Shown piece after piece: positions 1 to 50,493 of a stretch of 50,493 nt of DNA. The stretch covers positions 1-50,493 of the forward strand of contig JADGOR010000005.1 in assembly GCA_017882855.1 (NCBI GenBank), in the 5' to 3' direction. Within the stretch, counting starts at the first letter, position 1, and each line of letters begins with the position of its first letter. The position numbers and the translations under genes are program-made. The stretch comes from Cellulomonas sp. (GTDB lineage: Bacteria; Actinomycetota; Actinomycetes; Actinomycetales; Cellulomonadaceae). The notes beneath the pieces are model-generated. The model had not been told where the DNA came from, ran no database searches, and saw only the letters and a list, made by a program, of their open reading frames with translations.

Positions 1-2067
<2,067 letters not shown>

Positions 2068-2156
2068 CCGGTCCTCCGGGTCGTGCTGTGTTGCGAATGA
2101 CGTGCTGCGGTCCGGTCGAGCGGGCTGTTCGGCCTCTGTTCGACAGGCTCTCTAGA

Positions 2157-2177
2157 CTTGAGTCTAGAACACTCAAC
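2157..2177. promoter_or_regulatory. HAIR element (HspR operator) upstream of clpB
   Basis: The sequence CTTGAGT-N7-ACTCAAC matches the HspR-associated inverted repeat CTTGAGT-N7-ACTCAAG at all but the last base. It lies between clpB and the divergent lppM gene. In actinomycetes HspR bound to HAIR represses dnaK and clpB until heat shock. On the clpB strand the right half also supplies a possible -35 (TTGAGT). A second, perfect 8-bp inverted repeat (TCTAGACT-TG-AGTCTAGA, 2151-2168) overlaps the left half. Confidence 0.85.
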
Positions 2178-2295
2178 TCTGTCGCGCACTCTCGCACGGC
2201 GAACGCGGGGCAAGGGCTCAGGGAGCCGCGCACGAGCTGGGCGAAATCCCCCGAATCGGCGCCGCACCGAGGCCGAGGATGGGAGGCTGTCTGCC

Positions 2296-3228
2296 ATGAA
2301 TCGACGCACCCTTGGGCGGCTCGCCGTCGTCGCCGTAGTCGTCGTTGCTCTCTCCGGCTGCATGAAGGTCGATGTCGACCTCAAGCTGAAGTCGAACAAC
2401 ACCGTTGACGGAACCATGATCCTTGCGATGAATTCGAGCCTCGCTCAGCTGGCCGGTCAGGACCCCAAAGCCCTCGCCGATGAACTGAACAAGCAGGTCC
2501 TCTCCGGCGAGAACGGCCCGAAGAACGCTCGCACCGAGGCGTACAGCGATGGCACGTTTGTCGGCACGAAGATCACCTTCCTGGATGAGCCGATCTCGAC
2601 ATTCAACGGCAGCTCCGCCAGTCCGGACGCGTCCCCGACGGCTGATACGACCGGCTCCGACGACCTGAAGATTGTTCGCGACGGCGACGACTTCGTGTTC
2701 ACGGGCTCGTTCGATGCGACGGCGGCCAGCATCGGCGTCGACACCGGCACCGACCTCAGCTCGCTCGCCAGCGGTGCGCAGCTGGTCGTCGCGATCACCT
2801 TCCCCGGTGAGGTCAAGGAGCACAACGGCACGCTCAAGGACCGCACCGTCACCTGGACGCCGAAGGTCGGCGAGAAGACCGACATGCACGCTCGCGGCAG
2901 CGCGGTGAGCTCGAGCTCGCTGCTGATGAAGCTCCTCGTGGCGGGTGCGGCGGTGCTGCTGCTGCTGGTTCTGCTCGGGCTGCTGATCGCGTGGCTGATC
3001 ATCCGAGGGCGCCGAAAGGCGGTACCGGCACAAGCCCAGGCCACGGCCCCCGGCATGGACGGCTCGCCCGTCATGTACACGCCGGGTGCGTACCCGCCTG
3101 GCGCGACCCCGGTAGCCCAGGTGCCCGGTCTAGCGCCGCCGGTGGCCCAGGTGCCCGGTCTGGCGCCGCCGGTCCCGCCGGTCCCCCCGGTCGAACCCCC
3201 GATTCCCCCGGTCGAACCCCCGGTCTGA
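2296..3228 (+). CDS. LppM-family lipoprotein with a transmembrane segment and proline-rich tail
   Basis: This is a 310-residue exported lipoprotein resembling the LppM (DUF3153) family. A signal peptide (1-21) ends in the lipobox LSGC, making Cys22 the lipidated residue. The folded LppM-like domain spans about 24-205, starting MKVDVDLKLKSNNTVDG. A hydrophobic helix follows at about 210-236, then basic RGRRK, then a Pro/Val-rich tail with repeats of VAQVPGLAPP and PPVEPP. If the helix crosses the membrane, the tail is cytoplasmic and the protein is anchored twice. The ATG at 2296 has GGGAGG nine bases upstream. LppM of mycobacteria is a cell-envelope protein tied to phagosome interactions; the role here is unknown. 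Confidence 0.85.
   Translation: MNRRTLGRLAVVAVVVVALSGCMKVDVDLKLKSNNTVDGTMILAMNSSLAQLAGQDPKALADELNKQVLSGENGPKNARTEAYSDGTFVGTKITFLDEPISTFNGSSASPDASPTADTTGSDDLKIVRDGDDFVFTGSFDATAASIGVDTGTDLSSLASGAQLVVAITFPGEVKEHNGTLKDRTVTWTPKVGEKTDMHARGSAVSSSSLLMKLLVAGAAVLLLLVLLGLLIAWLIIRGRRKAVPAQAQATAPGMDGSPVMYTPGAYPPGATPVAQVPGLAPPVAQVPGLAPPVPPVPPVEPPIPPVEPPV
3112..3171 (+). repeat. Two tandem 30-bp repeats in the lppM-like tail
   Basis: Two head-to-tail 30-bp copies (3112-3141 and 3142-3171) differ at only two positions and each encode VAQVPGLAPP. Shorter PPVEPP-coding repeats follow up to 3225. Confidence 0.9.
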
Positions 3229-3260
3229 GGTCCGGGAGCGCACCGGCATACGGGTGACAA

Positions 3261-3297
3261 GGGTCGTGGGAGCGCGGATTCCGCGCTCCCACGACCC
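3261..3297. terminator. Strong hairpin after the LppM-like gene
   Basis: A perfect 17-bp stem (GGGTCGTGGGAGCGCGG and its complement) encloses a 3-base loop (ATT), 32 bases after the stop of the lipoprotein gene. Pairing extends further with one bulged base. There is no T-run, as is usual for actinobacterial terminators. Its presence argues against the GTG at 3254 as the start of the next gene. Confidence 0.8.
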
Positions 3298-3319
3298 TGT
3301 CGTATGGGACGGTGCTCGG

Positions 3320-3766
3320 GTGACCTTCGATGGGCAGCCCCGGCAGTCGGTGCCAGCTGGTTGGTACCCGGATCCCGCCGGGCCGGCATCGATCCGCTAC
3401 TTCGACGGCAGCCAGTGGACGCAGCACAACTCGCCGGTGCAGCTCGCGCCGCCGGCATCGTGGGACCAACCGGCGTATCCGGTGCCCGTCCCGCCGGTCG
3501 GCTCGGATCCGCGCGATGCGATGCACTGGATGCTCCCGCTCGGACGCACGGGTCAGTCGATTACGGCCGGGTACCTCGGGCTCTTCGGCCTCTTCATCTG
3601 GCCGCTCGCGCCGTTCGCGATCGGTTTCGGCATCTGGGCGTTGGCCGCCAGCAAGAGAACCGGGCTGCACGGGCGCGGGCGCGCGATCTTCGGGATCATC
3701 ACGGGGGTCGTCGGGACGCTGATCGGCGCAAGCGTCCTCGTGACAACCGCGATGCGCGGCTACTGA
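3320..3766 (+). CDS. DUF2510 / DUF4190-like membrane protein
   Basis: This is a 148-residue actinobacterial membrane protein of unknown function. Residues about 10-35 carry the DUF2510 signature (PAGWYPDPAG...IRYFDGSQWTQH), a short N-terminal domain often attached to membrane proteins. Residues about 75-145 form two hydrophobic segments with the spacing of DUF4190 proteins (GYLGLFGLFIWPLAPFAIGF and IFGIITGVVGTLIGASVLV). The GTG at 3320 is preferred; an in-frame GTG at 3254 would place a terminator-like hairpin inside the gene. No strong ribosome binding site is visible. It stands alone between the lipoprotein and the ABC cluster. Confidence 0.75.
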   Translation: MTFDGQPRQSVPAGWYPDPAGPASIRYFDGSQWTQHNSPVQLAPPASWDQPAYPVPVPPVGSDPRDAMHWMLPLGRTGQSITAGYLGLFGLFIWPLAPFAIGFGIWALAASKRTGLHGRGRAIFGIITGVVGTLIGASVLVTTAMRGY

Positions 3767-3983
3767 CTGACGCGGGACACCCCGACTGCGGCGCGACGCG
3801 GGGGGAATGGGGCAGCAACCGGGTCGAGCGTCGTCGTCGCAGGTCTGCGGAGCCAGGCAGGCACGCGGCCTGACGCGTCTCTCGGGGTCACATCAGGGGG
3901 TTACCTGATAGCGGGCGGGGCGCGCGAGGCAGCACGATCGCAGACATGGACAACCGGGCCGCTGGCAACCGAGGCGCTGGTGC
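3767..3983. other. Intergenic region before the ABC cluster
   Basis: This stretch of about 217 bases contains no convincing gene. At its end lies the -10 box TACGTT (3984-3989) of the first ABC ATPase gene. An ATG at 3946 is in frame with that gene but has no ribosome binding site. Confidence 0.5.
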
Positions 3984-3996
3984 TACGTTGCCGATC

Positions 3997-4923
3997 GTGC
4001 CCGCCATCGTGACCGATTCGCTGACCCGCACGTTTGGACTGGTCACGGCCCTGTCGCAGCTCACTGTCGAGATGCCCACCGGCGTCGTCGGTCTGGTCGG
4101 AGCGAACGGAGCCGGCAAGTCGACCCTGATCAAGATCCTGCTCGGCCTGCTGCCGCCGACGTCGGGCCGGGCCCAGATCCTGGGGATGGATTGCCGGACC
4201 GATGGCCTGCAGATCCGCCAGCTAGTCGGCTACATGCCGGAGAGCGACTGCTTGCCGCCCGACGTCTCGGCGACGGAGTTCGTCGTCCACCTCGCCCGGA
4301 TGTCCGGGCTGCCCTCCGCCGTGGCCCGCGAGCGCACCGCCGATACCCTCCGCCACGTGGGCCTGTACGAGGAGCGGTACCGCCCGATCGGCGGCTACTC
4401 GACCGGCATGAAGCAGCGGGTGAAGCTCGCCCAGGCGCTCGTGCACGATCCGAAGCTGGTGCTGCTGGACGAGCCGACCAACGGGCTCGATCCGGCCGGT
4501 CGGGACGAGATGCTCGGGCTCATCCAGCGGATCGGGTCGGAGTTCTCGATCTCCGTCGTCGTCACCTCCCACCTGTTGGGCGAGCTGGAGCGGATCGCCG
4601 ACCACATCGTGGTGATCGAGGGCGGCGTTCTGCAGCGCTCGACGTCCACCGCCGACGCCACCCAGCTCAGCGGCGTCGTTCTCGTGGAGGTCACCGACCA
4701 GGCCGCCGAGATCATCGCGCGGCTGCGTGCCGCCGGGGCACAAGTGGCCGACGCCGGCGGCTCGCAGTCCTTCACCGTCGAGCTCAGTGACGAGACGGTG
4801 CTCGACGCGGTGCAACGTGCTGTCGCCGACCTCGGCGTGGGACTCATCCGGATGCAGCGGCGGCGCCATCACCTGACCGAGTTCTTCCAGCCGGAGCAGG
4901 AGGCCGCTGATGCCCAGCAATGA
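3997..4923 (+). CDS. ABC transporter ATP-binding protein
   Basis: This is a 308-residue ATPase of the ABC-2 exporter type (COG1131-like) that powers the permease encoded next. It has Walker A GANGAGKST at residues 35-43, the Q-loop region YMPES, the signature YSTGMKQRVKL near 134, Walker B with LLDEPTNGLDP near 155-167, and the switch histidine in VTSHLLGELE. The C-terminal third is a variable domain common in this class. I prefer the GTG at 3997, seven bases after TACGTT, over the in-frame ATG at 3946. The stop overlaps the next start by 14 bases. The exported substrate cannot be told from sequence. Confidence 0.88.
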   Translation: MPAIVTDSLTRTFGLVTALSQLTVEMPTGVVGLVGANGAGKSTLIKILLGLLPPTSGRAQILGMDCRTDGLQIRQLVGYMPESDCLPPDVSATEFVVHLARMSGLPSAVARERTADTLRHVGLYEERYRPIGGYSTGMKQRVKLAQALVHDPKLVLLDEPTNGLDPAGRDEMLGLIQRIGSEFSISVVVTSHLLGELERIADHIVVIEGGVLQRSTSTADATQLSGVVLVEVTDQAAEIIARLRAAGAQVADAGGSQSFTVELSDETVLDAVQRAVADLGVGLIRMQRRRHHLTEFFQPEQEAADAQQ

Positions 4924-5845
4924 GCTCGCGGCCGGCCCGCCGGTCCCGGTGACGCCGACGACGTCGGCCGCCGAGGACGTCATCCACGACATCGGCTTCC
5001 GGCACTACGACGGAGCGCGGTTCGGGCGCGGCTGGATCGTGCGATCCCTATTGGTCGAGACCGTGCGCGGAATCTTCGGCCTCGGCCGGCCGGCGAAGTC
5101 GAAGATCATGCCCTGGGTGCTGTTCGGCATCCTGATGCTGCCACCGCTGATCATCGCGCTCTGGGTCATCCTGACCGGCGGCAAGGACCTGCCGCTCTCC
5201 TACACCGGGTACCTGAGCTCGATGCAGTTCGTCATCTCACTGTTCGTCGCCGGCGCGGCGCCGTACTGCGTGTCGCGCGACCTTCGCCATGGCGTGATCC
5301 CGCTGTACCTGTCTCGGCCGATGAAGCGCAGCGACTACGCCCTGGCCAAGTTCGGTGGGCTCTCGATCGGGCTGTTCCTCGTGCTCGCGGTGCCCGAGAC
5401 CCTGCTGCTCCTCGGCGCCGTGCTGGCGAAGCTGTCGATCGGGCACCAGCTCGCGGGATGGGCCGGTGGGATCGCCATCTCGGCCATCCTGGCGCTGGCG
5501 CTCAGCTCGGTCGGTCTGGTCATCGCAGCGTTCACCCCGCGGCGGGGCCTGGGAGTCGCGGCGATCGTCACCACGCTCCTCGTCGCGAGCGGGATGTCCT
5601 TCGTGCTGTCGGGAATCGCCGAGCAGAAGGGGTATCTGAAGCTCTCGGACTACGTGGCCATGCTCGATCCCTTCCGGCTCGTCGACGGCCTCGCGGTCGC
5701 CTGGTTCGGCGTCTCGTCGTCCAGCAGCACCGCGCCCCCGCCCGGGGCGCTGGGCGGGACGGTGTTCGCCCTCGTGGCCGCGGCCCTGGTCGGCGGCGGT
5801 GTCGCGATCCTCGTGCGCCGCTACCGAAAGGTCGGTGTCGTGTGA
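4910..5845 (+). CDS. ABC-2 type permease
   Basis: This is a 311-residue integral membrane protein with about six hydrophobic segments, starting near residue 65 (IMPWVLFGILMLPPLIIALWV), and the conserved cytoplasmic stretch SRDLRHGVIPLYLSRPMKRSDYALAKF that is typical of ABC-2 permeases. The first 60 residues are cytoplasmic and include GFRHYDGARFGRGWI, a motif common at the N-terminus of these actinobacterial permeases. The ATG at 4910 has AGGAGG at a good distance and lies inside the end of the ATPase gene, so the two are translationally coupled. It should form the membrane channel with the flanking ATPases. Confidence 0.85.
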   Translation: MPSNELAAGPPVPVTPTTSAAEDVIHDIGFRHYDGARFGRGWIVRSLLVETVRGIFGLGRPAKSKIMPWVLFGILMLPPLIIALWVILTGGKDLPLSYTGYLSSMQFVISLFVAGAAPYCVSRDLRHGVIPLYLSRPMKRSDYALAKFGGLSIGLFLVLAVPETLLLLGAVLAKLSIGHQLAGWAGGIAISAILALALSSVGLVIAAFTPRRGLGVAAIVTTLLVASGMSFVLSGIAEQKGYLKLSDYVAMLDPFRLVDGLAVAWFGVSSSSSTAPPPGALGGTVFALVAAALVGGGVAILVRRYRKVGVV

Positions 5846-6753
5846 GCACCCTGGTCCTGGAGCGCGTCTCCCGCTGGTACGGCAACGTCGTCGCGGTCAA
5901 CGACGTCACGATGACGATCGGCCCGGGTATCACCGGGCTGCTCGGTCCGAACGGCGCCGGCAAGTCCACCCTGATCTCGATGATGGGCGGCTTCCTCGAG
6001 CCGTCGGCCGGGTCGGCGACCCTGGACGGCATCCCGGTGTGGCGCAACCCCTCGATCTACCGCACCATCGGACTGGTCCCGGAGGCGGAGGCCATGTACG
6101 ACATGGTCACCGGTTGGCAGTTCGTCGTCGCGAACGCCCGGTTGCACCGCCTGCCCGACGCCGAGGGCGCCGCCCGGATGGCGCTCGAGACGGTCGAGAT
6201 GATGGACGCGAAGGACCGCGACATCGGCACCTACTCCAAGGGCATGAAGCAGCGGGTCAAGATGGCCACCGCGCTCGTCCACAACCCGGCGGTCCTGCTC
6301 TTGGACGAGCCGTTCAACGGGATGGACCCGCGCCAGCGGCTGCACCTGATGGACCTGTTGCGGCGGCTGGCCGGTCAGGGCCGGACCGTGCTGTTCAGCA
6401 GCCACATCCTCGAGGAGGTCGAGGAGATCGCCGACACGATCGAGGTGCTCGTGGCGGGCCGGCATGCGGCCTCCGGGGACTATCGCGGGATCCGGCGGCT
6501 GATGACCGAGCGGCCCCACCAGTACACGATCAGCTCGAGCGACGACCGCCGGCTGGCTGCCGCCATCATCGCCGACGGCGCCGCCGACAGCGTGGACCTG
6601 AGCGCGGGGACCCTGGCCGTGCAGGCCGCGGACTTCGGCCGGTTCGTGCACGCGCTGCCCCGGTTGGCCCGAGACACCGGGGTGCGCCTGCTCGAGGTCT
6701 CCCCGGCGGACGAGTCGCTCGAGAGCGTCTTCGCGTACCTGGTGGCCCGATGA
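5842..6753 (+). CDS. ABC transporter ATP-binding protein
   Basis: This is the second ATPase of the cluster, 303 residues. It has Walker A GPNGAGKST at 35-43, the signature YSKGMKQRVKM near 131, Walker B LLLDEPFNGMDP near 153 and the switch histidine in FSSHILEEVEE. The GTG start overlaps the stop of the permease gene by four bases (GTGA), showing translational coupling. It is similar but not identical to the first ATPase. The gene order ATPase-permease-ATPase-permease suggests either two related exporters or one exporter built from unlike halves. Confidence 0.9.
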   Translation: MSTLVLERVSRWYGNVVAVNDVTMTIGPGITGLLGPNGAGKSTLISMMGGFLEPSAGSATLDGIPVWRNPSIYRTIGLVPEAEAMYDMVTGWQFVVANARLHRLPDAEGAARMALETVEMMDAKDRDIGTYSKGMKQRVKMATALVHNPAVLLLDEPFNGMDPRQRLHLMDLLRRLAGQGRTVLFSSHILEEVEEIADTIEVLVAGRHAASGDYRGIRRLMTERPHQYTISSSDDRRLAAAIIADGAADSVDLSAGTLAVQAADFGRFVHALPRLARDTGVRLLEVSPADESLESVFAYLVAR

Positions 6754-6842
6754 GCGCCGAACGTCGCCCGGTAGCCACCGCGCGGCCGGGTGACCGCCGC
6801 CGGCGTCCCGATCGACCCGAAGGATCGAGGCTGACCCGATGA
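6750..6842 (+). CDS. Possible 30-residue coupled small protein
   Basis: An ATG at 6750 overlaps the stop of the preceding ATPase gene (ATGA), and its own TGA overlaps the ATG of the following permease (ATGA again at 6839). The frame would encode 30 residues rich in Arg and Pro (MSAERRPVATARPGDRRRRP then 10 more). It may be a real peptide, a ribosome bridge that couples ATPase and permease translation, or chance in GC-rich DNA. Nothing identifies a function. Confidence 0.3.
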   Translation: MSAERRPVATARPGDRRRRPDRPEGSRLTR

Positions 6843-7567
6843 ACCGCGTGGTGATGCACCTGACCGTCCGAGGTCTGTTCGGGCGACGCCGCGCCGTCCT
6901 GCTCGTGATCCTGCCGGTACTCCTGCTCCTCCTGGCCGCACTCACCCGCTGGGCCTCCGGCGGGGACCCGACAGCCTCGGCCGGCCTGACCGGCGGCTTC
7001 GCAATGGGCACCGTGGTCCCGTTGATGTGTCTGCTCGTCGGCACCGGGGTGATCGGACCGGAGATCGACGACGGCTCGATCGTCTACCTGCTGGCCAAAC
7101 CACTGCCGAGGCGCACGATCCTGCTCTCGAAGCTCGTGGTCGCCCTCGCGGCCGCTCTGGTGTTCGCGGTGCTGCCGGCGATGGCCTCGGCGGCCATCGC
7201 CGGGGACCAGGGCATGCGCCTGACGATGGCGTTCGGCGTCACTGCGGCTCTGGCGGCCATCACGTACACCACGATCTTCGTCGCTCTGTCGGTCGTCACC
7301 CGGAACGCCGTCATCGTCGGCCTGCTCTACGCCCTGGTGTGGGAGACGTTGCTCGGCGGCTACGTGCCGGGCGTGCGGGACGTCAGCGTGCGGCAGTGGG
7401 CCCTGGCGCCCGCGGAGCAACTGCTCGGCACCCGGGCGGCCGAGTGGGGCGTGACCTCAGTCGTCAGCGTGACGGTTGGCCTGGCGCTGCTCGCGGCCAC
7501 CACGGTGGCGGCCGCGGTGCTCGCCGTACGTCGGCTCCAGACGCTGCGACTCACCACCGGCGACTGA
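6839..7567 (+). CDS. ABC-2 type permease
   Basis: This is a 242-residue membrane protein with about six hydrophobic segments (the first is AVLLVILPVLLLLLAALTRW at about 17-36) and the cytoplasmic stretch GPEIDDGSIVYLLAKPLPRRTILLSKL that matches the ABC-2 permease pattern of a regulated strip followed by KP/RP. It follows the second ATPase and is the last gene of the plus-strand ABC run. The ATG at 6839 overlaps the stop of the possible small frame ahead. It ends 81 bases from the convergent mgtA-like gene. Confidence 0.82.
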   Translation: MNRVVMHLTVRGLFGRRRAVLLVILPVLLLLLAALTRWASGGDPTASAGLTGGFAMGTVVPLMCLLVGTGVIGPEIDDGSIVYLLAKPLPRRTILLSKLVVALAAALVFAVLPAMASAAIAGDQGMRLTMAFGVTAALAAITYTTIFVALSVVTRNAVIVGLLYALVWETLLGGYVPGVRDVSVRQWALAPAEQLLGTRAAEWGVTSVVSVTVGLALLAATTVAAAVLAVRRLQTLRLTTGD

Positions 7568-7648
7568 CTGCTCCAGAGGGACTCGAGCCGGCCATTTGTG
7601 GTTGGCGGCGATGAGGGCCTCGCGTCGCAGCCGTCGAGGCGTTCAGGC

Positions 7649-10426
7649 TCAGGACTTGGGTGACTTGGCCGCGGAGCCCTGCGGCGGGCGTCTGGTCGCT
7701 GGCCGCGGTTTGCGACGGACGGTCGTCTTCGTGGGTGTTCCGGACCCCGATCGCTCCGGCGCGCGGGGCCGTGGCGGCTGTTTGGCGGTCGGCCGACGCG
7801 CGGCGGTACTGAAGTAGGCGGCGCGGCGACGCAGGTGGCGGTGTTTGCTGTAGCTCCTGCGCTTGGGTGGCGCGCTGACCGCGACGCCGTAGAAGATTCG
7901 TTTGCCGAACTCGATCAGCGCGAGGTAGGCGACGACCATCGCGGCGAGCGCCGCGAAGAACCCGGCCGGCAACGGCTGGAAGCCGAGGACGTGGGCTAGC
8001 GGTGTGGCTGGAAGCAGCGCGCCGACGGCGACGACGCTGAGGGCGGCGAGGGTCAGCGGAAGGCTCGGGTGGCTGCGGAAGAACGGTATGCGTCGGGTGC
8101 GGATCGCAAAGATCACGAGGGTCTGGGTGGCGAGGGATTCGACGAACCAGCCGGAACGGAACTGTGCGGGGCCGGAGTGGAAGACCCACAGCATGATCGC
8201 AAAGGTGCCGAAGTCGAACACTGAACTGAGTGGCCCGAAGGAGATCATGAAACGGCGGATGAAGGCGATGTCCCAGTGCGCGGGGGAGCGCAGCTGCTCC
8301 TCATCGACGTTGTCGGTGGGGATGGCCAGCTGGCTGGTGTCGTAGAGCAGGTTGTTGAGCAGGATCTGCGACGGCAGCATCGGCAGGAACGACAGGAATA
8401 GCGACGCTCCCGCGGCGGAGGCCATGTTGCCGAAGTTGCTCGACGTGCCCATCAACACGTACTTGATGGTGTTCGCGAAGATCCGCCGGCCCTCGGCGAC
8501 ACCGTCGGCGAGCACGTTGAGGTCCTTTTCCAGCAAGATCACGTCGGCGGCGTCCTTGGCGACATCGGTGGCCGAGTCGACCGAGATGCCCACGTCGGCC
8601 GCGTGCAGGGCCAGAGCGTCGTTGACCCCGTCCCCGAGGAACGCGACCCCACCGCCGCTGTGCCGTTGGGCGCGCACGATGCGGGCCTTGTGCTCGGGAC
8701 TCACCCGGGCGAACACGGTGGTGCGTGCGATTGCCGCAGCGAGTTTGGAGTCATCCAGGGCATCGAGGTCCGCACCGGTCATCGCGGCCCCTTCGCCCAG
8801 CCCGAGGTCGTGGCAGACCTTGACGGCGACCTCGGCATTGTCGCCGGTGACGATCTTCACCGCGATGCCTAGGTTGGCCAGCCGACGCAGCGCCTCGGCC
8901 GCGCCCTGCTTGGGTGGGTCGAGGAACACCAGGAACCCGACGAGGTGGAGGTCGTGCTCATCCTCGGCCGTCGGCTGGTCCGCATCGGCGGCGGGGCGGC
9001 TGGCCACGGCGATGACCCGGTTGCCGGCGGCGAACTCCGACTCCAGTGCTTCCCGGGCGGAAGCGGGTACATCGAGGCAGCGGTCCAGGACGGTTTCCGG
9101 TGCCCCCTTGGTTACCAGCGTCAGCTTGCCGGTGGTGTCACGAACGAGGACCGTGACCATCCTGCGCTCGTGATCGAACGGCAGCACCCCGAGCCGCGTG
9201 AAGCCGGCCAACGCGGCGTGCTGGCTCGCGGCGGCCGGGGACTCCCACAGCGCCTGATCGAGCGGGTTCCCGCCGACTGCCGACCCGTCCGGTTCCGTGT
9301 TCTCGGTGCACAGAAGCCCCCACCTCAGCACCGCGTCGGGATCGCCGTCACCAGCCGGCACAGCGCGCGCGTAGTCGATGTGACCCTGGGTGAGGGTGCC
9401 GGTCTTGTCCGTGAACAGCACGTCGACGTCGCCGAGGTCCTCGATGCACACCAGGCGTTTGACGAGCACCTTGCGGCGGCTCATCCGCCGCGCCCCAGCG
9501 GCGAGACTGGTGGAGACGACCGCGGGCAGCAGCTGCGGGGTGATCCCGACCGCGATTGCCAGCGAGAAGAGCAGCGCGTCCATGATCGGTTTGTGCAGTA
9601 CCACGTTGATCACGAAGATCGACGTCGTCAGCGCGCCGGCGACGTACACGAGCAGCATCGAGAATCGGCCGAGCCCGACCTGGAACTCGGTGTCGAGCTG
9701 GTGCGTGTTCAGTCCGGCTGCGATCTTGCCGAACTCGGTTCGGGCACCGGTGGCCACCACGACCCCGTCGGCGCTGCCGGCGTGCACCACGGTCCCCATC
9801 AGAGCGCACCCGGACAGCTCGGCCAGGTTCGTCCCCGACGGCACCGCGTTCGAGTCCTTCCCGACCGGCAGCGATTCGCCGGTCAGGACCGACTCGTCGC
9901 ACTCCAGACCGCTGACCTCGAGCAGCCTGATGTCGGCAGGCACGATACCGCCGAGGCGTAGCTCGACCAGATCGCCGGGCACCAAGGCGGTGACGTCAAC
10001 CATGGCCGACCGCCCATTGCGGATGACAGCGGTCTGGTGGCTGATCTGGGAGTGCAGCGCTTCGGCGGCCTTCTCGGCCCGGTACTCGTTGACGAAGCCG
10101 AGCCCGACCGACAGGGCGACGATCAGGCCGATGATGATGGCGTCGTTGCGCTGACCGACGAAGTAGGACGCAATCGCGGCAGTCAGAAGCAGCCCGAGCA
10201 ATGGTGAACGCAGCTGGTGCCAGAGCACCGGCAACACCCGCGCGCGGTGCGAGGAGACCGCGTTCGAGCCGAACTGCGCCTGCCGGTGCGCGACCTCCGC
10301 GCTGGACAGTCCCTTCGCGGCGACGACGCCGAGTTCGCGCAACACGTCTGCCGCAGGCAGCGAGGCGGCGGACACGATCCCCGCCGCGGATCCGGTTGGC
10401 TGCACCGGGGCCGAGACCGTCGTCAT
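7649..10426 (-). CDS. mgtA: P-type ATPase, Mg2+ importer family (MgtA-like)
   Basis: This is a 925-residue P3B-type ATPase expected to import Mg2+ across the cytoplasmic membrane. It shows the actuator motif TGES near 183, the phosphorylation site DKTGT near 338, the hinge GDGVND and, in the C-terminal membrane half, NNLLYDTSQLAIPTDNVD, which is characteristic of MgtA/MgtB. About ten membrane segments are present. Unusually, the protein ends in an Arg/Lys/Pro-rich tail of about 70 residues (from about 852) not expected in MgtA. The ATG at 10426 (MTTVSAPVQ) is chosen because the upstream in-frame part has low-complexity Arg/Pro composition. No mgtC-like partner is adjacent. Confidence 0.9.
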   Translation of the reverse strand: MTTVSAPVQPTGSAAGIVSAASLPAADVLRELGVVAAKGLSSAEVAHRQAQFGSNAVSSHRARVLPVLWHQLRSPLLGLLLTAAIASYFVGQRNDAIIIGLIVALSVGLGFVNEYRAEKAAEALHSQISHQTAVIRNGRSAMVDVTALVPGDLVELRLGGIVPADIRLLEVSGLECDESVLTGESLPVGKDSNAVPSGTNLAELSGCALMGTVVHAGSADGVVVATGARTEFGKIAAGLNTHQLDTEFQVGLGRFSMLLVYVAGALTTSIFVINVVLHKPIMDALLFSLAIAVGITPQLLPAVVSTSLAAGARRMSRRKVLVKRLVCIEDLGDVDVLFTDKTGTLTQGHIDYARAVPAGDGDPDAVLRWGLLCTENTEPDGSAVGGNPLDQALWESPAAASQHAALAGFTRLGVLPFDHERRMVTVLVRDTTGKLTLVTKGAPETVLDRCLDVPASAREALESEFAAGNRVIAVASRPAADADQPTAEDEHDLHLVGFLVFLDPPKQGAAEALRRLANLGIAVKIVTGDNAEVAVKVCHDLGLGEGAAMTGADLDALDDSKLAAAIARTTVFARVSPEHKARIVRAQRHSGGGVAFLGDGVNDALALHAADVGISVDSATDVAKDAADVILLEKDLNVLADGVAEGRRIFANTIKYVLMGTSSNFGNMASAAGASLFLSFLPMLPSQILLNNLLYDTSQLAIPTDNVDEEQLRSPAHWDIAFIRRFMISFGPLSSVFDFGTFAIMLWVFHSGPAQFRSGWFVESLATQTLVIFAIRTRRIPFFRSHPSLPLTLAALSVVAVGALLPATPLAHVLGFQPLPAGFFAALAAMVVAYLALIEFGKRIFYGVAVSAPPKRRSYSKHRHLRRRAAYFSTAARRPTAKQPPRPRAPERSGSGTPTKTTVRRKPRPATRRPPQGSAAKSPKS

Positions 10427-10691
10427 CGGCCGACACCGGACGGGCGATGGCGGTGGCCGCTGCTCGCGAGCGGCTGGCGACCGGCTGTCGCCTCGATCCG
10501 GACTCGACCCAGCGAACCGGGTCCACATTGCCCTGTCATCGTCACTTCACCCATCGATCGGATTCGGAGCCGCAGGCGGGCAGGGTGTACTCCTGTCACC
10601 GTCGCAACACGGAAGCCTCACCAGGTTAGGCCAGCGGTGAGGATTCGCGCCGCAGTCTCCCGGCGGAGACTGACGCCTCGCCAGAGAGCGA
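10427..10691 (-). promoter_or_regulatory. mgtA leader region; weak candidate for an M-box
   Basis: The region between mgtA and tRNA-Arg holds no gene. On the mgtA strand it contains GGTGAGGCTTCC (10611-10622), then CTGCCCG (10577-10583), then CGATGGGTGA (10547-10556). These occur in the same order as conserved blocks of the M-box Mg2+ riboswitch (GGTGAGGCTCC, CTGCCC, CAATGGGT). The 3' pairing strand of P1 is not evident, so the match is partial. A 7-bp hairpin (AGTCTCC-CGGC-GGAGACT) lies at 10654-10671. Confidence 0.3.
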
Positions 10692-10730
10692 ACGGCCCTC
10701 TCCGAGCGTTTCCGCTGGTGAGAGGGCCCT
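10692..10730 (-). terminator. Terminator after tRNA-Arg
   Basis: An inverted repeat with 9-bp arms (GGCCCTCTC at 10694-10702 and GAGAGGGCC at 10720-10728) lies just downstream of the tRNA-Arg 3' end on the minus strand. Confidence 0.7.
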
Positions 10731-10737
10731 TCCGCTG

Positions 10738-10810
10738 CGCGCCCGAAGGGACTCGAACCCCCAACCTTCTGATCCGTAGTCAGATGCTCTATCCGTTGAG
10801 CTACGGGCGC
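10738..10810 (-). tRNA. tRNA-Arg (anticodon ACG)
   Basis: This 73-nt tRNA has the acceptor stem GCGCCCG/CGGGCGC, anticodon stem TCTGA/TCAGA with loop CTACGGA, and T-loop GTTCGAG. The anticodon ACG, with wobble A changed to inosine, reads CGN arginine codons. CCA is not encoded. A promoter candidate lies upstream on the same strand: -35 TTGGGT (10856-10861), 17-base spacer, -10 TATCCT (10833-10838). Confidence 0.97.
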
Positions 10811-10832
10811 AGGTCATTACAGACCGACGACG

Positions 10833-10861
10833 AGGATACCGGCAGATCGGCTCGCACCCAA
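10833..10861 (-). promoter_or_regulatory. Promoter for tRNA-Arg
   Basis: On the minus strand TTGGGT (10856-10861) and TATCCT (10833-10838) are separated by 17 bases, with the -10 box 22 bases before the mature tRNA 5' end. Confidence 0.5.
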
Positions 10862-10971
10862 ACCGTTAGGTCGGCTGGACCACACCGGGCGGAGCTCCCG
10901 GCGCCTCCGGTCGGAGCGCCCGGCGTCCGCCAACGCTCCCATGCCCACAACCAGGCGGGCCGAGATGGCAA

Positions 10972-11002
10972 ACGGCCCCGGCTCGCGGAGAGCCAGGGCC
11001 GT
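10972..11002 (-). terminator. Terminator after tRNA-Ser(GCT)
   Basis: Arms ACGGCCCCGGCTC and GAGCCAGGGCCGT pair with one mismatch around a 5-base loop. On the minus strand the stem is followed by TTTGCC. Confidence 0.65.
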
Positions 11003-11008
11003 GCTGAG

Positions 11009-11097
11009 CGGAGACGGAGGGATTTGAACCCTCGGAAGGGTTGCCCCTTCACGACATTAGCAGTGTCGCGCACTAGACCGGGCTATGCGACGTCTCC
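11009..11097 (-). tRNA. tRNA-Ser (anticodon GCT)
   Basis: This 89-nt class II tRNA has the acceptor GGAGACG/CGTCTCC, anticodon stem CGACA/TGTCG with loop CTGCTAA, a long variable arm and T-loop GTTCAAA. It reads AGC and AGU serine codons. A -10 box TACCCT (minus strand, 11108-11113) lies 10 bases before the mature 5' end. Its charging enzyme, serS, is also in the window at 23733-25010. Confidence 0.97.
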
Positions 11098-11161
11098 AAG
11101 CCTGCCCAGGGTAGCGGGCCGATCGGCGACCGGGCAAAGCGTTCCCCGGCGCCGTCCGGGG

Positions 11162-12436
11162 TTACGTCTCGAAGGCCCATTCGCGGTCGGTGAGGCTCTT
11201 CGCGATGACGAGTCCGACAACGATGGAGACCACCACGAAGCTGCCCTGGACGCCGTTCGTCAGCGCGTCGATGATCTTGCCGTCGTTGAAGCTCACGACC
11301 GTTCGATACGCGGCCACACCCGGCACCATGATCAGCACTGCCGGCACCGAAAGGGTGATGTTCGGCGACGCTATCCTCGGTGCCGCCCACGCGGCGAGGA
11401 CGCCGATGACCACGCAGGACAACGTCGTCGCGGCTTGGACGACGACGCCACGGTCGACCATCTCGAGCCGCGCCACGTTCCCGACCATGCCGATGCCCGC
11501 GGCGGTGAACGCCATCTTCAACGGCGTGTTGAACATGAGGGCGAAGCCCAGGACGCCGCCGGCGCTCGCCAGCGCTCGCAGGGCGATCAGCACGGCAGGC
11601 GCCAGATCCATCGCAGGCGGACTCCCGATGGTGAGCCCGGCTGCGACGGCCACCGCCCAGACGCTGAGCGCCGAAGCGAGCAGGATCATCAGCGCATAGA
11701 CAGTTCGTGACACACCCGCCGAGAAGTCCAGCTTGGCCAGGTCCAGCGCTCCCGTGACCAGTGCGAAGCCGGGCACCAGGAAGAGCACCGCGGAGACGAA
11801 CCCGGCTTGGTGGACGGACGTCGAGCCGGTGACGGTGTCCACGACCGCGATGACGCCCAGGTAGGCGACACAGGCCACCGCCGCTGCGGTCATCGTCACG
11901 CCGAAGTGGTTGAAGCCACGGTGCAGGATCGAGCGGCGCGCCCACTGCCCCAAGGTCGCCGCGACCGCGACCGAGAGGCACTCCACGAGGCGGCCGTTGT
12001 TCAGGAAGGCGAAGGCGGCGCACGCCAACCCCGCGAAGAGCCCGTTCGCGTAGGCGGGGTACAGGTAGGGCCGCGCCTCGATCACGTCCAGACCGGCATT
12101 GACCTCTTCGACCGTGGAACCGGCCGGGAGCTCAGCCGTCATGGCTTCGAGCCGGGAGATCCGGTCAGCATTGACCGCGATGGCACGGATCTCCGCCACC
12201 TCGGTCCGGAAGATCAGTCCGCGGTGCGAGGTCGCAGTGATCTCGGTGAGCGTGACATGGGCGCTGTGCCGGTCCAGTCCGATGGCACGGGCCACTTGCT
12301 GCATCGCGAGCTTGACCCGATAGCTTCCCGTGCCTGCCGACAGCATCAGGCGGCCGGTTCGTAGCACGACGCCGGACTGGCGGATCAGGCCGACCGGTTC
12401 GAGGGCGTCCTCGGGCAGGTCGGAGAGCGGGGTCAT
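11162..12436 (-). CDS. Threonine/serine exporter, ThrE family
   Basis: This is a 424-residue polytopic membrane protein with the two-part structure of ThrE exporters. A soluble N-terminal part (about 1-110, including GSYRVKLAMQQVARAIGL) is followed by about ten hydrophobic segments made of a DUF1212-like and a ThrE_2-like half (ending VIMVPGVAAYRTVVSFNDGK). The family exports threonine and serine from the cytoplasm. The ATG at 12436 lies six bases after AATGAT, a weak leaderless -10 match; an in-frame ATG at 12472 is possible. It stands alone between two serine tRNA genes. Confidence 0.85.
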   Translation of the reverse strand: MTPLSDLPEDALEPVGLIRQSGVVLRTGRLMLSAGTGSYRVKLAMQQVARAIGLDRHSAHVTLTEITATSHRGLIFRTEVAEIRAIAVNADRISRLEAMTAELPAGSTVEEVNAGLDVIEARPYLYPAYANGLFAGLACAAFAFLNNGRLVECLSVAVAATLGQWARRSILHRGFNHFGVTMTAAAVACVAYLGVIAVVDTVTGSTSVHQAGFVSAVLFLVPGFALVTGALDLAKLDFSAGVSRTVYALMILLASALSVWAVAVAAGLTIGSPPAMDLAPAVLIALRALASAGGVLGFALMFNTPLKMAFTAAGIGMVGNVARLEMVDRGVVVQAATTLSCVVIGVLAAWAAPRIASPNITLSVPAVLIMVPGVAAYRTVVSFNDGKIIDALTNGVQGSFVVVSIVVGLVIAKSLTDREWAFET

Positions 12437-12539
12437 CCGACCATCATTGCGGCTCTGGTGCGGTGCGGTCATGCGACCAAGGTCCGCTGTCCCCAGCCGC
12501 AGTCCCGGTCGAACGCCGGACGAAGTGGAGCGATGTGGC

Positions 12540-12556
12540 ACGCGCCTTCGGCGCGT
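12540..12556 (-). terminator. Hairpin downstream of tRNA-Ser(TGA)
   Basis: A 7-bp stem (ACGCGCC/GGCGCGT) with loop TTC lies about 40 bases past the 3' end of tRNA-Ser(TGA) on the same strand and could end its transcript. Confidence 0.4.
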
Positions 12557-12596
12557 CGATGCCCAACCGCTCCACTCAGGTGCCGGAATACCAGGG

Positions 12597-12684
12597 CGGA
12601 GGGCGTGGGATTCGAACCCACGGTACGGGGTAACCGCACAACGGTTTTCAAGACCGTCGCCTTCGGCCGCTCAGCCAGCCCTCC
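12597..12684 (-). tRNA. tRNA-Ser (anticodon TGA)
   Basis: This 88-nt class II tRNA has the acceptor GGAGGGC/GCCCTCC, anticodon stem ACGGT/ACCGT with loop CTTGAAA, an extended variable arm and T-loop GTTCGAA. It reads UCA-type serine codons. CCA is not encoded. Confidence 0.97.
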
Positions 12685-12724
12685 TGGTGGCGCCCATTGT
12701 GCCAGCGATCGAGCAATACACGTG

Positions 12725-13144
12725 CTATCCCAGCCACCAGTGGATGGGCCGTCCGGGCGAGATCACGGACAGCTGGTAGAGGGCCGCCACCCGCGCGACG
12801 AGCGGGTCGTACGTTGCGATCGCCCCGACGTCGGGATGGGCGACGGCGGTACCGACGTGAAGGGCGGCGAATGGGCCGAGCACCGACGCCGCCATCGCTG
12901 CGACCTTGAGGGTCTGGTCCGAGAACCGTAGGTGCGGAATCTCGAGCTCGACCTCGCGGGCGCGCTCACGTGCCTCCGGACCGAGCAGGTCGGCCGCCCG
13001 TCGCAGCTCGGACAGGCTCAGAGGTGTGGTGACGAGATCCCCGCGATGCTCGTCGGCCCACTCATGCCACGCGGCAGCCTCTGGGAGCCCCGGCGCGCCA
13101 GGCAAGTATCGGCTGAGAGCCGACCCGTCGACGTAGACCAGCAT
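12725..13144 (-). CDS. PIN-domain protein (VapC-like), no antitoxin seen
   Basis: This is a 139-residue PIN-fold protein. The first acidic residue is in VDGSALSRYL (Asp6), the second is probably the Glu in SLSELRRA (near 45), and the last is in ATYDPLVA. The third acid, usually Asp in a DALHLA motif, is replaced: the matching stretch reads AALHVGTA. PIN toxins are metal-dependent ribonucleases, so this protein may be inactive or only weakly active. No antitoxin gene lies upstream: the 107 bases before the ATG at 13144 run to the end of cvnD. It may be an orphan relic. Confidence 0.7.
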   Translation of the reverse strand: MLVYVDGSALSRYLPGAPGLPEAAAWHEWADEHRGDLVTTPLSLSELRRAADLLGPEARERAREVELEIPHLRFSDQTLKVAAMAASVLGPFAALHVGTAVAHPDVGAIATYDPLVARVAALYQLSVISPGRPIHWWLG

Positions 13145-13215
13145 CCTCGCTCACCCGATCGTTCCGCGCACCCAGCCCGACCCCTGCGGGTCGAGCCTAG
13201 CGGCGAGCGCTCGGG

Positions 13216-13238
13216 CCGACGGCCACTCGAGCCGTCGG
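13216..13238 (-). terminator. Terminator of the cvn operon
   Basis: An 8-bp stem (CCGACGGC/GCCGTCGG) with a 7-base loop lies 14 bases after the cvnD stop on the minus strand. Confidence 0.55.
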
Positions 13239-13251
13239 GCGAGGGTGCGGG

Positions 13252-13860
13252 TCAGCCGCGCAGGCGCTGCATCGCGAGCTGAACCAGCGCGATGAGAGCC
13301 TGCTTGGTTGCCGACCGAGACCGCGCGTCGGTGTACATGACCGGCACGTGCGCCGGGATCGACAGGGCCTCGCGGACATCGTCCAGCTGGTGACGAGCCA
13401 CGCCGTCGAAGCAGTTGACCGCGACGACGAACGGGATGGTGCGGCTCTCGAAGTAGTCGACTGCCGGGAAGCACTGGTCGAGACGCTCCGTGTCGACCAG
13501 GACGACGCCACCGATGGCACCGCGGACCAGGTCGTCCCACATGAAGAGGAAGCGGTCCTGGCCGGGTGTCCCGAACAGGTACAGCCACAGGGAACCGGGG
13601 AGCGCGATGCGACCGAAGTCCATGGCGACCGTCGTGGTCGTCTTGCGGTCGGACACTCCACCAGCGTCGTCGACGCCGACGGAGTGCTCCGTCATGGCGG
13701 CTTCGGTGTTGAGCGGCTCGATGTCGGAGATCGAGCCGATGAAGGTCGTCTTGCCGACGGCGAAGCCGCCTGCGACGACGATCTTGACAACGGTGGGGGC
13801 AACGCCTCCGCCGGCGACTGTACGACCGGCAATTGCGGTGTCAGAGGGCGGATATGCCAT
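13252..13860 (-). CDS. cvnD: Conservon GTPase CvnD
   Basis: This is a 202-residue small G protein of the actinobacterial CvnD type. The P-loop is GGFAVGKT at residues 31-38. The G2 threonines are in DRKTTTTVAMDFG. The G3 motif is FGTPGQ rather than DTAGQ and the G4 motif is NCFD rather than NKxD, both usual in this family. It is the last gene of cvnABCD and should exchange GDP/GTP in a complex with the roadblock and DUF742 proteins at the kinase. The ATG at 13860 lies within the end of cvnC (20-base overlap); a GTG at 13869 is an alternative. Confidence 0.92.
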   Translation of the reverse strand: MAYPPSDTAIAGRTVAGGGVAPTVVKIVVAGGFAVGKTTFIGSISDIEPLNTEAAMTEHSVGVDDAGGVSDRKTTTTVAMDFGRIALPGSLWLYLFGTPGQDRFLFMWDDLVRGAIGGVVLVDTERLDQCFPAVDYFESRTIPFVVAVNCFDGVARHQLDDVREALSIPAHVPVMYTDARSRSATKQALIALVQLAMQRLRG

Positions 13861-14233
13861 TGAGAACACTCTCCAGCACGCTGAGGGATAGGGCGGGGTT
13901 CTGACCGGTCTCTGGGCTGACCGGAGTCGAGAGGTGGATCTTGAGATAGCTCGCGTCGGACAGGTCGGTGACCAGGACCCGCACCACGCCGAGGGGCAAC
14001 CTGAGGTACGCGGAGAGTTCAGCGATCGAGACGAAGGTCGACGAGCACTCTTCGAGGATGCGGCGCTTCTCCGGGGTCAAGCCGCGGCTCGTGACTGCGC
14101 TGGGCAACGCCTCGACCAGGGCCTCTAGGGGCAGGTCACTGCTCGACATGGCGCGGCGTCCGCCGGTGACGGCGTACGGGCGCACGGTCGAGGTTTCGTC
14201 GTGCTCCTCGTCTGGCCCAGTCGGAAACGTCAT
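13841..14233 (-). CDS. cvnC: Conservon DUF742 protein CvnC
   Basis: This is a 130-residue DUF742 protein. The typical pattern is present: VRPYAVTGGR near 17-26, LPLEALV, PEKRRILEEC, SIAELSAYLRLPLGVVRVLVTDL (a winged-helix-like stretch) and the C-terminal LSVLESVLNGISAL. Members of this family sit between the roadblock protein and the GTPase in conservons and are thought to link them or bind DNA. The ATG at 14233 follows cvnB by 13 bases and the gene overlaps cvnD by 20 bases, consistent with one transcript and coupled translation. Confidence 0.92.
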   Translation of the reverse strand: MTFPTGPDEEHDETSTVRPYAVTGGRRAMSSSDLPLEALVEALPSAVTSRGLTPEKRRILEECSSTFVSIAELSAYLRLPLGVVRVLVTDLSDASYLKIHLSTPVSPETGQNPALSLSVLESVLNGISAL

Positions 14234-14246
14234 CGTCGTCTCCTTG

Positions 14247-14693
14247 TCAGGAGGTCGGCCTCAAGGCGCCGTCAACCGGAAGGCTGCTACGCATCTCAGT
14301 GATGAGCTGCGGGGTCAGCGTCGCCTCGGTCCGGGACACCAGCATGGCCATCTCGTAACCGATGAGTCCAACATCACAGCTGGATTCCGCGACCACGGCC
14401 AGGACAGAGCCGTTCGAGACAGACATCAGGAACAAGAACAACTCGTCCATCTCGACGATCGCTTGCCGAACCTCGCCAGCCTGGAGTTGGCGCGCAGCGC
14501 CTCGGGTCAGGCTGGACATGCCGGCGACGATGGCGGACATCTGGTCGCCACTGGTCCGGTCGAGATTCTGCGACATCGCCATCAGTAGGCCGTCCGCGGA
14601 GACGACCAGCGTGTGGCGCGTACCAGGAACGGTCCGGACGAAGTTGTCCAGAAGCCATCCGAAGTTCACGGCCTCGGTACTAAGCGCGGTCAC
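14247..14693 (-). CDS. cvnB: Conservon roadblock/LC7 protein CvnB
   Basis: This is a 148-residue roadblock/LC7 domain protein: FGWLLDNFVRTVPGTRHTLVVSADGLLMAMS at the start, then GDQMSAIVAGMSSLTRGAARQL, and ELFLFLMSVSNGSVLAVVA. Roadblock proteins dimerise and regulate small GTPases, here most likely CvnD. The gene lies 54 bases after cvnA and 13 before cvnC on the same strand. Confidence 0.93.
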   Translation of the reverse strand: MTALSTEAVNFGWLLDNFVRTVPGTRHTLVVSADGLLMAMSQNLDRTSGDQMSAIVAGMSSLTRGAARQLQAGEVRQAIVEMDELFLFLMSVSNGSVLAVVAESSCDVGLIGYEMAMLVSRTEATLTPQLITEMRSSLPVDGALRPTS

Positions 14694-14747
14694 TTTGGTC
14701 CTCCTCAGGGGTACAACGCGGTGCTGCCATGGTAGTTGTCATTGTCA

Positions 14748-17700
14748 TCAGCCTCGAGACGCGCTCTCGCTCGGGTCCAGGCCGGCGGAGTAACCGCCGC
14801 TCGGGTCATTCCCAAGATTCGGTGCGCCCTCCGCCGACGGCGTTCCGGGTGCGATGTGGGCGGCGCGCCGACCACGGGACGACCCGGACTGGAAACTGGC
14901 CAGTAGGGAACGCACCTGCTCGGCGTCGCGGGCTTCCCGCGGCTCAGATGCGGTCGATACTGCACCACCCGCTGCAACTGCTGCTGGATGGGTGGCGATC
15001 AGTGGTGTCTCCGGCACGGCGGCGGGCACCCGACGCTTGAGCGCCGTCCTGCCTCCGTCCACGGTGCTCGGGCGATAGGACGAGAGCTGGCTGAACTCGG
15101 AGAGTGCCTGCTGCGCGATGTCAGAGCGCTCCGCAAGCATACGGGCCGCGTCACTTGCCATGGAGCCGATCGGAGCGAAGTCCGGGACAAAAGTCGGCTT
15201 GTAGGGGCGCGCGCCGGAGCCGTCGCCGTCGTGCGGTGCGTAGGGCATCGCGCCGGAGCCGGTGGGAGCGGGGGTGAACGCCGGGCTGGTCGTCGGGAAC
15301 TCGACGGGCTCGTACGGACGCTGGGACAGCTCGTCCGCGCCGTACGTCGCCGCGTACGGGCTCGGTTCCGGGATGGGCGCGGGTGTGGACTCGAACACCG
15401 GCGGTTCGTAGGCCTGCGGCGTCCAGGCCGCGGGGTACACGGGGTACAGCGACTCGGCCGGAGGCGCTGGTGGCGGCGGGACGTAGGCCGACTGGGCTGC
15501 GGGCGCAGGTGCCACGGGGTATGCCGACGCGGCCGGCGGTGCCGGGTAGGCGGAGAACGCCGACTCCGTCGGCTGAGTCTCAGGTGCCGGGTAGGCGGAG
15601 AACGCCGACTCCGTCGGCTGAGTCTCAGGCGCCGGGTAGGCGGACAACACCGATTCGGCCGGCTCAGTCTCAGGCGCCGGGTAGGCCTTCACGGCTTCGT
15701 CCGAAGCCCAAGCCGGGGTCGGCGGAGCCGCGACGACTGGCTGCGCGGTCCGTGTGCCGGCGGCGACGGGACCTGGCCGGACGATGGCCGAGAAGTCGTC
15801 AAGCGCCGGCGGTGCAGGCGTGACGCTGGGGACCTGCTTCCGGCGACCGAACACGCGCCGGAAGAATCCCGGCTTCGGCGCGGTCGGGGCCCCGACGAGG
15901 ATCTCCGAGAAGCCCGGGCCGGCAGGAAGCGCCGTCGCGTGCGACTCTGCGGCTTCGGACGAACCGCCGAACGCGGGGCTGGGCTCGGCACTCGGGACGG
16001 GGCTCTCACGCGGGTACTCGACGTAGGCATTCGGGCTCGGGTACGACGCAGCCTCGGCAGGCGGGTACGACTCGTACTGGATCGGGACCTCTGGAGCACT
16101 GTCGACTCCGTACGCGGCCTCCGCGAAGCTCGAACCGTCAAACACCGGGAATGCGGAGGGCTCGAGAGCGACCGCGCCGGAGGACGGCGCGTGGTGGTCG
16201 TCCACGGCGTTCCGCGCGCCGAAGTCGGCGCCCGCCGCAGCAACTTCGTCACCCTGCGTCGGAGTCGCCTCGCTGGCGCGGCCGAACTCGGCTTCGAACG
16301 GGGTGACGTCGTAGTCGTCATCGGGCTCGAGTCCGGGAACGACGAACGGCGGCGGCTCTTGCTCACCGAAGCCGGCACCCTGGAACTCAGGCTCCTCCGG
16401 CTGTGCGCTCGCGCCCGAGGTGGTCTCGAACCCGAGACCGGGCTCGGCCGTCACGCCACTCGGGGCGCCGTCGAAAGTGTCGTCGGCGACGTGGTGGCCG
16501 ATCGACGTCGACGCGGTGGTCGCGGCCGCGGCCGCGGACCACTCTTCGACCTCGGCGGGCTGGGGCTCGGGCTGGGGCTCGGGCTCGGGCGTGGACATGG
16601 TCGGCACCGGGAGGCTCGGCTCCGATGGCTCGGACCGCTTCTCGACCACGGGAACGAGCGGTGTCGACGACGGGATCATCACCGGTTGGAACGGTACTTC
16701 CTCGGCGGACTCGGTACCTGCCTGAGCTGCACCGCGGCGCGACCGGAAGCCGGAGAACATCCCGGCGCGACTCGCGGCGTCGGGGGCCGGGGTCGTGGAG
16801 TCGAACACGCCGTCGGGAGACCATCCGGCAAGCGATGGGAGAGCCGGCAGGACGTGCCGACCAGCCGCAAGGTCCGCTTCCGAGATGGGCACGGCAGTGA
16901 TCGGCGACCCGTCGTCGGCGCGGGTGCGACGGCGTGGCAGCCCAAGCTCGGTCTGACCATCCGTCAGGTCCGCAAGGTTGACCGCCTTGACGAGCGGCGG
17001 CTCCGGCTCGACAGATGTCTCCGCCGCGGCGCGACGGGCCGGCAGGTCGGCCGCCGCGTGGTCTCGGGTCGGCAGACCGGTGGCCGTTGCCTGGCCGAAG
17101 GACTCGAGGGGCTCGAGCGGCTCGAGCGGCGCGTCCCGCCGGATCTGCGGGGCGTAGATGTCGCCGGCCGGAACGAACGGGGTCTGTGCCGACGCGGCTG
17201 CAGCACCCGGCACGTGGATCTCGCGGTGCTCCTCGGCGAGGAACAGGGTGCGCGGGAAGGTGATGGTGGCAAGGGTGCCCGAGCCGGCTTGAGACTTCGA
17301 CAGCACAACGGATGCGTTGAGCCGTTGGGCGATGCGGCCGACCACGTAGAGACCAAGACGCTGCGTGCCCAGGACGTCGCCGGCGGAGACCGACGAGATC
17401 TTCTCGTTCGCCGCCGCGAGCTCGTCATTCGACATCCCGAGCCCGTGGTCAGCGATCGTGACAGTCACGCTGAGGTCGTCCATCGCGGTCTCGACCTCGA
17501 CCGGGGTGCCCGGCTCCGAGAACACCGTCGCGTTCTCGAGGAGCTCGGCCATCAGGTGCGCGGACGCCAGGGCGTTGTGCCCGAGCATCGACGGGTCGAT
17601 CGGCAGGGCCAGCTGGACCCGCTCATAGTGCTCGATCTCGCTGGACGCCGTCCGGATCACGTTCGACAACGTCATCTGGCCACGGATGCGACGACCGGAG

Positions 17701-19196
17701 TCGATCCCGGCAAGCACCAGGAGCGACTCGGCGTTGCGGCGCATCCGGGTGGCGAGGTGGTCCAGCCTGAACAGGTTGCCCAGCGTGTCCGGGTCCTCTT
17801 CGGCGCGCTCGAGCTGGTCGAGGAAGCCGAGCTGCCGGTTGAGCAGGACCTGGTCGCGCCGAGCCACGTTGACGAACATCTCAGCGATGGAACCACGCAG
17901 GGCGGCTTGCTCCTGGGCGATCCGGACAGTGGTCTCGTTCACGCCGTTGAACGCTGCGGCGAGCCGGCCCACTTCGTCGTTGGACTCGACCGGAATCCTG
18001 GTGAGCTCGATGTCCGGTCCTTGACCCGGGACCGACACCTGCTCGACAAGGCGTGGCAGGTCCTCCTCGACCTTCGCGGTCGCGGCCGTCAGGCGGCGCA
18101 GCGGGCGGATGATGAGGCGGGCGGTGGCCAGGGCGATGAGGGTCGAGGCGCCGAGGATGCCCAGGGTTGCGGCAATAGTGCCGAGCATGTTCCGCACCGC
18201 GTTGCTCGCAGCCAACGATGCCTGGTCGTTGGCGCGTGTCCACAAGTCCCCGCGCAATTTGTCGAGGGCAGCGGTCTCCTTGTCGGCCTGGCCGCGGAAG
18301 TCGATCTCGCGGAGCTGCTGCAGGTTGGCGACCGTGCCCGCGGCGATCTGCGTGCGCGAGAGCTCGAAGGACAGGAAGGGTGAGCCGGTGAGCGACGCAC
18401 CGAGGTCGGGAAGCGCGAGCGCGGGGTCCTGGAACTGCGCGAGCTGGGTCTTGGCGGCTCCATGGATGATATCGCTCGCTGCGAAGGTAAGGACCGCAAG
18501 CTGGCGCTGCTGGGGCTCGAGGTCCTGAACCGTTGCCACGCCGAGCCGCAGCATCTCCAGACCGATGACCTTGTCCTGCTCCAGGTACTCGACGACGTTG
18601 TCGGCAGCCGCGGTCGAGGCGAGCGACAGGGCGACGTCGCTGTTGGCGACCGATGTGGCCGAGCGCTGCAAGAACTGGATCTGCGCGGTGATCAAGGTCG
18701 TGTAGTCACCACGGATGTTCGCGAGATTCGCGGTCGCCACGGTGTCCACCCGTCCGCGGAGCGCGACGAGCTTTTGCAGCTCGGTCTGGGCGTCGGTTGC
18801 GGCGGTCCGAACAGTCGGATCGAGGAGGGTGTACTCGACGGTCGTGATGTCACGAGTGAATCGCGAGACCGCGGTATTCGTCGACCCACGCGAAGCGGTG
18901 ACGGCGGCGAGCTTCTCGGCGGCCGCGTCCACCTGGGCCCCGTTGGTCGACACGTTGATGGTGCTGTGGCTGGGGTTCGGGTCTACGAAGATGATCGAGG
19001 TGTCTCGCTCGAGCTGCAGCGCCGCTACCACGTCTCGCGACTCGCCCAGGGAAATCAACAGGCTCTGGACTGCGGCAGCACGCTGGGACTGGTCCCGGGC
19101 TTGGGCAGAGATGACTCCGGCGGCCACGAACAGCACGAGGAGCGGCATGGCAAGGACCGCAAGGATCTTCCCGCGAATGCCGAGCCTGCGGAGCAT
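14748..19196 (-). CDS. cvnA: Conservon sensor histidine kinase CvnA with very long tail
   Basis: This is a 1482-residue membrane sensor kinase. TM1 is at about 10-32. A NIT-like extracytoplasmic sensor helix bundle spans about 35-320, TM2 about 335-357, and a HAMP-like linker follows. The kinase core includes LFRLDHLATRMRRNAESLLVLAG in the place of the histidine-bearing helix, the N box ELLENATVFS, and G boxes DHGLGMS and LGLYVVGRIA (about 540-650). The remaining 820 or so residues are low-complexity, rich in Pro, Glu, Ala and Ser, with three 15-residue repeats, a basic patch FRRVFGRRK and a conserved-looking end DAEQVRSLLASFQSG. The ATG at 19196 has AAGGGG five bases before it. It is the first gene of cvnABCD. 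Confidence 0.93.
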   Translation of the reverse strand: MLRRLGIRGKILAVLAMPLLVLFVAAGVISAQARDQSQRAAAVQSLLISLGESRDVVAALQLERDTSIIFVDPNPSHSTINVSTNGAQVDAAAEKLAAVTASRGSTNTAVSRFTRDITTVEYTLLDPTVRTAATDAQTELQKLVALRGRVDTVATANLANIRGDYTTLITAQIQFLQRSATSVANSDVALSLASTAAADNVVEYLEQDKVIGLEMLRLGVATVQDLEPQQRQLAVLTFAASDIIHGAAKTQLAQFQDPALALPDLGASLTGSPFLSFELSRTQIAAGTVANLQQLREIDFRGQADKETAALDKLRGDLWTRANDQASLAASNAVRNMLGTIAATLGILGASTLIALATARLIIRPLRRLTAATAKVEEDLPRLVEQVSVPGQGPDIELTRIPVESNDEVGRLAAAFNGVNETTVRIAQEQAALRGSIAEMFVNVARRDQVLLNRQLGFLDQLERAEEDPDTLGNLFRLDHLATRMRRNAESLLVLAGIDSGRRIRGQMTLSNVIRTASSEIEHYERVQLALPIDPSMLGHNALASAHLMAELLENATVFSEPGTPVEVETAMDDLSVTVTIADHGLGMSNDELAAANEKISSVSAGDVLGTQRLGLYVVGRIAQRLNASVVLSKSQAGSGTLATITFPRTLFLAEEHREIHVPGAAAASAQTPFVPAGDIYAPQIRRDAPLEPLEPLESFGQATATGLPTRDHAAADLPARRAAAETSVEPEPPLVKAVNLADLTDGQTELGLPRRRTRADDGSPITAVPISEADLAAGRHVLPALPSLAGWSPDGVFDSTTPAPDAASRAGMFSGFRSRRGAAQAGTESAEEVPFQPVMIPSSTPLVPVVEKRSEPSEPSLPVPTMSTPEPEPQPEPQPAEVEEWSAAAAATTASTSIGHHVADDTFDGAPSGVTAEPGLGFETTSGASAQPEEPEFQGAGFGEQEPPPFVVPGLEPDDDYDVTPFEAEFGRASEATPTQGDEVAAAGADFGARNAVDDHHAPSSGAVALEPSAFPVFDGSSFAEAAYGVDSAPEVPIQYESYPPAEAASYPSPNAYVEYPRESPVPSAEPSPAFGGSSEAAESHATALPAGPGFSEILVGAPTAPKPGFFRRVFGRRKQVPSVTPAPPALDDFSAIVRPGPVAAGTRTAQPVVAAPPTPAWASDEAVKAYPAPETEPAESVLSAYPAPETQPTESAFSAYPAPETQPTESAFSAYPAPPAASAYPVAPAPAAQSAYVPPPPAPPAESLYPVYPAAWTPQAYEPPVFESTPAPIPEPSPYAATYGADELSQRPYEPVEFPTTSPAFTPAPTGSGAMPYAPHDGDGSGARPYKPTFVPDFAPIGSMASDAARMLAERSDIAQQALSEFSQLSSYRPSTVDGGRTALKRRVPAAVPETPLIATHPAAVAAGGAVSTASEPREARDAEQVRSLLASFQSGSSRGRRAAHIAPGTPSAEGAPNLGNDPSGGYSAGLDPSESASRG
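15541..15690. repeat. Three 45-bp tandem repeats in cvnA
   Basis: Units 15541-15585 and 15586-15630 differ by one base; the third, 15631-15675, is more diverged and a partial fourth follows. Each encodes a 15-residue unit such as AYPAPETQPTESAFS in the disordered kinase tail. The near identity of two copies suggests a recent duplication. Confidence 0.9.
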
Positions 19197-19395
19197 GGCT
19201 ACCCCTTCTCCCACCCTGCCGACGCCGCCCGAGCAGCAAGTCGCCGACGGTCACACAACGATCGATCGTAAAAGCCTCATCGGCCTCCACGTCTCCGACC
19301 ATTAGTGATCAGGAGAACAATGTCTCACTCAGGAGACCGCGATGTGAGCCGGCCACGTACCAGGGCGGACCCGCCCCTGAGGCATCACGCGACCG
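19197..19395. promoter_or_regulatory. Divergent promoter region cvnA / quinone oxidoreductase
   Basis: These 199 bases contain no gene. A perfect 12-bp palindrome ACGATCGATCGT (19258-19269) overlaps TACGAT (minus strand, 19265-19270), a possible -10 box for cvnA, leaving a leader of about 60 bases. The -10 of the oxidoreductase, TAGTGT, lies at 19396-19401. Confidence 0.4.
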
Positions 19396-19408
19396 TAGTG
19401 TTGTGCTT

Positions 19409-20386
19409 GTGCACGCCATCACAGCACGACCCCGAGGCTCTCGGGAAGCCCTGCCGGAGGCCGGGTTCCCCTCCCCCGTGCCAGGGCCCACCGAAGTGCT
19501 CATCGAGGTGGCTGCCGCCGGTGTCAACCGCGCTGACCTGCTGCAACGCGCCGGACAGTACCCACCACCCCCTGGCGCGTCGCCCATTCTCGGGCTCGAG
19601 GTCTCCGGCGTGGTCACCGCCGTCGGGAGCCAGGTCCACGGGTGGGTCGAGGGGGATGCCGTGGCGGCCCTCCTTGCCGGTGGCGGCTACGCCGAGCAGG
19701 TGTGCGTCCCCGCGTCACAACTTCACCCGCTCCCCGCGTCCGTAGACCTCATCGACGCGGCCGCCCTTCCCGAGGCAGCAGCGACCTCGTGGGTCAGCCT
19801 GGTGGGCGCCGGCGGCTTGCGACCAGGGGACGCGGTGCTGGTGCACGGCGGGTCCGGCGGCGTCGGGACGTTCGCGATCCAGCTCGCCGCGGCACTCGGC
19901 GCCCGAGTGCTGACCACGGCCGGCGGGCCGGCTCGCTGCCGGCGGTGCCTCGAGCTCGGCGCCGACGTCGCGATCGATCACCGGAGCGAGGAGTTCGTCT
20001 CCCGGGTGCTCGAGGAGACCGACGGGCGCGGCGCCGACGTCGTGCTCGACGTGATCGGCGCCGACTACCTGGCGCGGAACCTGGCCGCGGTCGCGGTCGG
20101 TGGGCGGATCGTCGTCATCGGCCTGCAGCGCGGAGCGCGCGCCGAGCTCGATCTCGCCACCCTGCTCGCCAAGCGGGCGAGCATCATCGGCACGACGCTC
20201 CGATCGAGGTCCGCGGCCGAGAAGGCCGCCATCGTCGCCGACGTCACCGAGCACGTCTGGCCACTCCTCGAGGCCGGCACCATCCACCCGGTGATCCACG
20301 CCCGCCTGCCACTCGACCAGGCCGATCGGGCGCACGAGATGCTGCGCACTGGCGAAGCCTTCGGCAAGGTCCTACTGATCCCCTGA
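19409..20386 (+). CDS. Zinc-independent NAD(P)H:quinone oxidoreductase (QOR family)
   Basis: This is a 325-residue medium-chain dehydrogenase/reductase. The N-terminal GroES-like fold contains AAAGVNRADLLQRAGQYPPPPG, the hallmark of the quinone oxidoreductase branch. The Rossmann fold has VHGGSGGVGTFAIQLA for NADPH. The catalytic zinc ligands of alcohol dehydrogenases are absent, as expected for this branch. The likely reaction is NADPH-dependent reduction of quinones or enones in the cytoplasm. The GTG at 19409 lies seven bases after TAGTGT and fits a leaderless message; GTG 19403 is in frame. It diverges from cvnA. Confidence 0.9.
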   Translation: MHAITARPRGSREALPEAGFPSPVPGPTEVLIEVAAAGVNRADLLQRAGQYPPPPGASPILGLEVSGVVTAVGSQVHGWVEGDAVAALLAGGGYAEQVCVPASQLHPLPASVDLIDAAALPEAAATSWVSLVGAGGLRPGDAVLVHGGSGGVGTFAIQLAAALGARVLTTAGGPARCRRCLELGADVAIDHRSEEFVSRVLEETDGRGADVVLDVIGADYLARNLAAVAVGGRIVVIGLQRGARAELDLATLLAKRASIIGTTLRSRSAAEKAAIVADVTEHVWPLLEAGTIHPVIHARLPLDQADRAHEMLRTGEAFGKVLLIP

Positions 20387-20391
20387 CACCC

Positions 20392-20492
20392 GCGCGCGGG
20401 CGAGACGCCGCGCGGTCGATGTCGGGCTGGGCGCACGGCGTCAGAGTGCGGCCGGGCATGGCGCGCCGCAGGCGCGCGGGCGAGACGCCGCG
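20392..20492. repeat. 21-bp direct repeat in a convergent intergenic region
   Basis: The 21 bases from 20392 to 20412 (beginning GCGCGCGGGCGAGACG) recur exactly at 20472-20492 in the 122-base gap between two convergent genes. Confidence 0.8.
20461..20477. terminator. Hairpin between convergent genes
   Basis: A 7-bp stem GCGCGCC/GGCGCGC with loop GCA can serve transcripts from both sides of this convergent gap. Confidence 0.5.
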
Positions 20493-20508
20493 TCCCCGGA
20501 CCGGCTAC

Positions 20509-21741
20509 TCAACGCAGCAGACCCGCCGCCAACGCCGTTGCGAGCGCCGGCGCGAGCGGAAGCCGTGGGATCAGGGTCGCCTGCACCGCGTGGTAGAGGT
20601 CGGCCTTGCCGGCCCAGACGGTACGGGACACCTGGTTGTCGGTGCCCAGCTCGTGCCACCACGAACCCCCCTCGAGATCGAGGTGATACTGCGCGGCGTA
20701 GTCCCACCACAACCGGTACCAGCGGTCGTAGTCGTCCTCGCCGGTCGCGGTGTGCAGGGCGGCCGCGGCGGCGATGCCCTCGCACACCACCCAGTGCATC
20801 CGCTCGCGCACGACCGGCACGCCGTCCCAGTCGATCGTGTAGACGAAGCCCGGCGCGCCGTCGACGTCCCAGCCTTCCTTGATCGCTGCCGCGAAGAGCG
20901 CGGCGGCGTCGGCCAGCATCCACTCCGGGGCCGCCTCGCCTCGCGCTTCCAGGCCGGCACGGAGGTGCAGCGTCAACCGCGCCCACTCGAGCCAGTGCCC
21001 GATGGTCGCGCCGTACGGCCTGAAGGGGTGAGCGGGGGCGTCCTTGTTGTAGTTGAGCAGCGGGTTCCATGCAGCGTCGAAGTGCTCGGGGATGCGCCAT
21101 CCGTTCCCGCGCGCGAAGCCGTGCACGACCCGTTCCACGATCCGGTGCGCCCGGTCCGACCAGAGCCGGTCGCCCGTGACGTCGGCCGCCGCCAGGTACG
21201 CCTCGACGGTGTGCATGTTGGCGTTGACGCCACGGTAGTTCTCGCCGGTCGTGAAGGTGCGGTCCCAGGACTCGACCGACATGCCGGCCTGCTCGTCCCA
21301 GAAGTGCGCAGTCGCGACGGCCAGTGCCTCGTCGAGCAGCTCGCGCGCGCCGGGCCGCCCGGCTGCCGTCGCACTCGCCGAGGCAAGGATCACGAAGGCG
21401 TGCGCGTAGGCGCCCTTGTCGGTCTCGACCGGGCCGCTCGCGTTGACGGAGGCGAACCAGCCGCCGTGCTCGGAGTCACGGAAGACGGTGCGCAACGCAT
21501 TGATCCCGTGGTCGACGAAGGCCGCGGCTCCGGGGCGCCCCATCATCGAGGCGAGGGCGAAGACGTGCGTCATCCGGCAGGTGATCCACAGCTCGGCCGG
21601 ACGATCCACCACCACCGCGCCTTGCTCGTCGAGCCAGCCGAAGCCGCCGGTCGGGAGCGCGGCGGCCCGGCCGAACGAGACGAGTCGGTCCGTCTCGGCC
21701 TCGAGCCAGCGATCGTGGGCGGGAAGGGACAACCAGGTCAT
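20509..21741 (-). CDS. AGE-family sugar epimerase/isomerase
   Basis: This is a 410-residue protein of the N-acylglucosamine 2-epimerase superfamily, whose members form an alpha/alpha barrel and interconvert sugars (GlcNAc/ManNAc epimerases, YihS and mannose isomerases). The motifs ITCRMTHVFALA, KGAYAHAFVILA, VNANMHTVEAYL, GHWLEWARL and GKADLYHAVQA match the barrel helices with the active-site Arg and His residues. The pattern looks closest to aldose-ketose isomerases of the YihS/mannose isomerase type, but the substrate is not certain. The ATG at 21741 has GGAG seven bases upstream and lies 32 bases after the EamA transporter stop, so the two are probably cotranscribed. Confidence 0.85.
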   Translation of the reverse strand: MTWLSLPAHDRWLEAETDRLVSFGRAAALPTGGFGWLDEQGAVVVDRPAELWITCRMTHVFALASMMGRPGAAAFVDHGINALRTVFRDSEHGGWFASVNASGPVETDKGAYAHAFVILASASATAAGRPGARELLDEALAVATAHFWDEQAGMSVESWDRTFTTGENYRGVNANMHTVEAYLAAADVTGDRLWSDRAHRIVERVVHGFARGNGWRIPEHFDAAWNPLLNYNKDAPAHPFRPYGATIGHWLEWARLTLHLRAGLEARGEAAPEWMLADAAALFAAAIKEGWDVDGAPGFVYTIDWDGVPVVRERMHWVVCEGIAAAAALHTATGEDDYDRWYRLWWDYAAQYHLDLEGGSWWHELGTDNQVSRTVWAGKADLYHAVQATLIPRLPLAPALATALAAGLLR

Positions 21742-21773
21742 GACACGCTCCGGCAGCTTGTTCGGGGGTGCGC

Positions 21774-22727
21774 CTACGCTACCGCCCGTCGTCGCGCCAT
21801 CGTGAGCGCGATGGCGCCGGAGACGAGGGTCAGGCCCACCACCTCGAGGGTGCGCGGGATCTGACCGAGCACCACCACGCCGACGATCATCGCCGTCGCC
21901 GGAAGCATGGCCAGCAGGACCGCGAACGTGGCCGCGCTGGTACGGCGCATCACGACCTGGTCGATCGCGTAGGGGATGACCGAGGAGAGGACCGCCACGC
22001 CGACGACGGCGAGCGCCACCGACCACGACGTGACCATCGGTAGCGCCCACCACGCGAGGGCCGGCGTGAACACGATCGCCCCTGCCGCCATCGACATCGA
22101 CAGGTTGGTGACGCCCGACCCGTGCTGCGAGACGCGGCGGCCGATCAGGATGTACCCCGCCCAGAAGGTCGCGGCGAGAGCGATGGCGACCAGCCCGAGC
22201 GTCGCCTCGTGCCCGGCCAGCACTCCCGGCGCGGGGTGCGGGGCGATCGGTCCGCGACTGCCGCTCGCCGGCCGGTCCAGCTCGAGCGTGACGCCCGCGA
22301 GCAGGACGACCCCGACCGCGGCCAGGGCGATCGCGGCCCGCTCGCGCCAACCGCGACCGGTGATCGCACCGACCGCGACCGGGCCGCTGAACTCGATCGC
22401 GACTGCGGTGCCGAGCGGGAGGTAGTGGATGGCCGTGTAGAAGGTGATGTTCATGGCCGCGAGCACGACGCCGAACTCGATCAGGACGCGGAGCTCGTGC
22501 CGCGACCAGGACTGCCGCCACGGTCGGCGCCAGAGGACCAGCACGACGGCCGCGATGACGAGGCGGAGCCAGGCCACCGTCGCGGGCGGCATCACGGCGA
22601 AGAGCCCGATCGCCAGCGCCGCACCGAGGTACTGGGTGAGCCCGGAAGCGAAGAACAGGGCGGGAGCGGGGATGCGGTCCACGGCGTGCGGTGGCCCGCC
22701 CGCCAGGCGTCGTGTGCTGCCCGTCAC
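21774..22727 (-). CDS. EamA-family membrane exporter
   Basis: This is a 317-residue drug/metabolite transporter of the EamA type with ten predicted membrane helices in two repeats; the first repeat starts ALFFASGLTQYLGAALAIGL and the second near GLVAIALAATFWAGYILIG. Conserved proline-rich turns (PYAIDQVVMRR) are present. RhtA-like members export amino acids or other metabolites. The GTG at 22727 lies six bases after TACGCT, a leaderless arrangement. The sugar isomerase follows 32 bases later; a link to sugar export is possible but unproven. Confidence 0.87.
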   Translation of the reverse strand: MTGSTRRLAGGPPHAVDRIPAPALFFASGLTQYLGAALAIGLFAVMPPATVAWLRLVIAAVVLVLWRRPWRQSWSRHELRVLIEFGVVLAAMNITFYTAIHYLPLGTAVAIEFSGPVAVGAITGRGWRERAAIALAAVGVVLLAGVTLELDRPASGSRGPIAPHPAPGVLAGHEATLGLVAIALAATFWAGYILIGRRVSQHGSGVTNLSMSMAAGAIVFTPALAWWALPMVTSWSVALAVVGVAVLSSVIPYAIDQVVMRRTSAATFAVLLAMLPATAMIVGVVVLGQIPRTLEVVGLTLVSGAIALTMARRRAVA

Positions 22728-22836
22728 CGGCCCAGCGTAGGACCCGGCGGCACGCGCGACATCATCGATGCCGGCGGCCACGCCAGCGCATCGTGCTCTC
22801 AGCGACGGGCCGGCTCCAACCTGCGGCAGGGCCGAT

Positions 22837-23736
22837 TCAGTCGATGAGGCTCTGCAGCACCGGGACCGCGCCGTCCTCGTCGATCGAGCCGGTCACCTCA
22901 TCGGCCGCGTCCTTGACGGAGTCGTCGGCGTGCCCCATGGCGACGCCCCGCGCAGCCCACGCGAGCATCTCGATGTCGTTGCGGCCGTCGCCGATGGCCA
23001 CGGTCTTGTCCCGACCGACGCTCAGCCGCTGCCGCAGCACCTCGAGAGCGCTCGCCTTGGAGACGCCCGGCGGGGTGAGGTCGAGCCACGCGGTCCAGCC
23101 GACGGCGTAGGTCACCTCGTGCAGGCCGAGGCGCATCACGAGCTCATGGAAGTCGTCCGGCGTGTGCTCGGGGCTTCGGATCACCACCCGGGTCGCTGGG
23201 GTGGCGCACAGCTCCTCGAAGCTCACCACGGTCTCGATCCCGTGCAGCTCACCCTCCGGGAAGTAGTCGCTGACCCGGAACCCTCGCCCGAGGTCCTCGA
23301 CGCCGTACAGCGCGTCCGGCAGCTCCTTGCGAAGCATCCGCAGCGCAGGTGCCGGGTCGAACGTGACCACCTGGGCCAGCTTGTAGCCGTCCGGGACCAT
23401 CGGGTCGAGGCGAACCGTGACGGCGCCGTTCGAGCAGACCGCCCAACCACGCCGGATACCGAGATGTTGGGCGACCGGCATCATCGCGAGCACCGAGCGT
23501 CCGGTCGCGAGCACCACATGGTGCCGCGCCATCCGGACGTTCTCGACCGCCTCGCGGACCATCGGCGTGATCATCCCGCCATAGGTGAGGAGCGTCCCGT
23601 CGACGTCGAGCGCCACCATGCGCCAGGTGTCGTCGTGCTCGCTCGGGTCGATCGCAAGGAGGTCGAACACGTCCCTGACGGCAGACTCGTGGGCACCCTC
23701 GAACTCGGGCTCGGGGAGGTGCGAGGACGGATTCAT
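22837..23736 (-). CDS. HAD-superfamily phosphatase (Cof type)
   Basis: This is a 299-residue haloacid dehalogenase family hydrolase of subfamily IIB. Motif I is ALDVDGTLL (near 42-50), motif II ATGRS, motif III lysine in GVSKASAL and motif [14 protein letters not shown]. The cap domain lies between motifs II and III. Such enzymes remove phosphate from sugar phosphates or cofactors; the substrate is unknown. The ATG at 23736 overlaps the serS stop (ATGA), so the gene is coupled to serS. Confidence 0.92.
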
Positions 23737-25010
23737 CGGATCACCGGCTCCAGCATCTCACGGCCGCCCAGGTAGGGGCGCAAACCCACCGGAACCCGTA
23801 CCGAACCGTCGGGTTGCTGGTGGTTCTCCAGGATCGCCACGATCCAGCGGGTCGTGGCCAGGGTCCCGTTCAAAGTGGCGACGGGTCGGGTCTCGCCACC
23901 CTCGGTCCGCTCCCGGATGCCGAGCCGGCGGGCCTGGAAGGTCGTGCAGTTGGACGTCGAGGTCACCTCGAGGTAGCGGGCCTGCGTCGGCAACCACGCC
24001 TCGCAGTCGTACTTCCGCGCGGCACTCAGACCGAGGTCACCGGCCGCGACGTCGATCACCCGGTACGGCAGCTCGACCTTGGCGAGCATCTCCTCTTCCC
24101 AGGCGAGCAGCCGCACGTGCTCGGCCGCGGCCTGCTCCGGCCGGAGGTAGCTGAACATCTCGACCTTGTGGAACTGGTGGACCCGGATGATGCCGCTGGT
24201 GTCCTTGCCGTAGGACCCCGCCTCGCGCCGGTAGCACGCGGACCAGCCGGCGTACCTCAGCGGGCCCGCGCTCAGGTCGAGGATCTCGCCGGCGTGGTAG
24301 CCCGCGAGCGCGACCTCGGACGTGCCGGTCAGGTACAGGTCGTCGGCCTCGAGCCGGTACACCTCGTCGGCGTGCGCACCGAGGAACCCGGTGCCCGCCA
24401 TCACCTCGGGCTTGACCAGAGTGGGCGTGATCACCGGCACGAAGCCGTTGGCCACCGCTTGGTCGATCGCGGCATTGAGCAGGGCGAGCTCGAGCAGCGC
24501 GCCGACGCCGGTCAGGTAGTAGAACCGCGCACCGGCCACCTTGGCGCCGCGCACCGTGTCGATCGCGCCGAGCAGCTCGCCGAGCTCTTGGTGGGAGCGC
24601 GGCTCGAACCCCTCGGCGGCGAAGTCGCGCGGCGTCCCGACCTCCCGCAGCACGACGTAGTTGTCCTCGCCGCCCGCCGGGACGCCCGGCTCGATCGGGT
24701 TCGCCAACCGGTACGCGAGATCGTGCAGCTCGGACTCGGCGTCGTCGGAGGCGGTCTGGGCCGCCTTGACCTGGTCGGCGAGGTGCCGGGCCCGGGTGAG
24801 CAGCGTGGGACGATCCGCGGCGGACGCTCGGGCCACCGAGGTGCTCATTGTCTTCTGCTCGGCACGCAGGTTCTCGAAGGCAGCAATGGCGGTCCGGCGA
24901 CGCGCGTCGGCGTCGAGCACGGCGTCCACCAGGGCCGGGTCGTCGCCGCGGGCCCGCTGGCTGGCACGAACGGCATCAGGGTCATCACGCAGGGCACGAA
25001 GGTCGATCAC
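23733..25010 (-). CDS. serS: Seryl-tRNA synthetase
   Basis: This is a 425-residue class IIa aminoacyl-tRNA synthetase that charges tRNA-Ser with serine. It has the N-terminal coiled-coil arm (about 25-105) that holds the long variable arm of tRNA-Ser, then motif 1 ([15 protein letters not shown]), the serine-binding [10 protein letters not shown], motif 2 ([20 protein letters not shown]) and motif 3 ([17 protein letters not shown]). Length is normal. The GTG at 25010 lies six bases after TACGCT (minus strand, 25017-25022), a leaderless start. The HAD gene downstream overlaps by four bases. Both serine tRNA genes at 11-12.7 kb are its substrates. Confidence 0.98.
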
Positions 25011-25107
25011 CCGGTGAGCGTATCGAGCCGAGGCAGACCGCGGGTGCCCCACCTGCGAGGCGGCCTATCTCGATGCACCCGAACCGACCTACCCGTACGG
25101 TTGCGGC

Positions 25108-26229
25108 ATGACGGCGGGGACGTGGCTGGTGGTGGGCCTGGTCGTGCTGATCGGTGCCGCCCTGACCCTTTCTCTCATCCGCTGGCTGGGCTCGGTGCGG
25201 CCGGCTCGGAGCCCGGCGGGCGCGGCCGCCGCGGCCCCCGACTCCTCGTCGGAGGAGACCGAGGACGCACACCGTCCCCTGGTCGCCTTCGTGGTCAACC
25301 CGACGAAGCCGGGCATCCCGGCGTTGCGCGAGGCCGCCGTGCGGGCCTGCGCGGGTCAAGACCTGCCGGCCCCTCTGTGGTTCGAGACCACGCCCGAGGA
25401 CCCGGGTCGCCGGCAGTCCCGCGACGCGGTACGGCGGGGCGCGGACCTGGTCGTCGCCGTCGGTGGTGACGGCACCGTCCGGGGCGTGGCGGAAGGCGTG
25501 GCCAGCTCCGGCATCCCGATGGGCGTGGTGCCGATCGGGACCGGGAACCTGTTCGCGCGCAACGTGGACATCCCGCTCGGCAACGCCGAGAGGGCACTCG
25601 CAGTTGCGCTCACCGGGCGGGACCGCGCCGTCGACATCGCGTGGCTCGAGATCGAGCGGGCGAACGGAGCCATCGACGAGAGCGAGCACCTCTTCCTCGT
25701 GATCGCAGGCCTCGGCTTCGACGCCCGGATGGTCGCCGGGACGGATGAGAACCTCAAGAAGTGGGTCGGTTGGCTGGCCTACTTCTTCAGTGCTGTCCGG
25801 CATCTGCATGGCCCGCGGATGCACGTCCAGATGGTGGTCGACGAGCGCGCGAGCCGACCGCTGAAGCTGCGCAGCCTGATGATCGGCAACTGCGGCAAGC
25901 TCCCGGGCGGCCTGACCCTGATGCCCGACGCCCTGGTGGACGACGGGTGGCTGGACGTCGCCGCGATCGACACCCGCGGCGGGATCCTGGGCTGGGGGCA
26001 GCTCTTCGGCGAGGTCGTGCTGCAGGGCTTCGGGGTGCAGTCCCGGCTCCGGGCCCGAGTCGGCCGGATGGACCACGTGCGCGGCCGGCAGGTCGTCGCA
26101 CGGGTCGATCACCCGGTCCACGTCCAGGTCGACGGCGATGTGCTCGGCAAGGCGAGTCGCGTCCGGGCCCGGGTCGATCCGGGGGCCCTCATCATCCGGG
26201 TGCCGGACGTCGAGGATGCCCGGGCCTGA
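25108..26229 (+). CDS. Diacylglycerol-kinase-like lipid kinase, membrane-anchored
   Basis: This is a 373-residue lipid kinase of the DAGK catalytic family. An N-terminal membrane helix (about 6-25) and an Ala/Pro/Ser linker precede the catalytic domain, which begins VAFVVNPTKPG. The nucleotide-binding GGDGT is at 119-123, followed by PIGTGNLFARN, both diagnostic. The C-terminal beta domain ends in VHVQVDGDVLG. It should phosphorylate a membrane lipid such as diacylglycerol using ATP at the inner face. The ATG at 25108 lies six bases after TACGGT. It diverges from serS across 97 bases. Confidence 0.92.
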   Translation: MTAGTWLVVGLVVLIGAALTLSLIRWLGSVRPARSPAGAAAAAPDSSSEETEDAHRPLVAFVVNPTKPGIPALREAAVRACAGQDLPAPLWFETTPEDPGRRQSRDAVRRGADLVVAVGGDGTVRGVAEGVASSGIPMGVVPIGTGNLFARNVDIPLGNAERALAVALTGRDRAVDIAWLEIERANGAIDESEHLFLVIAGLGFDARMVAGTDENLKKWVGWLAYFFSAVRHLHGPRMHVQMVVDERASRPLKLRSLMIGNCGKLPGGLTLMPDALVDDGWLDVAAIDTRGGILGWGQLFGEVVLQGFGVQSRLRARVGRMDHVRGRQVVARVDHPVHVQVDGDVLGKASRVRARVDPGALIIRVPDVEDARA

Positions 26230-26249
26230 CACCGTGCCGGCGATCGCGC

Positions 26250-27200
26250 CTAGTGCGTGCTGCCGTTCCGTAGTGCGGCGACCCACCCGCGGGCGTCGGC
26301 GAACTCGGCGTCGGTGGTACCGACCTGGACCTCGACCGGTGTGCTCACGGCGCTCGGGTACGAGCCGAGGAACCGCACCTGCGGGCACACCCGGTGCAGG
26401 CCCATCAGCGCCTCCGCCATCCGCTCCTCCGCGACATGGCCGATCGCGTCGATCGAGAACGAGTAGCGACCGAGCTCGTCGCCGATGGGCCGCGACTCGA
26501 TCCGCGACAGGTTCACGCCACGCGCCGCGAACTGCTCGAGCATCTCCAGCAGCGCGCCGGCCCGGTCGCTGGCCAGGTGCACGACGAGCGTCGTCTTGTC
26601 CGATCCGGTCGGCGCCGGCACCTGCCCCGGGTGGCCGACGACGACGAACCGGGTCACCGCGGACTCGTTGTCCGACACGTGCTCGGCCAGGACGGCGAGA
26701 CCGTAGTGCGCGAGCGCCGGCGGCGGGACGAGCGCCGCGTCGAAGCTCAGCTGTTCGTCGGTGCCCGCGAGCAGCGCGGCGGGCGCCGTGTTGGAGGTAG
26801 CCGGTACGTGGGTGACGTGCGGCAGGTTCGTGTTCAGCCAGCGCCGGCACTGGGCCCACGCGTGCGGGTGGGCGGAGATCCGGCGGACGTCGGCCAGCCG
26901 GGTCCCGGCCCGAGCGGCGAGAACGAAAGTCACCGGCACGAGCATCTCGCGCAGGAGGACCAACGGAGCGCCGGTGGCCAGGGTGTCCAGGGTCGCCGTG
27001 ACCCCGCCCTCGACGGAGTTCTCGATCGCCACGACCGCGAAGTCCGCATCGTCGGACCGGACTGCTTCGATGGCCCCGACCACGTCGATCTGCGGGAGGT
27101 AGACCGCCTCCTCGGGCGAGGCCACCTGTCGGAGCGCGGCCTCGGTGAAGGTACCGGCCGGTCCGAGGTAGGCGTAGCGGGGCGGGTTCGTGCTGGTCAT
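26250..27200 (-). CDS. pheA: Prephenate dehydratase
   Basis: This is a 316-residue monofunctional prephenate dehydratase that converts prephenate to phenylpyruvate in phenylalanine synthesis. The catalytic domain starts AYLGPAGTFTEAAL and includes AVVAIENSVEGGVTATLDTL. The C-terminal ACT domain holds ESRP, the motif that binds phenylalanine for feedback inhibition. No chorismate mutase domain is present. The ATG at 27200 has AAGGAG seven bases upstream, a clear ribosome binding site, unlike most neighbours. A possible -10 (TAGGTT, minus strand) near 27275-27281 would give a leader of about 65 bases. Confidence 0.97.
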   Translation of the reverse strand: MTSTNPPRYAYLGPAGTFTEAALRQVASPEEAVYLPQIDVVGAIEAVRSDDADFAVVAIENSVEGGVTATLDTLATGAPLVLLREMLVPVTFVLAARAGTRLADVRRISAHPHAWAQCRRWLNTNLPHVTHVPATSNTAPAALLAGTDEQLSFDAALVPPPALAHYGLAVLAEHVSDNESAVTRFVVVGHPGQVPAPTGSDKTTLVVHLASDRAGALLEMLEQFAARGVNLSRIESRPIGDELGRYSFSIDAIGHVAEERMAEALMGLHRVCPQVRFLGSYPSAVSTPVEVQVGTTDAEFADARGWVAALRNGSTH

Positions 27201-27315
27201 CGCCGTGCTCCTTCGGGTCTCGGACGGGCGGGTCGGGGCGATGCGGGCTCCGGGCGCCTCGAGCCTAGCGACGCAACCTAGCCGGTTCAGGTTAGTGCGC
27301 CCGTAGGCTGGTGCG

Positions 27316-29559
27316 ATGCTCCATTTCGCCGCTGCGGGCGCCGGGCGCGCTCGCTCGACCCGTCGGCGCGCGGCGCCGGCCGCCTTCGCCGGATCGCTCG
27401 TCGTGGCCGGGGTGCTCGTGGGTGCCCTCCTCACGGCCGGCGCGGCGAACGCGGCCGATCCGGGCCAAGGGCGCGTCGTCGTCGTCGGGGTCGCCGGGCT
27501 GCGCTGGGCGGACGTGAGCCCTGAGGCCACGCCCGCGCTGTGGAGCCTCGCGCAGCACGCCGCGATCGGGACCGTGGCTGCCCGCAGCGTCCGCTCGTCC
27601 GCGTGCCCGGCGGACGGCTGGCTCGCGATCTCCGCGGGGGCGCGCGCTGCAGATGCTGCCGGGGCGACCGAGGCCGAGTGCCGCACCCTGAGCGACCCGG
27701 GGTTCGGCGCGCCCGTGCCCGGGTGGTCCGACTACCTCGCAGCGGTGCGCGATCAGAGCTACGACGCGCGGCTCGGCACGCTCGGGAGCGCGCTGCGCGC
27801 GTCCGGCGTCTCCGCGTCCGGCTTCGGCCCGGGCGCCGCCATCGCGCTGGCTGACCCGGCTGGTGCCCTGGTGGGCGACCACCATCCGGTTCCGACGGAC
27901 CCGGCAGCGCTGCGTGACGAGCTGGTGGCGGCCATGTCGTCGTCCCGGCTCGTCGTGATCGACGGCGGCGTGGTGCGAGACGGCGGCGGCTCCCCCGACC
28001 CGCGCGCCGGCGCGGTCGCGGCGATCGAGAGCCGGGTAGCGGCGGTGCTCGCCGCGTTGGACGTGGCACGGTCGAGCGCCGGGCTCGATCCGACCTTCCT
28101 GCTGGTGTCGCTCGCTGACTCCGGGACGACGCCGCAGCTGCAGCTCGCGGCCGCGCTGGGCCCGCCCGCCGACGCCGGAGCGGGACGCTTCGACGACGCA
28201 CTGCTCGTCGCCGAATCCACCCGGCAGCCGGCGATGCTCCAGGTCACCGACATCGCACCGACGATCGTCACTGCGCTCGGCCTGCCGCCGGACGCGGACG
28301 GCGGCGCGTTCGTCGGCGCGCCGATCCGCGCGGACGGGAGCGGTGGCTCGGCGGCCGAGCGGCTGGATCTCGTGCTCGACACCGCCCGGCACGCGTCGGC
28401 CGCCGGCCCGGTCGTCACGCCGTTCTTCGGCTGGCTGTTCGGACTCCTCGCACTGCTGGTCGTGGTGGTCGTCGCAGGGCTGGCCCGCCGCTCCTTCGAC
28501 CGGCCCGGTGCGCTCCGTGCCCTGCGGATCGTCGGAGTGGCGTTCGCCGCGACGCCGGTTGCCTCACTTCTGGCGAATGCGGTCCCGTGGTGGCGTTCCG
28601 GCCGCCCCGGTCTGGCCCTCGCGGCCGTCGTCCTGGCCGGTGTCGCAGTCATCGGCGCGCTCGCGCTCCTGCCACGCTCGCGCCGTCGGCCGCTCGGTCC
28701 GACGACCGTCGTCGCGGCGATCACGACCGTGGTGATCGCGGCCGACGTGGTCGCGGGGGCGCACCTGCAGGTGTCCGCCGCGATGGGTGTCCAACCGCTC
28801 GTCGCGGGCCGGTTCTACGGCTTCAACAACAGCGCATTCGCGATGTTCGCGGCCTCCTCGCTGCTGCTCGCCGCGGCGCTCGCCAACCCCTTGGTCCGAA
28901 ATGGCCGCCGAGGCCAGGCCGCGGCGCTCGTCGGCGTCATCGGCCTGGTCGCGACGGTGCTGGACGGCGCTCCGGGGATAGGCAGCGACTTCGGCGGCCC
29001 GGCGGAGCTCTTCTCGGCCTTCGCGGTGCTGGCCCTCCTCGCCGCCGGGATCCGGTTGACCTGGGCCCGGGTGCTCGGCGTGCTGCTGGCCGGCGGCGCG
29101 ATCCTCGGCGTCTTCGCCTTCGTCGACTGGCTGCGGCCCGCCGCGAGCCGGACCCACCTGGGCAGATTCGTGCAGACCGCGATCGACGGCGGGGTCTGGC
29201 CGGTGGCCCGGCGCAAGCTAGGGCAGAGCCTCGGCCCGGTGTTCGGCAGCTGGACCGGTCTGCTGGCTCTCGCGGCAGTGATCCTGATCGTCGTCGGCCT
29301 GTGGCAAGCGTGGCGTCGCTCGGCGAGGGCGCCTGACGGCGGCGCGCTCACCCAGCTGGCGGGCGATGAAGGTGCCGAGGCGCTTCGCACCGAGCTACCG
29401 ATGCTGCGGCCGGTGGTCCTCGCGCTCGCGATCGCCCTCGGCATCGGGTTCCTGGTGAACGACTCGGGCATCACCATCCCGGCGATCGGCATCGCGGTGG
29501 CGCTCCCCCTGCTGCTCGCGACGTGCTCGACCTGGTTGCTGGGGCGACCGGCGCGCTAG
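27316..29559 (+). CDS. Large membrane protein with alkaline-phosphatase-like ectodomain
   Basis: This is a 747-residue protein. A signal or membrane helix (about 22-45, ending TAGAANA) precedes an extracytoplasmic domain of about 320 residues that starts GRVVVVGVAGLRWADVSP and ends LQVTDIAPTIVTALGLP, resembling the edges of the alkaline phosphatase/sulfatase fold. The usual metal-binding DG after the first strand is GVAG here, so catalytic activity is doubtful. About ten membrane helices follow (375-745). The architecture is common in actinobacteria but has no assigned function known to me. The ATG at 27316 lies six bases after TAGGCT. The stop is shared with the convergent gene through the palindrome CTAG. 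Confidence 0.75.
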   Translation: MLHFAAAGAGRARSTRRRAAPAAFAGSLVVAGVLVGALLTAGAANAADPGQGRVVVVGVAGLRWADVSPEATPALWSLAQHAAIGTVAARSVRSSACPADGWLAISAGARAADAAGATEAECRTLSDPGFGAPVPGWSDYLAAVRDQSYDARLGTLGSALRASGVSASGFGPGAAIALADPAGALVGDHHPVPTDPAALRDELVAAMSSSRLVVIDGGVVRDGGGSPDPRAGAVAAIESRVAAVLAALDVARSSAGLDPTFLLVSLADSGTTPQLQLAAALGPPADAGAGRFDDALLVAESTRQPAMLQVTDIAPTIVTALGLPPDADGGAFVGAPIRADGSGGSAAERLDLVLDTARHASAAGPVVTPFFGWLFGLLALLVVVVVAGLARRSFDRPGALRALRIVGVAFAATPVASLLANAVPWWRSGRPGLALAAVVLAGVAVIGALALLPRSRRRPLGPTTVVAAITTVVIAADVVAGAHLQVSAAMGVQPLVAGRFYGFNNSAFAMFAASSLLLAAALANPLVRNGRRGQAAALVGVIGLVATVLDGAPGIGSDFGGPAELFSAFAVLALLAAGIRLTWARVLGVLLAGGAILGVFAFVDWLRPAASRTHLGRFVQTAIDGGVWPVARRKLGQSLGPVFGSWTGLLALAAVILIVVGLWQAWRRSARAPDGGALTQLAGDEGAEALRTELPMLRPVVLALAIALGIGFLVNDSGITIPAIGIAVALPLLLATCSTWLLGRPAR

Positions 29560-30365
29560 CCCTGCTTCTTGCCTTGCTGCTTGCCATGCTTCTTGCCCTG
29601 GTCGCTGCGCCGGGGCGCGACCCGCTCCCGGACGCCGTCGACGACGTCGCGGACCCGGCGCGCGTTGATCGCGAGCAGCACGTCGCGGTACTGGGCGGCA
29701 CGGTGCAGCTGCCCACGGAGGTCGTTGCCGGAGCCGCGGTGGGTCAGGTCGCACGGCACCTCGACCGCGACGAAACCCTTGCCGACCAGGTCCATGGTCA
29801 TGCCCGTCTCAACGCCCCAGCCGTGCGCGAGAGGGGTCGCAGCCTCGAACGCCTCCCTGGTCAGGCACCGCGTCCCGGAGAGCGGCTGTCGAGGTGTCCA
29901 ACCCGTCGACTGCCGGATGGCCTTGCGCGCAAGAGAGATCACGAATCCGTGTCCACCGGCGCTGGCGGGCCGCGGGATGACGGCGATCGACAGGTCGGCC
30001 TTCTGCTCGAGCACCGGCGTCACGAGCGGCGCCGTGTTGACCGCCGACTCGCCCAGGTCGCCGTCGATGAACAGCAGGAGCCGAGGCGGTCGGTCGGGCG
30101 CGTCGCGCATCTCGACGACCGCGGCGCCGGTCTCCATCGCGGCGGCCTTGCCGCGGTTGTGCGAGTGGCGGACGACGACAGCGCCGGCCTCCCGCGCGAT
30201 GTCCTGGGTCTTGTCCTCGCTGCCGTCGTCGACGACGAGAACGAGGTCGACATGGGGGATCGCGCGGGCGGCGCGGACAGTGGTGGCGATCATCCCGGCC
30301 TCGTCCTTGGCGGGAATGATGACGGCAACGCGCTGCTCGCTCCGGTCGCCGCGCTGCGCAGTCAC
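29556..30365 (-). CDS. Family 2 glycosyltransferase
   Basis: This is a 269-residue GT-A fold glycosyltransferase. The N-terminal VAVIIPAKDEAGMI, the VVDDGSEDKT loop and the metal-binding LFIDGDLG are diagnostic of family 2. The region SGTRCLTREAF and GWGVETGMTMD is reminiscent of glucosyl-3-phosphoglycerate synthases and dolichyl-phosphate-type enzymes, but I cannot assign a substrate. The C-terminus is a Lys/Gln/Gly tail (GKKHGKQQGKKQG) that could bind membrane or nucleic acid. The GTG at 30365 lies six bases after TAGGCT (minus strand, 30372-30377). Confidence 0.85.
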   Translation of the reverse strand: MTAQRGDRSEQRVAVIIPAKDEAGMIATTVRAARAIPHVDLVLVVDDGSEDKTQDIAREAGAVVVRHSHNRGKAAAMETGAAVVEMRDAPDRPPRLLLFIDGDLGESAVNTAPLVTPVLEQKADLSIAVIPRPASAGGHGFVISLARKAIRQSTGWTPRQPLSGTRCLTREAFEAATPLAHGWGVETGMTMDLVGKGFVAVEVPCDLTHRGSGNDLRGQLHRAAQYRDVLLAINARRVRDVVDGVRERVAPRRSDQGKKHGKQQGKKQG

Positions 30366-30411
30366 CTTTTCAGCCTAGCGATGCGAGCGGGCCCACGGCT
30401 GGTCGCAACGC

Positions 30412-31242
30412 TCAGCGCAGGGTGAGCTGCCGGGAGACGAGCCCGGCGCGAGCGCGGCGCTCGTTCCCGTCGAGCGGTGCGTCGTCGGCCAGGGCGGCCT
30501 CGAGACGGAACTGAAAGGCGACGGTCGGCTGCTCGATGTCCGCCGCCTCGGTGCCGGGGACCAGGTCCCATACCGGAACGACGATCCCGCACGAGCGGAA
30601 GGCGCCGACGAGCCTGGTGCCCGCGCCGAGCGTCGCCTCGCGCCGCGCGTGCAACCTGGCCAGCGCGTCGAGGAGCTTCTCCTCCTCGTGCGGCATCGCC
30701 CAGCGCAGGAACTCCCGGTCTCCCATCCGGCACCAGTAGGCGCTCTCGACGCCGGTGAGCTTGACGGTCGGGACCACGGTCGCGTTCGCCTCGTCGAGCG
30801 AGGCCTTGGCCTCCGCACTGACGTCCGCGTCCGGCGCCAACCAGAAGTCGAAGCCGTCGTGAACGGTCACCTCGAAGGTGTCGCTCGGTTCGAGGACGTC
30901 CTGCAGGCGTGGGCCCGGGATCGCGGCCGGAGCGTGCTCGAGGGGGTTGCCCGGTTCGAGCGCACCCCCGGCGATCAGGTTCGCCGCGATGTCGCGGCTC
31001 GCGTCGCCCGAGCTGGGGATGGCCTGGAGCGCGACCAGCAGCACGCCGTCGGCACGGTGCAGGGCGGGCCAACCGGCGGGGAGCACGGTCGCGATGACGA
31101 CGTCGCGGGCGCCGTAGGCCTTGCGGGTCCGCACCGTCGCGGTGGCCGACGGGACCACTTCGCGCAGCGCCACCCAGTCGGCCTCACCGGGCAGCCCTTC
31201 GAACGGGCGCAGCACGAATTCGACGGAAGTCTTTGATGCCAT
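30412..31242 (-). CDS. DUF5926 family protein
   Basis: This is a 276-residue cytoplasmic protein of a family found in actinomycetes (DUF5926). The start [20 protein letters not shown] and the central [12 protein letters not shown] are characteristic. No known catalytic motif, membrane helix or signal peptide is seen. The ATG at 31242 lies six bases after TACGCT (minus strand, 31249-31254), so it is probably leaderless. It diverges from pgm over 84 bases and precedes the glycosyltransferase by 46 bases. Confidence 0.75.
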
Positions 31243-31326
31243 GGTGCGAGCGTACCGGGGGGTGGCCGGCGCGACCCGCGCAGACCTGGCTGGCTGGGTC
31301 CCAGCCGCCGGTGGCAGGATCGGCGC

Positions 31327-33015
31327 ATGCACCCACGCGCCGGGACTGTGGCCCTACCCGAAGATCTGATCGATGTCGACGCGCTCGTCGCGGCGTACTA
31401 CGACCGCGCACCGGACGTCGACGACCCCGCGCAGCAAGTCGTGTTCGGGACCTCGGGGCATCGCGGCTCGAGCCTCGACGGCGCCTTCAACGAGGCCCAC
31501 ATCATCGCGATCACGACGGCGATAGTGGAGTACCGGCGCGGCCAGGGCTTCGACGGGCCGCTGTTCATCGGACGAGACACCCACGGGCTCTCGCTCCCGG
31601 CCTGGCGGACTGCGCTGGAGGTGCTCGCCGCCGCGGGCGTTCACGTACAGATCGATGCTCGCGCTTCGTACACACCGACGCCGGCCGTCTCCCACGCGAT
31701 TCTGCGCCACAACGGCGCCGGCACCACCGCGGGGGTCCGGACCTCCGGTGCGGGCCTCGCGGACGGCATCGTCGTCACGCCGTCGCACAACCCGCCACGG
31801 GACGGTGGTTTCAAGTACAACCCGCCGCACGGCGGGCCCGCAGACTCAGACGCGACCGGCTGGATCGCGCGACGCGCGAACGAGCTGCTGCGTTCCGGCG
31901 TGGCCGCGGTCCCGCGGCTGAGCCTCGATGCCGCGCTCGCCGCCGAGACCACGGGTCGGCACGACTTCCTCGGCACCTACGTCGACGACCTCGCGTCGGT
32001 CCTGGACCTCGACGCGATCCGGCGGGCGGGCGTCCGCATCGGCGCCGACCCGCTCGGCGGCGCCTCGGTGGAGTACTGGGGCGCCATCGGCGAGAAGTAC
32101 GCGCTCGACCTGACCGTGGTGAACCCGACGGTCGACCCGCGCTGGGCCTTCATGACCCTGGACTGGGACGGCAAGATCCGGATGGACTGCTCATCGCCGT
32201 ACGCGATGGCCTCCCTCGTCACGACGATGGCGGGCGGTGGACCCGGCCGCCCGGCGCCGTACGACATCGCGACCGGGAACGATGCCGACTCCGACCGGCA
32301 CGGCATCGTCACGCCGGACGCCGGCCTGATGAACCCGAACCACTACCTCGCGGTGGCGATCTCCTACCTGTACGGCGGGGCGCGGTCGAACTGGCCGGCG
32401 TCGGCGGCGGTGGGCAAGACCCTCGTCTCCTCGGCCTTGATCGACCGGGTCGCGGCATCGCTGGATCGCCGCCTGCTCGAGGTGCCCGTCGGCTTCAAGT
32501 GGTTCGTGCCGGGACTGCTCGACGCGTCGGTCGCGTTCGGTGGCGAGGAGTCGGCCGGTGCGTCGTTCTTGCGCCGCGACGGCTCAGTCTGGACCACGGA
32601 CAAGGACGGGATCCTGCTCGCGCTGCTCGCCTCCGAGATCCAGGCGGTCACCGGTCGCTCGCCCTCGCAGCTGCACGCCGACCTGGTCTCACGGTTCGGT
32701 GAGTCCTGGTACGCCCGGGTCGATGCGCCCGCGACGCGCGCGGAGAAGGCGACCCTCGCGGCGCTCACTCCGGACCGGGTCACCTCGACGACGCTGGCCG
32801 GCGAGCCGATCACCGCGACCCTGACGGCCGCACCAGGGAACGGCGCGGCGATCGGTGGCCTCAAGGTCACCACCGAGAAGGCGTGGTTCGCCGCGCGGCC
32901 GTCGGGCACCGAGGACGTGTACAAGATCTACGCCGAGTCGTTCGTCAGCGCCGAGCACCTGACCCAGGTGCAGGACGCCGCTCGTCAGCTCGTCAGCGAC
33001 GCCCTCGCCGGCTGA
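31327..33015 (+). CDS. pgm: Phosphoglucomutase (alpha-D-glucose specific)
   Basis: This is a 562-residue phosphohexomutase that interconverts glucose 1-phosphate and glucose 6-phosphate, feeding glycogen, trehalose and cell-wall sugar synthesis. The phosphoserine is Ser153 in [11 protein letters not shown], the Mg2+ ligands are Asp319, Asp321 and Asp323 in [10 protein letters not shown], the sugar-binding loop is [10 protein letters not shown] and the phosphate-binding loop [15 protein letters not shown]. Length is normal for the Pgm class. The ATG at 31327 lies six bases after CAGGAT. Confidence 0.97.
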
Positions 33016-33114
33016 TCGACTCGCTCCGGCGCGGCTGGCTGGAATCCCGGGTGGTCGAGTGCAACCGGGCCGCCGCTGGTCAAATGGCTTGGCGCCGAGT
33101 GGCAGGATCGATGG

Positions 33115-34380
33115 GTGCTCCAGCCGTATCGCGCTGTGCTGTCTACCCCTGGCGCGCTGCGATTCTCGGCAGCCGCGTTCGTCGCGCGTGCCCCGATGTC
33201 GATGGTCAGCATCGCGATGGTGCTGATGATCTCCGCGGAGTACGGCTCGTACGGCCTGGCCGGCAAGGTCTCAGCCGCCCATGTCCTCGTCGCGGGCGGC
33301 TCGAACCCGATCCTGGCCCGCTTGATCGACCGGCACGGGCAGGCAACGGCGATCCGGCCCGTCCTCGCCATCGGCGCCGTGGGTCTCGTCGGGCTGATCG
33401 TGACCGGATCTGTACATGGTCCGGAGTGGGCCTTGTACGCCACGGCCATGCTCGCCGCTCTGTCGACCGGTCCAACCGGTGCGATGGTCCGCTCACGTTG
33501 GACGCACGCCCTCACCGACCCTCGCGACCTGCACACCGCCTACGCGCTGGAGTCCTCGCTCGACGAGCTCTTGTTCATCGTCGGCCCGGCGCTGGCCACC
33601 GTGCTCTGCACGAACGTCGCACCGGTCGCCGGACTCGTACTACCCGTCTTCGCCGCGGCCGCCGGCGGGTACTGGTTCTTGTCGCAACGCGCGACCGAGC
33701 CGCCGTCCCTGCGTTCGAGGTCCGAGTCGGGAGTGGCGTCCCGCGACGCCGAGGGGCCGCGGACCTCGGTCCTTCGCTCCGCCGGGATGCGGGTCCTTGC
33801 CCTGATCTTCGTGGCGGTGGGCGCACTCTTCGGCGCGTGCGACGTCGCGACCGTGGCATTCACCGAGGAGCACGGGCACAAGGGCGCCACCGGCATCGTG
33901 CTCGGGGTGTTCGCGCTCGGCTCGTTCCTGGCCGGTCTCCTGTATGGAGCGCACCAGTGGCTGTCGCCCTTGTCGCGCCGGTTCGTCATCCTCGTCGCGG
34001 CTCTCGCGCTGGGCGTCTCCGTCTTCTTCTTCGTGACGAGCATCCCGATGCTCGCGGCCGTCATGTTCGTCGTCGGCTTCGCCATCGCACCAACCCTGAT
34101 CACCGGGAACCAGCTGATTCAACGACTGGTGCCCGGCCGACAACTGACCCAGGGCTTCGCCTGGTCGGGGACGGCGATCAGCCTCGGCGTCGCCGCCGGG
34201 TCGGCCCTGGCCGGCATGGCGATCGACCGGATCGGATCCCGCGGCGGCTACCTCGTGGTGATGGGCTCCGCCGTGTGCGCGGCCGTCATCGCGATCTCCG
34301 CCGTACGTGCGCTCCGCGGTGAGCGCGGCGGGGTGGCCTCCGGCCGGACCTCGGTCGCACCGAGCACAGCCGGCGGGTGA
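33115..34380 (+). CDS. MFS transporter
   Basis: This is a 421-residue major facilitator protein with about twelve hydrophobic segments in two halves separated by a charged loop near residues 196-220 (RATEPPSLRSRSESG). An acidic/aromatic loop between helices 4 and 5 (SRWTHALTDPRDLHTAYALES) is typical of actinobacterial members of this family. The substrate is unknown. The GTG at 33115 lies six bases after CAGGAT, matching the leaderless pattern of pgm upstream. It is 99 bases from pgm. Confidence 0.85.
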   Translation: MLQPYRAVLSTPGALRFSAAAFVARAPMSMVSIAMVLMISAEYGSYGLAGKVSAAHVLVAGGSNPILARLIDRHGQATAIRPVLAIGAVGLVGLIVTGSVHGPEWALYATAMLAALSTGPTGAMVRSRWTHALTDPRDLHTAYALESSLDELLFIVGPALATVLCTNVAPVAGLVLPVFAAAAGGYWFLSQRATEPPSLRSRSESGVASRDAEGPRTSVLRSAGMRVLALIFVAVGALFGACDVATVAFTEEHGHKGATGIVLGVFALGSFLAGLLYGAHQWLSPLSRRFVILVAALALGVSVFFFVTSIPMLAAVMFVVGFAIAPTLITGNQLIQRLVPGRQLTQGFAWSGTAISLGVAAGSALAGMAIDRIGSRGGYLVVMGSAVCAAVIAISAVRALRGERGGVASGRTSVAPSTAGG

Positions 34381-34453
34381 ACCTCCGTCAACAGCGCGCG
34401 GTGCGCGGCGAACAGCGCGCGGCGGATGCGTCGTCGGGGTCCCATCGTTCCGA

Positions 34454-34482
34454 TTGACGCTTCATCTAAAGCGACGGATAGT
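34454..34482 (+). promoter_or_regulatory. Sigma-70-like promoter for the YCII-like gene
   Basis: TTGACG (34454-34459), a 17-base spacer and GATAGT (34477-34482) lie about 34 bases before the start codon. Confidence 0.5.
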
Positions 34483-34515
34483 GGCGAGGACATCCGCAAC
34501 GACCGAGGAGTCAGC

Positions 34516-34842
34516 ATGACCAAGTTCTTGCTCACCTATACGACGTCGACGGTGGCCACGGAGCCGATGACGAGCAGCAATCCCGAGAGCGCGCAAACCG
34601 AGATGGATGCCTGGAACGCATGGGCCGCGCGGTGCGGAGCGCACCTGATCGACTTCGGCGCACCGCTGGGAAACGGACAGACCGTGACGGGCGCGGGCGC
34701 CGGCCCGAGCAGCGGCGGCGTCACCGGCTACTCGCTCGTCGGGGCCGACAGCATGGACGAGGCCGTCGCACTCCTCGATGGCCATCCGTTCTTCGCCGAC
34801 CCGGGCGCTGCGATCGACGTGTACGAGTCCCTACCCATGTGA
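34516..34842 (+). CDS. YCII-related small protein
   Basis: This is a 108-residue protein with the ferredoxin-like fold pattern of YCII/DGPF proteins: TKFLLTYTT strand, a helix with MDAWNAWAARCGAHLIDFGAPLG, GYSLVGADSMDEAVALLDGHPF and the final DVYESLPM strand. Some members have dehydrochlorinase-like or unknown functions; others accompany ECF sigma factors. The ATG at 34516 has GAGGAG six bases upstream. Confidence 0.75.
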   Translation: MTKFLLTYTTSTVATEPMTSSNPESAQTEMDAWNAWAARCGAHLIDFGAPLGNGQTVTGAGAGPSSGGVTGYSLVGADSMDEAVALLDGHPFFADPGAAIDVYESLPM

Positions 34843-35084
34843 GCTCGGCCGCGGGTCGAAGGGGCGGGCGGTGCCACCGACGTGATCAGCGGGGCATCGA
34901 GCGCCCCGGCGACGTCCTGTGCAGAGACCGCACGGCGCTGGCTGACCCAACGCCGAGGTAGCGCCTCAGCGTCAGGGCATGGGGCCTGGAGTCCCGATCG
35001 TGACGCGATGGGTCTACCTCGGCGCGAGCGCACGCCGGGTCGGGGCTCCGGGTAATGGGTTCCTGGTTCGCGGGCGGCAGCAAC
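34843..35084. other. Intergenic region before the ABC cluster
   Basis: I see no gene in these 242 bases. A weak 6-bp hairpin (CGGGGC/GCCCCG, 34890-34908) could end the upstream transcript. The -10 box TAACCT of the next gene follows at 35085-35090. Confidence 0.45.
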
Positions 35085-35096
35085 TAACCTTGCGCA

Positions 35097-36173
35097 GTGC
35101 GTTCGGACGGCGTCGCCGTCGACGACATATCGGCGAACCCCGAGGAGAGCACCCCCGTGATCCGGGTCGAAGGCCTGACCAAGGAGTTCACCCGACCTAA
35201 GCGCCAGACCGGCCACTTCGCCGGGCTGCGCACCATGGCGACCCGCGAGGTCGAGCGCACCACCGCCGTCGACGACGTCTCGTTCGACATCCAGTCCGGC
35301 GAGATGGTCGGCTACATCGGCCCGAACGGCGCCGGCAAGAGCACCACGATCAAGATCATGACCGGCATCCTGGTGCCCACCTCAGGCACGGTCGAGGTCG
35401 GCGGCGTCGTGCCGTGGAAGGACCGCCAGCGAAACGCCCTGCAGATCGGCGTGGTGTTCGGTCAGCGCACCCAGCTCTGGTGGGACCTGCCGCTCAAGGA
35501 CTCGCTCGACCTCATCGCGACCCTGTACCGGATGCCGCCGGAGCTGTACCGGAAGCAGTTCGACCGGTTCGTCGACATGCTCGACATGGCCGAGTTCCTG
35601 GACCGGCCGGTGCGGCAGCTGAGCCTCGGCCAGCGGATGCGTGGCGACCTCGCCGCGGCGATGCTCTACCAGCCTCGCATCCTCTACCTGGACGAGCCGA
35701 CGATCGGGCTCGACGTCGTCGCTAAGGCCACCATGCGGGACTTCATCGAAGAGGTGAACCGAGAGCACGGCACCACGGTGGTGCTGACCACCCACGACAT
35801 CGCCGACGTCGAGCGGCTCTGCTCCCGCGTCATCCTGATCGACCACGGTCGGGTGCTCTACGACGGGACCCCCGCCGAGCTGAAGCTGCGGTACGCGCCG
35901 CACCGAACGCTCGTCGTCCGGGTGGCGGGTGACGGCGAGCAGACCGACCCGATGACCGACGCCGACGTCGCGGCGTTCGGTGCCGAGATCGTGCCCGACG
36001 ACGGCGCGGATCCGGACCTGGTGCGACTGCGGTTCGAGGGTGGCCGGACGGCGGCGTCGGACCTGATCGCGGCGCTCGCCGCGCGGTACTCGATCGCCGA
36101 CGTGTCGATCGTCGAGCCGGACCTCGAAGGCGTGGTGCGCCAGATCTACTTGCGGCAGGGGTTGCCGGAATGA
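35097..36173 (+). CDS. ABC exporter ATPase (COG4586 type)
   Basis: This is a 358-residue ATPase. It has Walker A GPNGAGKST at 75-83, a Q-loop in GVVFGQRTQLWWDLPLKDS (the FGQRxQLWWDLP motif marks the COG4586 group), signature LSLGQRMRGDLAAAML, Walker B LYLDEPTIGLD and switch histidine TTHDIADVE. It pairs with the two following permeases, the three-gene layout typical of COG4586-COG4587-COG3694 exporters. The GTG at 35097 lies six bases after TAACCT. The stop overlaps the next start (ATGA). Confidence 0.92.
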   Translation: MRSDGVAVDDISANPEESTPVIRVEGLTKEFTRPKRQTGHFAGLRTMATREVERTTAVDDVSFDIQSGEMVGYIGPNGAGKSTTIKIMTGILVPTSGTVEVGGVVPWKDRQRNALQIGVVFGQRTQLWWDLPLKDSLDLIATLYRMPPELYRKQFDRFVDMLDMAEFLDRPVRQLSLGQRMRGDLAAAMLYQPRILYLDEPTIGLDVVAKATMRDFIEEVNREHGTTVVLTTHDIADVERLCSRVILIDHGRVLYDGTPAELKLRYAPHRTLVVRVAGDGEQTDPMTDADVAAFGAEIVPDDGADPDLVRLRFEGGRTAASDLIAALAARYSIADVSIVEPDLEGVVRQIYLRQGLPE

Positions 36174-37024
36174 CCGCCGTCACGCTGACGACGGACCTCC
36201 CGCCGCTCGCCGCGCGGCCATGGTGGCGGCAGTGGGGAGCGTTGCGGCACGTCGCGCGGTTGCGAGCGGCGGCGATGTTCGCGTACCGCAACACGATGCT
36301 GCTGTTCCTCGGCGTCTCGATCGTGCAGATCTTCATGCTCAAGAAGGTGTGGGGGGCGCTCTATGCGGCCCGGCCGGGGGTCCTCGCTATCCCGCTCGCG
36401 GACCTGATCGTCTACCTCACGATCGCGAACCTGATCGTCTGGTCGTTCCCGACGCACACCGTCAGCCGGTACCTGCGCGAGCGGATCCGGGAGGGCTCCG
36501 TCGTCTTCGATCTGGTGCGGCCCGTCGGGTTCGTGCCGCAGATGGTGGCTCAGCTGGTCGGTGCCCTCGGCGGGTCGCTCGTCATCATCGTGATCGCCCT
36601 GCCCGTGGTCGCCCTGGCCGGCAGTCTGTCGCTGCCGGCCGGAGCGCAGGCCGCCGGGATGTTCGCGGTGTCGTTGCTGTGCGCGTACGGGATCGCCGGG
36701 CTGCTCTCGATGATGCTGTCGATGGTCGCGTTCTGGACCCTCGAGATCGACGGGCTGACGATGCTGTACGTGCTGGTCGCGAGCTTCCTCTCGGGGGCTC
36801 TCGTGCCGGTCGCGGTCTTCCCCGGGGCGCTGCGGACCGTGGTCGAGTGGCTGCCGTTCCAGGCGACCACGTACGTACCGGCGAGCATCTACGTCGGCTC
36901 GCTCACGGGCCCGGAGGCCTGGCGGGCCATCGGGCTGCAGCTGGCGTGGGTCGTCATCCTCGGACTGGCGGCTGCTCTGATGTGGCGGCGGGCGATGCGC
37001 CGCGTCGTCGTGCAGGGCGGGTGA
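36170..37024 (+). CDS. ABC exporter permease (COG4587 type)
   Basis: This is a 284-residue ABC-2 family membrane protein with six hydrophobic segments. The cytoplasmic loop RERIREGSVVFDLVRPVGFVPQMVAQLVG is the diagnostic stretch of this group. It is coupled to the ATPase through ATGA and to the next permease through TGATG. It should form one half of a heterodimeric export channel. Confidence 0.9.
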   Translation: MTAVTLTTDLPPLAARPWWRQWGALRHVARLRAAAMFAYRNTMLLFLGVSIVQIFMLKKVWGALYAARPGVLAIPLADLIVYLTIANLIVWSFPTHTVSRYLRERIREGSVVFDLVRPVGFVPQMVAQLVGALGGSLVIIVIALPVVALAGSLSLPAGAQAAGMFAVSLLCAYGIAGLLSMMLSMVAFWTLEIDGLTMLYVLVASFLSGALVPVAVFPGALRTVVEWLPFQATTYVPASIYVGSLTGPEAWRAIGLQLAWVVILGLAAALMWRRAMRRVVVQGG

Positions 37025-37893
37025 TGAGCGTGTCCGAGGCCGTGGCGACGACTCCGGCGCCGGCTGAGGTGGCACCGCTCCGGCCGACCTTCGCGGAGAG
37101 CGTGGGCGTGACGTGGACGCTGATCAAGGCGGCGTTGCGTGGTGCGGCGCAGTACCGGCTCAACTTCGTCCTGCTCGCGCTGATGGGCATCGCGTACCAG
37201 GGCAGCGGTTTCGCCTTCATCGCGGTCGTCCTCAGCCGGTTCCCGAGCATCGGCGGCTGGACCTTCCCGGAGATCGCCGTGCTGTATGCGCTCCGGGTGC
37301 TGGCGCACGCCACGTACCTGGTGCCGCTCTACATGCTGAACGAGCTGGATGACCTGGTCCGCAACGGCACCTTCGACCGGTTCCTGGTCCGCCCGCTCAA
37401 CCCGCTCATCCAGGTGCTGACCCGACGGTTCAGCGTCAACACGCTCGGCGATGTCCTCACGGCGATCGGGATCCTGACCTTCGCCAGCTCGATCGCCCAC
37501 CTCAGCTGGACCCCGGCGCACATTCTGTTCGCCGCTGCCGCCGTGCTGGGTGGTGCGCTGATCGAGGGTGCGCTGGCCCTCGGCATCTCGTCGCTGAGCT
37601 TCCGGTTCGTCGAGGTGTGGCCCGCCAGGTACCTGGTCGACAACGTGCTGCTGAACTTCGGCTCGTACCCGCTCTCGGTCTTCGGCTTCGTCGCGCAGTG
37701 GGCGCTGACCTGGATCCTGCCGGTCGCGTTCATCGCGTGGGTGCCCGCAGCGGTGATCCTCAACCACACCGGCGGGCTCGGCGTCTCCGGCGCGATCGCG
37801 TGGCTCGCTCCGGTGGTCGGCGCGGTGTGGTTCGCACTCAGCTACCAGTTCTGGCGGCACGAGCTCAAGAACTACACGAGCACCGGGAACTGA
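37024..37893 (+). CDS. ABC exporter permease (COG3694 type)
   Basis: This is a 289-residue membrane protein and the second permease half. It starts with a 40-residue cytoplasmic stretch, then TM segments from about 45, with the loop NELDDLVRNGTFDRFLVRPLNPLIQVL matching the R-x-G-xx-D-xx-L-x-RP pattern of the partner permease. It ends FWRHELKNYTSTGN. The ATG shares one base with the upstream stop. The exported compound is unknown; related systems are annotated as exporters of viologens, antibiotics or lipids. Confidence 0.9.
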   Translation: MSVSEAVATTPAPAEVAPLRPTFAESVGVTWTLIKAALRGAAQYRLNFVLLALMGIAYQGSGFAFIAVVLSRFPSIGGWTFPEIAVLYALRVLAHATYLVPLYMLNELDDLVRNGTFDRFLVRPLNPLIQVLTRRFSVNTLGDVLTAIGILTFASSIAHLSWTPAHILFAAAAVLGGALIEGALALGISSLSFRFVEVWPARYLVDNVLLNFGSYPLSVFGFVAQWALTWILPVAFIAWVPAAVILNHTGGLGVSGAIAWLAPVVGAVWFALSYQFWRHELKNYTSTGN

Positions 37894-37933
37894 GAGCGGC
37901 CGGTCATCGCGCGGGCGGGCCGGCGGAGGATGC

Positions 37934-38761
37934 CTACTCCACCTGGCAGTCGGTGCAGAAGTAGACCGCGCCACCGAGGTAGGCCATCTTCGCCACCCGC
38001 GCCCCGCAGCGCGGGCAGGGCAGCTCGAGAGTGGTGCGGCTCATCACGGTCGCGTACCCGCCGGGGCGGCCGAACAAGTCGCGTTCGGTGTCCCGCCCGC
38101 CGGCCGTGGTCATGTCGGCCAGGGTTCCGGTGACCGAGGCGAAGAGCACCTCTTGCTCGGCGTCGGTCAGCGTGGTCACCTTCCGCTTCGGGTGCAAGCG
38201 CGCGTTCCACAGAATGTCCTGCAGCACACCGTTGCCCAGCCCGGGGATGCGCTGACCGGTGGCGAGGAAGGCCTTCGCGGAGAGGGCGCGCGCTCTGCTG
38301 TCGACGAGCAGGGAGGCGAAGTATGCGGCGTCGAACGCGTCGGTCAGCGGCGAGGGCTTGGCCATGGCGACCTTGTAGTACGGGTTGTTGTTCTCACCGT
38401 CGTGGAACACCTGGATCCCGCCGTACATCGCCACGGTGACCAGCAACGTCGAGCCGTCGTCCAGGTCGATCCGCAACTGGTGCCTGGGCGGCAGCGCCGC
38501 GTCGGCGGGATAGAGCTGGGGGAAGGCGCCCTCACTGAGCACGATGCGCAGGTCGTCGGCCTCGACCGACAGGTGGCCGGCCCAGGCGGTGGCTCCGGTG
38601 ATCCGCCGGCCGACCAGGAGGCCCGGATAGCTCGCGGGGTCGCCGAAGAACCCCATCATCTTGTGCGGGGTGTGGTTGGCCTCGGCGCCGGTGACAGCGC
38701 GCCCGATGAGGGTGTCGGCGACCTGGGTGGCGAGGGCAGCGGCTTCAGGCAGCTCGATCAT
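37934..38761 (-). CDS. Fpg/Nei-like DNA glycosylase homologue lacking the catalytic proline
   Basis: This is a 275-residue protein with the fold pattern of formamidopyrimidine-DNA glycosylase and endonuclease VIII. The C-terminal zinc finger is complete (CPRCG...CTDCQ) and the helix-two-turns-helix region (IPGLGNGVLQDILWNARLHPKRKV) is well conserved. The N-terminus reads MIELPEA rather than MPELPEV or MPEGPE, so the proline nucleophile is Ile; Glu3 is kept. The usual RRGKYL lysine is replaced (AWAGHLSV) and the zinc-finger arginine of GRxTxxC is also not seen. Activity as a base-excision enzyme is therefore uncertain. The ATG at 38761 fixes the alignment of the N-terminus. Confidence 0.85.
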   Translation of the reverse strand: MIELPEAAALATQVADTLIGRAVTGAEANHTPHKMMGFFGDPASYPGLLVGRRITGATAWAGHLSVEADDLRIVLSEGAFPQLYPADAALPPRHQLRIDLDDGSTLLVTVAMYGGIQVFHDGENNNPYYKVAMAKPSPLTDAFDAAYFASLLVDSRARALSAKAFLATGQRIPGLGNGVLQDILWNARLHPKRKVTTLTDAEQEVLFASVTGTLADMTTAGGRDTERDLFGRPGGYATVMSRTTLELPCPRCGARVAKMAYLGGAVYFCTDCQVE

Positions 38762-38855
38762 GGACGGCTTTCTCGATGGTGACGGCTCGGCGTCAAGCGG
38801 CGCACCGCCAGAATATGACCCCCGGTCACGGCGCGGAGACGGAACTCCCGGACCG

Positions 38856-39476
38856 CTACTCGAAGCGCGCGGGGTCCCCGGCGCCCACCCGGAGCACCTT
38901 CGGGTATCCCTCGGACCAGTCGACGACGGTGGAGGCCTCCTTGCCGCAGTCCCCGGAGTCGACAACCGCATCCAGGACGCTGTCCAGCTCCTCCTTGATC
39001 TGCCAGCCCTCGGTCATCGGGTCCTCCTGATCGGGCAGCAGCAGCGAGCTGGACAGCAGCGGCTCGCCCAGCTCACGCACCAGTGCCGACGCGACCGGGT
39101 GGTCCACGATCCGCACTCCCACCGTGCGCTTGCGGGGGTGGGCCAGCCGTCGCGGCACTTCGTGCGTCGCGGGCAGGATGAACGTGTACGGGCCGGGAGT
39201 GGCGGCCTTGATCGCTCGGAACGCCGCATTGTCGAGGATCACGTATTGGCCGATTTGCGCGAAGTCGGCGCACACGAGCGTGAAGTGGTGCCGCTCGTCG
39301 AGGTGACGGATCCGACGGATCCGATCCGCGCCGTCGTGGCTGTCCATCCGGGTGCCGAGGGCGTAGCACGAGTCCGTGGGGTAGGCGATGAGCGCGTCCC
39401 GGCGCAGCAGGGCGACCACCCGTTCCACGATGCGCGGCTGAGGGTCGGTGGGGTGGATGTCGATGTACCGGGCCAT
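38856..39476 (-). CDS. YrdC/YciO-like (Sua5 family) protein
   Basis: This is a 206-residue protein of the Sua5/YrdC/YciO superfamily. The N-terminal half carries the nucleotide-binding pattern ALIAYPTDSCYALG, RIRRIRHLDERHHFTLVCADF and TPGPYTFILPATHEVPRRL. The pattern resembles YciO more than the threonylcarbamoyl-AMP synthase YrdC because the lysine-rich KxR motif is altered. Its cellular role is not established. The ATG at 39476 lies seven bases after TAGGCT (minus strand, 39484-39489). Confidence 0.85.
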   Translation of the reverse strand: MARYIDIHPTDPQPRIVERVVALLRRDALIAYPTDSCYALGTRMDSHDGADRIRRIRHLDERHHFTLVCADFAQIGQYVILDNAAFRAIKAATPGPYTFILPATHEVPRRLAHPRKRTVGVRIVDHPVASALVRELGEPLLSSSLLLPDQEDPMTEGWQIKEELDSVLDAVVDSGDCGKEASTVVDWSEGYPKVLRVGAGDPARFE

Positions 39477-39773
39477 GCGTTGGAGCCTAGGCCGAGGGAT
39501 CGTGCCTCGCGACGCGCACGACCGCTACGCCGGCCGACCCGAATGGCCGGCCCGCGCCGAACCCTGTCGCCCGCGTGCTCGTCACCCGGGCGACAGGCGT
39601 CTCCGGGCGCGAGCCCGGCAAAGTCGCCGCGAAGTCGTCACTCTGACGCTAGATCGTCACTTCAAACACCCGATCTCGCGTCAAAGTGACGACCTTGCGC
39701 CATCGGTCCGGACATCCCGGTACACAGGCGTCTCCGGAGACCGCCCCGCGAAACCACCCCTCGAAGCCACCAC
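39477..39773. other. Intergenic region rich in inverted and direct repeats
   Basis: These 297 bases hold no gene but several repeats. A hairpin CCGGGC-GCGA-GCCCGG is at 39603-39618. A 14-bp direct repeat ACAGGCGTCTCCGG occurs at 39593-39606 and 39724-39737, the second running into the perfect palindrome GTCTCCGGAGAC (39730-39741). A long inverted repeat spans 39634-39693. Confidence 0.7.
39634..39693. repeat. 60-bp inverted repeat with 16-nt arms
   Basis: Arms GTCGTCACTCTGACGC (39634-39649) and GCGTCAAAGTGACGAC (39678-39693) are inverted copies with one mismatch, separated by 28 bases. The spacer holds a third partial copy, ATCGTCACTTC (39652-39662). Confidence 0.85.
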
Positions 39774-39803
39774 TTGACTTCCCGCCCGTTTCGACTCTAT
39801 TGT
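39774..39803 (+). promoter_or_regulatory. Promoter of the TetR-controlled ABC operon
   Basis: TTGACT (39774-39779), an 18-base spacer and TATTGT (39798-39803) form a good sigma-70-like promoter. The transcription start should fall in or next to the operator that follows. Confidence 0.7.
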
Positions 39804-39809
39804 GAGCGC

Positions 39810-39831
39810 TTGTTCATGAACGCCTGTTCAT
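39810..39831. promoter_or_regulatory. Probable TetR operator
   Basis: The perfect palindrome GTTCATGAAC (39812-39821) is followed by another TGTTCAT half-site (39825-39831). It overlaps the predicted start of transcription of the operon that encodes the TetR regulator itself, so repression by that protein is likely. Confidence 0.65.
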
Positions 39832-39845
39832 ATAGAGGAGGAGAG

Positions 39846-40571
39846 ATGGCAGACATCACTCTCGACGGCCTGGGGAAGCGCTTCGGCGCGGTCACCGCCG
39901 TCGAGGACCTGAGCCTTGAGATCAAGCCGGGCAACGTGACCGCGTTCCTGGGCCCGAACGGCGCCGGCAAGACCACCACGATGCGGATGGTCCTCGGACT
40001 GGTCCGGCCCACGTCCGGTCGCGCGCTCATCGGCGGGCGGCCGTACTCCCGACTGCCCGAACCTCGGCGGACGGTCGGCGCCGTCCTCGGCCCGGACGGG
40101 TTCCACCCCGGCCGCTCCGGGCGCGACCACTTGCGCGTCATCGCGCGCGCGGCCCGGATTCCGGCCGGCCGGATCGACGAAGTGCTCGAGCTGGTCGAGC
40201 TCACCGCTGCCGCCGAGCGGCGGGTCGGCACCTACTCGCTCGGGATGCGTCAGCGCCTCGGGCTCGCGGACGCACTGCTCGGCGACCCCGGCGTGCTGAT
40301 CGCCGACGAGCCGGCCAACGGGCTCGACCCCGAGGGGATCGCGTGGCTCCGCGGCTTCCTCCGCTCCATCGCCGACGACGGTCGCACGGTCCTCGTGTCC
40401 AGCCATCTCCTGGCCGAGGTCGCCCGAACGGCAGACCGCATCGTCGTCATCGGCGACGGGCGGTTGCGCTTCGACGGCGACCTGGCCGAGCTCGCCGGAC
40501 CCGCCGGTCCGGGCGATGCCGACGCCCTCGAGAACGCGTTCCTTCGACTGACGGTAGGTGCAGCAGCATGA
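39846..40571 (+). CDS. ABC transporter ATP-binding protein
   Basis: This is a 241-residue ABC-2 type ATPase. It has Walker A GPNGAGKTT at 36-44, signature YSLGMRQRLGLADALLG, a Walker B that reads VLIADEPANGLDPEG and switch histidine VSSHLLAEVA. The ATG at 39846 follows a strong AGGAGG. The stop overlaps the permease start (ATGA). It is the first gene of a three-gene operon ending in a TetR regulator. Confidence 0.92.
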   Translation: MADITLDGLGKRFGAVTAVEDLSLEIKPGNVTAFLGPNGAGKTTTMRMVLGLVRPTSGRALIGGRPYSRLPEPRRTVGAVLGPDGFHPGRSGRDHLRVIARAARIPAGRIDEVLELVELTAAAERRVGTYSLGMRQRLGLADALLGDPGVLIADEPANGLDPEGIAWLRGFLRSIADDGRTVLVSSHLLAEVARTADRIVVIGDGRLRFDGDLAELAGPAGPGDADALENAFLRLTVGAAA

Positions 40572-41320
40572 CCACCTCGATCCGGAGCCTGTGGGCCGCC
40601 GAGCTTCTCAAGCTCAACAGCACGCGCGCCGCCCGTTGGATCGTCATCGGCGCGGCGCTGCTCGCCGCCTTCGTGATCAGCGGCGCCGTCGCCTTCGGGG
40701 GCGTTTCGCTGAACGAGCTCGCGACCGACGCCGGCCTGCGCACCGTCCTCGAGCACGGCGGGCTGGCCGCGATCATGCCGCTGATCCTCGGCATCCTGAT
40801 CAGCGCCGGCGAGTACCGGCACGGCACGGTCGTCGACACGTTCCTCACCGAGCCACGGCGCGCCCGGGTGATCGGGGCCAAGCTGCTCGCCGGCGCGACC
40901 GCCGGCGTCGTCGCGGGCATCGGGTGCGCCATCGCGACCGCGGTGACAGCCTCCGCGTGGTACTCGGCGAAGGACGTCACGTTCGACCTCGGGTCGACGG
41001 CGGTCGTGAGGAGCCTGGTCGGCATCGTGCTGTGGGACCTGCTCTACGCGGTGATCGGCGTCGCCGTCGGTTCGCTCATCCGGGCGCAGGCCGCGGCGAT
41101 CGTCACGGCAGTCGTCTGGATCTTCGTCGCGGAGACCGCGCTCTCGGAACTGGTCGTTTCGCTCGGGCGCTGGCTGCCCGCGACTGCCGCTCGAACCCTC
41201 GGCAACGCTCCCGACGCGGGACTGCTCCCGCAGGTCGGGGCCGGCGTCGTGCTCCTCGGCTGGGCGGCCGTCGCGGCCGTCGGAGCCGCGGCTGTCACGA
41301 TGCGGCGTGACGTGGCCTGA
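40568..41320 (+). CDS. ABC-2 type permease
   Basis: This is a 250-residue membrane protein with six hydrophobic segments and the conserved ILISAGEYRHGTVVDTFLTEPRRARVIGAKLL stretch that in ABC-2 permeases lies between helices 2 and 3. It is coupled to the ATPase through ATGA. Together they should form an exporter, probably of a toxic compound given the linked TetR gene. Confidence 0.9.
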   Translation: MTTSIRSLWAAELLKLNSTRAARWIVIGAALLAAFVISGAVAFGGVSLNELATDAGLRTVLEHGGLAAIMPLILGILISAGEYRHGTVVDTFLTEPRRARVIGAKLLAGATAGVVAGIGCAIATAVTASAWYSAKDVTFDLGSTAVVRSLVGIVLWDLLYAVIGVAVGSLIRAQAAAIVTAVVWIFVAETALSELVVSLGRWLPATAARTLGNAPDAGLLPQVGAGVVLLGWAAVAAVGAAAVTMRRDVA

Positions 41321-41333
41321 CCGGTCTGATTGG

Positions 41334-42005
41334 ATGCCCAGCATGAGCCCCCGGCGCGCGAAGGTCCTGCGGGACCGAGGCGACTCCGATTCGCCGGGGG
41401 CCCTGCGGCGGCACCTCATCGCTGTCACCCAGCACCTGCTCGCGGCCCACGGGCTCATCGGCTTGACCACTCGGCAGATCGCGCGCGAGGCGAAGGTGTC
41501 GGACGGCGTCCTCTACAACCACTTCGCCGGCAAGGACGAGCTGGTGCTCACCGCGCTGGGCGAGCGGGCGACCGAGCTCGTCCGGGACTTCCTTGCGGCG
41601 CGGCCCGAGCCGGGCGCCGCCACGCTCGAGCAGAACCTGGCTCAGCTGGCGCGCGCGGTGCTCGAGTTCAGCGCGGGCATCGTTCCCCTCGTCACCGGCC
41701 TGTTCGGCCAGGCGGACCTGCTCCACGCCTTCCTCTCGGGGATCCATGCCGACCAGGTCGGACCGCAGGCTGCGTTCGCGGCCACCGTCGAGTACGTCGC
41801 GGCGGAGCAGCACCTCGGCCGCGTGGCCGACGACGTCGACCCGGTCGCCGTCGCCCAGCTGCTGTTCGGCGCGTGCCAGCTGCATGGGCTCGTGTCGCAG
41901 CTGCGGTCGGCCGAGGATGAGGCGCCGGAGCAGGACGCAGTGCCGGCGGCCGATCTCGACGCGATCGTCGTTGTGCTCCTCCGCGCACTCCGCCCCGTGC
42001 GCTGA
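41334..42005 (+). CDS. TetR-family transcriptional regulator
   Basis: This is a 223-residue repressor. The N-terminal helix-turn-helix is GLIGLTTRQIAREAKVSDGVLYNHFAGKDELV (about 38-69), the classic TetR pattern; the rest is the ligand-binding domain. It follows the ABC permease by 13 bases and is likely to be autoregulated through the GTTCATGAAC operator upstream of the ATPase gene. Start choice is between ATG 41334 and ATG 41343, three codons apart. Confidence 0.92.
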   Translation: MPSMSPRRAKVLRDRGDSDSPGALRRHLIAVTQHLLAAHGLIGLTTRQIAREAKVSDGVLYNHFAGKDELVLTALGERATELVRDFLAARPEPGAATLEQNLAQLARAVLEFSAGIVPLVTGLFGQADLLHAFLSGIHADQVGPQAAFAATVEYVAAEQHLGRVADDVDPVAVAQLLFGACQLHGLVSQLRSAEDEAPEQDAVPAADLDAIVVVLLRALRPVR

Positions 42006-42018
42006 ACGTCCGCTCGGG

Positions 42019-43014
42019 CTACTTCCCGATCAGCGACATGTCGGGGTACCGGTCGCCGCTCACCGCGCCCTTCGGCATGGCGCCCTCGAGCGCCGCAAGG
42101 TCCTCGGCGCTCAGCTCGACGGCGTCGGCGACGACGTTGAGCTCCAGGTAGGCGCGGCGCTTGGTGCCCGGTATCGCCACCACGTCGTCGCCCCGGGCCA
42201 GCACCCACGCGAGCGCGAGCTGAGACGTCGTGATGCCCTTGGCCGCGGCGAGCTGCTCGATCGCCCGGAGCAGTGCGAGGTTCGCCTCGAGCGCCTCGCC
42301 CTGGAACCGCGGGTTCGCTCGGCGGAAGTCGTCGTCGGCAAGGGCCGAGGGTTCGGAGATGGCGCCGGTCAGGAACCCGCGCCCGAGCGGCGAGTATGCG
42401 ACCAGGCCGATGCCGAGCTCGCGGATCGTCGGGAGCGAGGAGTCCTCGATGTCGCGCGACCACAGCGAGTACTCGGACTGCAGGGCCGTGATGGGGTGAA
42501 CGGCGTGCGCGCGGCGGATCGTGTCGCTGCCGGCCTCGGACAGCCCGAGATGGCGGACCTTCCCCGCCTGCACCAGCTCGGCCATCGCCCCGACGGTCTC
42601 CTCGATCGGCACCTTCGGGTCGACGCGGTGCTGGTAGTAGAGGTCGAGGTGGTCGACGCCGAGGCGCTGCAGCGAGTCCTCGCATGCGGCCCGGACGTAC
42701 GCGGGCGCGCCGCTGATGCCGGGCTCGGCCGCACGGTGCTTCTCCCGCACGATGCCGAACTTGGTGGCCAGGACCACCTGGTCGCGGTGGCCCGCCAGGG
42801 CCGTCCCGACGAGGCGCTCGTTGGCGAACGGTCCGTACATGTCCGCGGTGTCGAACAGCGTGACGCCCAGGTCGATGGCGCGGTGGATCGTGGCGATGGA
42901 CTCGGCGTCGTCGTGCGCGCCGTAGAACTCGGACATGCCCATGCAGCCGAGTCCCTGTGCGGAGACCTCGAGTGCGGTGCCGTTCGCGGCGGAGCCGAGG
43001 ATTCGGGTTCTCAT
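42019..43014 (-). CDS. Aldo/keto reductase
   Basis: This is a 331-residue NADPH-dependent oxidoreductase of the AKR superfamily (Tas/YakC-like). The catalytic tetrad is visible: Asp and Tyr in [11 protein letters not shown], Lys in LATKFG and His in [13 protein letters not shown] contacts include [12 protein letters not shown] near the C-terminus. It reduces aldehydes or ketones in the cytoplasm. The ATG at 43014 overlaps the stop of a shortened MerR gene (ATGA), so the reductase is on that transcript. It converges with the TetR gene. Confidence 0.92.
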
Positions 43015-43154
43015 GATGCGGGTCCTTCCGGGGTCGCTGAGAGGCAGCTGTCGTCCGACAGCTCGCGCTCGTAGTAGCGCAGCGTGTCCGGTGAGATCCC
43101 GAGCACGACAGCGGCGTCGGCGATCGAGCGGTGCGGCGCGGTGACGGTAGCCAT
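43011..43154 (-). pseudogene. MerR-family regulator with internal deletion (47 residues left)
   Basis: The frame encodes 47 residues. Residues 1-31 match the MerR helix-turn-helix ([22 protein letters not shown]); the following 16 ([16 protein letters not shown]) look like the end of a MerR protein. A full MerR regulator has 110-150 residues, so the wing, coiled coil and effector part are missing. Both ends are preserved: the start, with its operator just upstream, and the stop, which overlaps the reductase ATG as ATGA. This suggests an in-frame internal deletion. The remnant alone is unlikely to dimerise and act as an activator. Confidence 0.7.
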
Positions 43155-43162
43155 GGGGACAA

Positions 43163-43189
43163 GCCAAGACCTTGGAGTGCACTCCAAGT
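43163..43189 (-). promoter_or_regulatory. MerR-type promoter with 18-bp palindrome
   Basis: The perfect palindrome CTTGGAGTGCACTCCAAG lies just upstream of the MerR remnant. On the minus strand it is placed between TTGACT (-35) and TTGGCT (weak -10) with a 19-base spacer, the long spacer typical of MerR-activated promoters. Confidence 0.75.
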
Positions 43190-43256
43190 CAAGTGGGTGA
43201 CGAAGCGGGTTCGATCCTGGGTGCTGCACCGACGTCCCAGGTGCTACACTCGCGCC

Positions 43257-43526
43257 ATGCCCACAGTCCGGCCGCGCCACTCCGTCACCGAGACGGACGA
43301 GGTCGCGCGCGCGCTGGACGCCGCCGCCCGACGCTGGCCGGAGGACCGGGACTCCCGCGGACGGCTCCTGGTGCACCTGATCGACCTGGGCTGGAGCAGC
43401 TTGCAGATCGAGCTGGCCGACGACGACGACGCGTGGCAGCACACCGTGGACCAGACGGCCGGGGTGTTGGCCGGGGTCTACGGAGCCGGCTACCTGGACC
43501 GGATGCGCGAGGAGTGGCCGGAGTGA
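43257..43526 (+). CDS. Putative antitoxin of a PIN-toxin pair
   Basis: This is an 89-residue protein, acidic in its second half (IELADDDDAWQHTVDQ) and preceding a PIN toxin with a GTGA overlap. The N-terminal half (SVTETDEVARALDAAARRWPE) recalls small antitoxins but I do not recognise the DNA-binding family. The ATG at 43257 lies six bases after TACACT, leaderless. The role is inferred mainly from the position. Confidence 0.6.
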   Translation: MPTVRPRHSVTETDEVARALDAAARRWPEDRDSRGRLLVHLIDLGWSSLQIELADDDDAWQHTVDQTAGVLAGVYGAGYLDRMREEWPE

Positions 43527-43906
43527 TCGTCCTCGACGCGAGCGTGCTCATCGCCTTCCTGGACCCCACCGACGCGCATCACTCGAGCGCGCGCGACCTG
43601 GTGCGCTCGGCATCGGGCCAGGCGCTCGGAGCGAGCGTCCTCACGATCGCCGAGGTCATGGTGGCGCCGGTGCGAGCGGGCCGGACCGCCGTGGTCGACG
43701 ACGCCCTCGACGCTCTCCGCGTGCAGCGTCTCGCACTGACCGCGGACGTCCTCGTTGCCCTGGCCGAGCTGCGCGTCTCGAGCGGGCTACGGATGCCGGA
43801 CTGCTGCGTCCTCCTGGCTGCGCACGCGACCGGCGGCACGGTCGCGACGTTCGACCATCGACTGGCGGACGCGGCACGCGCCCTGGGCTTCGACACCACG
43901 AGCTGA
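43523..43906 (+). CDS. PIN-domain ribonuclease toxin (VapC-like)
   Basis: This is a 127-residue VapC-like toxin with all four acidic residues of the active site visible: Asp4 in VLDASVLIAF, Glu in LTIAEVMVAP, Asp in RMPDCCVLLAA and Asp in ATFDHRLA. PIN toxins cut RNA, often tRNA, in an Mg2+-dependent manner. The GTG at 43523 overlaps the antitoxin stop (GTGA), so translation is coupled. Confidence 0.85.
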   Translation: MIVLDASVLIAFLDPTDAHHSSARDLVRSASGQALGASVLTIAEVMVAPVRAGRTAVVDDALDALRVQRLALTADVLVALAELRVSSGLRMPDCCVLLAAHATGGTVATFDHRLADAARALGFDTTS

Positions 43907-43953
43907 TCAGCCGACGACACCGGCCGTTAACACTCGTCACGTACCCTCGCCTG

Positions 43954-44709
43954 GTGCATGAAGAAGTCACCATCACCACGCGTCGCGGCATCCGGCTCTC
44001 CGGCACGCTGACCGAAGGTGAGTCGGACGCCGCCATCATCTTCTCCCACGGGTTCCTGGACGAGCGCTCGTCGCGCGGCCGGTTCACCGATCTGATGACC
44101 GCCTAGGCCGACGCCGGGTACGCCACCCTCGCCTTCGACTACTCCGGGTGCGGCCGTTCCGACGACGAGGTCGTCCTGGTCTCGCGCGAGATCGAGGACT
44201 TCAACTCCGTCAGCGCCTTCCTGTCCGACGCCGGTTACCCGCGCCAGGCCGTCCACGGGCACAGCCTGGGCAGCCTGATCGCGCTGCGGGCCAACTCGCC
44301 GTGGGTCCGGACCATGATCCTGACCGGCGCGCTCACCGGCCCGCTCGACTACCCGTGGGGCGAGATCTTCTCCGCCGCGCAGATGGACGAGCTCGGCCGC
44401 ACCGGGCGGATGCGCGTCCCCGACGACGGGCCGACCCCGCGCGAGGCGACCGTCATCGCGGCCGACACGCTCGCGTCGTTCTCGACGATCAGCCAGAGCC
44501 AGCTGCTCACCCACTCGCGCGTCGGTCTGCCGCTGCTCCCACCGGGGTCCCGGCTCGAGGTGCTGCGCGGCGCCGATCACGCCCTGCTCGACTACATCGA
44601 GGCGGTCGCGCGGCACGGTCTCGACTGGCTCGCCGAGCACCTCCCGGTCGAGGCGGAAGGCCCGCGCACCCGGCTCAGGGCCGATAACCGCGCTGCCGTG
44701 GACGCCTAG
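43954..44709 (+). pseudogene. Alpha/beta hydrolase interrupted by an in-frame TAG
   Basis: One frame from GTG 43954 to the TAG at 44707 encodes a 251-codon alpha/beta hydrolase, except for a TAG at 44104-44106 (codon 51). Before it: IIFSHGFLDERSSRGRFTDLM; after it: ADAGYATLAFDYSGCGRSDD, both typical of the family and in the same frame. The nucleophile elbow is HGHSLGSL and the catalytic His is in GADHALLDY. A single base change explains the stop. The leaderless -10 TACCCT (43942-43947) is intact. It is a recent pseudogene, a sequencing error, or read through. Confidence 0.85.
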
Positions 44710-44811
44710 CACGAGAGTGCGCGTCGCGGAAACGATTCGGGCCCGTCCACCGGGCGAGAAACTGGGCGAAAACGTCTCAACTCACCCCGGCGAACCCTTA
44801 GGCTCTGGGCC

Positions 44812-44916
44812 ATGGTTCGAGCCGCCGACCCCGACGAGCAGCAGTACGCGCAGACTGCGCTGCGGCTCGACGCCCCGCCCACCCCGGCGCTCCGCGCCCG
44901 CCACACCGGTTCCTGA
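44812..44916 (+). CDS. Possible leaderless 34-residue small protein upstream of tag
   Basis: An ATG at 44812 lies seven bases after TAGGCT (44799-44804) and opens a 34-residue frame (MVRAADPDEQQYAQTALRLD then 14 more) that ends 19 bases before the tag start. The -10 spacing matches that of real leaderless genes in this window. It could be a short protein or a leader that controls tag. No family is recognisable. Confidence 0.45.
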   Translation: MVRAADPDEQQYAQTALRLDAPPTPALRARHTGS

Positions 44917-44935
44917 CCGGCGCCGGCCCCACCTC

Positions 44936-45571
44936 ATGCCACGCTGCTTCGGCGACGGAGATCCGCTCTACGAGGCGTACCACGACACCGAGTGGGGCAT
45001 CCCCGTCCGCGGTGAGCGAGAGCTGTACGAGCGGGTCAGCCTCGAGGCGTTCCAGTCCGGGCTCGCCTGGATCACCATCCTGCGCAAGCGCCCGGCCTTC
45101 CGCGCCGCGTTCGCGGGCTTCGACCCCGAGCGGGTCGCCCGCTTCACCGCCGACGACGTCGCTCGCCTCCTTGCGGATGCCGGGATCGTCCGCAACCGGG
45201 CCAAGATCGAGGCGACGATCGCGAACGCACGCGCGATGCTGGGGCTGTGGAAGCGGGGCGAGACACTGACCGGGCTGTTCTGGGCGCACGCGCCCGCCGC
45301 AGCGGCCGAGCGTCGCCCCCTGACCTGGGCCGATGTGCCGACGCAGACCGACGAGTCCCGCGCCCTGGCGACGGCGCTCAAGGCCGCCGGCTTCCGGTTC
45401 GTCGGGCCGACCACCGCGTACGCGTCCATGCAGGCGTGCGGCCTGGTCGACGACCACCTGGCCGGCTGTCCACGGGCCGTAATCGCGCCGCCGTCGGCCG
45501 CGGGCACCGCCGTAGGCCTCCCCGCTCAACATCCGGACGGGGCCGTCTCACCCTTCGGCACCAACGCCTAG
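44936..45571 (+). CDS. tag: DNA-3-methyladenine glycosylase I
   Basis: This is a 211-residue base-excision repair enzyme that removes 3-methyladenine from alkylated DNA. It starts CFGDGDPLYEAYHDTEWG, with the zinc ligands Cys4 and His16 and the second pair in VDDHLAGCPR, and has the catalytic-region stretch LEAFQSGLAWITILRKR with the family Glu. Length is slightly above the usual 190 because of a C-terminal extension (about 20 residues). The ATG at 44936 follows a small leaderless frame by 19 bases. Its TAG stop forms part of the metF -10 box. Confidence 0.96.
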   Translation: MPRCFGDGDPLYEAYHDTEWGIPVRGERELYERVSLEAFQSGLAWITILRKRPAFRAAFAGFDPERVARFTADDVARLLADAGIVRNRAKIEATIANARAMLGLWKRGETLTGLFWAHAPAAAAERRPLTWADVPTQTDESRALATALKAAGFRFVGPTTAYASMQACGLVDDHLAGCPRAVIAPPSAAGTAVGLPAQHPDGAVSPFGTNA

Positions 45572-45580
45572 GATGACCCC

Positions 45581-46486
45581 GTGACAGTGCGCGACATCCT
45601 TGGTGAAGCGCATCTTCAGCGACCCACCGTGTCGTTCGAGCTGTTCCCGCCGCGCACCCCCGAGGCCGAGGCTTCGCTGTGGCCGGCCGTCGAGCAGCTC
45701 GCCACGGCGTCCCCGGACTTCGTCTCCGTCACCTACGGGGCGAGCGGGTCCACCCGCACCGCGAGCCGCGCCGTCGTCCGCCGGCTCATCACCGGAACCA
45801 AGCTGGTCCCGGTCGCGCACCTGACTTGCGTCGAAGCGAGTCGCGCCGAGGTCACCGACGTCATCGACGAGTTCCTCGACGAGGGAGTCCGCGACTTCCT
45901 GGCGCTGCGCGGCGACCCGCCCAGCGGCGTCACCGACTGGCAGCCGCAACCGGACGGGATCCGCTACGCGAGCCAGCTGGTCAGCCATATCCTCGACGTC
46001 GCGGCCGGGCGCGGGATCCCCGCGGACCAGGTCAGCGTCGGCGTCGCGGCGTTCCCGGCCGCGCATGCGACCCCCGACGGCCGCCAACAGGCGCTCGACG
46101 TGCTCGCCGCCAAGCAAGAGGCCGGCGCGGCCTTTGCGCTCACCCAGGTGTTCTTCGACCCGGAGCAGTACCTAGCGCTCGTCGACGACGCCCGCGACGC
46201 CGGCATCACGATCCCGATCGTGCCCGGCGTCATCCCGCTGACGACACCGCGCCGCGCGTACCGACTGGCCGAGCTCACCGGGGTGGCCCTCCCGCCCGGC
46301 TTGGTCTCCCGGCTCGAAGGGGCGGACGATGGCACTGCGCAGTACCGCGCGGGAGTCGCGGCAGCACGCGACCTCGCCCAGGAGATCCTCGAGGGGGGGG
46401 CGCCGGGCCTCCACGTGTATACGTTCAACAAGCACGCGGCAGCCCTTGACCTGCTGGCTAGCCTCGGTTTGCACGGAGAGAGCTGA
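45581..46486 (+). CDS. metF: 5,10-methylenetetrahydrofolate reductase
   Basis: This is a 301-residue FAD-dependent TIM-barrel enzyme that reduces methylene-tetrahydrofolate to methyl-tetrahydrofolate, the methyl donor for methionine synthesis. It begins TVSFELFPPRTPEAEASLW with the catalytic Glu, and includes VSVTYGASGSTR, FLALRGDPP and a typical LTQVFFDPEQYL followed by VPGVIPLTT. The GTG at 45581 lies six bases after TAGGAT, leaderless. metE follows 65 bases later, matching product to use. Confidence 0.96.
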   Translation: MTVRDILGEAHLQRPTVSFELFPPRTPEAEASLWPAVEQLATASPDFVSVTYGASGSTRTASRAVVRRLITGTKLVPVAHLTCVEASRAEVTDVIDEFLDEGVRDFLALRGDPPSGVTDWQPQPDGIRYASQLVSHILDVAAGRGIPADQVSVGVAAFPAAHATPDGRQQALDVLAAKQEAGAAFALTQVFFDPEQYLALVDDARDAGITIPIVPGVIPLTTPRRAYRLAELTGVALPPGLVSRLEGADDGTAQYRAGVAAARDLAQEILEGGAPGLHVYTFNKHAAALDLLASLGLHGES

Positions 46487-46551
46487 ACAGGACCGAACCC
46501 GCCGAGCCGCACCGCCGCGAACCGACCGCACACGACGACGAGTAGGGACCC

Positions 46552-48927
46552 ATGAGCACGCAGAGCGCTTTCCCGACCGGCACGATCCTCGGCTACCCGC
46601 GCATCGGTCCGCATCGCGAGCTGAAGAAGGCAGTCGAGTCGCTGTGGGCCGGCCGCTCTGGCGTCGCCGAGCTCGAGGCGACCGCCGCCGCGCTGCGGAG
46701 CCGCACCCGCGCCCGCCTGGTCGAGCTAGGTCTGGACGCCACCGACGGCTCGGTCCCCTCGTCCTTCTCCTACTACGACCAGATGCTCGACGCCATCGCG
46801 ATGCTCGGTGCGGTGCCGGCCCGGTTCGAGCACCTCCTCGATGCCGACGGCGCGCTCGACCTGCCCGGCTACTTCACCGTTGCCCGGGGCGTGGATGACC
46901 TCGCGCCGCTCGAGATGACCAAGTGGTTCGACACGAACTACCACTACCTCGTCCCCGAGATCGGGCCGAGCACCCCCATCCGGTTCGCCTCCGACCGCCC
47001 GGTGCGTGAGTTCGCCGAGGGCCTCGCCGAGGGTGTGCACACCCGCCCGGTACTCGTCGGCCCGGTGACGTTCCTGCTGCTCAGCAAGGTCGCCGACGAC
47101 GCCCCCGACGGCTTCCACCCGCTCGACCGGTTGCCCGAGGTGGTCGCCGTGTACGCGGGGCTGCTGCGCGCGCTCGCCGCCGCCGGCGCGAGCTGGGTTC
47201 AGCTGGACGAGCCCGCGCTGGTCTCGGACTCCATCGACGTCCCGATTGCGCGGGTGCAGGAGGCCGTGGCGGTCGCGTACGGCGTGCTGGCCAGCGGGCT
47301 GCGGACGCCGACCCGCCCGTCGATCCTGCTGGCCGCCCCGTACGGCAGCCTCGGTGAGTTGTTCGTGACCGTCGCCGCAACGGATGTCGACGCGATTGCG
47401 CTCGACCTGGTCAAGGGCAGCGTCTCCTCCTCAGTGGGTGGCCGCCACGCCGCCAGCGAGCCGAGTGCCTCGATCCCCACGGCCACACCGGGCCTGGAGA
47501 CGAAGACCCTGGTGGCCGGCGTCGTCGACGGTCACAACATCTGGCGCACCGACCTGATCGCTGCGCTCGACCTGCTCGAGACGCTCGGCGGAGTCGCCGG
47601 TGCGGTCGCCGTCGGCACCTCCACCTCGCTGCTGCACGTCCCGCACGACGTCGAGGACGAGCCGGAGCTGCCCGCCGCGCTGAAGAGCTGGCTGGCATTC
47701 GCGGACCAGAAGGTCGGCGAGGTCGTGACGTTGGCGAATGGTCTGGCCGAGGGCCGCTCCGCTGTTGCGGCGGAGCTGCAGGCGTCCGAGGACGTCAAGG
47801 TGACCCGCGCCGCTGCGCCCGGCGTCGTCGTGCCGGTGGTGCGCGAGCGCCTGGCCGGGCTCGGCGAGGCGGACTTCCACCGGGTCGACTTCGCCGTCCG
47901 CCAGGTCGCGCAGGACGCCGTGCTGCACCTCCCGCCGCTGCCGACGACGACGATCGGGTCCTTCCCGCAGACCCCGCAGATCCGCCAGGCCCGCGCCAGG
48001 CGGCGCACCGGCGAGATCACCGAGGAGCAGTACGCGCACGCGATGCGCGCCGAGATCTTGCGCGTCGTCACGCTCCAGGAGGAGCTCGGCCTCGACGTGC
48101 TGGTGCACGGCGAGCCCGAGCGGAACGACATGGTGCAGTACTTCGCCGAGCTGCTCGACGGCTTCGCCGTGACGCAGAACGGCTGGGTCCAGTCCTACGG
48201 CTCCCGCTGCGTGCGCCCGCCGATCCTGTGGGGCGACGTGTCACGCCCGGCGCCGATGACGGTCGAGTGGTCCACCTACACGGCCTCGCTCACCAGGAAG
48301 CCGGTCAAGGGCATGCTCACCGGCCCCGTGACGATCCTCGCGTGGTCGTTCGTGCGCAACGACCAGCCGCTCGGTGACACCGCCCGTCAGGTGGCGCTCG
48401 CTCTGCGCGACGAGCTCACGGACCTGGAGGCGGCCGGCATCGGGATCATCCAGGTCGACGAGCCGGCGCTGCGCGAGCTGCTGCCGCTGCGCAAGGCGGA
48501 CCAGCGCGAGTACCTCAGCTGGTCGGTGGGCTCGTTCCGCCTGGCGACCGCGGGGGTCCGCGAAGAGACGCAGGTGCACACACACCTGTGCTACTCGGAG
48601 TTCGGCGAGATCATCGACGCGATCGACGGGCTGGACGCGGACGTCACTTCGATCGAGGCGGCCCGGTCGCGGATGGAGATCCTTCCGGACATCAAGAGCT
48701 CCGGGTTCGCACGAGGTATCGGCCCGGGCGTGTACGACATCCACTCGCCGCGGGTGCCGAGCGAGGCGGAGATCGAAGAGCTGCTGCGCGCGGCGGCAGC
48801 GTCGATCCCGGGTCGGCTGCTCTGGGTCAACCCCGACTGTGGGCTCAAGACCCGTGGCTACGCCGAGGTCAACCCGGCGCTGAGGGCCATGGTCGACGCG
48901 GTGAAGGCGGTCCGCGTCACGCTGTAG
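46552..48927 (+). CDS. metE: Cobalamin-independent methionine synthase
   Basis: This is a 791-residue enzyme that transfers a methyl group from methyl-tetrahydrofolate (polyglutamate) to homocysteine. It has the N-terminal barrel ([18 protein letters not shown]) and the C-terminal catalytic barrel ([17 protein letters not shown]) with zinc ligands His676 and Cys678 in HTHLCYSEF, Glu near 700 and Cys near 762 in [12 protein letters not shown]. It is about 35 residues longer than E. coli MetE; a low-complexity loop near 288-315 ([16 protein letters not shown]) accounts for part of this. The ATG at 46552 has AGTAGGGA upstream. No riboswitch is seen in the 65-base gap after metF. Confidence 0.97.
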
Positions 48928-49009
48928 CGGTCGGCTCCGGCGCCCGCCGCCCGCCAGCCAGTTGCCGCCCGCCCGCAGCCCCGCCCGCGGCCCCTCCCCT
49001 AATGCTTCG

Positions 49010-49028
49010 TTGTGCTACCTTGTGCTAC
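49010..49028. promoter_or_regulatory. Direct-repeat operator of the Phd-type antitoxin
   Basis: TTGTGCTAC occurs twice in tandem (49010-49018 and 49020-49028), separated by one base. The -10 box TACCTT (49016-49021) lies within it, and the second copy ends at the start codon. Autoregulation by the antitoxin is likely. Confidence 0.6.
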
Positions 49029-49313
49029 ATGGAGAGACCGGCTCGAGCGGGAGTGCGTGAGCTGCGCCAGAACGCGAGCAAGCTGCTCGATCGCGTGGCG
49101 GCCGGGGAGTCCATCGAGATCACCAACCACGGTCGCGCTGTTGCCCGCCTGGTTCCGATCGATCTGGTCTACCCACGAGCCTTCGAGGTCCTCCTCGCCG
49201 AGGGCCTGATCCACCCGGGCGCGGGGTCGCCGTGGGCGGTTGAGCCCAGGGAAGCGCCGCCTGGGACGCCGTCGTCGGAGGCACTGCTGCGGGAGCAGCG
49301 GGCGGACCGTTGA
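49029..49313 (+). CDS. Phd/YefM-type antitoxin
   Basis: This is a 94-residue antitoxin. The N-terminal GVRELRQNASKLLDRVAAGESIEITNHGRAVARLVP is the complete Phd/YefM DNA-binding and dimerisation domain; the remaining 50 residues should wrap the toxin. The ATG at 49029 lies seven bases after TACCTT, leaderless. It overlaps the toxin start by four bases. Confidence 0.92.
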   Translation: MERPARAGVRELRQNASKLLDRVAAGESIEITNHGRAVARLVPIDLVYPRAFEVLLAEGLIHPGAGSPWAVEPREAPPGTPSSEALLREQRADR

Positions 49314-49696
49314 TCGTCTACGCCGACACCTCCGCGCTGATGAAGCTCGTCCGGACGGAGGACGGCACCGCGGCGCTCAGGGGTTGGCTGACTGAGCATC
49401 GGCCGCGGGTGGTGACCAGCGCGATCGGTGGCGTGGAGCTGCGCCGGGCCGCGGCCCGGGTGAGTGCGGGCCACGTGGCGACCGCGGAGGCAGTTCTCGC
49501 CCGGATCGATCTCCTGCAGGTGGGGCCCGCGACCCTTAACCTGGCCGCCCGCGTGGCGCCGCCGACGCTGCGCACGCTCGACGCACTTCACCTTGCGGCC
49601 GCGGTGATGATCACCGACCTGGACGCAGTCCTCTGCTACGACGACCGGTTGGCTCAGGCCCTCTCGCGGATCGGGCTCAACGTCGTCGCGCCGTGA
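49310..49696 (+). CDS. PIN-domain ribonuclease toxin (VapC-like)
   Basis: This is a 128-residue VapC-type toxin with the full acidic set: Asp in VYADTSALMKL, Glu in GGVELRRAA, Asp in LDALHLAAA and Asp in LCYDDRLAQ. The TTG at 49310 overlaps the antitoxin stop (TTGA), a coupled and probably weak start, which would keep toxin below antitoxin level. Phd-PIN pairs are common in actinobacteria. Confidence 0.92.
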   Translation: MIVYADTSALMKLVRTEDGTAALRGWLTEHRPRVVTSAIGGVELRRAAARVSAGHVATAEAVLARIDLLQVGPATLNLAARVAPPTLRTLDALHLAAAVMITDLDAVLCYDDRLAQALSRIGLNVVAP

Positions 49697-49719
49697 GCCG
49701 TCCACCCCATCGCACAACG

Positions 49720-49747
49720 TTGCGGACCTGTGATTCGTTCATACAGT
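49720..49747 (+). promoter_or_regulatory. Promoter of the ECF sigma gene
   Basis: TTGCGG (49720-49725), 16-base spacer and TACAGT (49742-49747) precede the sigma factor start by 40 bases. This looks like a housekeeping promoter rather than an ECF one. Confidence 0.45.
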
Positions 49748-49787
49748 GAGACGATCCGAACACGCGAGCGTGAGAGGGAGCCCACTG

Positions 49788-50336
49788 ATGGCCGCGTGGC
49801 AAGGCCTCCTCGAAGAGTTGGTGCGAGACCGACGCTCGGCGCTGATCGGCTACGCCGCGCTCCTCACAGGTGACCGGGGCGAGGCCGAGGACCTGGTGCA
49901 CGACGCCGTCGTGCGGACGTTCGGACGGCCGCGGTCGTTCCCGAGCCTCAATGCCGCCGACGCCTATGTCCGCCGCGCGATCGCCAGTACCTTCATCGAC
50001 CGGGTCCGCTCGCGGCGCCGCTGGCTCGTCGCGCTGCCTCGCCTGGTCGCGGAAGAGGCCGCCCCCGACGACGACGCCGCGGATCGGCTGGACGTGCGGG
50101 CGGCGTTGCGCACCCTGCCGCGGCGCCAGCGGACCTGCGTGGTGATGCGCTTCTACGACGACCTGCCGGTGGCCGACATCGGCGCGGCCCTCGGGCTGAG
50201 CGACGGCGCGGTCAAGCGCTACCTGAGCGACGGCATCCACCACCTGAACGCGGCGCTCGGCACCGCGGCCAACCCGAACGTCGGGGACACCCCGACGGCT
50301 GACGTGCAAGTGAACAGAGAGGTGTCGGGCCGATGA
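49788..50336 (+). CDS. ECF RNA polymerase sigma factor (SigE family)
   Basis: This is a 182-residue extracytoplasmic-function sigma factor. Region 2 (about 18-80) includes LLTGDRGEAEDLVHDAVVRTF and AYVRRAIASTFIDRVRSRRR; region 4 (about 105-160) includes LPRRQRTCVVMRFYDDLPVADIGAALGLSDGAVKRYLSDGI. Regions 1 and 3 are absent, as expected. The ATG at 49788 has GGGAG upstream and is favoured over an in-frame GTG at 49746. The stop overlaps the next gene (ATGA), which probably encodes its regulator. Confidence 0.92.
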   Translation: MAAWQGLLEELVRDRRSALIGYAALLTGDRGEAEDLVHDAVVRTFGRPRSFPSLNAADAYVRRAIASTFIDRVRSRRRWLVALPRLVAEEAAPDDDAADRLDVRAALRTLPRRQRTCVVMRFYDDLPVADIGAALGLSDGAVKRYLSDGIHHLNAALGTAANPNVGDTPTADVQVNREVSGR

Positions 50337-50493
50337 GCGACGAGCTGTCAGCGATCGTCCGGGCCGCCGCCCGCGACGAGGCGGCCGCGGCCGCGCGTGA
50401 GTACCCGTACTCGTCGGCCACCCTCGGCCGGTTCGTCGGTGACGTCCGACGCCGCCGGGCGGCCGGCGGGGCGATGCTCGCCGTCGCGAGCCT
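50333..50493 (+). CDS. Probable anti-sigma or sigma-linked membrane protein (cut by window end)
   Basis: Only 53 codons are present. The frame opens MSDELSAIVRAAARDEAAAA and reaches RRRRAAGGAMLAVAS, the likely start of a membrane helix after a basic stretch. It overlaps the ECF sigma stop by four bases (ATGA). The layout of a short cytoplasmic part followed by a helix fits an anti-sigma factor or sigma-linked secreted protein, but the sequence present is too short to tell. Confidence 0.55.
   Translation, partial: MSDELSAIVRAAARDEAAAAAREYPYSSATLGRFVGDVRRRRAAGGAMLAVAS

Follow-up and report, generated by a model that had tools for sequence, protein, structure and literature searches.

Why should the sensor kinase of a small signalling operon carry a C-terminal tail longer than its sensor and kinase parts together, and what might that tail hold on to? 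The question is raised by a locus at 13252-19196 of the window, by which we mean the whole 50,493-nucleotide stretch analysed (Cellulomonas sp. GCA_017882855.1, contig JADGOR010000005.1, positions 1 to 50,493).

The conservon and its gene order

The ORF list and a Pfam search placed cvnA, cvnB, cvnC and cvnD in that order on one strand, as a single operon whose products fall into the expected families, including the roadblock/LC7 protein CvnB and the DUF742 protein CvnC (Table 1). The canonical gene order given in a preliminary description of this DNA was therefore confirmed by both ORF coordinates and Pfam families. Its claim of overlaps applies to cvnC and cvnD, which share up to 29 nt (13841-13869), but not to the other two junctions, where the ORF coordinates leave gaps of 54 nt (cvnA/cvnB) and 13 nt (cvnB/cvnC). 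CvnD takes its name from its position as well as from PF03029 (ATP_bind_1), a match over the cut-off that identifies it as a Ras-like GTPase; matches to TIGR00231 small_GTP (E=1.9e-4) and GTP_EFTU (E=0.0028) stayed under their cut-offs. The next gene 3' of cvnD on the same strand encodes a PIN-domain protein. The locus is almost certainly a conservon, or actinobacterial G protein system (AGPS). It is an ordinary one, its cvnC is the sole DUF742 copy found within this Cellulomonas genome, and it is the only DUF742-bearing conservon found there. All CvnA residue numbers are counted from the ATG at 19196; a GTG at 19214 is an alternative open start.

Table 1. Features of the conservon, with positions in the window and residue numbers of CvnA.
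Feature	Position	Strand	CvnA residues	Basis or remark
cvnA	14748..19196	(-)		ORF; 1482 aa from the probable start, ATG 19196, with GGAGAAGGGG upstream
NIT sensor domain	18429..19034	(-)	55-256	Pfam PF08376, E=3.2e-9
HAMP domain	17946..18125	(-)	358-417	Pfam PF00672, E=1.7e-8
Asn453	17838..17840	(-)	453	DHp helix-1 site
His480	17757..17759	(-)	480	in LDHLATRMRR, DHp helix 2
HATPase_c domain	17247..17561	(-)	546-650	Pfam PF02518, E=3.5e-10
C-terminal tail	14751..17246	(-)	651-1482	832 aa, modelled as disordered
Island 1, ADLTDGQTELGLPRRRTR region	16911..17006	(-)	731-762	conservation in alignment A1
Island 2, three peaks merged, ends RAGMFSGFRSRR	16728..16865	(-)	778-823	family alignment
Island 3, basic-aromatic GFFRRVFGRRK	15828..15869	(-)	1110-1123	family alignment
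Island 4, two peaks merged, predicted helix AERSDIAQQALSEFSQLSSYRP	15006..15182	(-)	1339-1397	alignment and AlphaFold2
C-terminal motif RDAEQVRSLLASFQSGSSRGR	14868..14930	(-)	1423-1443	HMM and AlphaFold2
cvnB	14247..14693	(-)		roadblock/LC7, 148 aa; Pfam PF03259, E=2.3e-21
cvnC	13841..14233	(-)		DUF742, 130 aa; Pfam PF05331, E=6e-26
cvnD	13252..13869	(-)		conservon-type small GTPase, up to 205 aa; Pfam PF03029, E=3.8e-27

The kinase core and its histidines

CvnA can be described as a membrane sensor whose histidine-kinase core is atypical and whose tail forms a long, disordered tether. Its HATPase domain is accompanied by NIT and HAMP domains, and hydrophobic windows start at residues 5-16 and 337-345. 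Alongside the HATPase fold marked by HATPase_c, the AlphaFold2 model of residues 359-1482 has a DHp-like helical hairpin (model helices 50-106 and 111-137). Its best Foldseek matches were histidine kinases, CpxA and YycG among them; since disordered sequence makes up most of the model, TM-scores by query length were just 0.09-0.15.

The relatives used for comparison came from 226 core matches, which gave 210 distinct cores and, once rows that were open-ended, truncated or followed by under 2.2 kb of sequence had been removed, 180 conservon kinases; the sample is uneven in that a few multi-copy genomes supply many rows. The absence of a standard H-box, already remarked on in the preliminary description, held up against these. 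No HisKA match was found in CvnA at E up to 0.01, and the position on DHp helix 1 where the H-box histidine would stand, 27 residues N-terminal of the LDH histidine, is occupied by Asn in CvnA and in all 79 family kinases compared. Alignments of CvnA with CpxA likewise placed no CvnA histidine opposite the H-box stretch of CpxA. The LDH histidine itself, His480, sits on helix 2 of the modelled hairpin and is the only near-invariant histidine of the DHp region; another near-invariant histidine (168/180 kinases) adjoins the N-box of the HATPase domain.

These residues bear on whether CvnA is a phosphotransfer kinase that phosphorylates CvnB or CvnC, perhaps via the helix-2 LDH histidine, with the tail being incidental. 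HATPase_c is readily recognisable in CvnA, and PMC13343842 reports that autophosphorylation of CvnA8 depends on H183, using a construct that covers residues 55-518. Because a short kinase of the Streptomyces group (L148) is 518 aa long and has its LDH histidine at 185, H183 may correspond to the LDH histidine, which is kept by 174/180 kinases. That numbering counts from the ATG at codon 28 of L148 and puts the helix-1 histidine at 157; from the ATG at codon 11 the protein has 535 aa, with the two histidines at 202 and 174, respectively. However, HisKA is missing, the helix-1 site holds His in only 25/180 kinases overall, and the DHp limits given for CvnA8 in the same paper (V168-L228) would instead suit a helix-1 histidine (PMC13343842). 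We regard phosphotransfer as rather unlikely to be how CvnA works, and it would in any case be compatible with docking by the tail motif described below.

The tail and its conserved elements

The division of CvnA into about 660 residues of sensor and kinase and about 820 of tail was borne out closely: some 650 residues are followed by 832 that are rich in Ala (17.9%), Pro (15.5%), Ser (9.6%) and Glu (8.3%). A Pfam search of the tail listed no domain match at E up to 10, and a known domain was rejected on that basis. As the charge-hydropathy score is uninformative for such an Ala-rich sequence, AlphaFold2 pLDDT was used in its place, and the predicted disorder was upheld: 728 of the 1124 modelled residues fall below 50, nearly all of them in the tail. 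Two helices are predicted within it, one being the C-terminal motif. A large antisense ORF spans the tail region of cvnA.

The preliminary description had implied that the length of the tail is unusual. Within the family this fails by the refuting condition which that description itself set, namely equally long tails in most cvnA genes, since 63 of 82 complete tails (the window included) exceed 656 residues, with a range of 530-1039 and a median of 764, and a peculiarity of this one genome is thereby ruled out. A long tail is the norm of its family. In comparison with outsiders the tail is indeed long: the 86 tails from outside the family have a median of 231 residues, and only 13 reach 500. 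The family set comprises the window, genomes of the same family and 80 loci assigned by 67-74% identity rather than verified singly; 98 were distinct, of which 16 were cut by contig ends, and a filter for tails above 400 residues removed no closed ORF. Among the outside loci are 14 from the same order, as well as the second copy that the family itself carries (L134).

A 51-row family alignment (A1) showed about five conserved islands in the tail, with low mean conservation between them. This low conservation, together with a roughly twofold variation in length within the family, is what a functionless, drifting low-complexity extension would be expected to show. However, drift would account neither for the islands nor for the motif near the C terminus, and we consider it highly improbable.

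The motif comprises 21 residues (R-D-A-E-x-V-R-S-x-L-S-x-F-Q-x-G-x-x-R-G-R), is predicted to be mostly helical and is separated from the C terminus by 39 residues. An HMM trained on the family scored at least 5 bits in 44/86 outside tails, against 2/1720 shuffled and 0/86 reversed ones; after iteration, a threshold of 6 bits was reached in 161/180 tails, against 2/3600 shuffled and 0/180 reversed. We are highly confident that the motif is real. Conservon kinases of many different families across the phylum have it in common, at the end of a linker that runs from 73 to 1006 residues beyond the HATPase domain.

The tail might alternatively reach a target outside the operon, such as the membrane, the envelope or another protein, with the islands binding membrane and the motif something else. 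Islands 2 and 3 are both basic and aromatic and are conserved in the family alignment, as would suit a membrane contact. The end motif, though, extends far beyond the family and occurs mostly in loci with cvnB, and an external target therefore seems to us quite unlikely.

Candidate partners and known systems

Of the 166 loci where cvnB is adjacent, 156 carry the motif (leaving 10 that have cvnB but no detectable motif), as do 5 of the 14 without. This association is strong in the raw counts (Fisher 3e-7) and when loci are grouped at 80% identity (95 clusters, p=0.00038), and weakens with coarser clustering (70 clusters at 70%, p=0.0064; 47 clusters at 60%, p=0.16). At 70%, weaker associations appear for cvnD (p=0.027) and cvnC (p=0.071); because they have the same sign, cvnB is not singled out as the partner. 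The association with cvnB is also confounded with the presence of a tail: eight of the 14 kinases without cvnB have kept the core but have neither the motif nor a tail of at least 100 residues, while the motif is kept in five of the six that do have such a tail. For one of these, L117|79, a cvnB lies in the neighbouring operon. Among loci with cvnB but without cvnD, 9/10 keep the motif.

Correlated distances were a further means of assigning a partner. Distances between motifs tracked those of CvnB with a rho of 0.45 and those of CvnC, CvnD and the CvnA core each with 0.39. The bootstrap value for CvnB over CvnC was 0.87, and kinase-core control windows matched or exceeded the partial CvnB correlation in 10/30 cases. 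Since the control windows do equally well, assignment by this route was dropped.

The correlation with the kinase core, and the motif's retention in those five kinases without an adjacent cvnB, would also fit a motif that acts in cis, docking on the DHp/HATPase region of its own dimer and gating the activity of that dimer while the tail serves as a flexible strap. Against this, a linker range as wide as that observed should suit a tether better, and the eight kinases that lost both tail and motif nonetheless keep their core. Gating in cis is, in our judgement, unlikely.

We favour a mechanism in which a long disordered tether carries a helical docking motif at its end, and the motif would keep the CvnB/CvnC/CvnD module at the kinase; on balance, docking of this module is probable. 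The preliminary description proposed that the tail may act as a scaffold for these partners, and the conserved end motif, along with the presence of a tail no shorter than 100 residues at every one of the 166 sampled loci with adjacent cvnB, is consistent with that idea, but the rarity that it implied is not. Among the interactions that a review states for CvnA9-D9 are those of CvnA9 with CvnB9 and CvnC9 (PMC9739842). For the mycobacterial system, PMC13343842 describes MfpD, which is homologous to CvnB, as a GAP, and MfpC, which is homologous to CvnC, as a likely GEF. The roadblock protein CvnB would be the likeliest direct partner of the motif; direct docking to CvnB is nonetheless possible rather than probable, because the weaker cvnD and cvnC associations stand beside that of cvnB. 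A change in the kinase core could then alter CvnB or CvnC and shift the GTP state of CvnD.

More broadly, this may be an undescribed, phylum-wide docking motif that captures the module from a tether ranging between 73 and about 1000 residues in length, with the signal relayed through recruitment or a conformational change and not through classical phosphotransfer, given that most conservon kinases lack a helix-1 histidine. We put this forward only tentatively and with considerable doubt, because the H183 of CvnA8 may be the widely kept helix-2 histidine. With the helix-1 histidine scarce and the helix-2 histidine near-invariant, H183 should be mapped before the autophosphorylation of CvnA8 is generalised to all conservons. 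The target of CvnA8 was declared unknown in 2026 (PMC13343842). If the end motif holds a partner protein, a step of signal relay becomes testable, and the 21-residue peptide offers a concrete target for point mutation and peptide binding.

The conservons cvn1-13 of Streptomyces coelicolor share the order of NIT-HAMP-HATPase kinase, roadblock, DUF742 and GTPase, as set out in PMC13343842. Nothing categorical distinguishes the present locus from them; its tail is longer than most of those sampled outside its family, and cvnD is followed by the PIN-domain gene instead of cvnE/cvnF. The mycobacterial mfp conservon (MfpE-MfpD-MfpC-MfpB-MfpA) has the A-D core in common, but the pentapeptide protein MfpA takes the place that the PIN-domain gene has here. 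The operon of the Myxococcus polarity module MglA/MglB/RomR is not known to include a tethered membrane kinase. The module likewise combines a Ras-like GTPase with a roadblock GAP (PMC13343842). Long actinobacterial C-termini are already in print: a preprint states that the C-terminal domain of MfpE is longer in Actinobacteria and describes it as showing no notable conservation (PMC13015309). The short motif found in most of the conservon kinases sampled here, none of them identified by name as MfpE, qualifies that view of the long C-terminus.

The conservon and its neighbourhood

The operon in the window is an ordinary conservon, with a kinase tail typical of its family. The four genes of cvnA-B-C-D were described at the outset as complete and overlapping; their Pfam domains and shared minus strand bear out completeness, but an overlap exists for cvnC/cvnD only. 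The DUF742 gene is the sole copy detected in the source genome (2.36 Mb in 199 contigs, 90.6% complete), and the remaining CvnA matches in that genome are distant (24-27% identity, in the kinase part). The best 80 relatives come from Cellulomonas, Actinotalea, Isoptericola, Oerskovia, Timonella and their kin, with a kinase-core identity of 67-74%, which suggests that the source genome belongs to Cellulomonadaceae, broadly defined.

Features of the conservon locus, with conservation among relative loci 14 kb or longer (n = 56)
Feature	Position	Strand	Pfam	Relative loci
cvnA	14748-19196	minus	NIT, HAMP, HATPase_c	
cvnB	14247-14693	minus	Robl_LC7	
cvnC	13841-14233	minus	DUF742	
cvnD	13252-13869	minus	ATP_bind_1 (PF03029)	
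1131-codon open frame on the strand opposite the cvnA tail	14988-18383	plus		
Divergent oxidoreductase gene beside cvnA	19403-20386			56/56, upstream
Gene beside cvnA, which we take to be an EamA-type transporter	21774-22781			51/56

In the same relative loci (drawn from L156-L235), a PIN gene is kept in 30/56 and ThrE in 13/56, while two genes farther out, where the 7 kb of flank covered comes to an end, occur in six each. Since neighbouring genes are kept across these 56 loci, the conservon locus looks old within the Cellulomonas-Actinotalea-Isoptericola-Oerskovia-Timonella group.

Length and predicted structure of the CvnA tail

The part of CvnA following the HATPase domain had stood out as longer than the sensor and kinase part, yet such a length is normal within the family: complete family tails (n = 82, including the window) span 530-1039 residues with a median of 764, and 63 of them exceed 656. 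By the same boundary the window tail measures 830 residues, with 44 tails shorter and 37 longer. Tails from other kinases (n = 86) have a median of 231, and 13 reach at least 500. The CvnA core was found in 47 of 59 genomes in the relatives search (E 1e-20), including 35 of the 37 same-family genomes, whose CvnA open frames run from 1190 to 1689 codons apart from a second copy and two frames truncated at contig ends. Across the phylum sample, scored at no more than 7 candidates per genome, 34 of 296 genomes had a CvnA match (E 1e-30), with open frames of 391 to 1776. A second, shorter conservon kinase of one same-family genome (L134) has a tail of 205 residues and still carries the end motif described below. 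The C-terminal domain of MfpE, the mycobacterial homologue, is longer in Actinobacteria according to a preprint (PMC13015309), and the terminal regions of CvnA8 (SCO6943 of Streptomyces coelicolor) are described as unstructured in PMC13343842.

The disorder proposed for the tail is supported by an AlphaFold2 prediction on the 51-sequence family alignment, which gave a mean pLDDT of 51 and only two tail helices (model residues 989-1013 and 1067-1086, pLDDT mostly ~60-70), along with two 2-residue bridges. Alignment and model show that the tail does have features. Conservation is concentrated in approximately five islands over a low background (residues 731-762, 778-823, 1110-1123, 1339-1397 and 1418-1449, neighbouring peaks merged), and both predicted helices lie within the last two. 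Among 79 family tails, a set to which the window belongs, 51 have an in-phase antisense frame that stays open for 90% or more of the tail length; the rarity of the sense codons TTA, CTA and TCA in high-GC DNA would account for such openness with no gene present.

A conserved motif near the C terminus

A 21-residue motif lies near the end of the tail, with the consensus R-D-A-E-x-V-R-S-x-L-S-x-F-Q-x-G-V-x-R-G-R (57 representatives). An HMM trained on family sequences only, 69/82 of which fit a strict pattern, reached 5 bits or more in 44/86 tails from outside the family, compared with 2/1720 shuffled and 0/86 reversed tails. After iteration, 161/180 tails (a figure that takes in training members) matched at 6 bits or more, against 2/3600 shuffled and 0/180 reversed; these comprise 79/79 family and 82/101 other tails. 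At 4 bits, 11/3600 shuffled tails pass. The motif's first residue lies 73 to 1006 positions beyond the HATPase domain, and its last lies 5 to 196 residues (median 24) from the C terminus; overlap with cvnB therefore does not dictate where it sits. In 67/161 cases an [LG]P-x-R element (with x one of ten residues) is located no more than 80 residues upstream, compared with 8.6 expected from shuffling. Three complete conservons of one genus (L089, L093, L097) are without the motif and their tails end near a WSTPF/WSTPY sequence, possibly a different docking end.

The motif is present in 156/166 kinases with an adjacent cvnB and 5/14 without. By identity clusters, this association has p = 0.00038 at 80%, 0.0064 at 70% and 0.16 at 60%; at 70%, p is 0.027 for cvnD and 0.071 for cvnC. 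Tails reach at least 100 residues at all 166 loci with cvnB and fall below 100 at 8 of the 14 without. Long-tailed kinases lacking cvnB keep the motif in 5/6 cases, and the signal is therefore that of a tail lost as a unit. No cvnD without cvnB was seen in the sampled set. CvnD as sole partner is argued against by loci with cvnB and no cvnD, since 9/10 keep the motif. Motif distance correlations lean weakly towards CvnB but are no better than those of control windows from the kinase core. CvnA9 interacts with CvnB9 and CvnC9, according to a review (PMC9739842).

Five loci of one family (L080, L081, L083, L091, L098) are kinase and DUF742 pairs without roadblock or GTPase neighbours; three have tails below 100 residues and no motif, and two have longer tails with it. 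L099 and L107 resemble such pairs, but the contig or stretch stops soon after. CvnB relatives also occur in 68 plasmid records, 51 of them from Streptomyces (e.g., NZ_CP009112.1, NZ_CP108601.1), and some of the ten listed adjoin DUF742 or nitrate-sensing kinase genes.

No description of the motif was found in the passages covered from PMC13343842, PMC8510531, PMC9739842, PMC13015309 and PMC9769811. The motif and the missing helix-1 histidine are the points that deserve follow-up, and both extend beyond the window.

Histidines of the kinase core

Foldseek groups the CvnA core with histidine kinases, and the leading matches include CpxA and YycG. As initially noted, there is no obvious standard H-box: Pfam detects no HisKA in CvnA, the helix-1 site is occupied by Asn453, and CvnA-CpxA alignments place no window histidine at the CpxA H-box. 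That site, 27 residues before His480 of LDHLATRMRR, is Asn in 79/79 family members and His in 25/180 kinases, and the LDH histidine itself is present in 174/180. In a profile from 49 diverse cores, the LDH helix aligned to a QseC stretch that we take to be DHp helix 2; a QseC histidine lies one column off and is presumably not the phosphoacceptor.

In PMC13343842, autophosphorylation of CvnA8 depends on H183, the DHp limits are V168-L228 and the construct is described as 55-518. These limits suit H183 as the helix-1 histidine. H183 may instead match the LDH histidine, which in L148, a short kinase of 518 aa from one ATG in a genome inferred to be Streptomyces-type, lies at position 185, close to 183.
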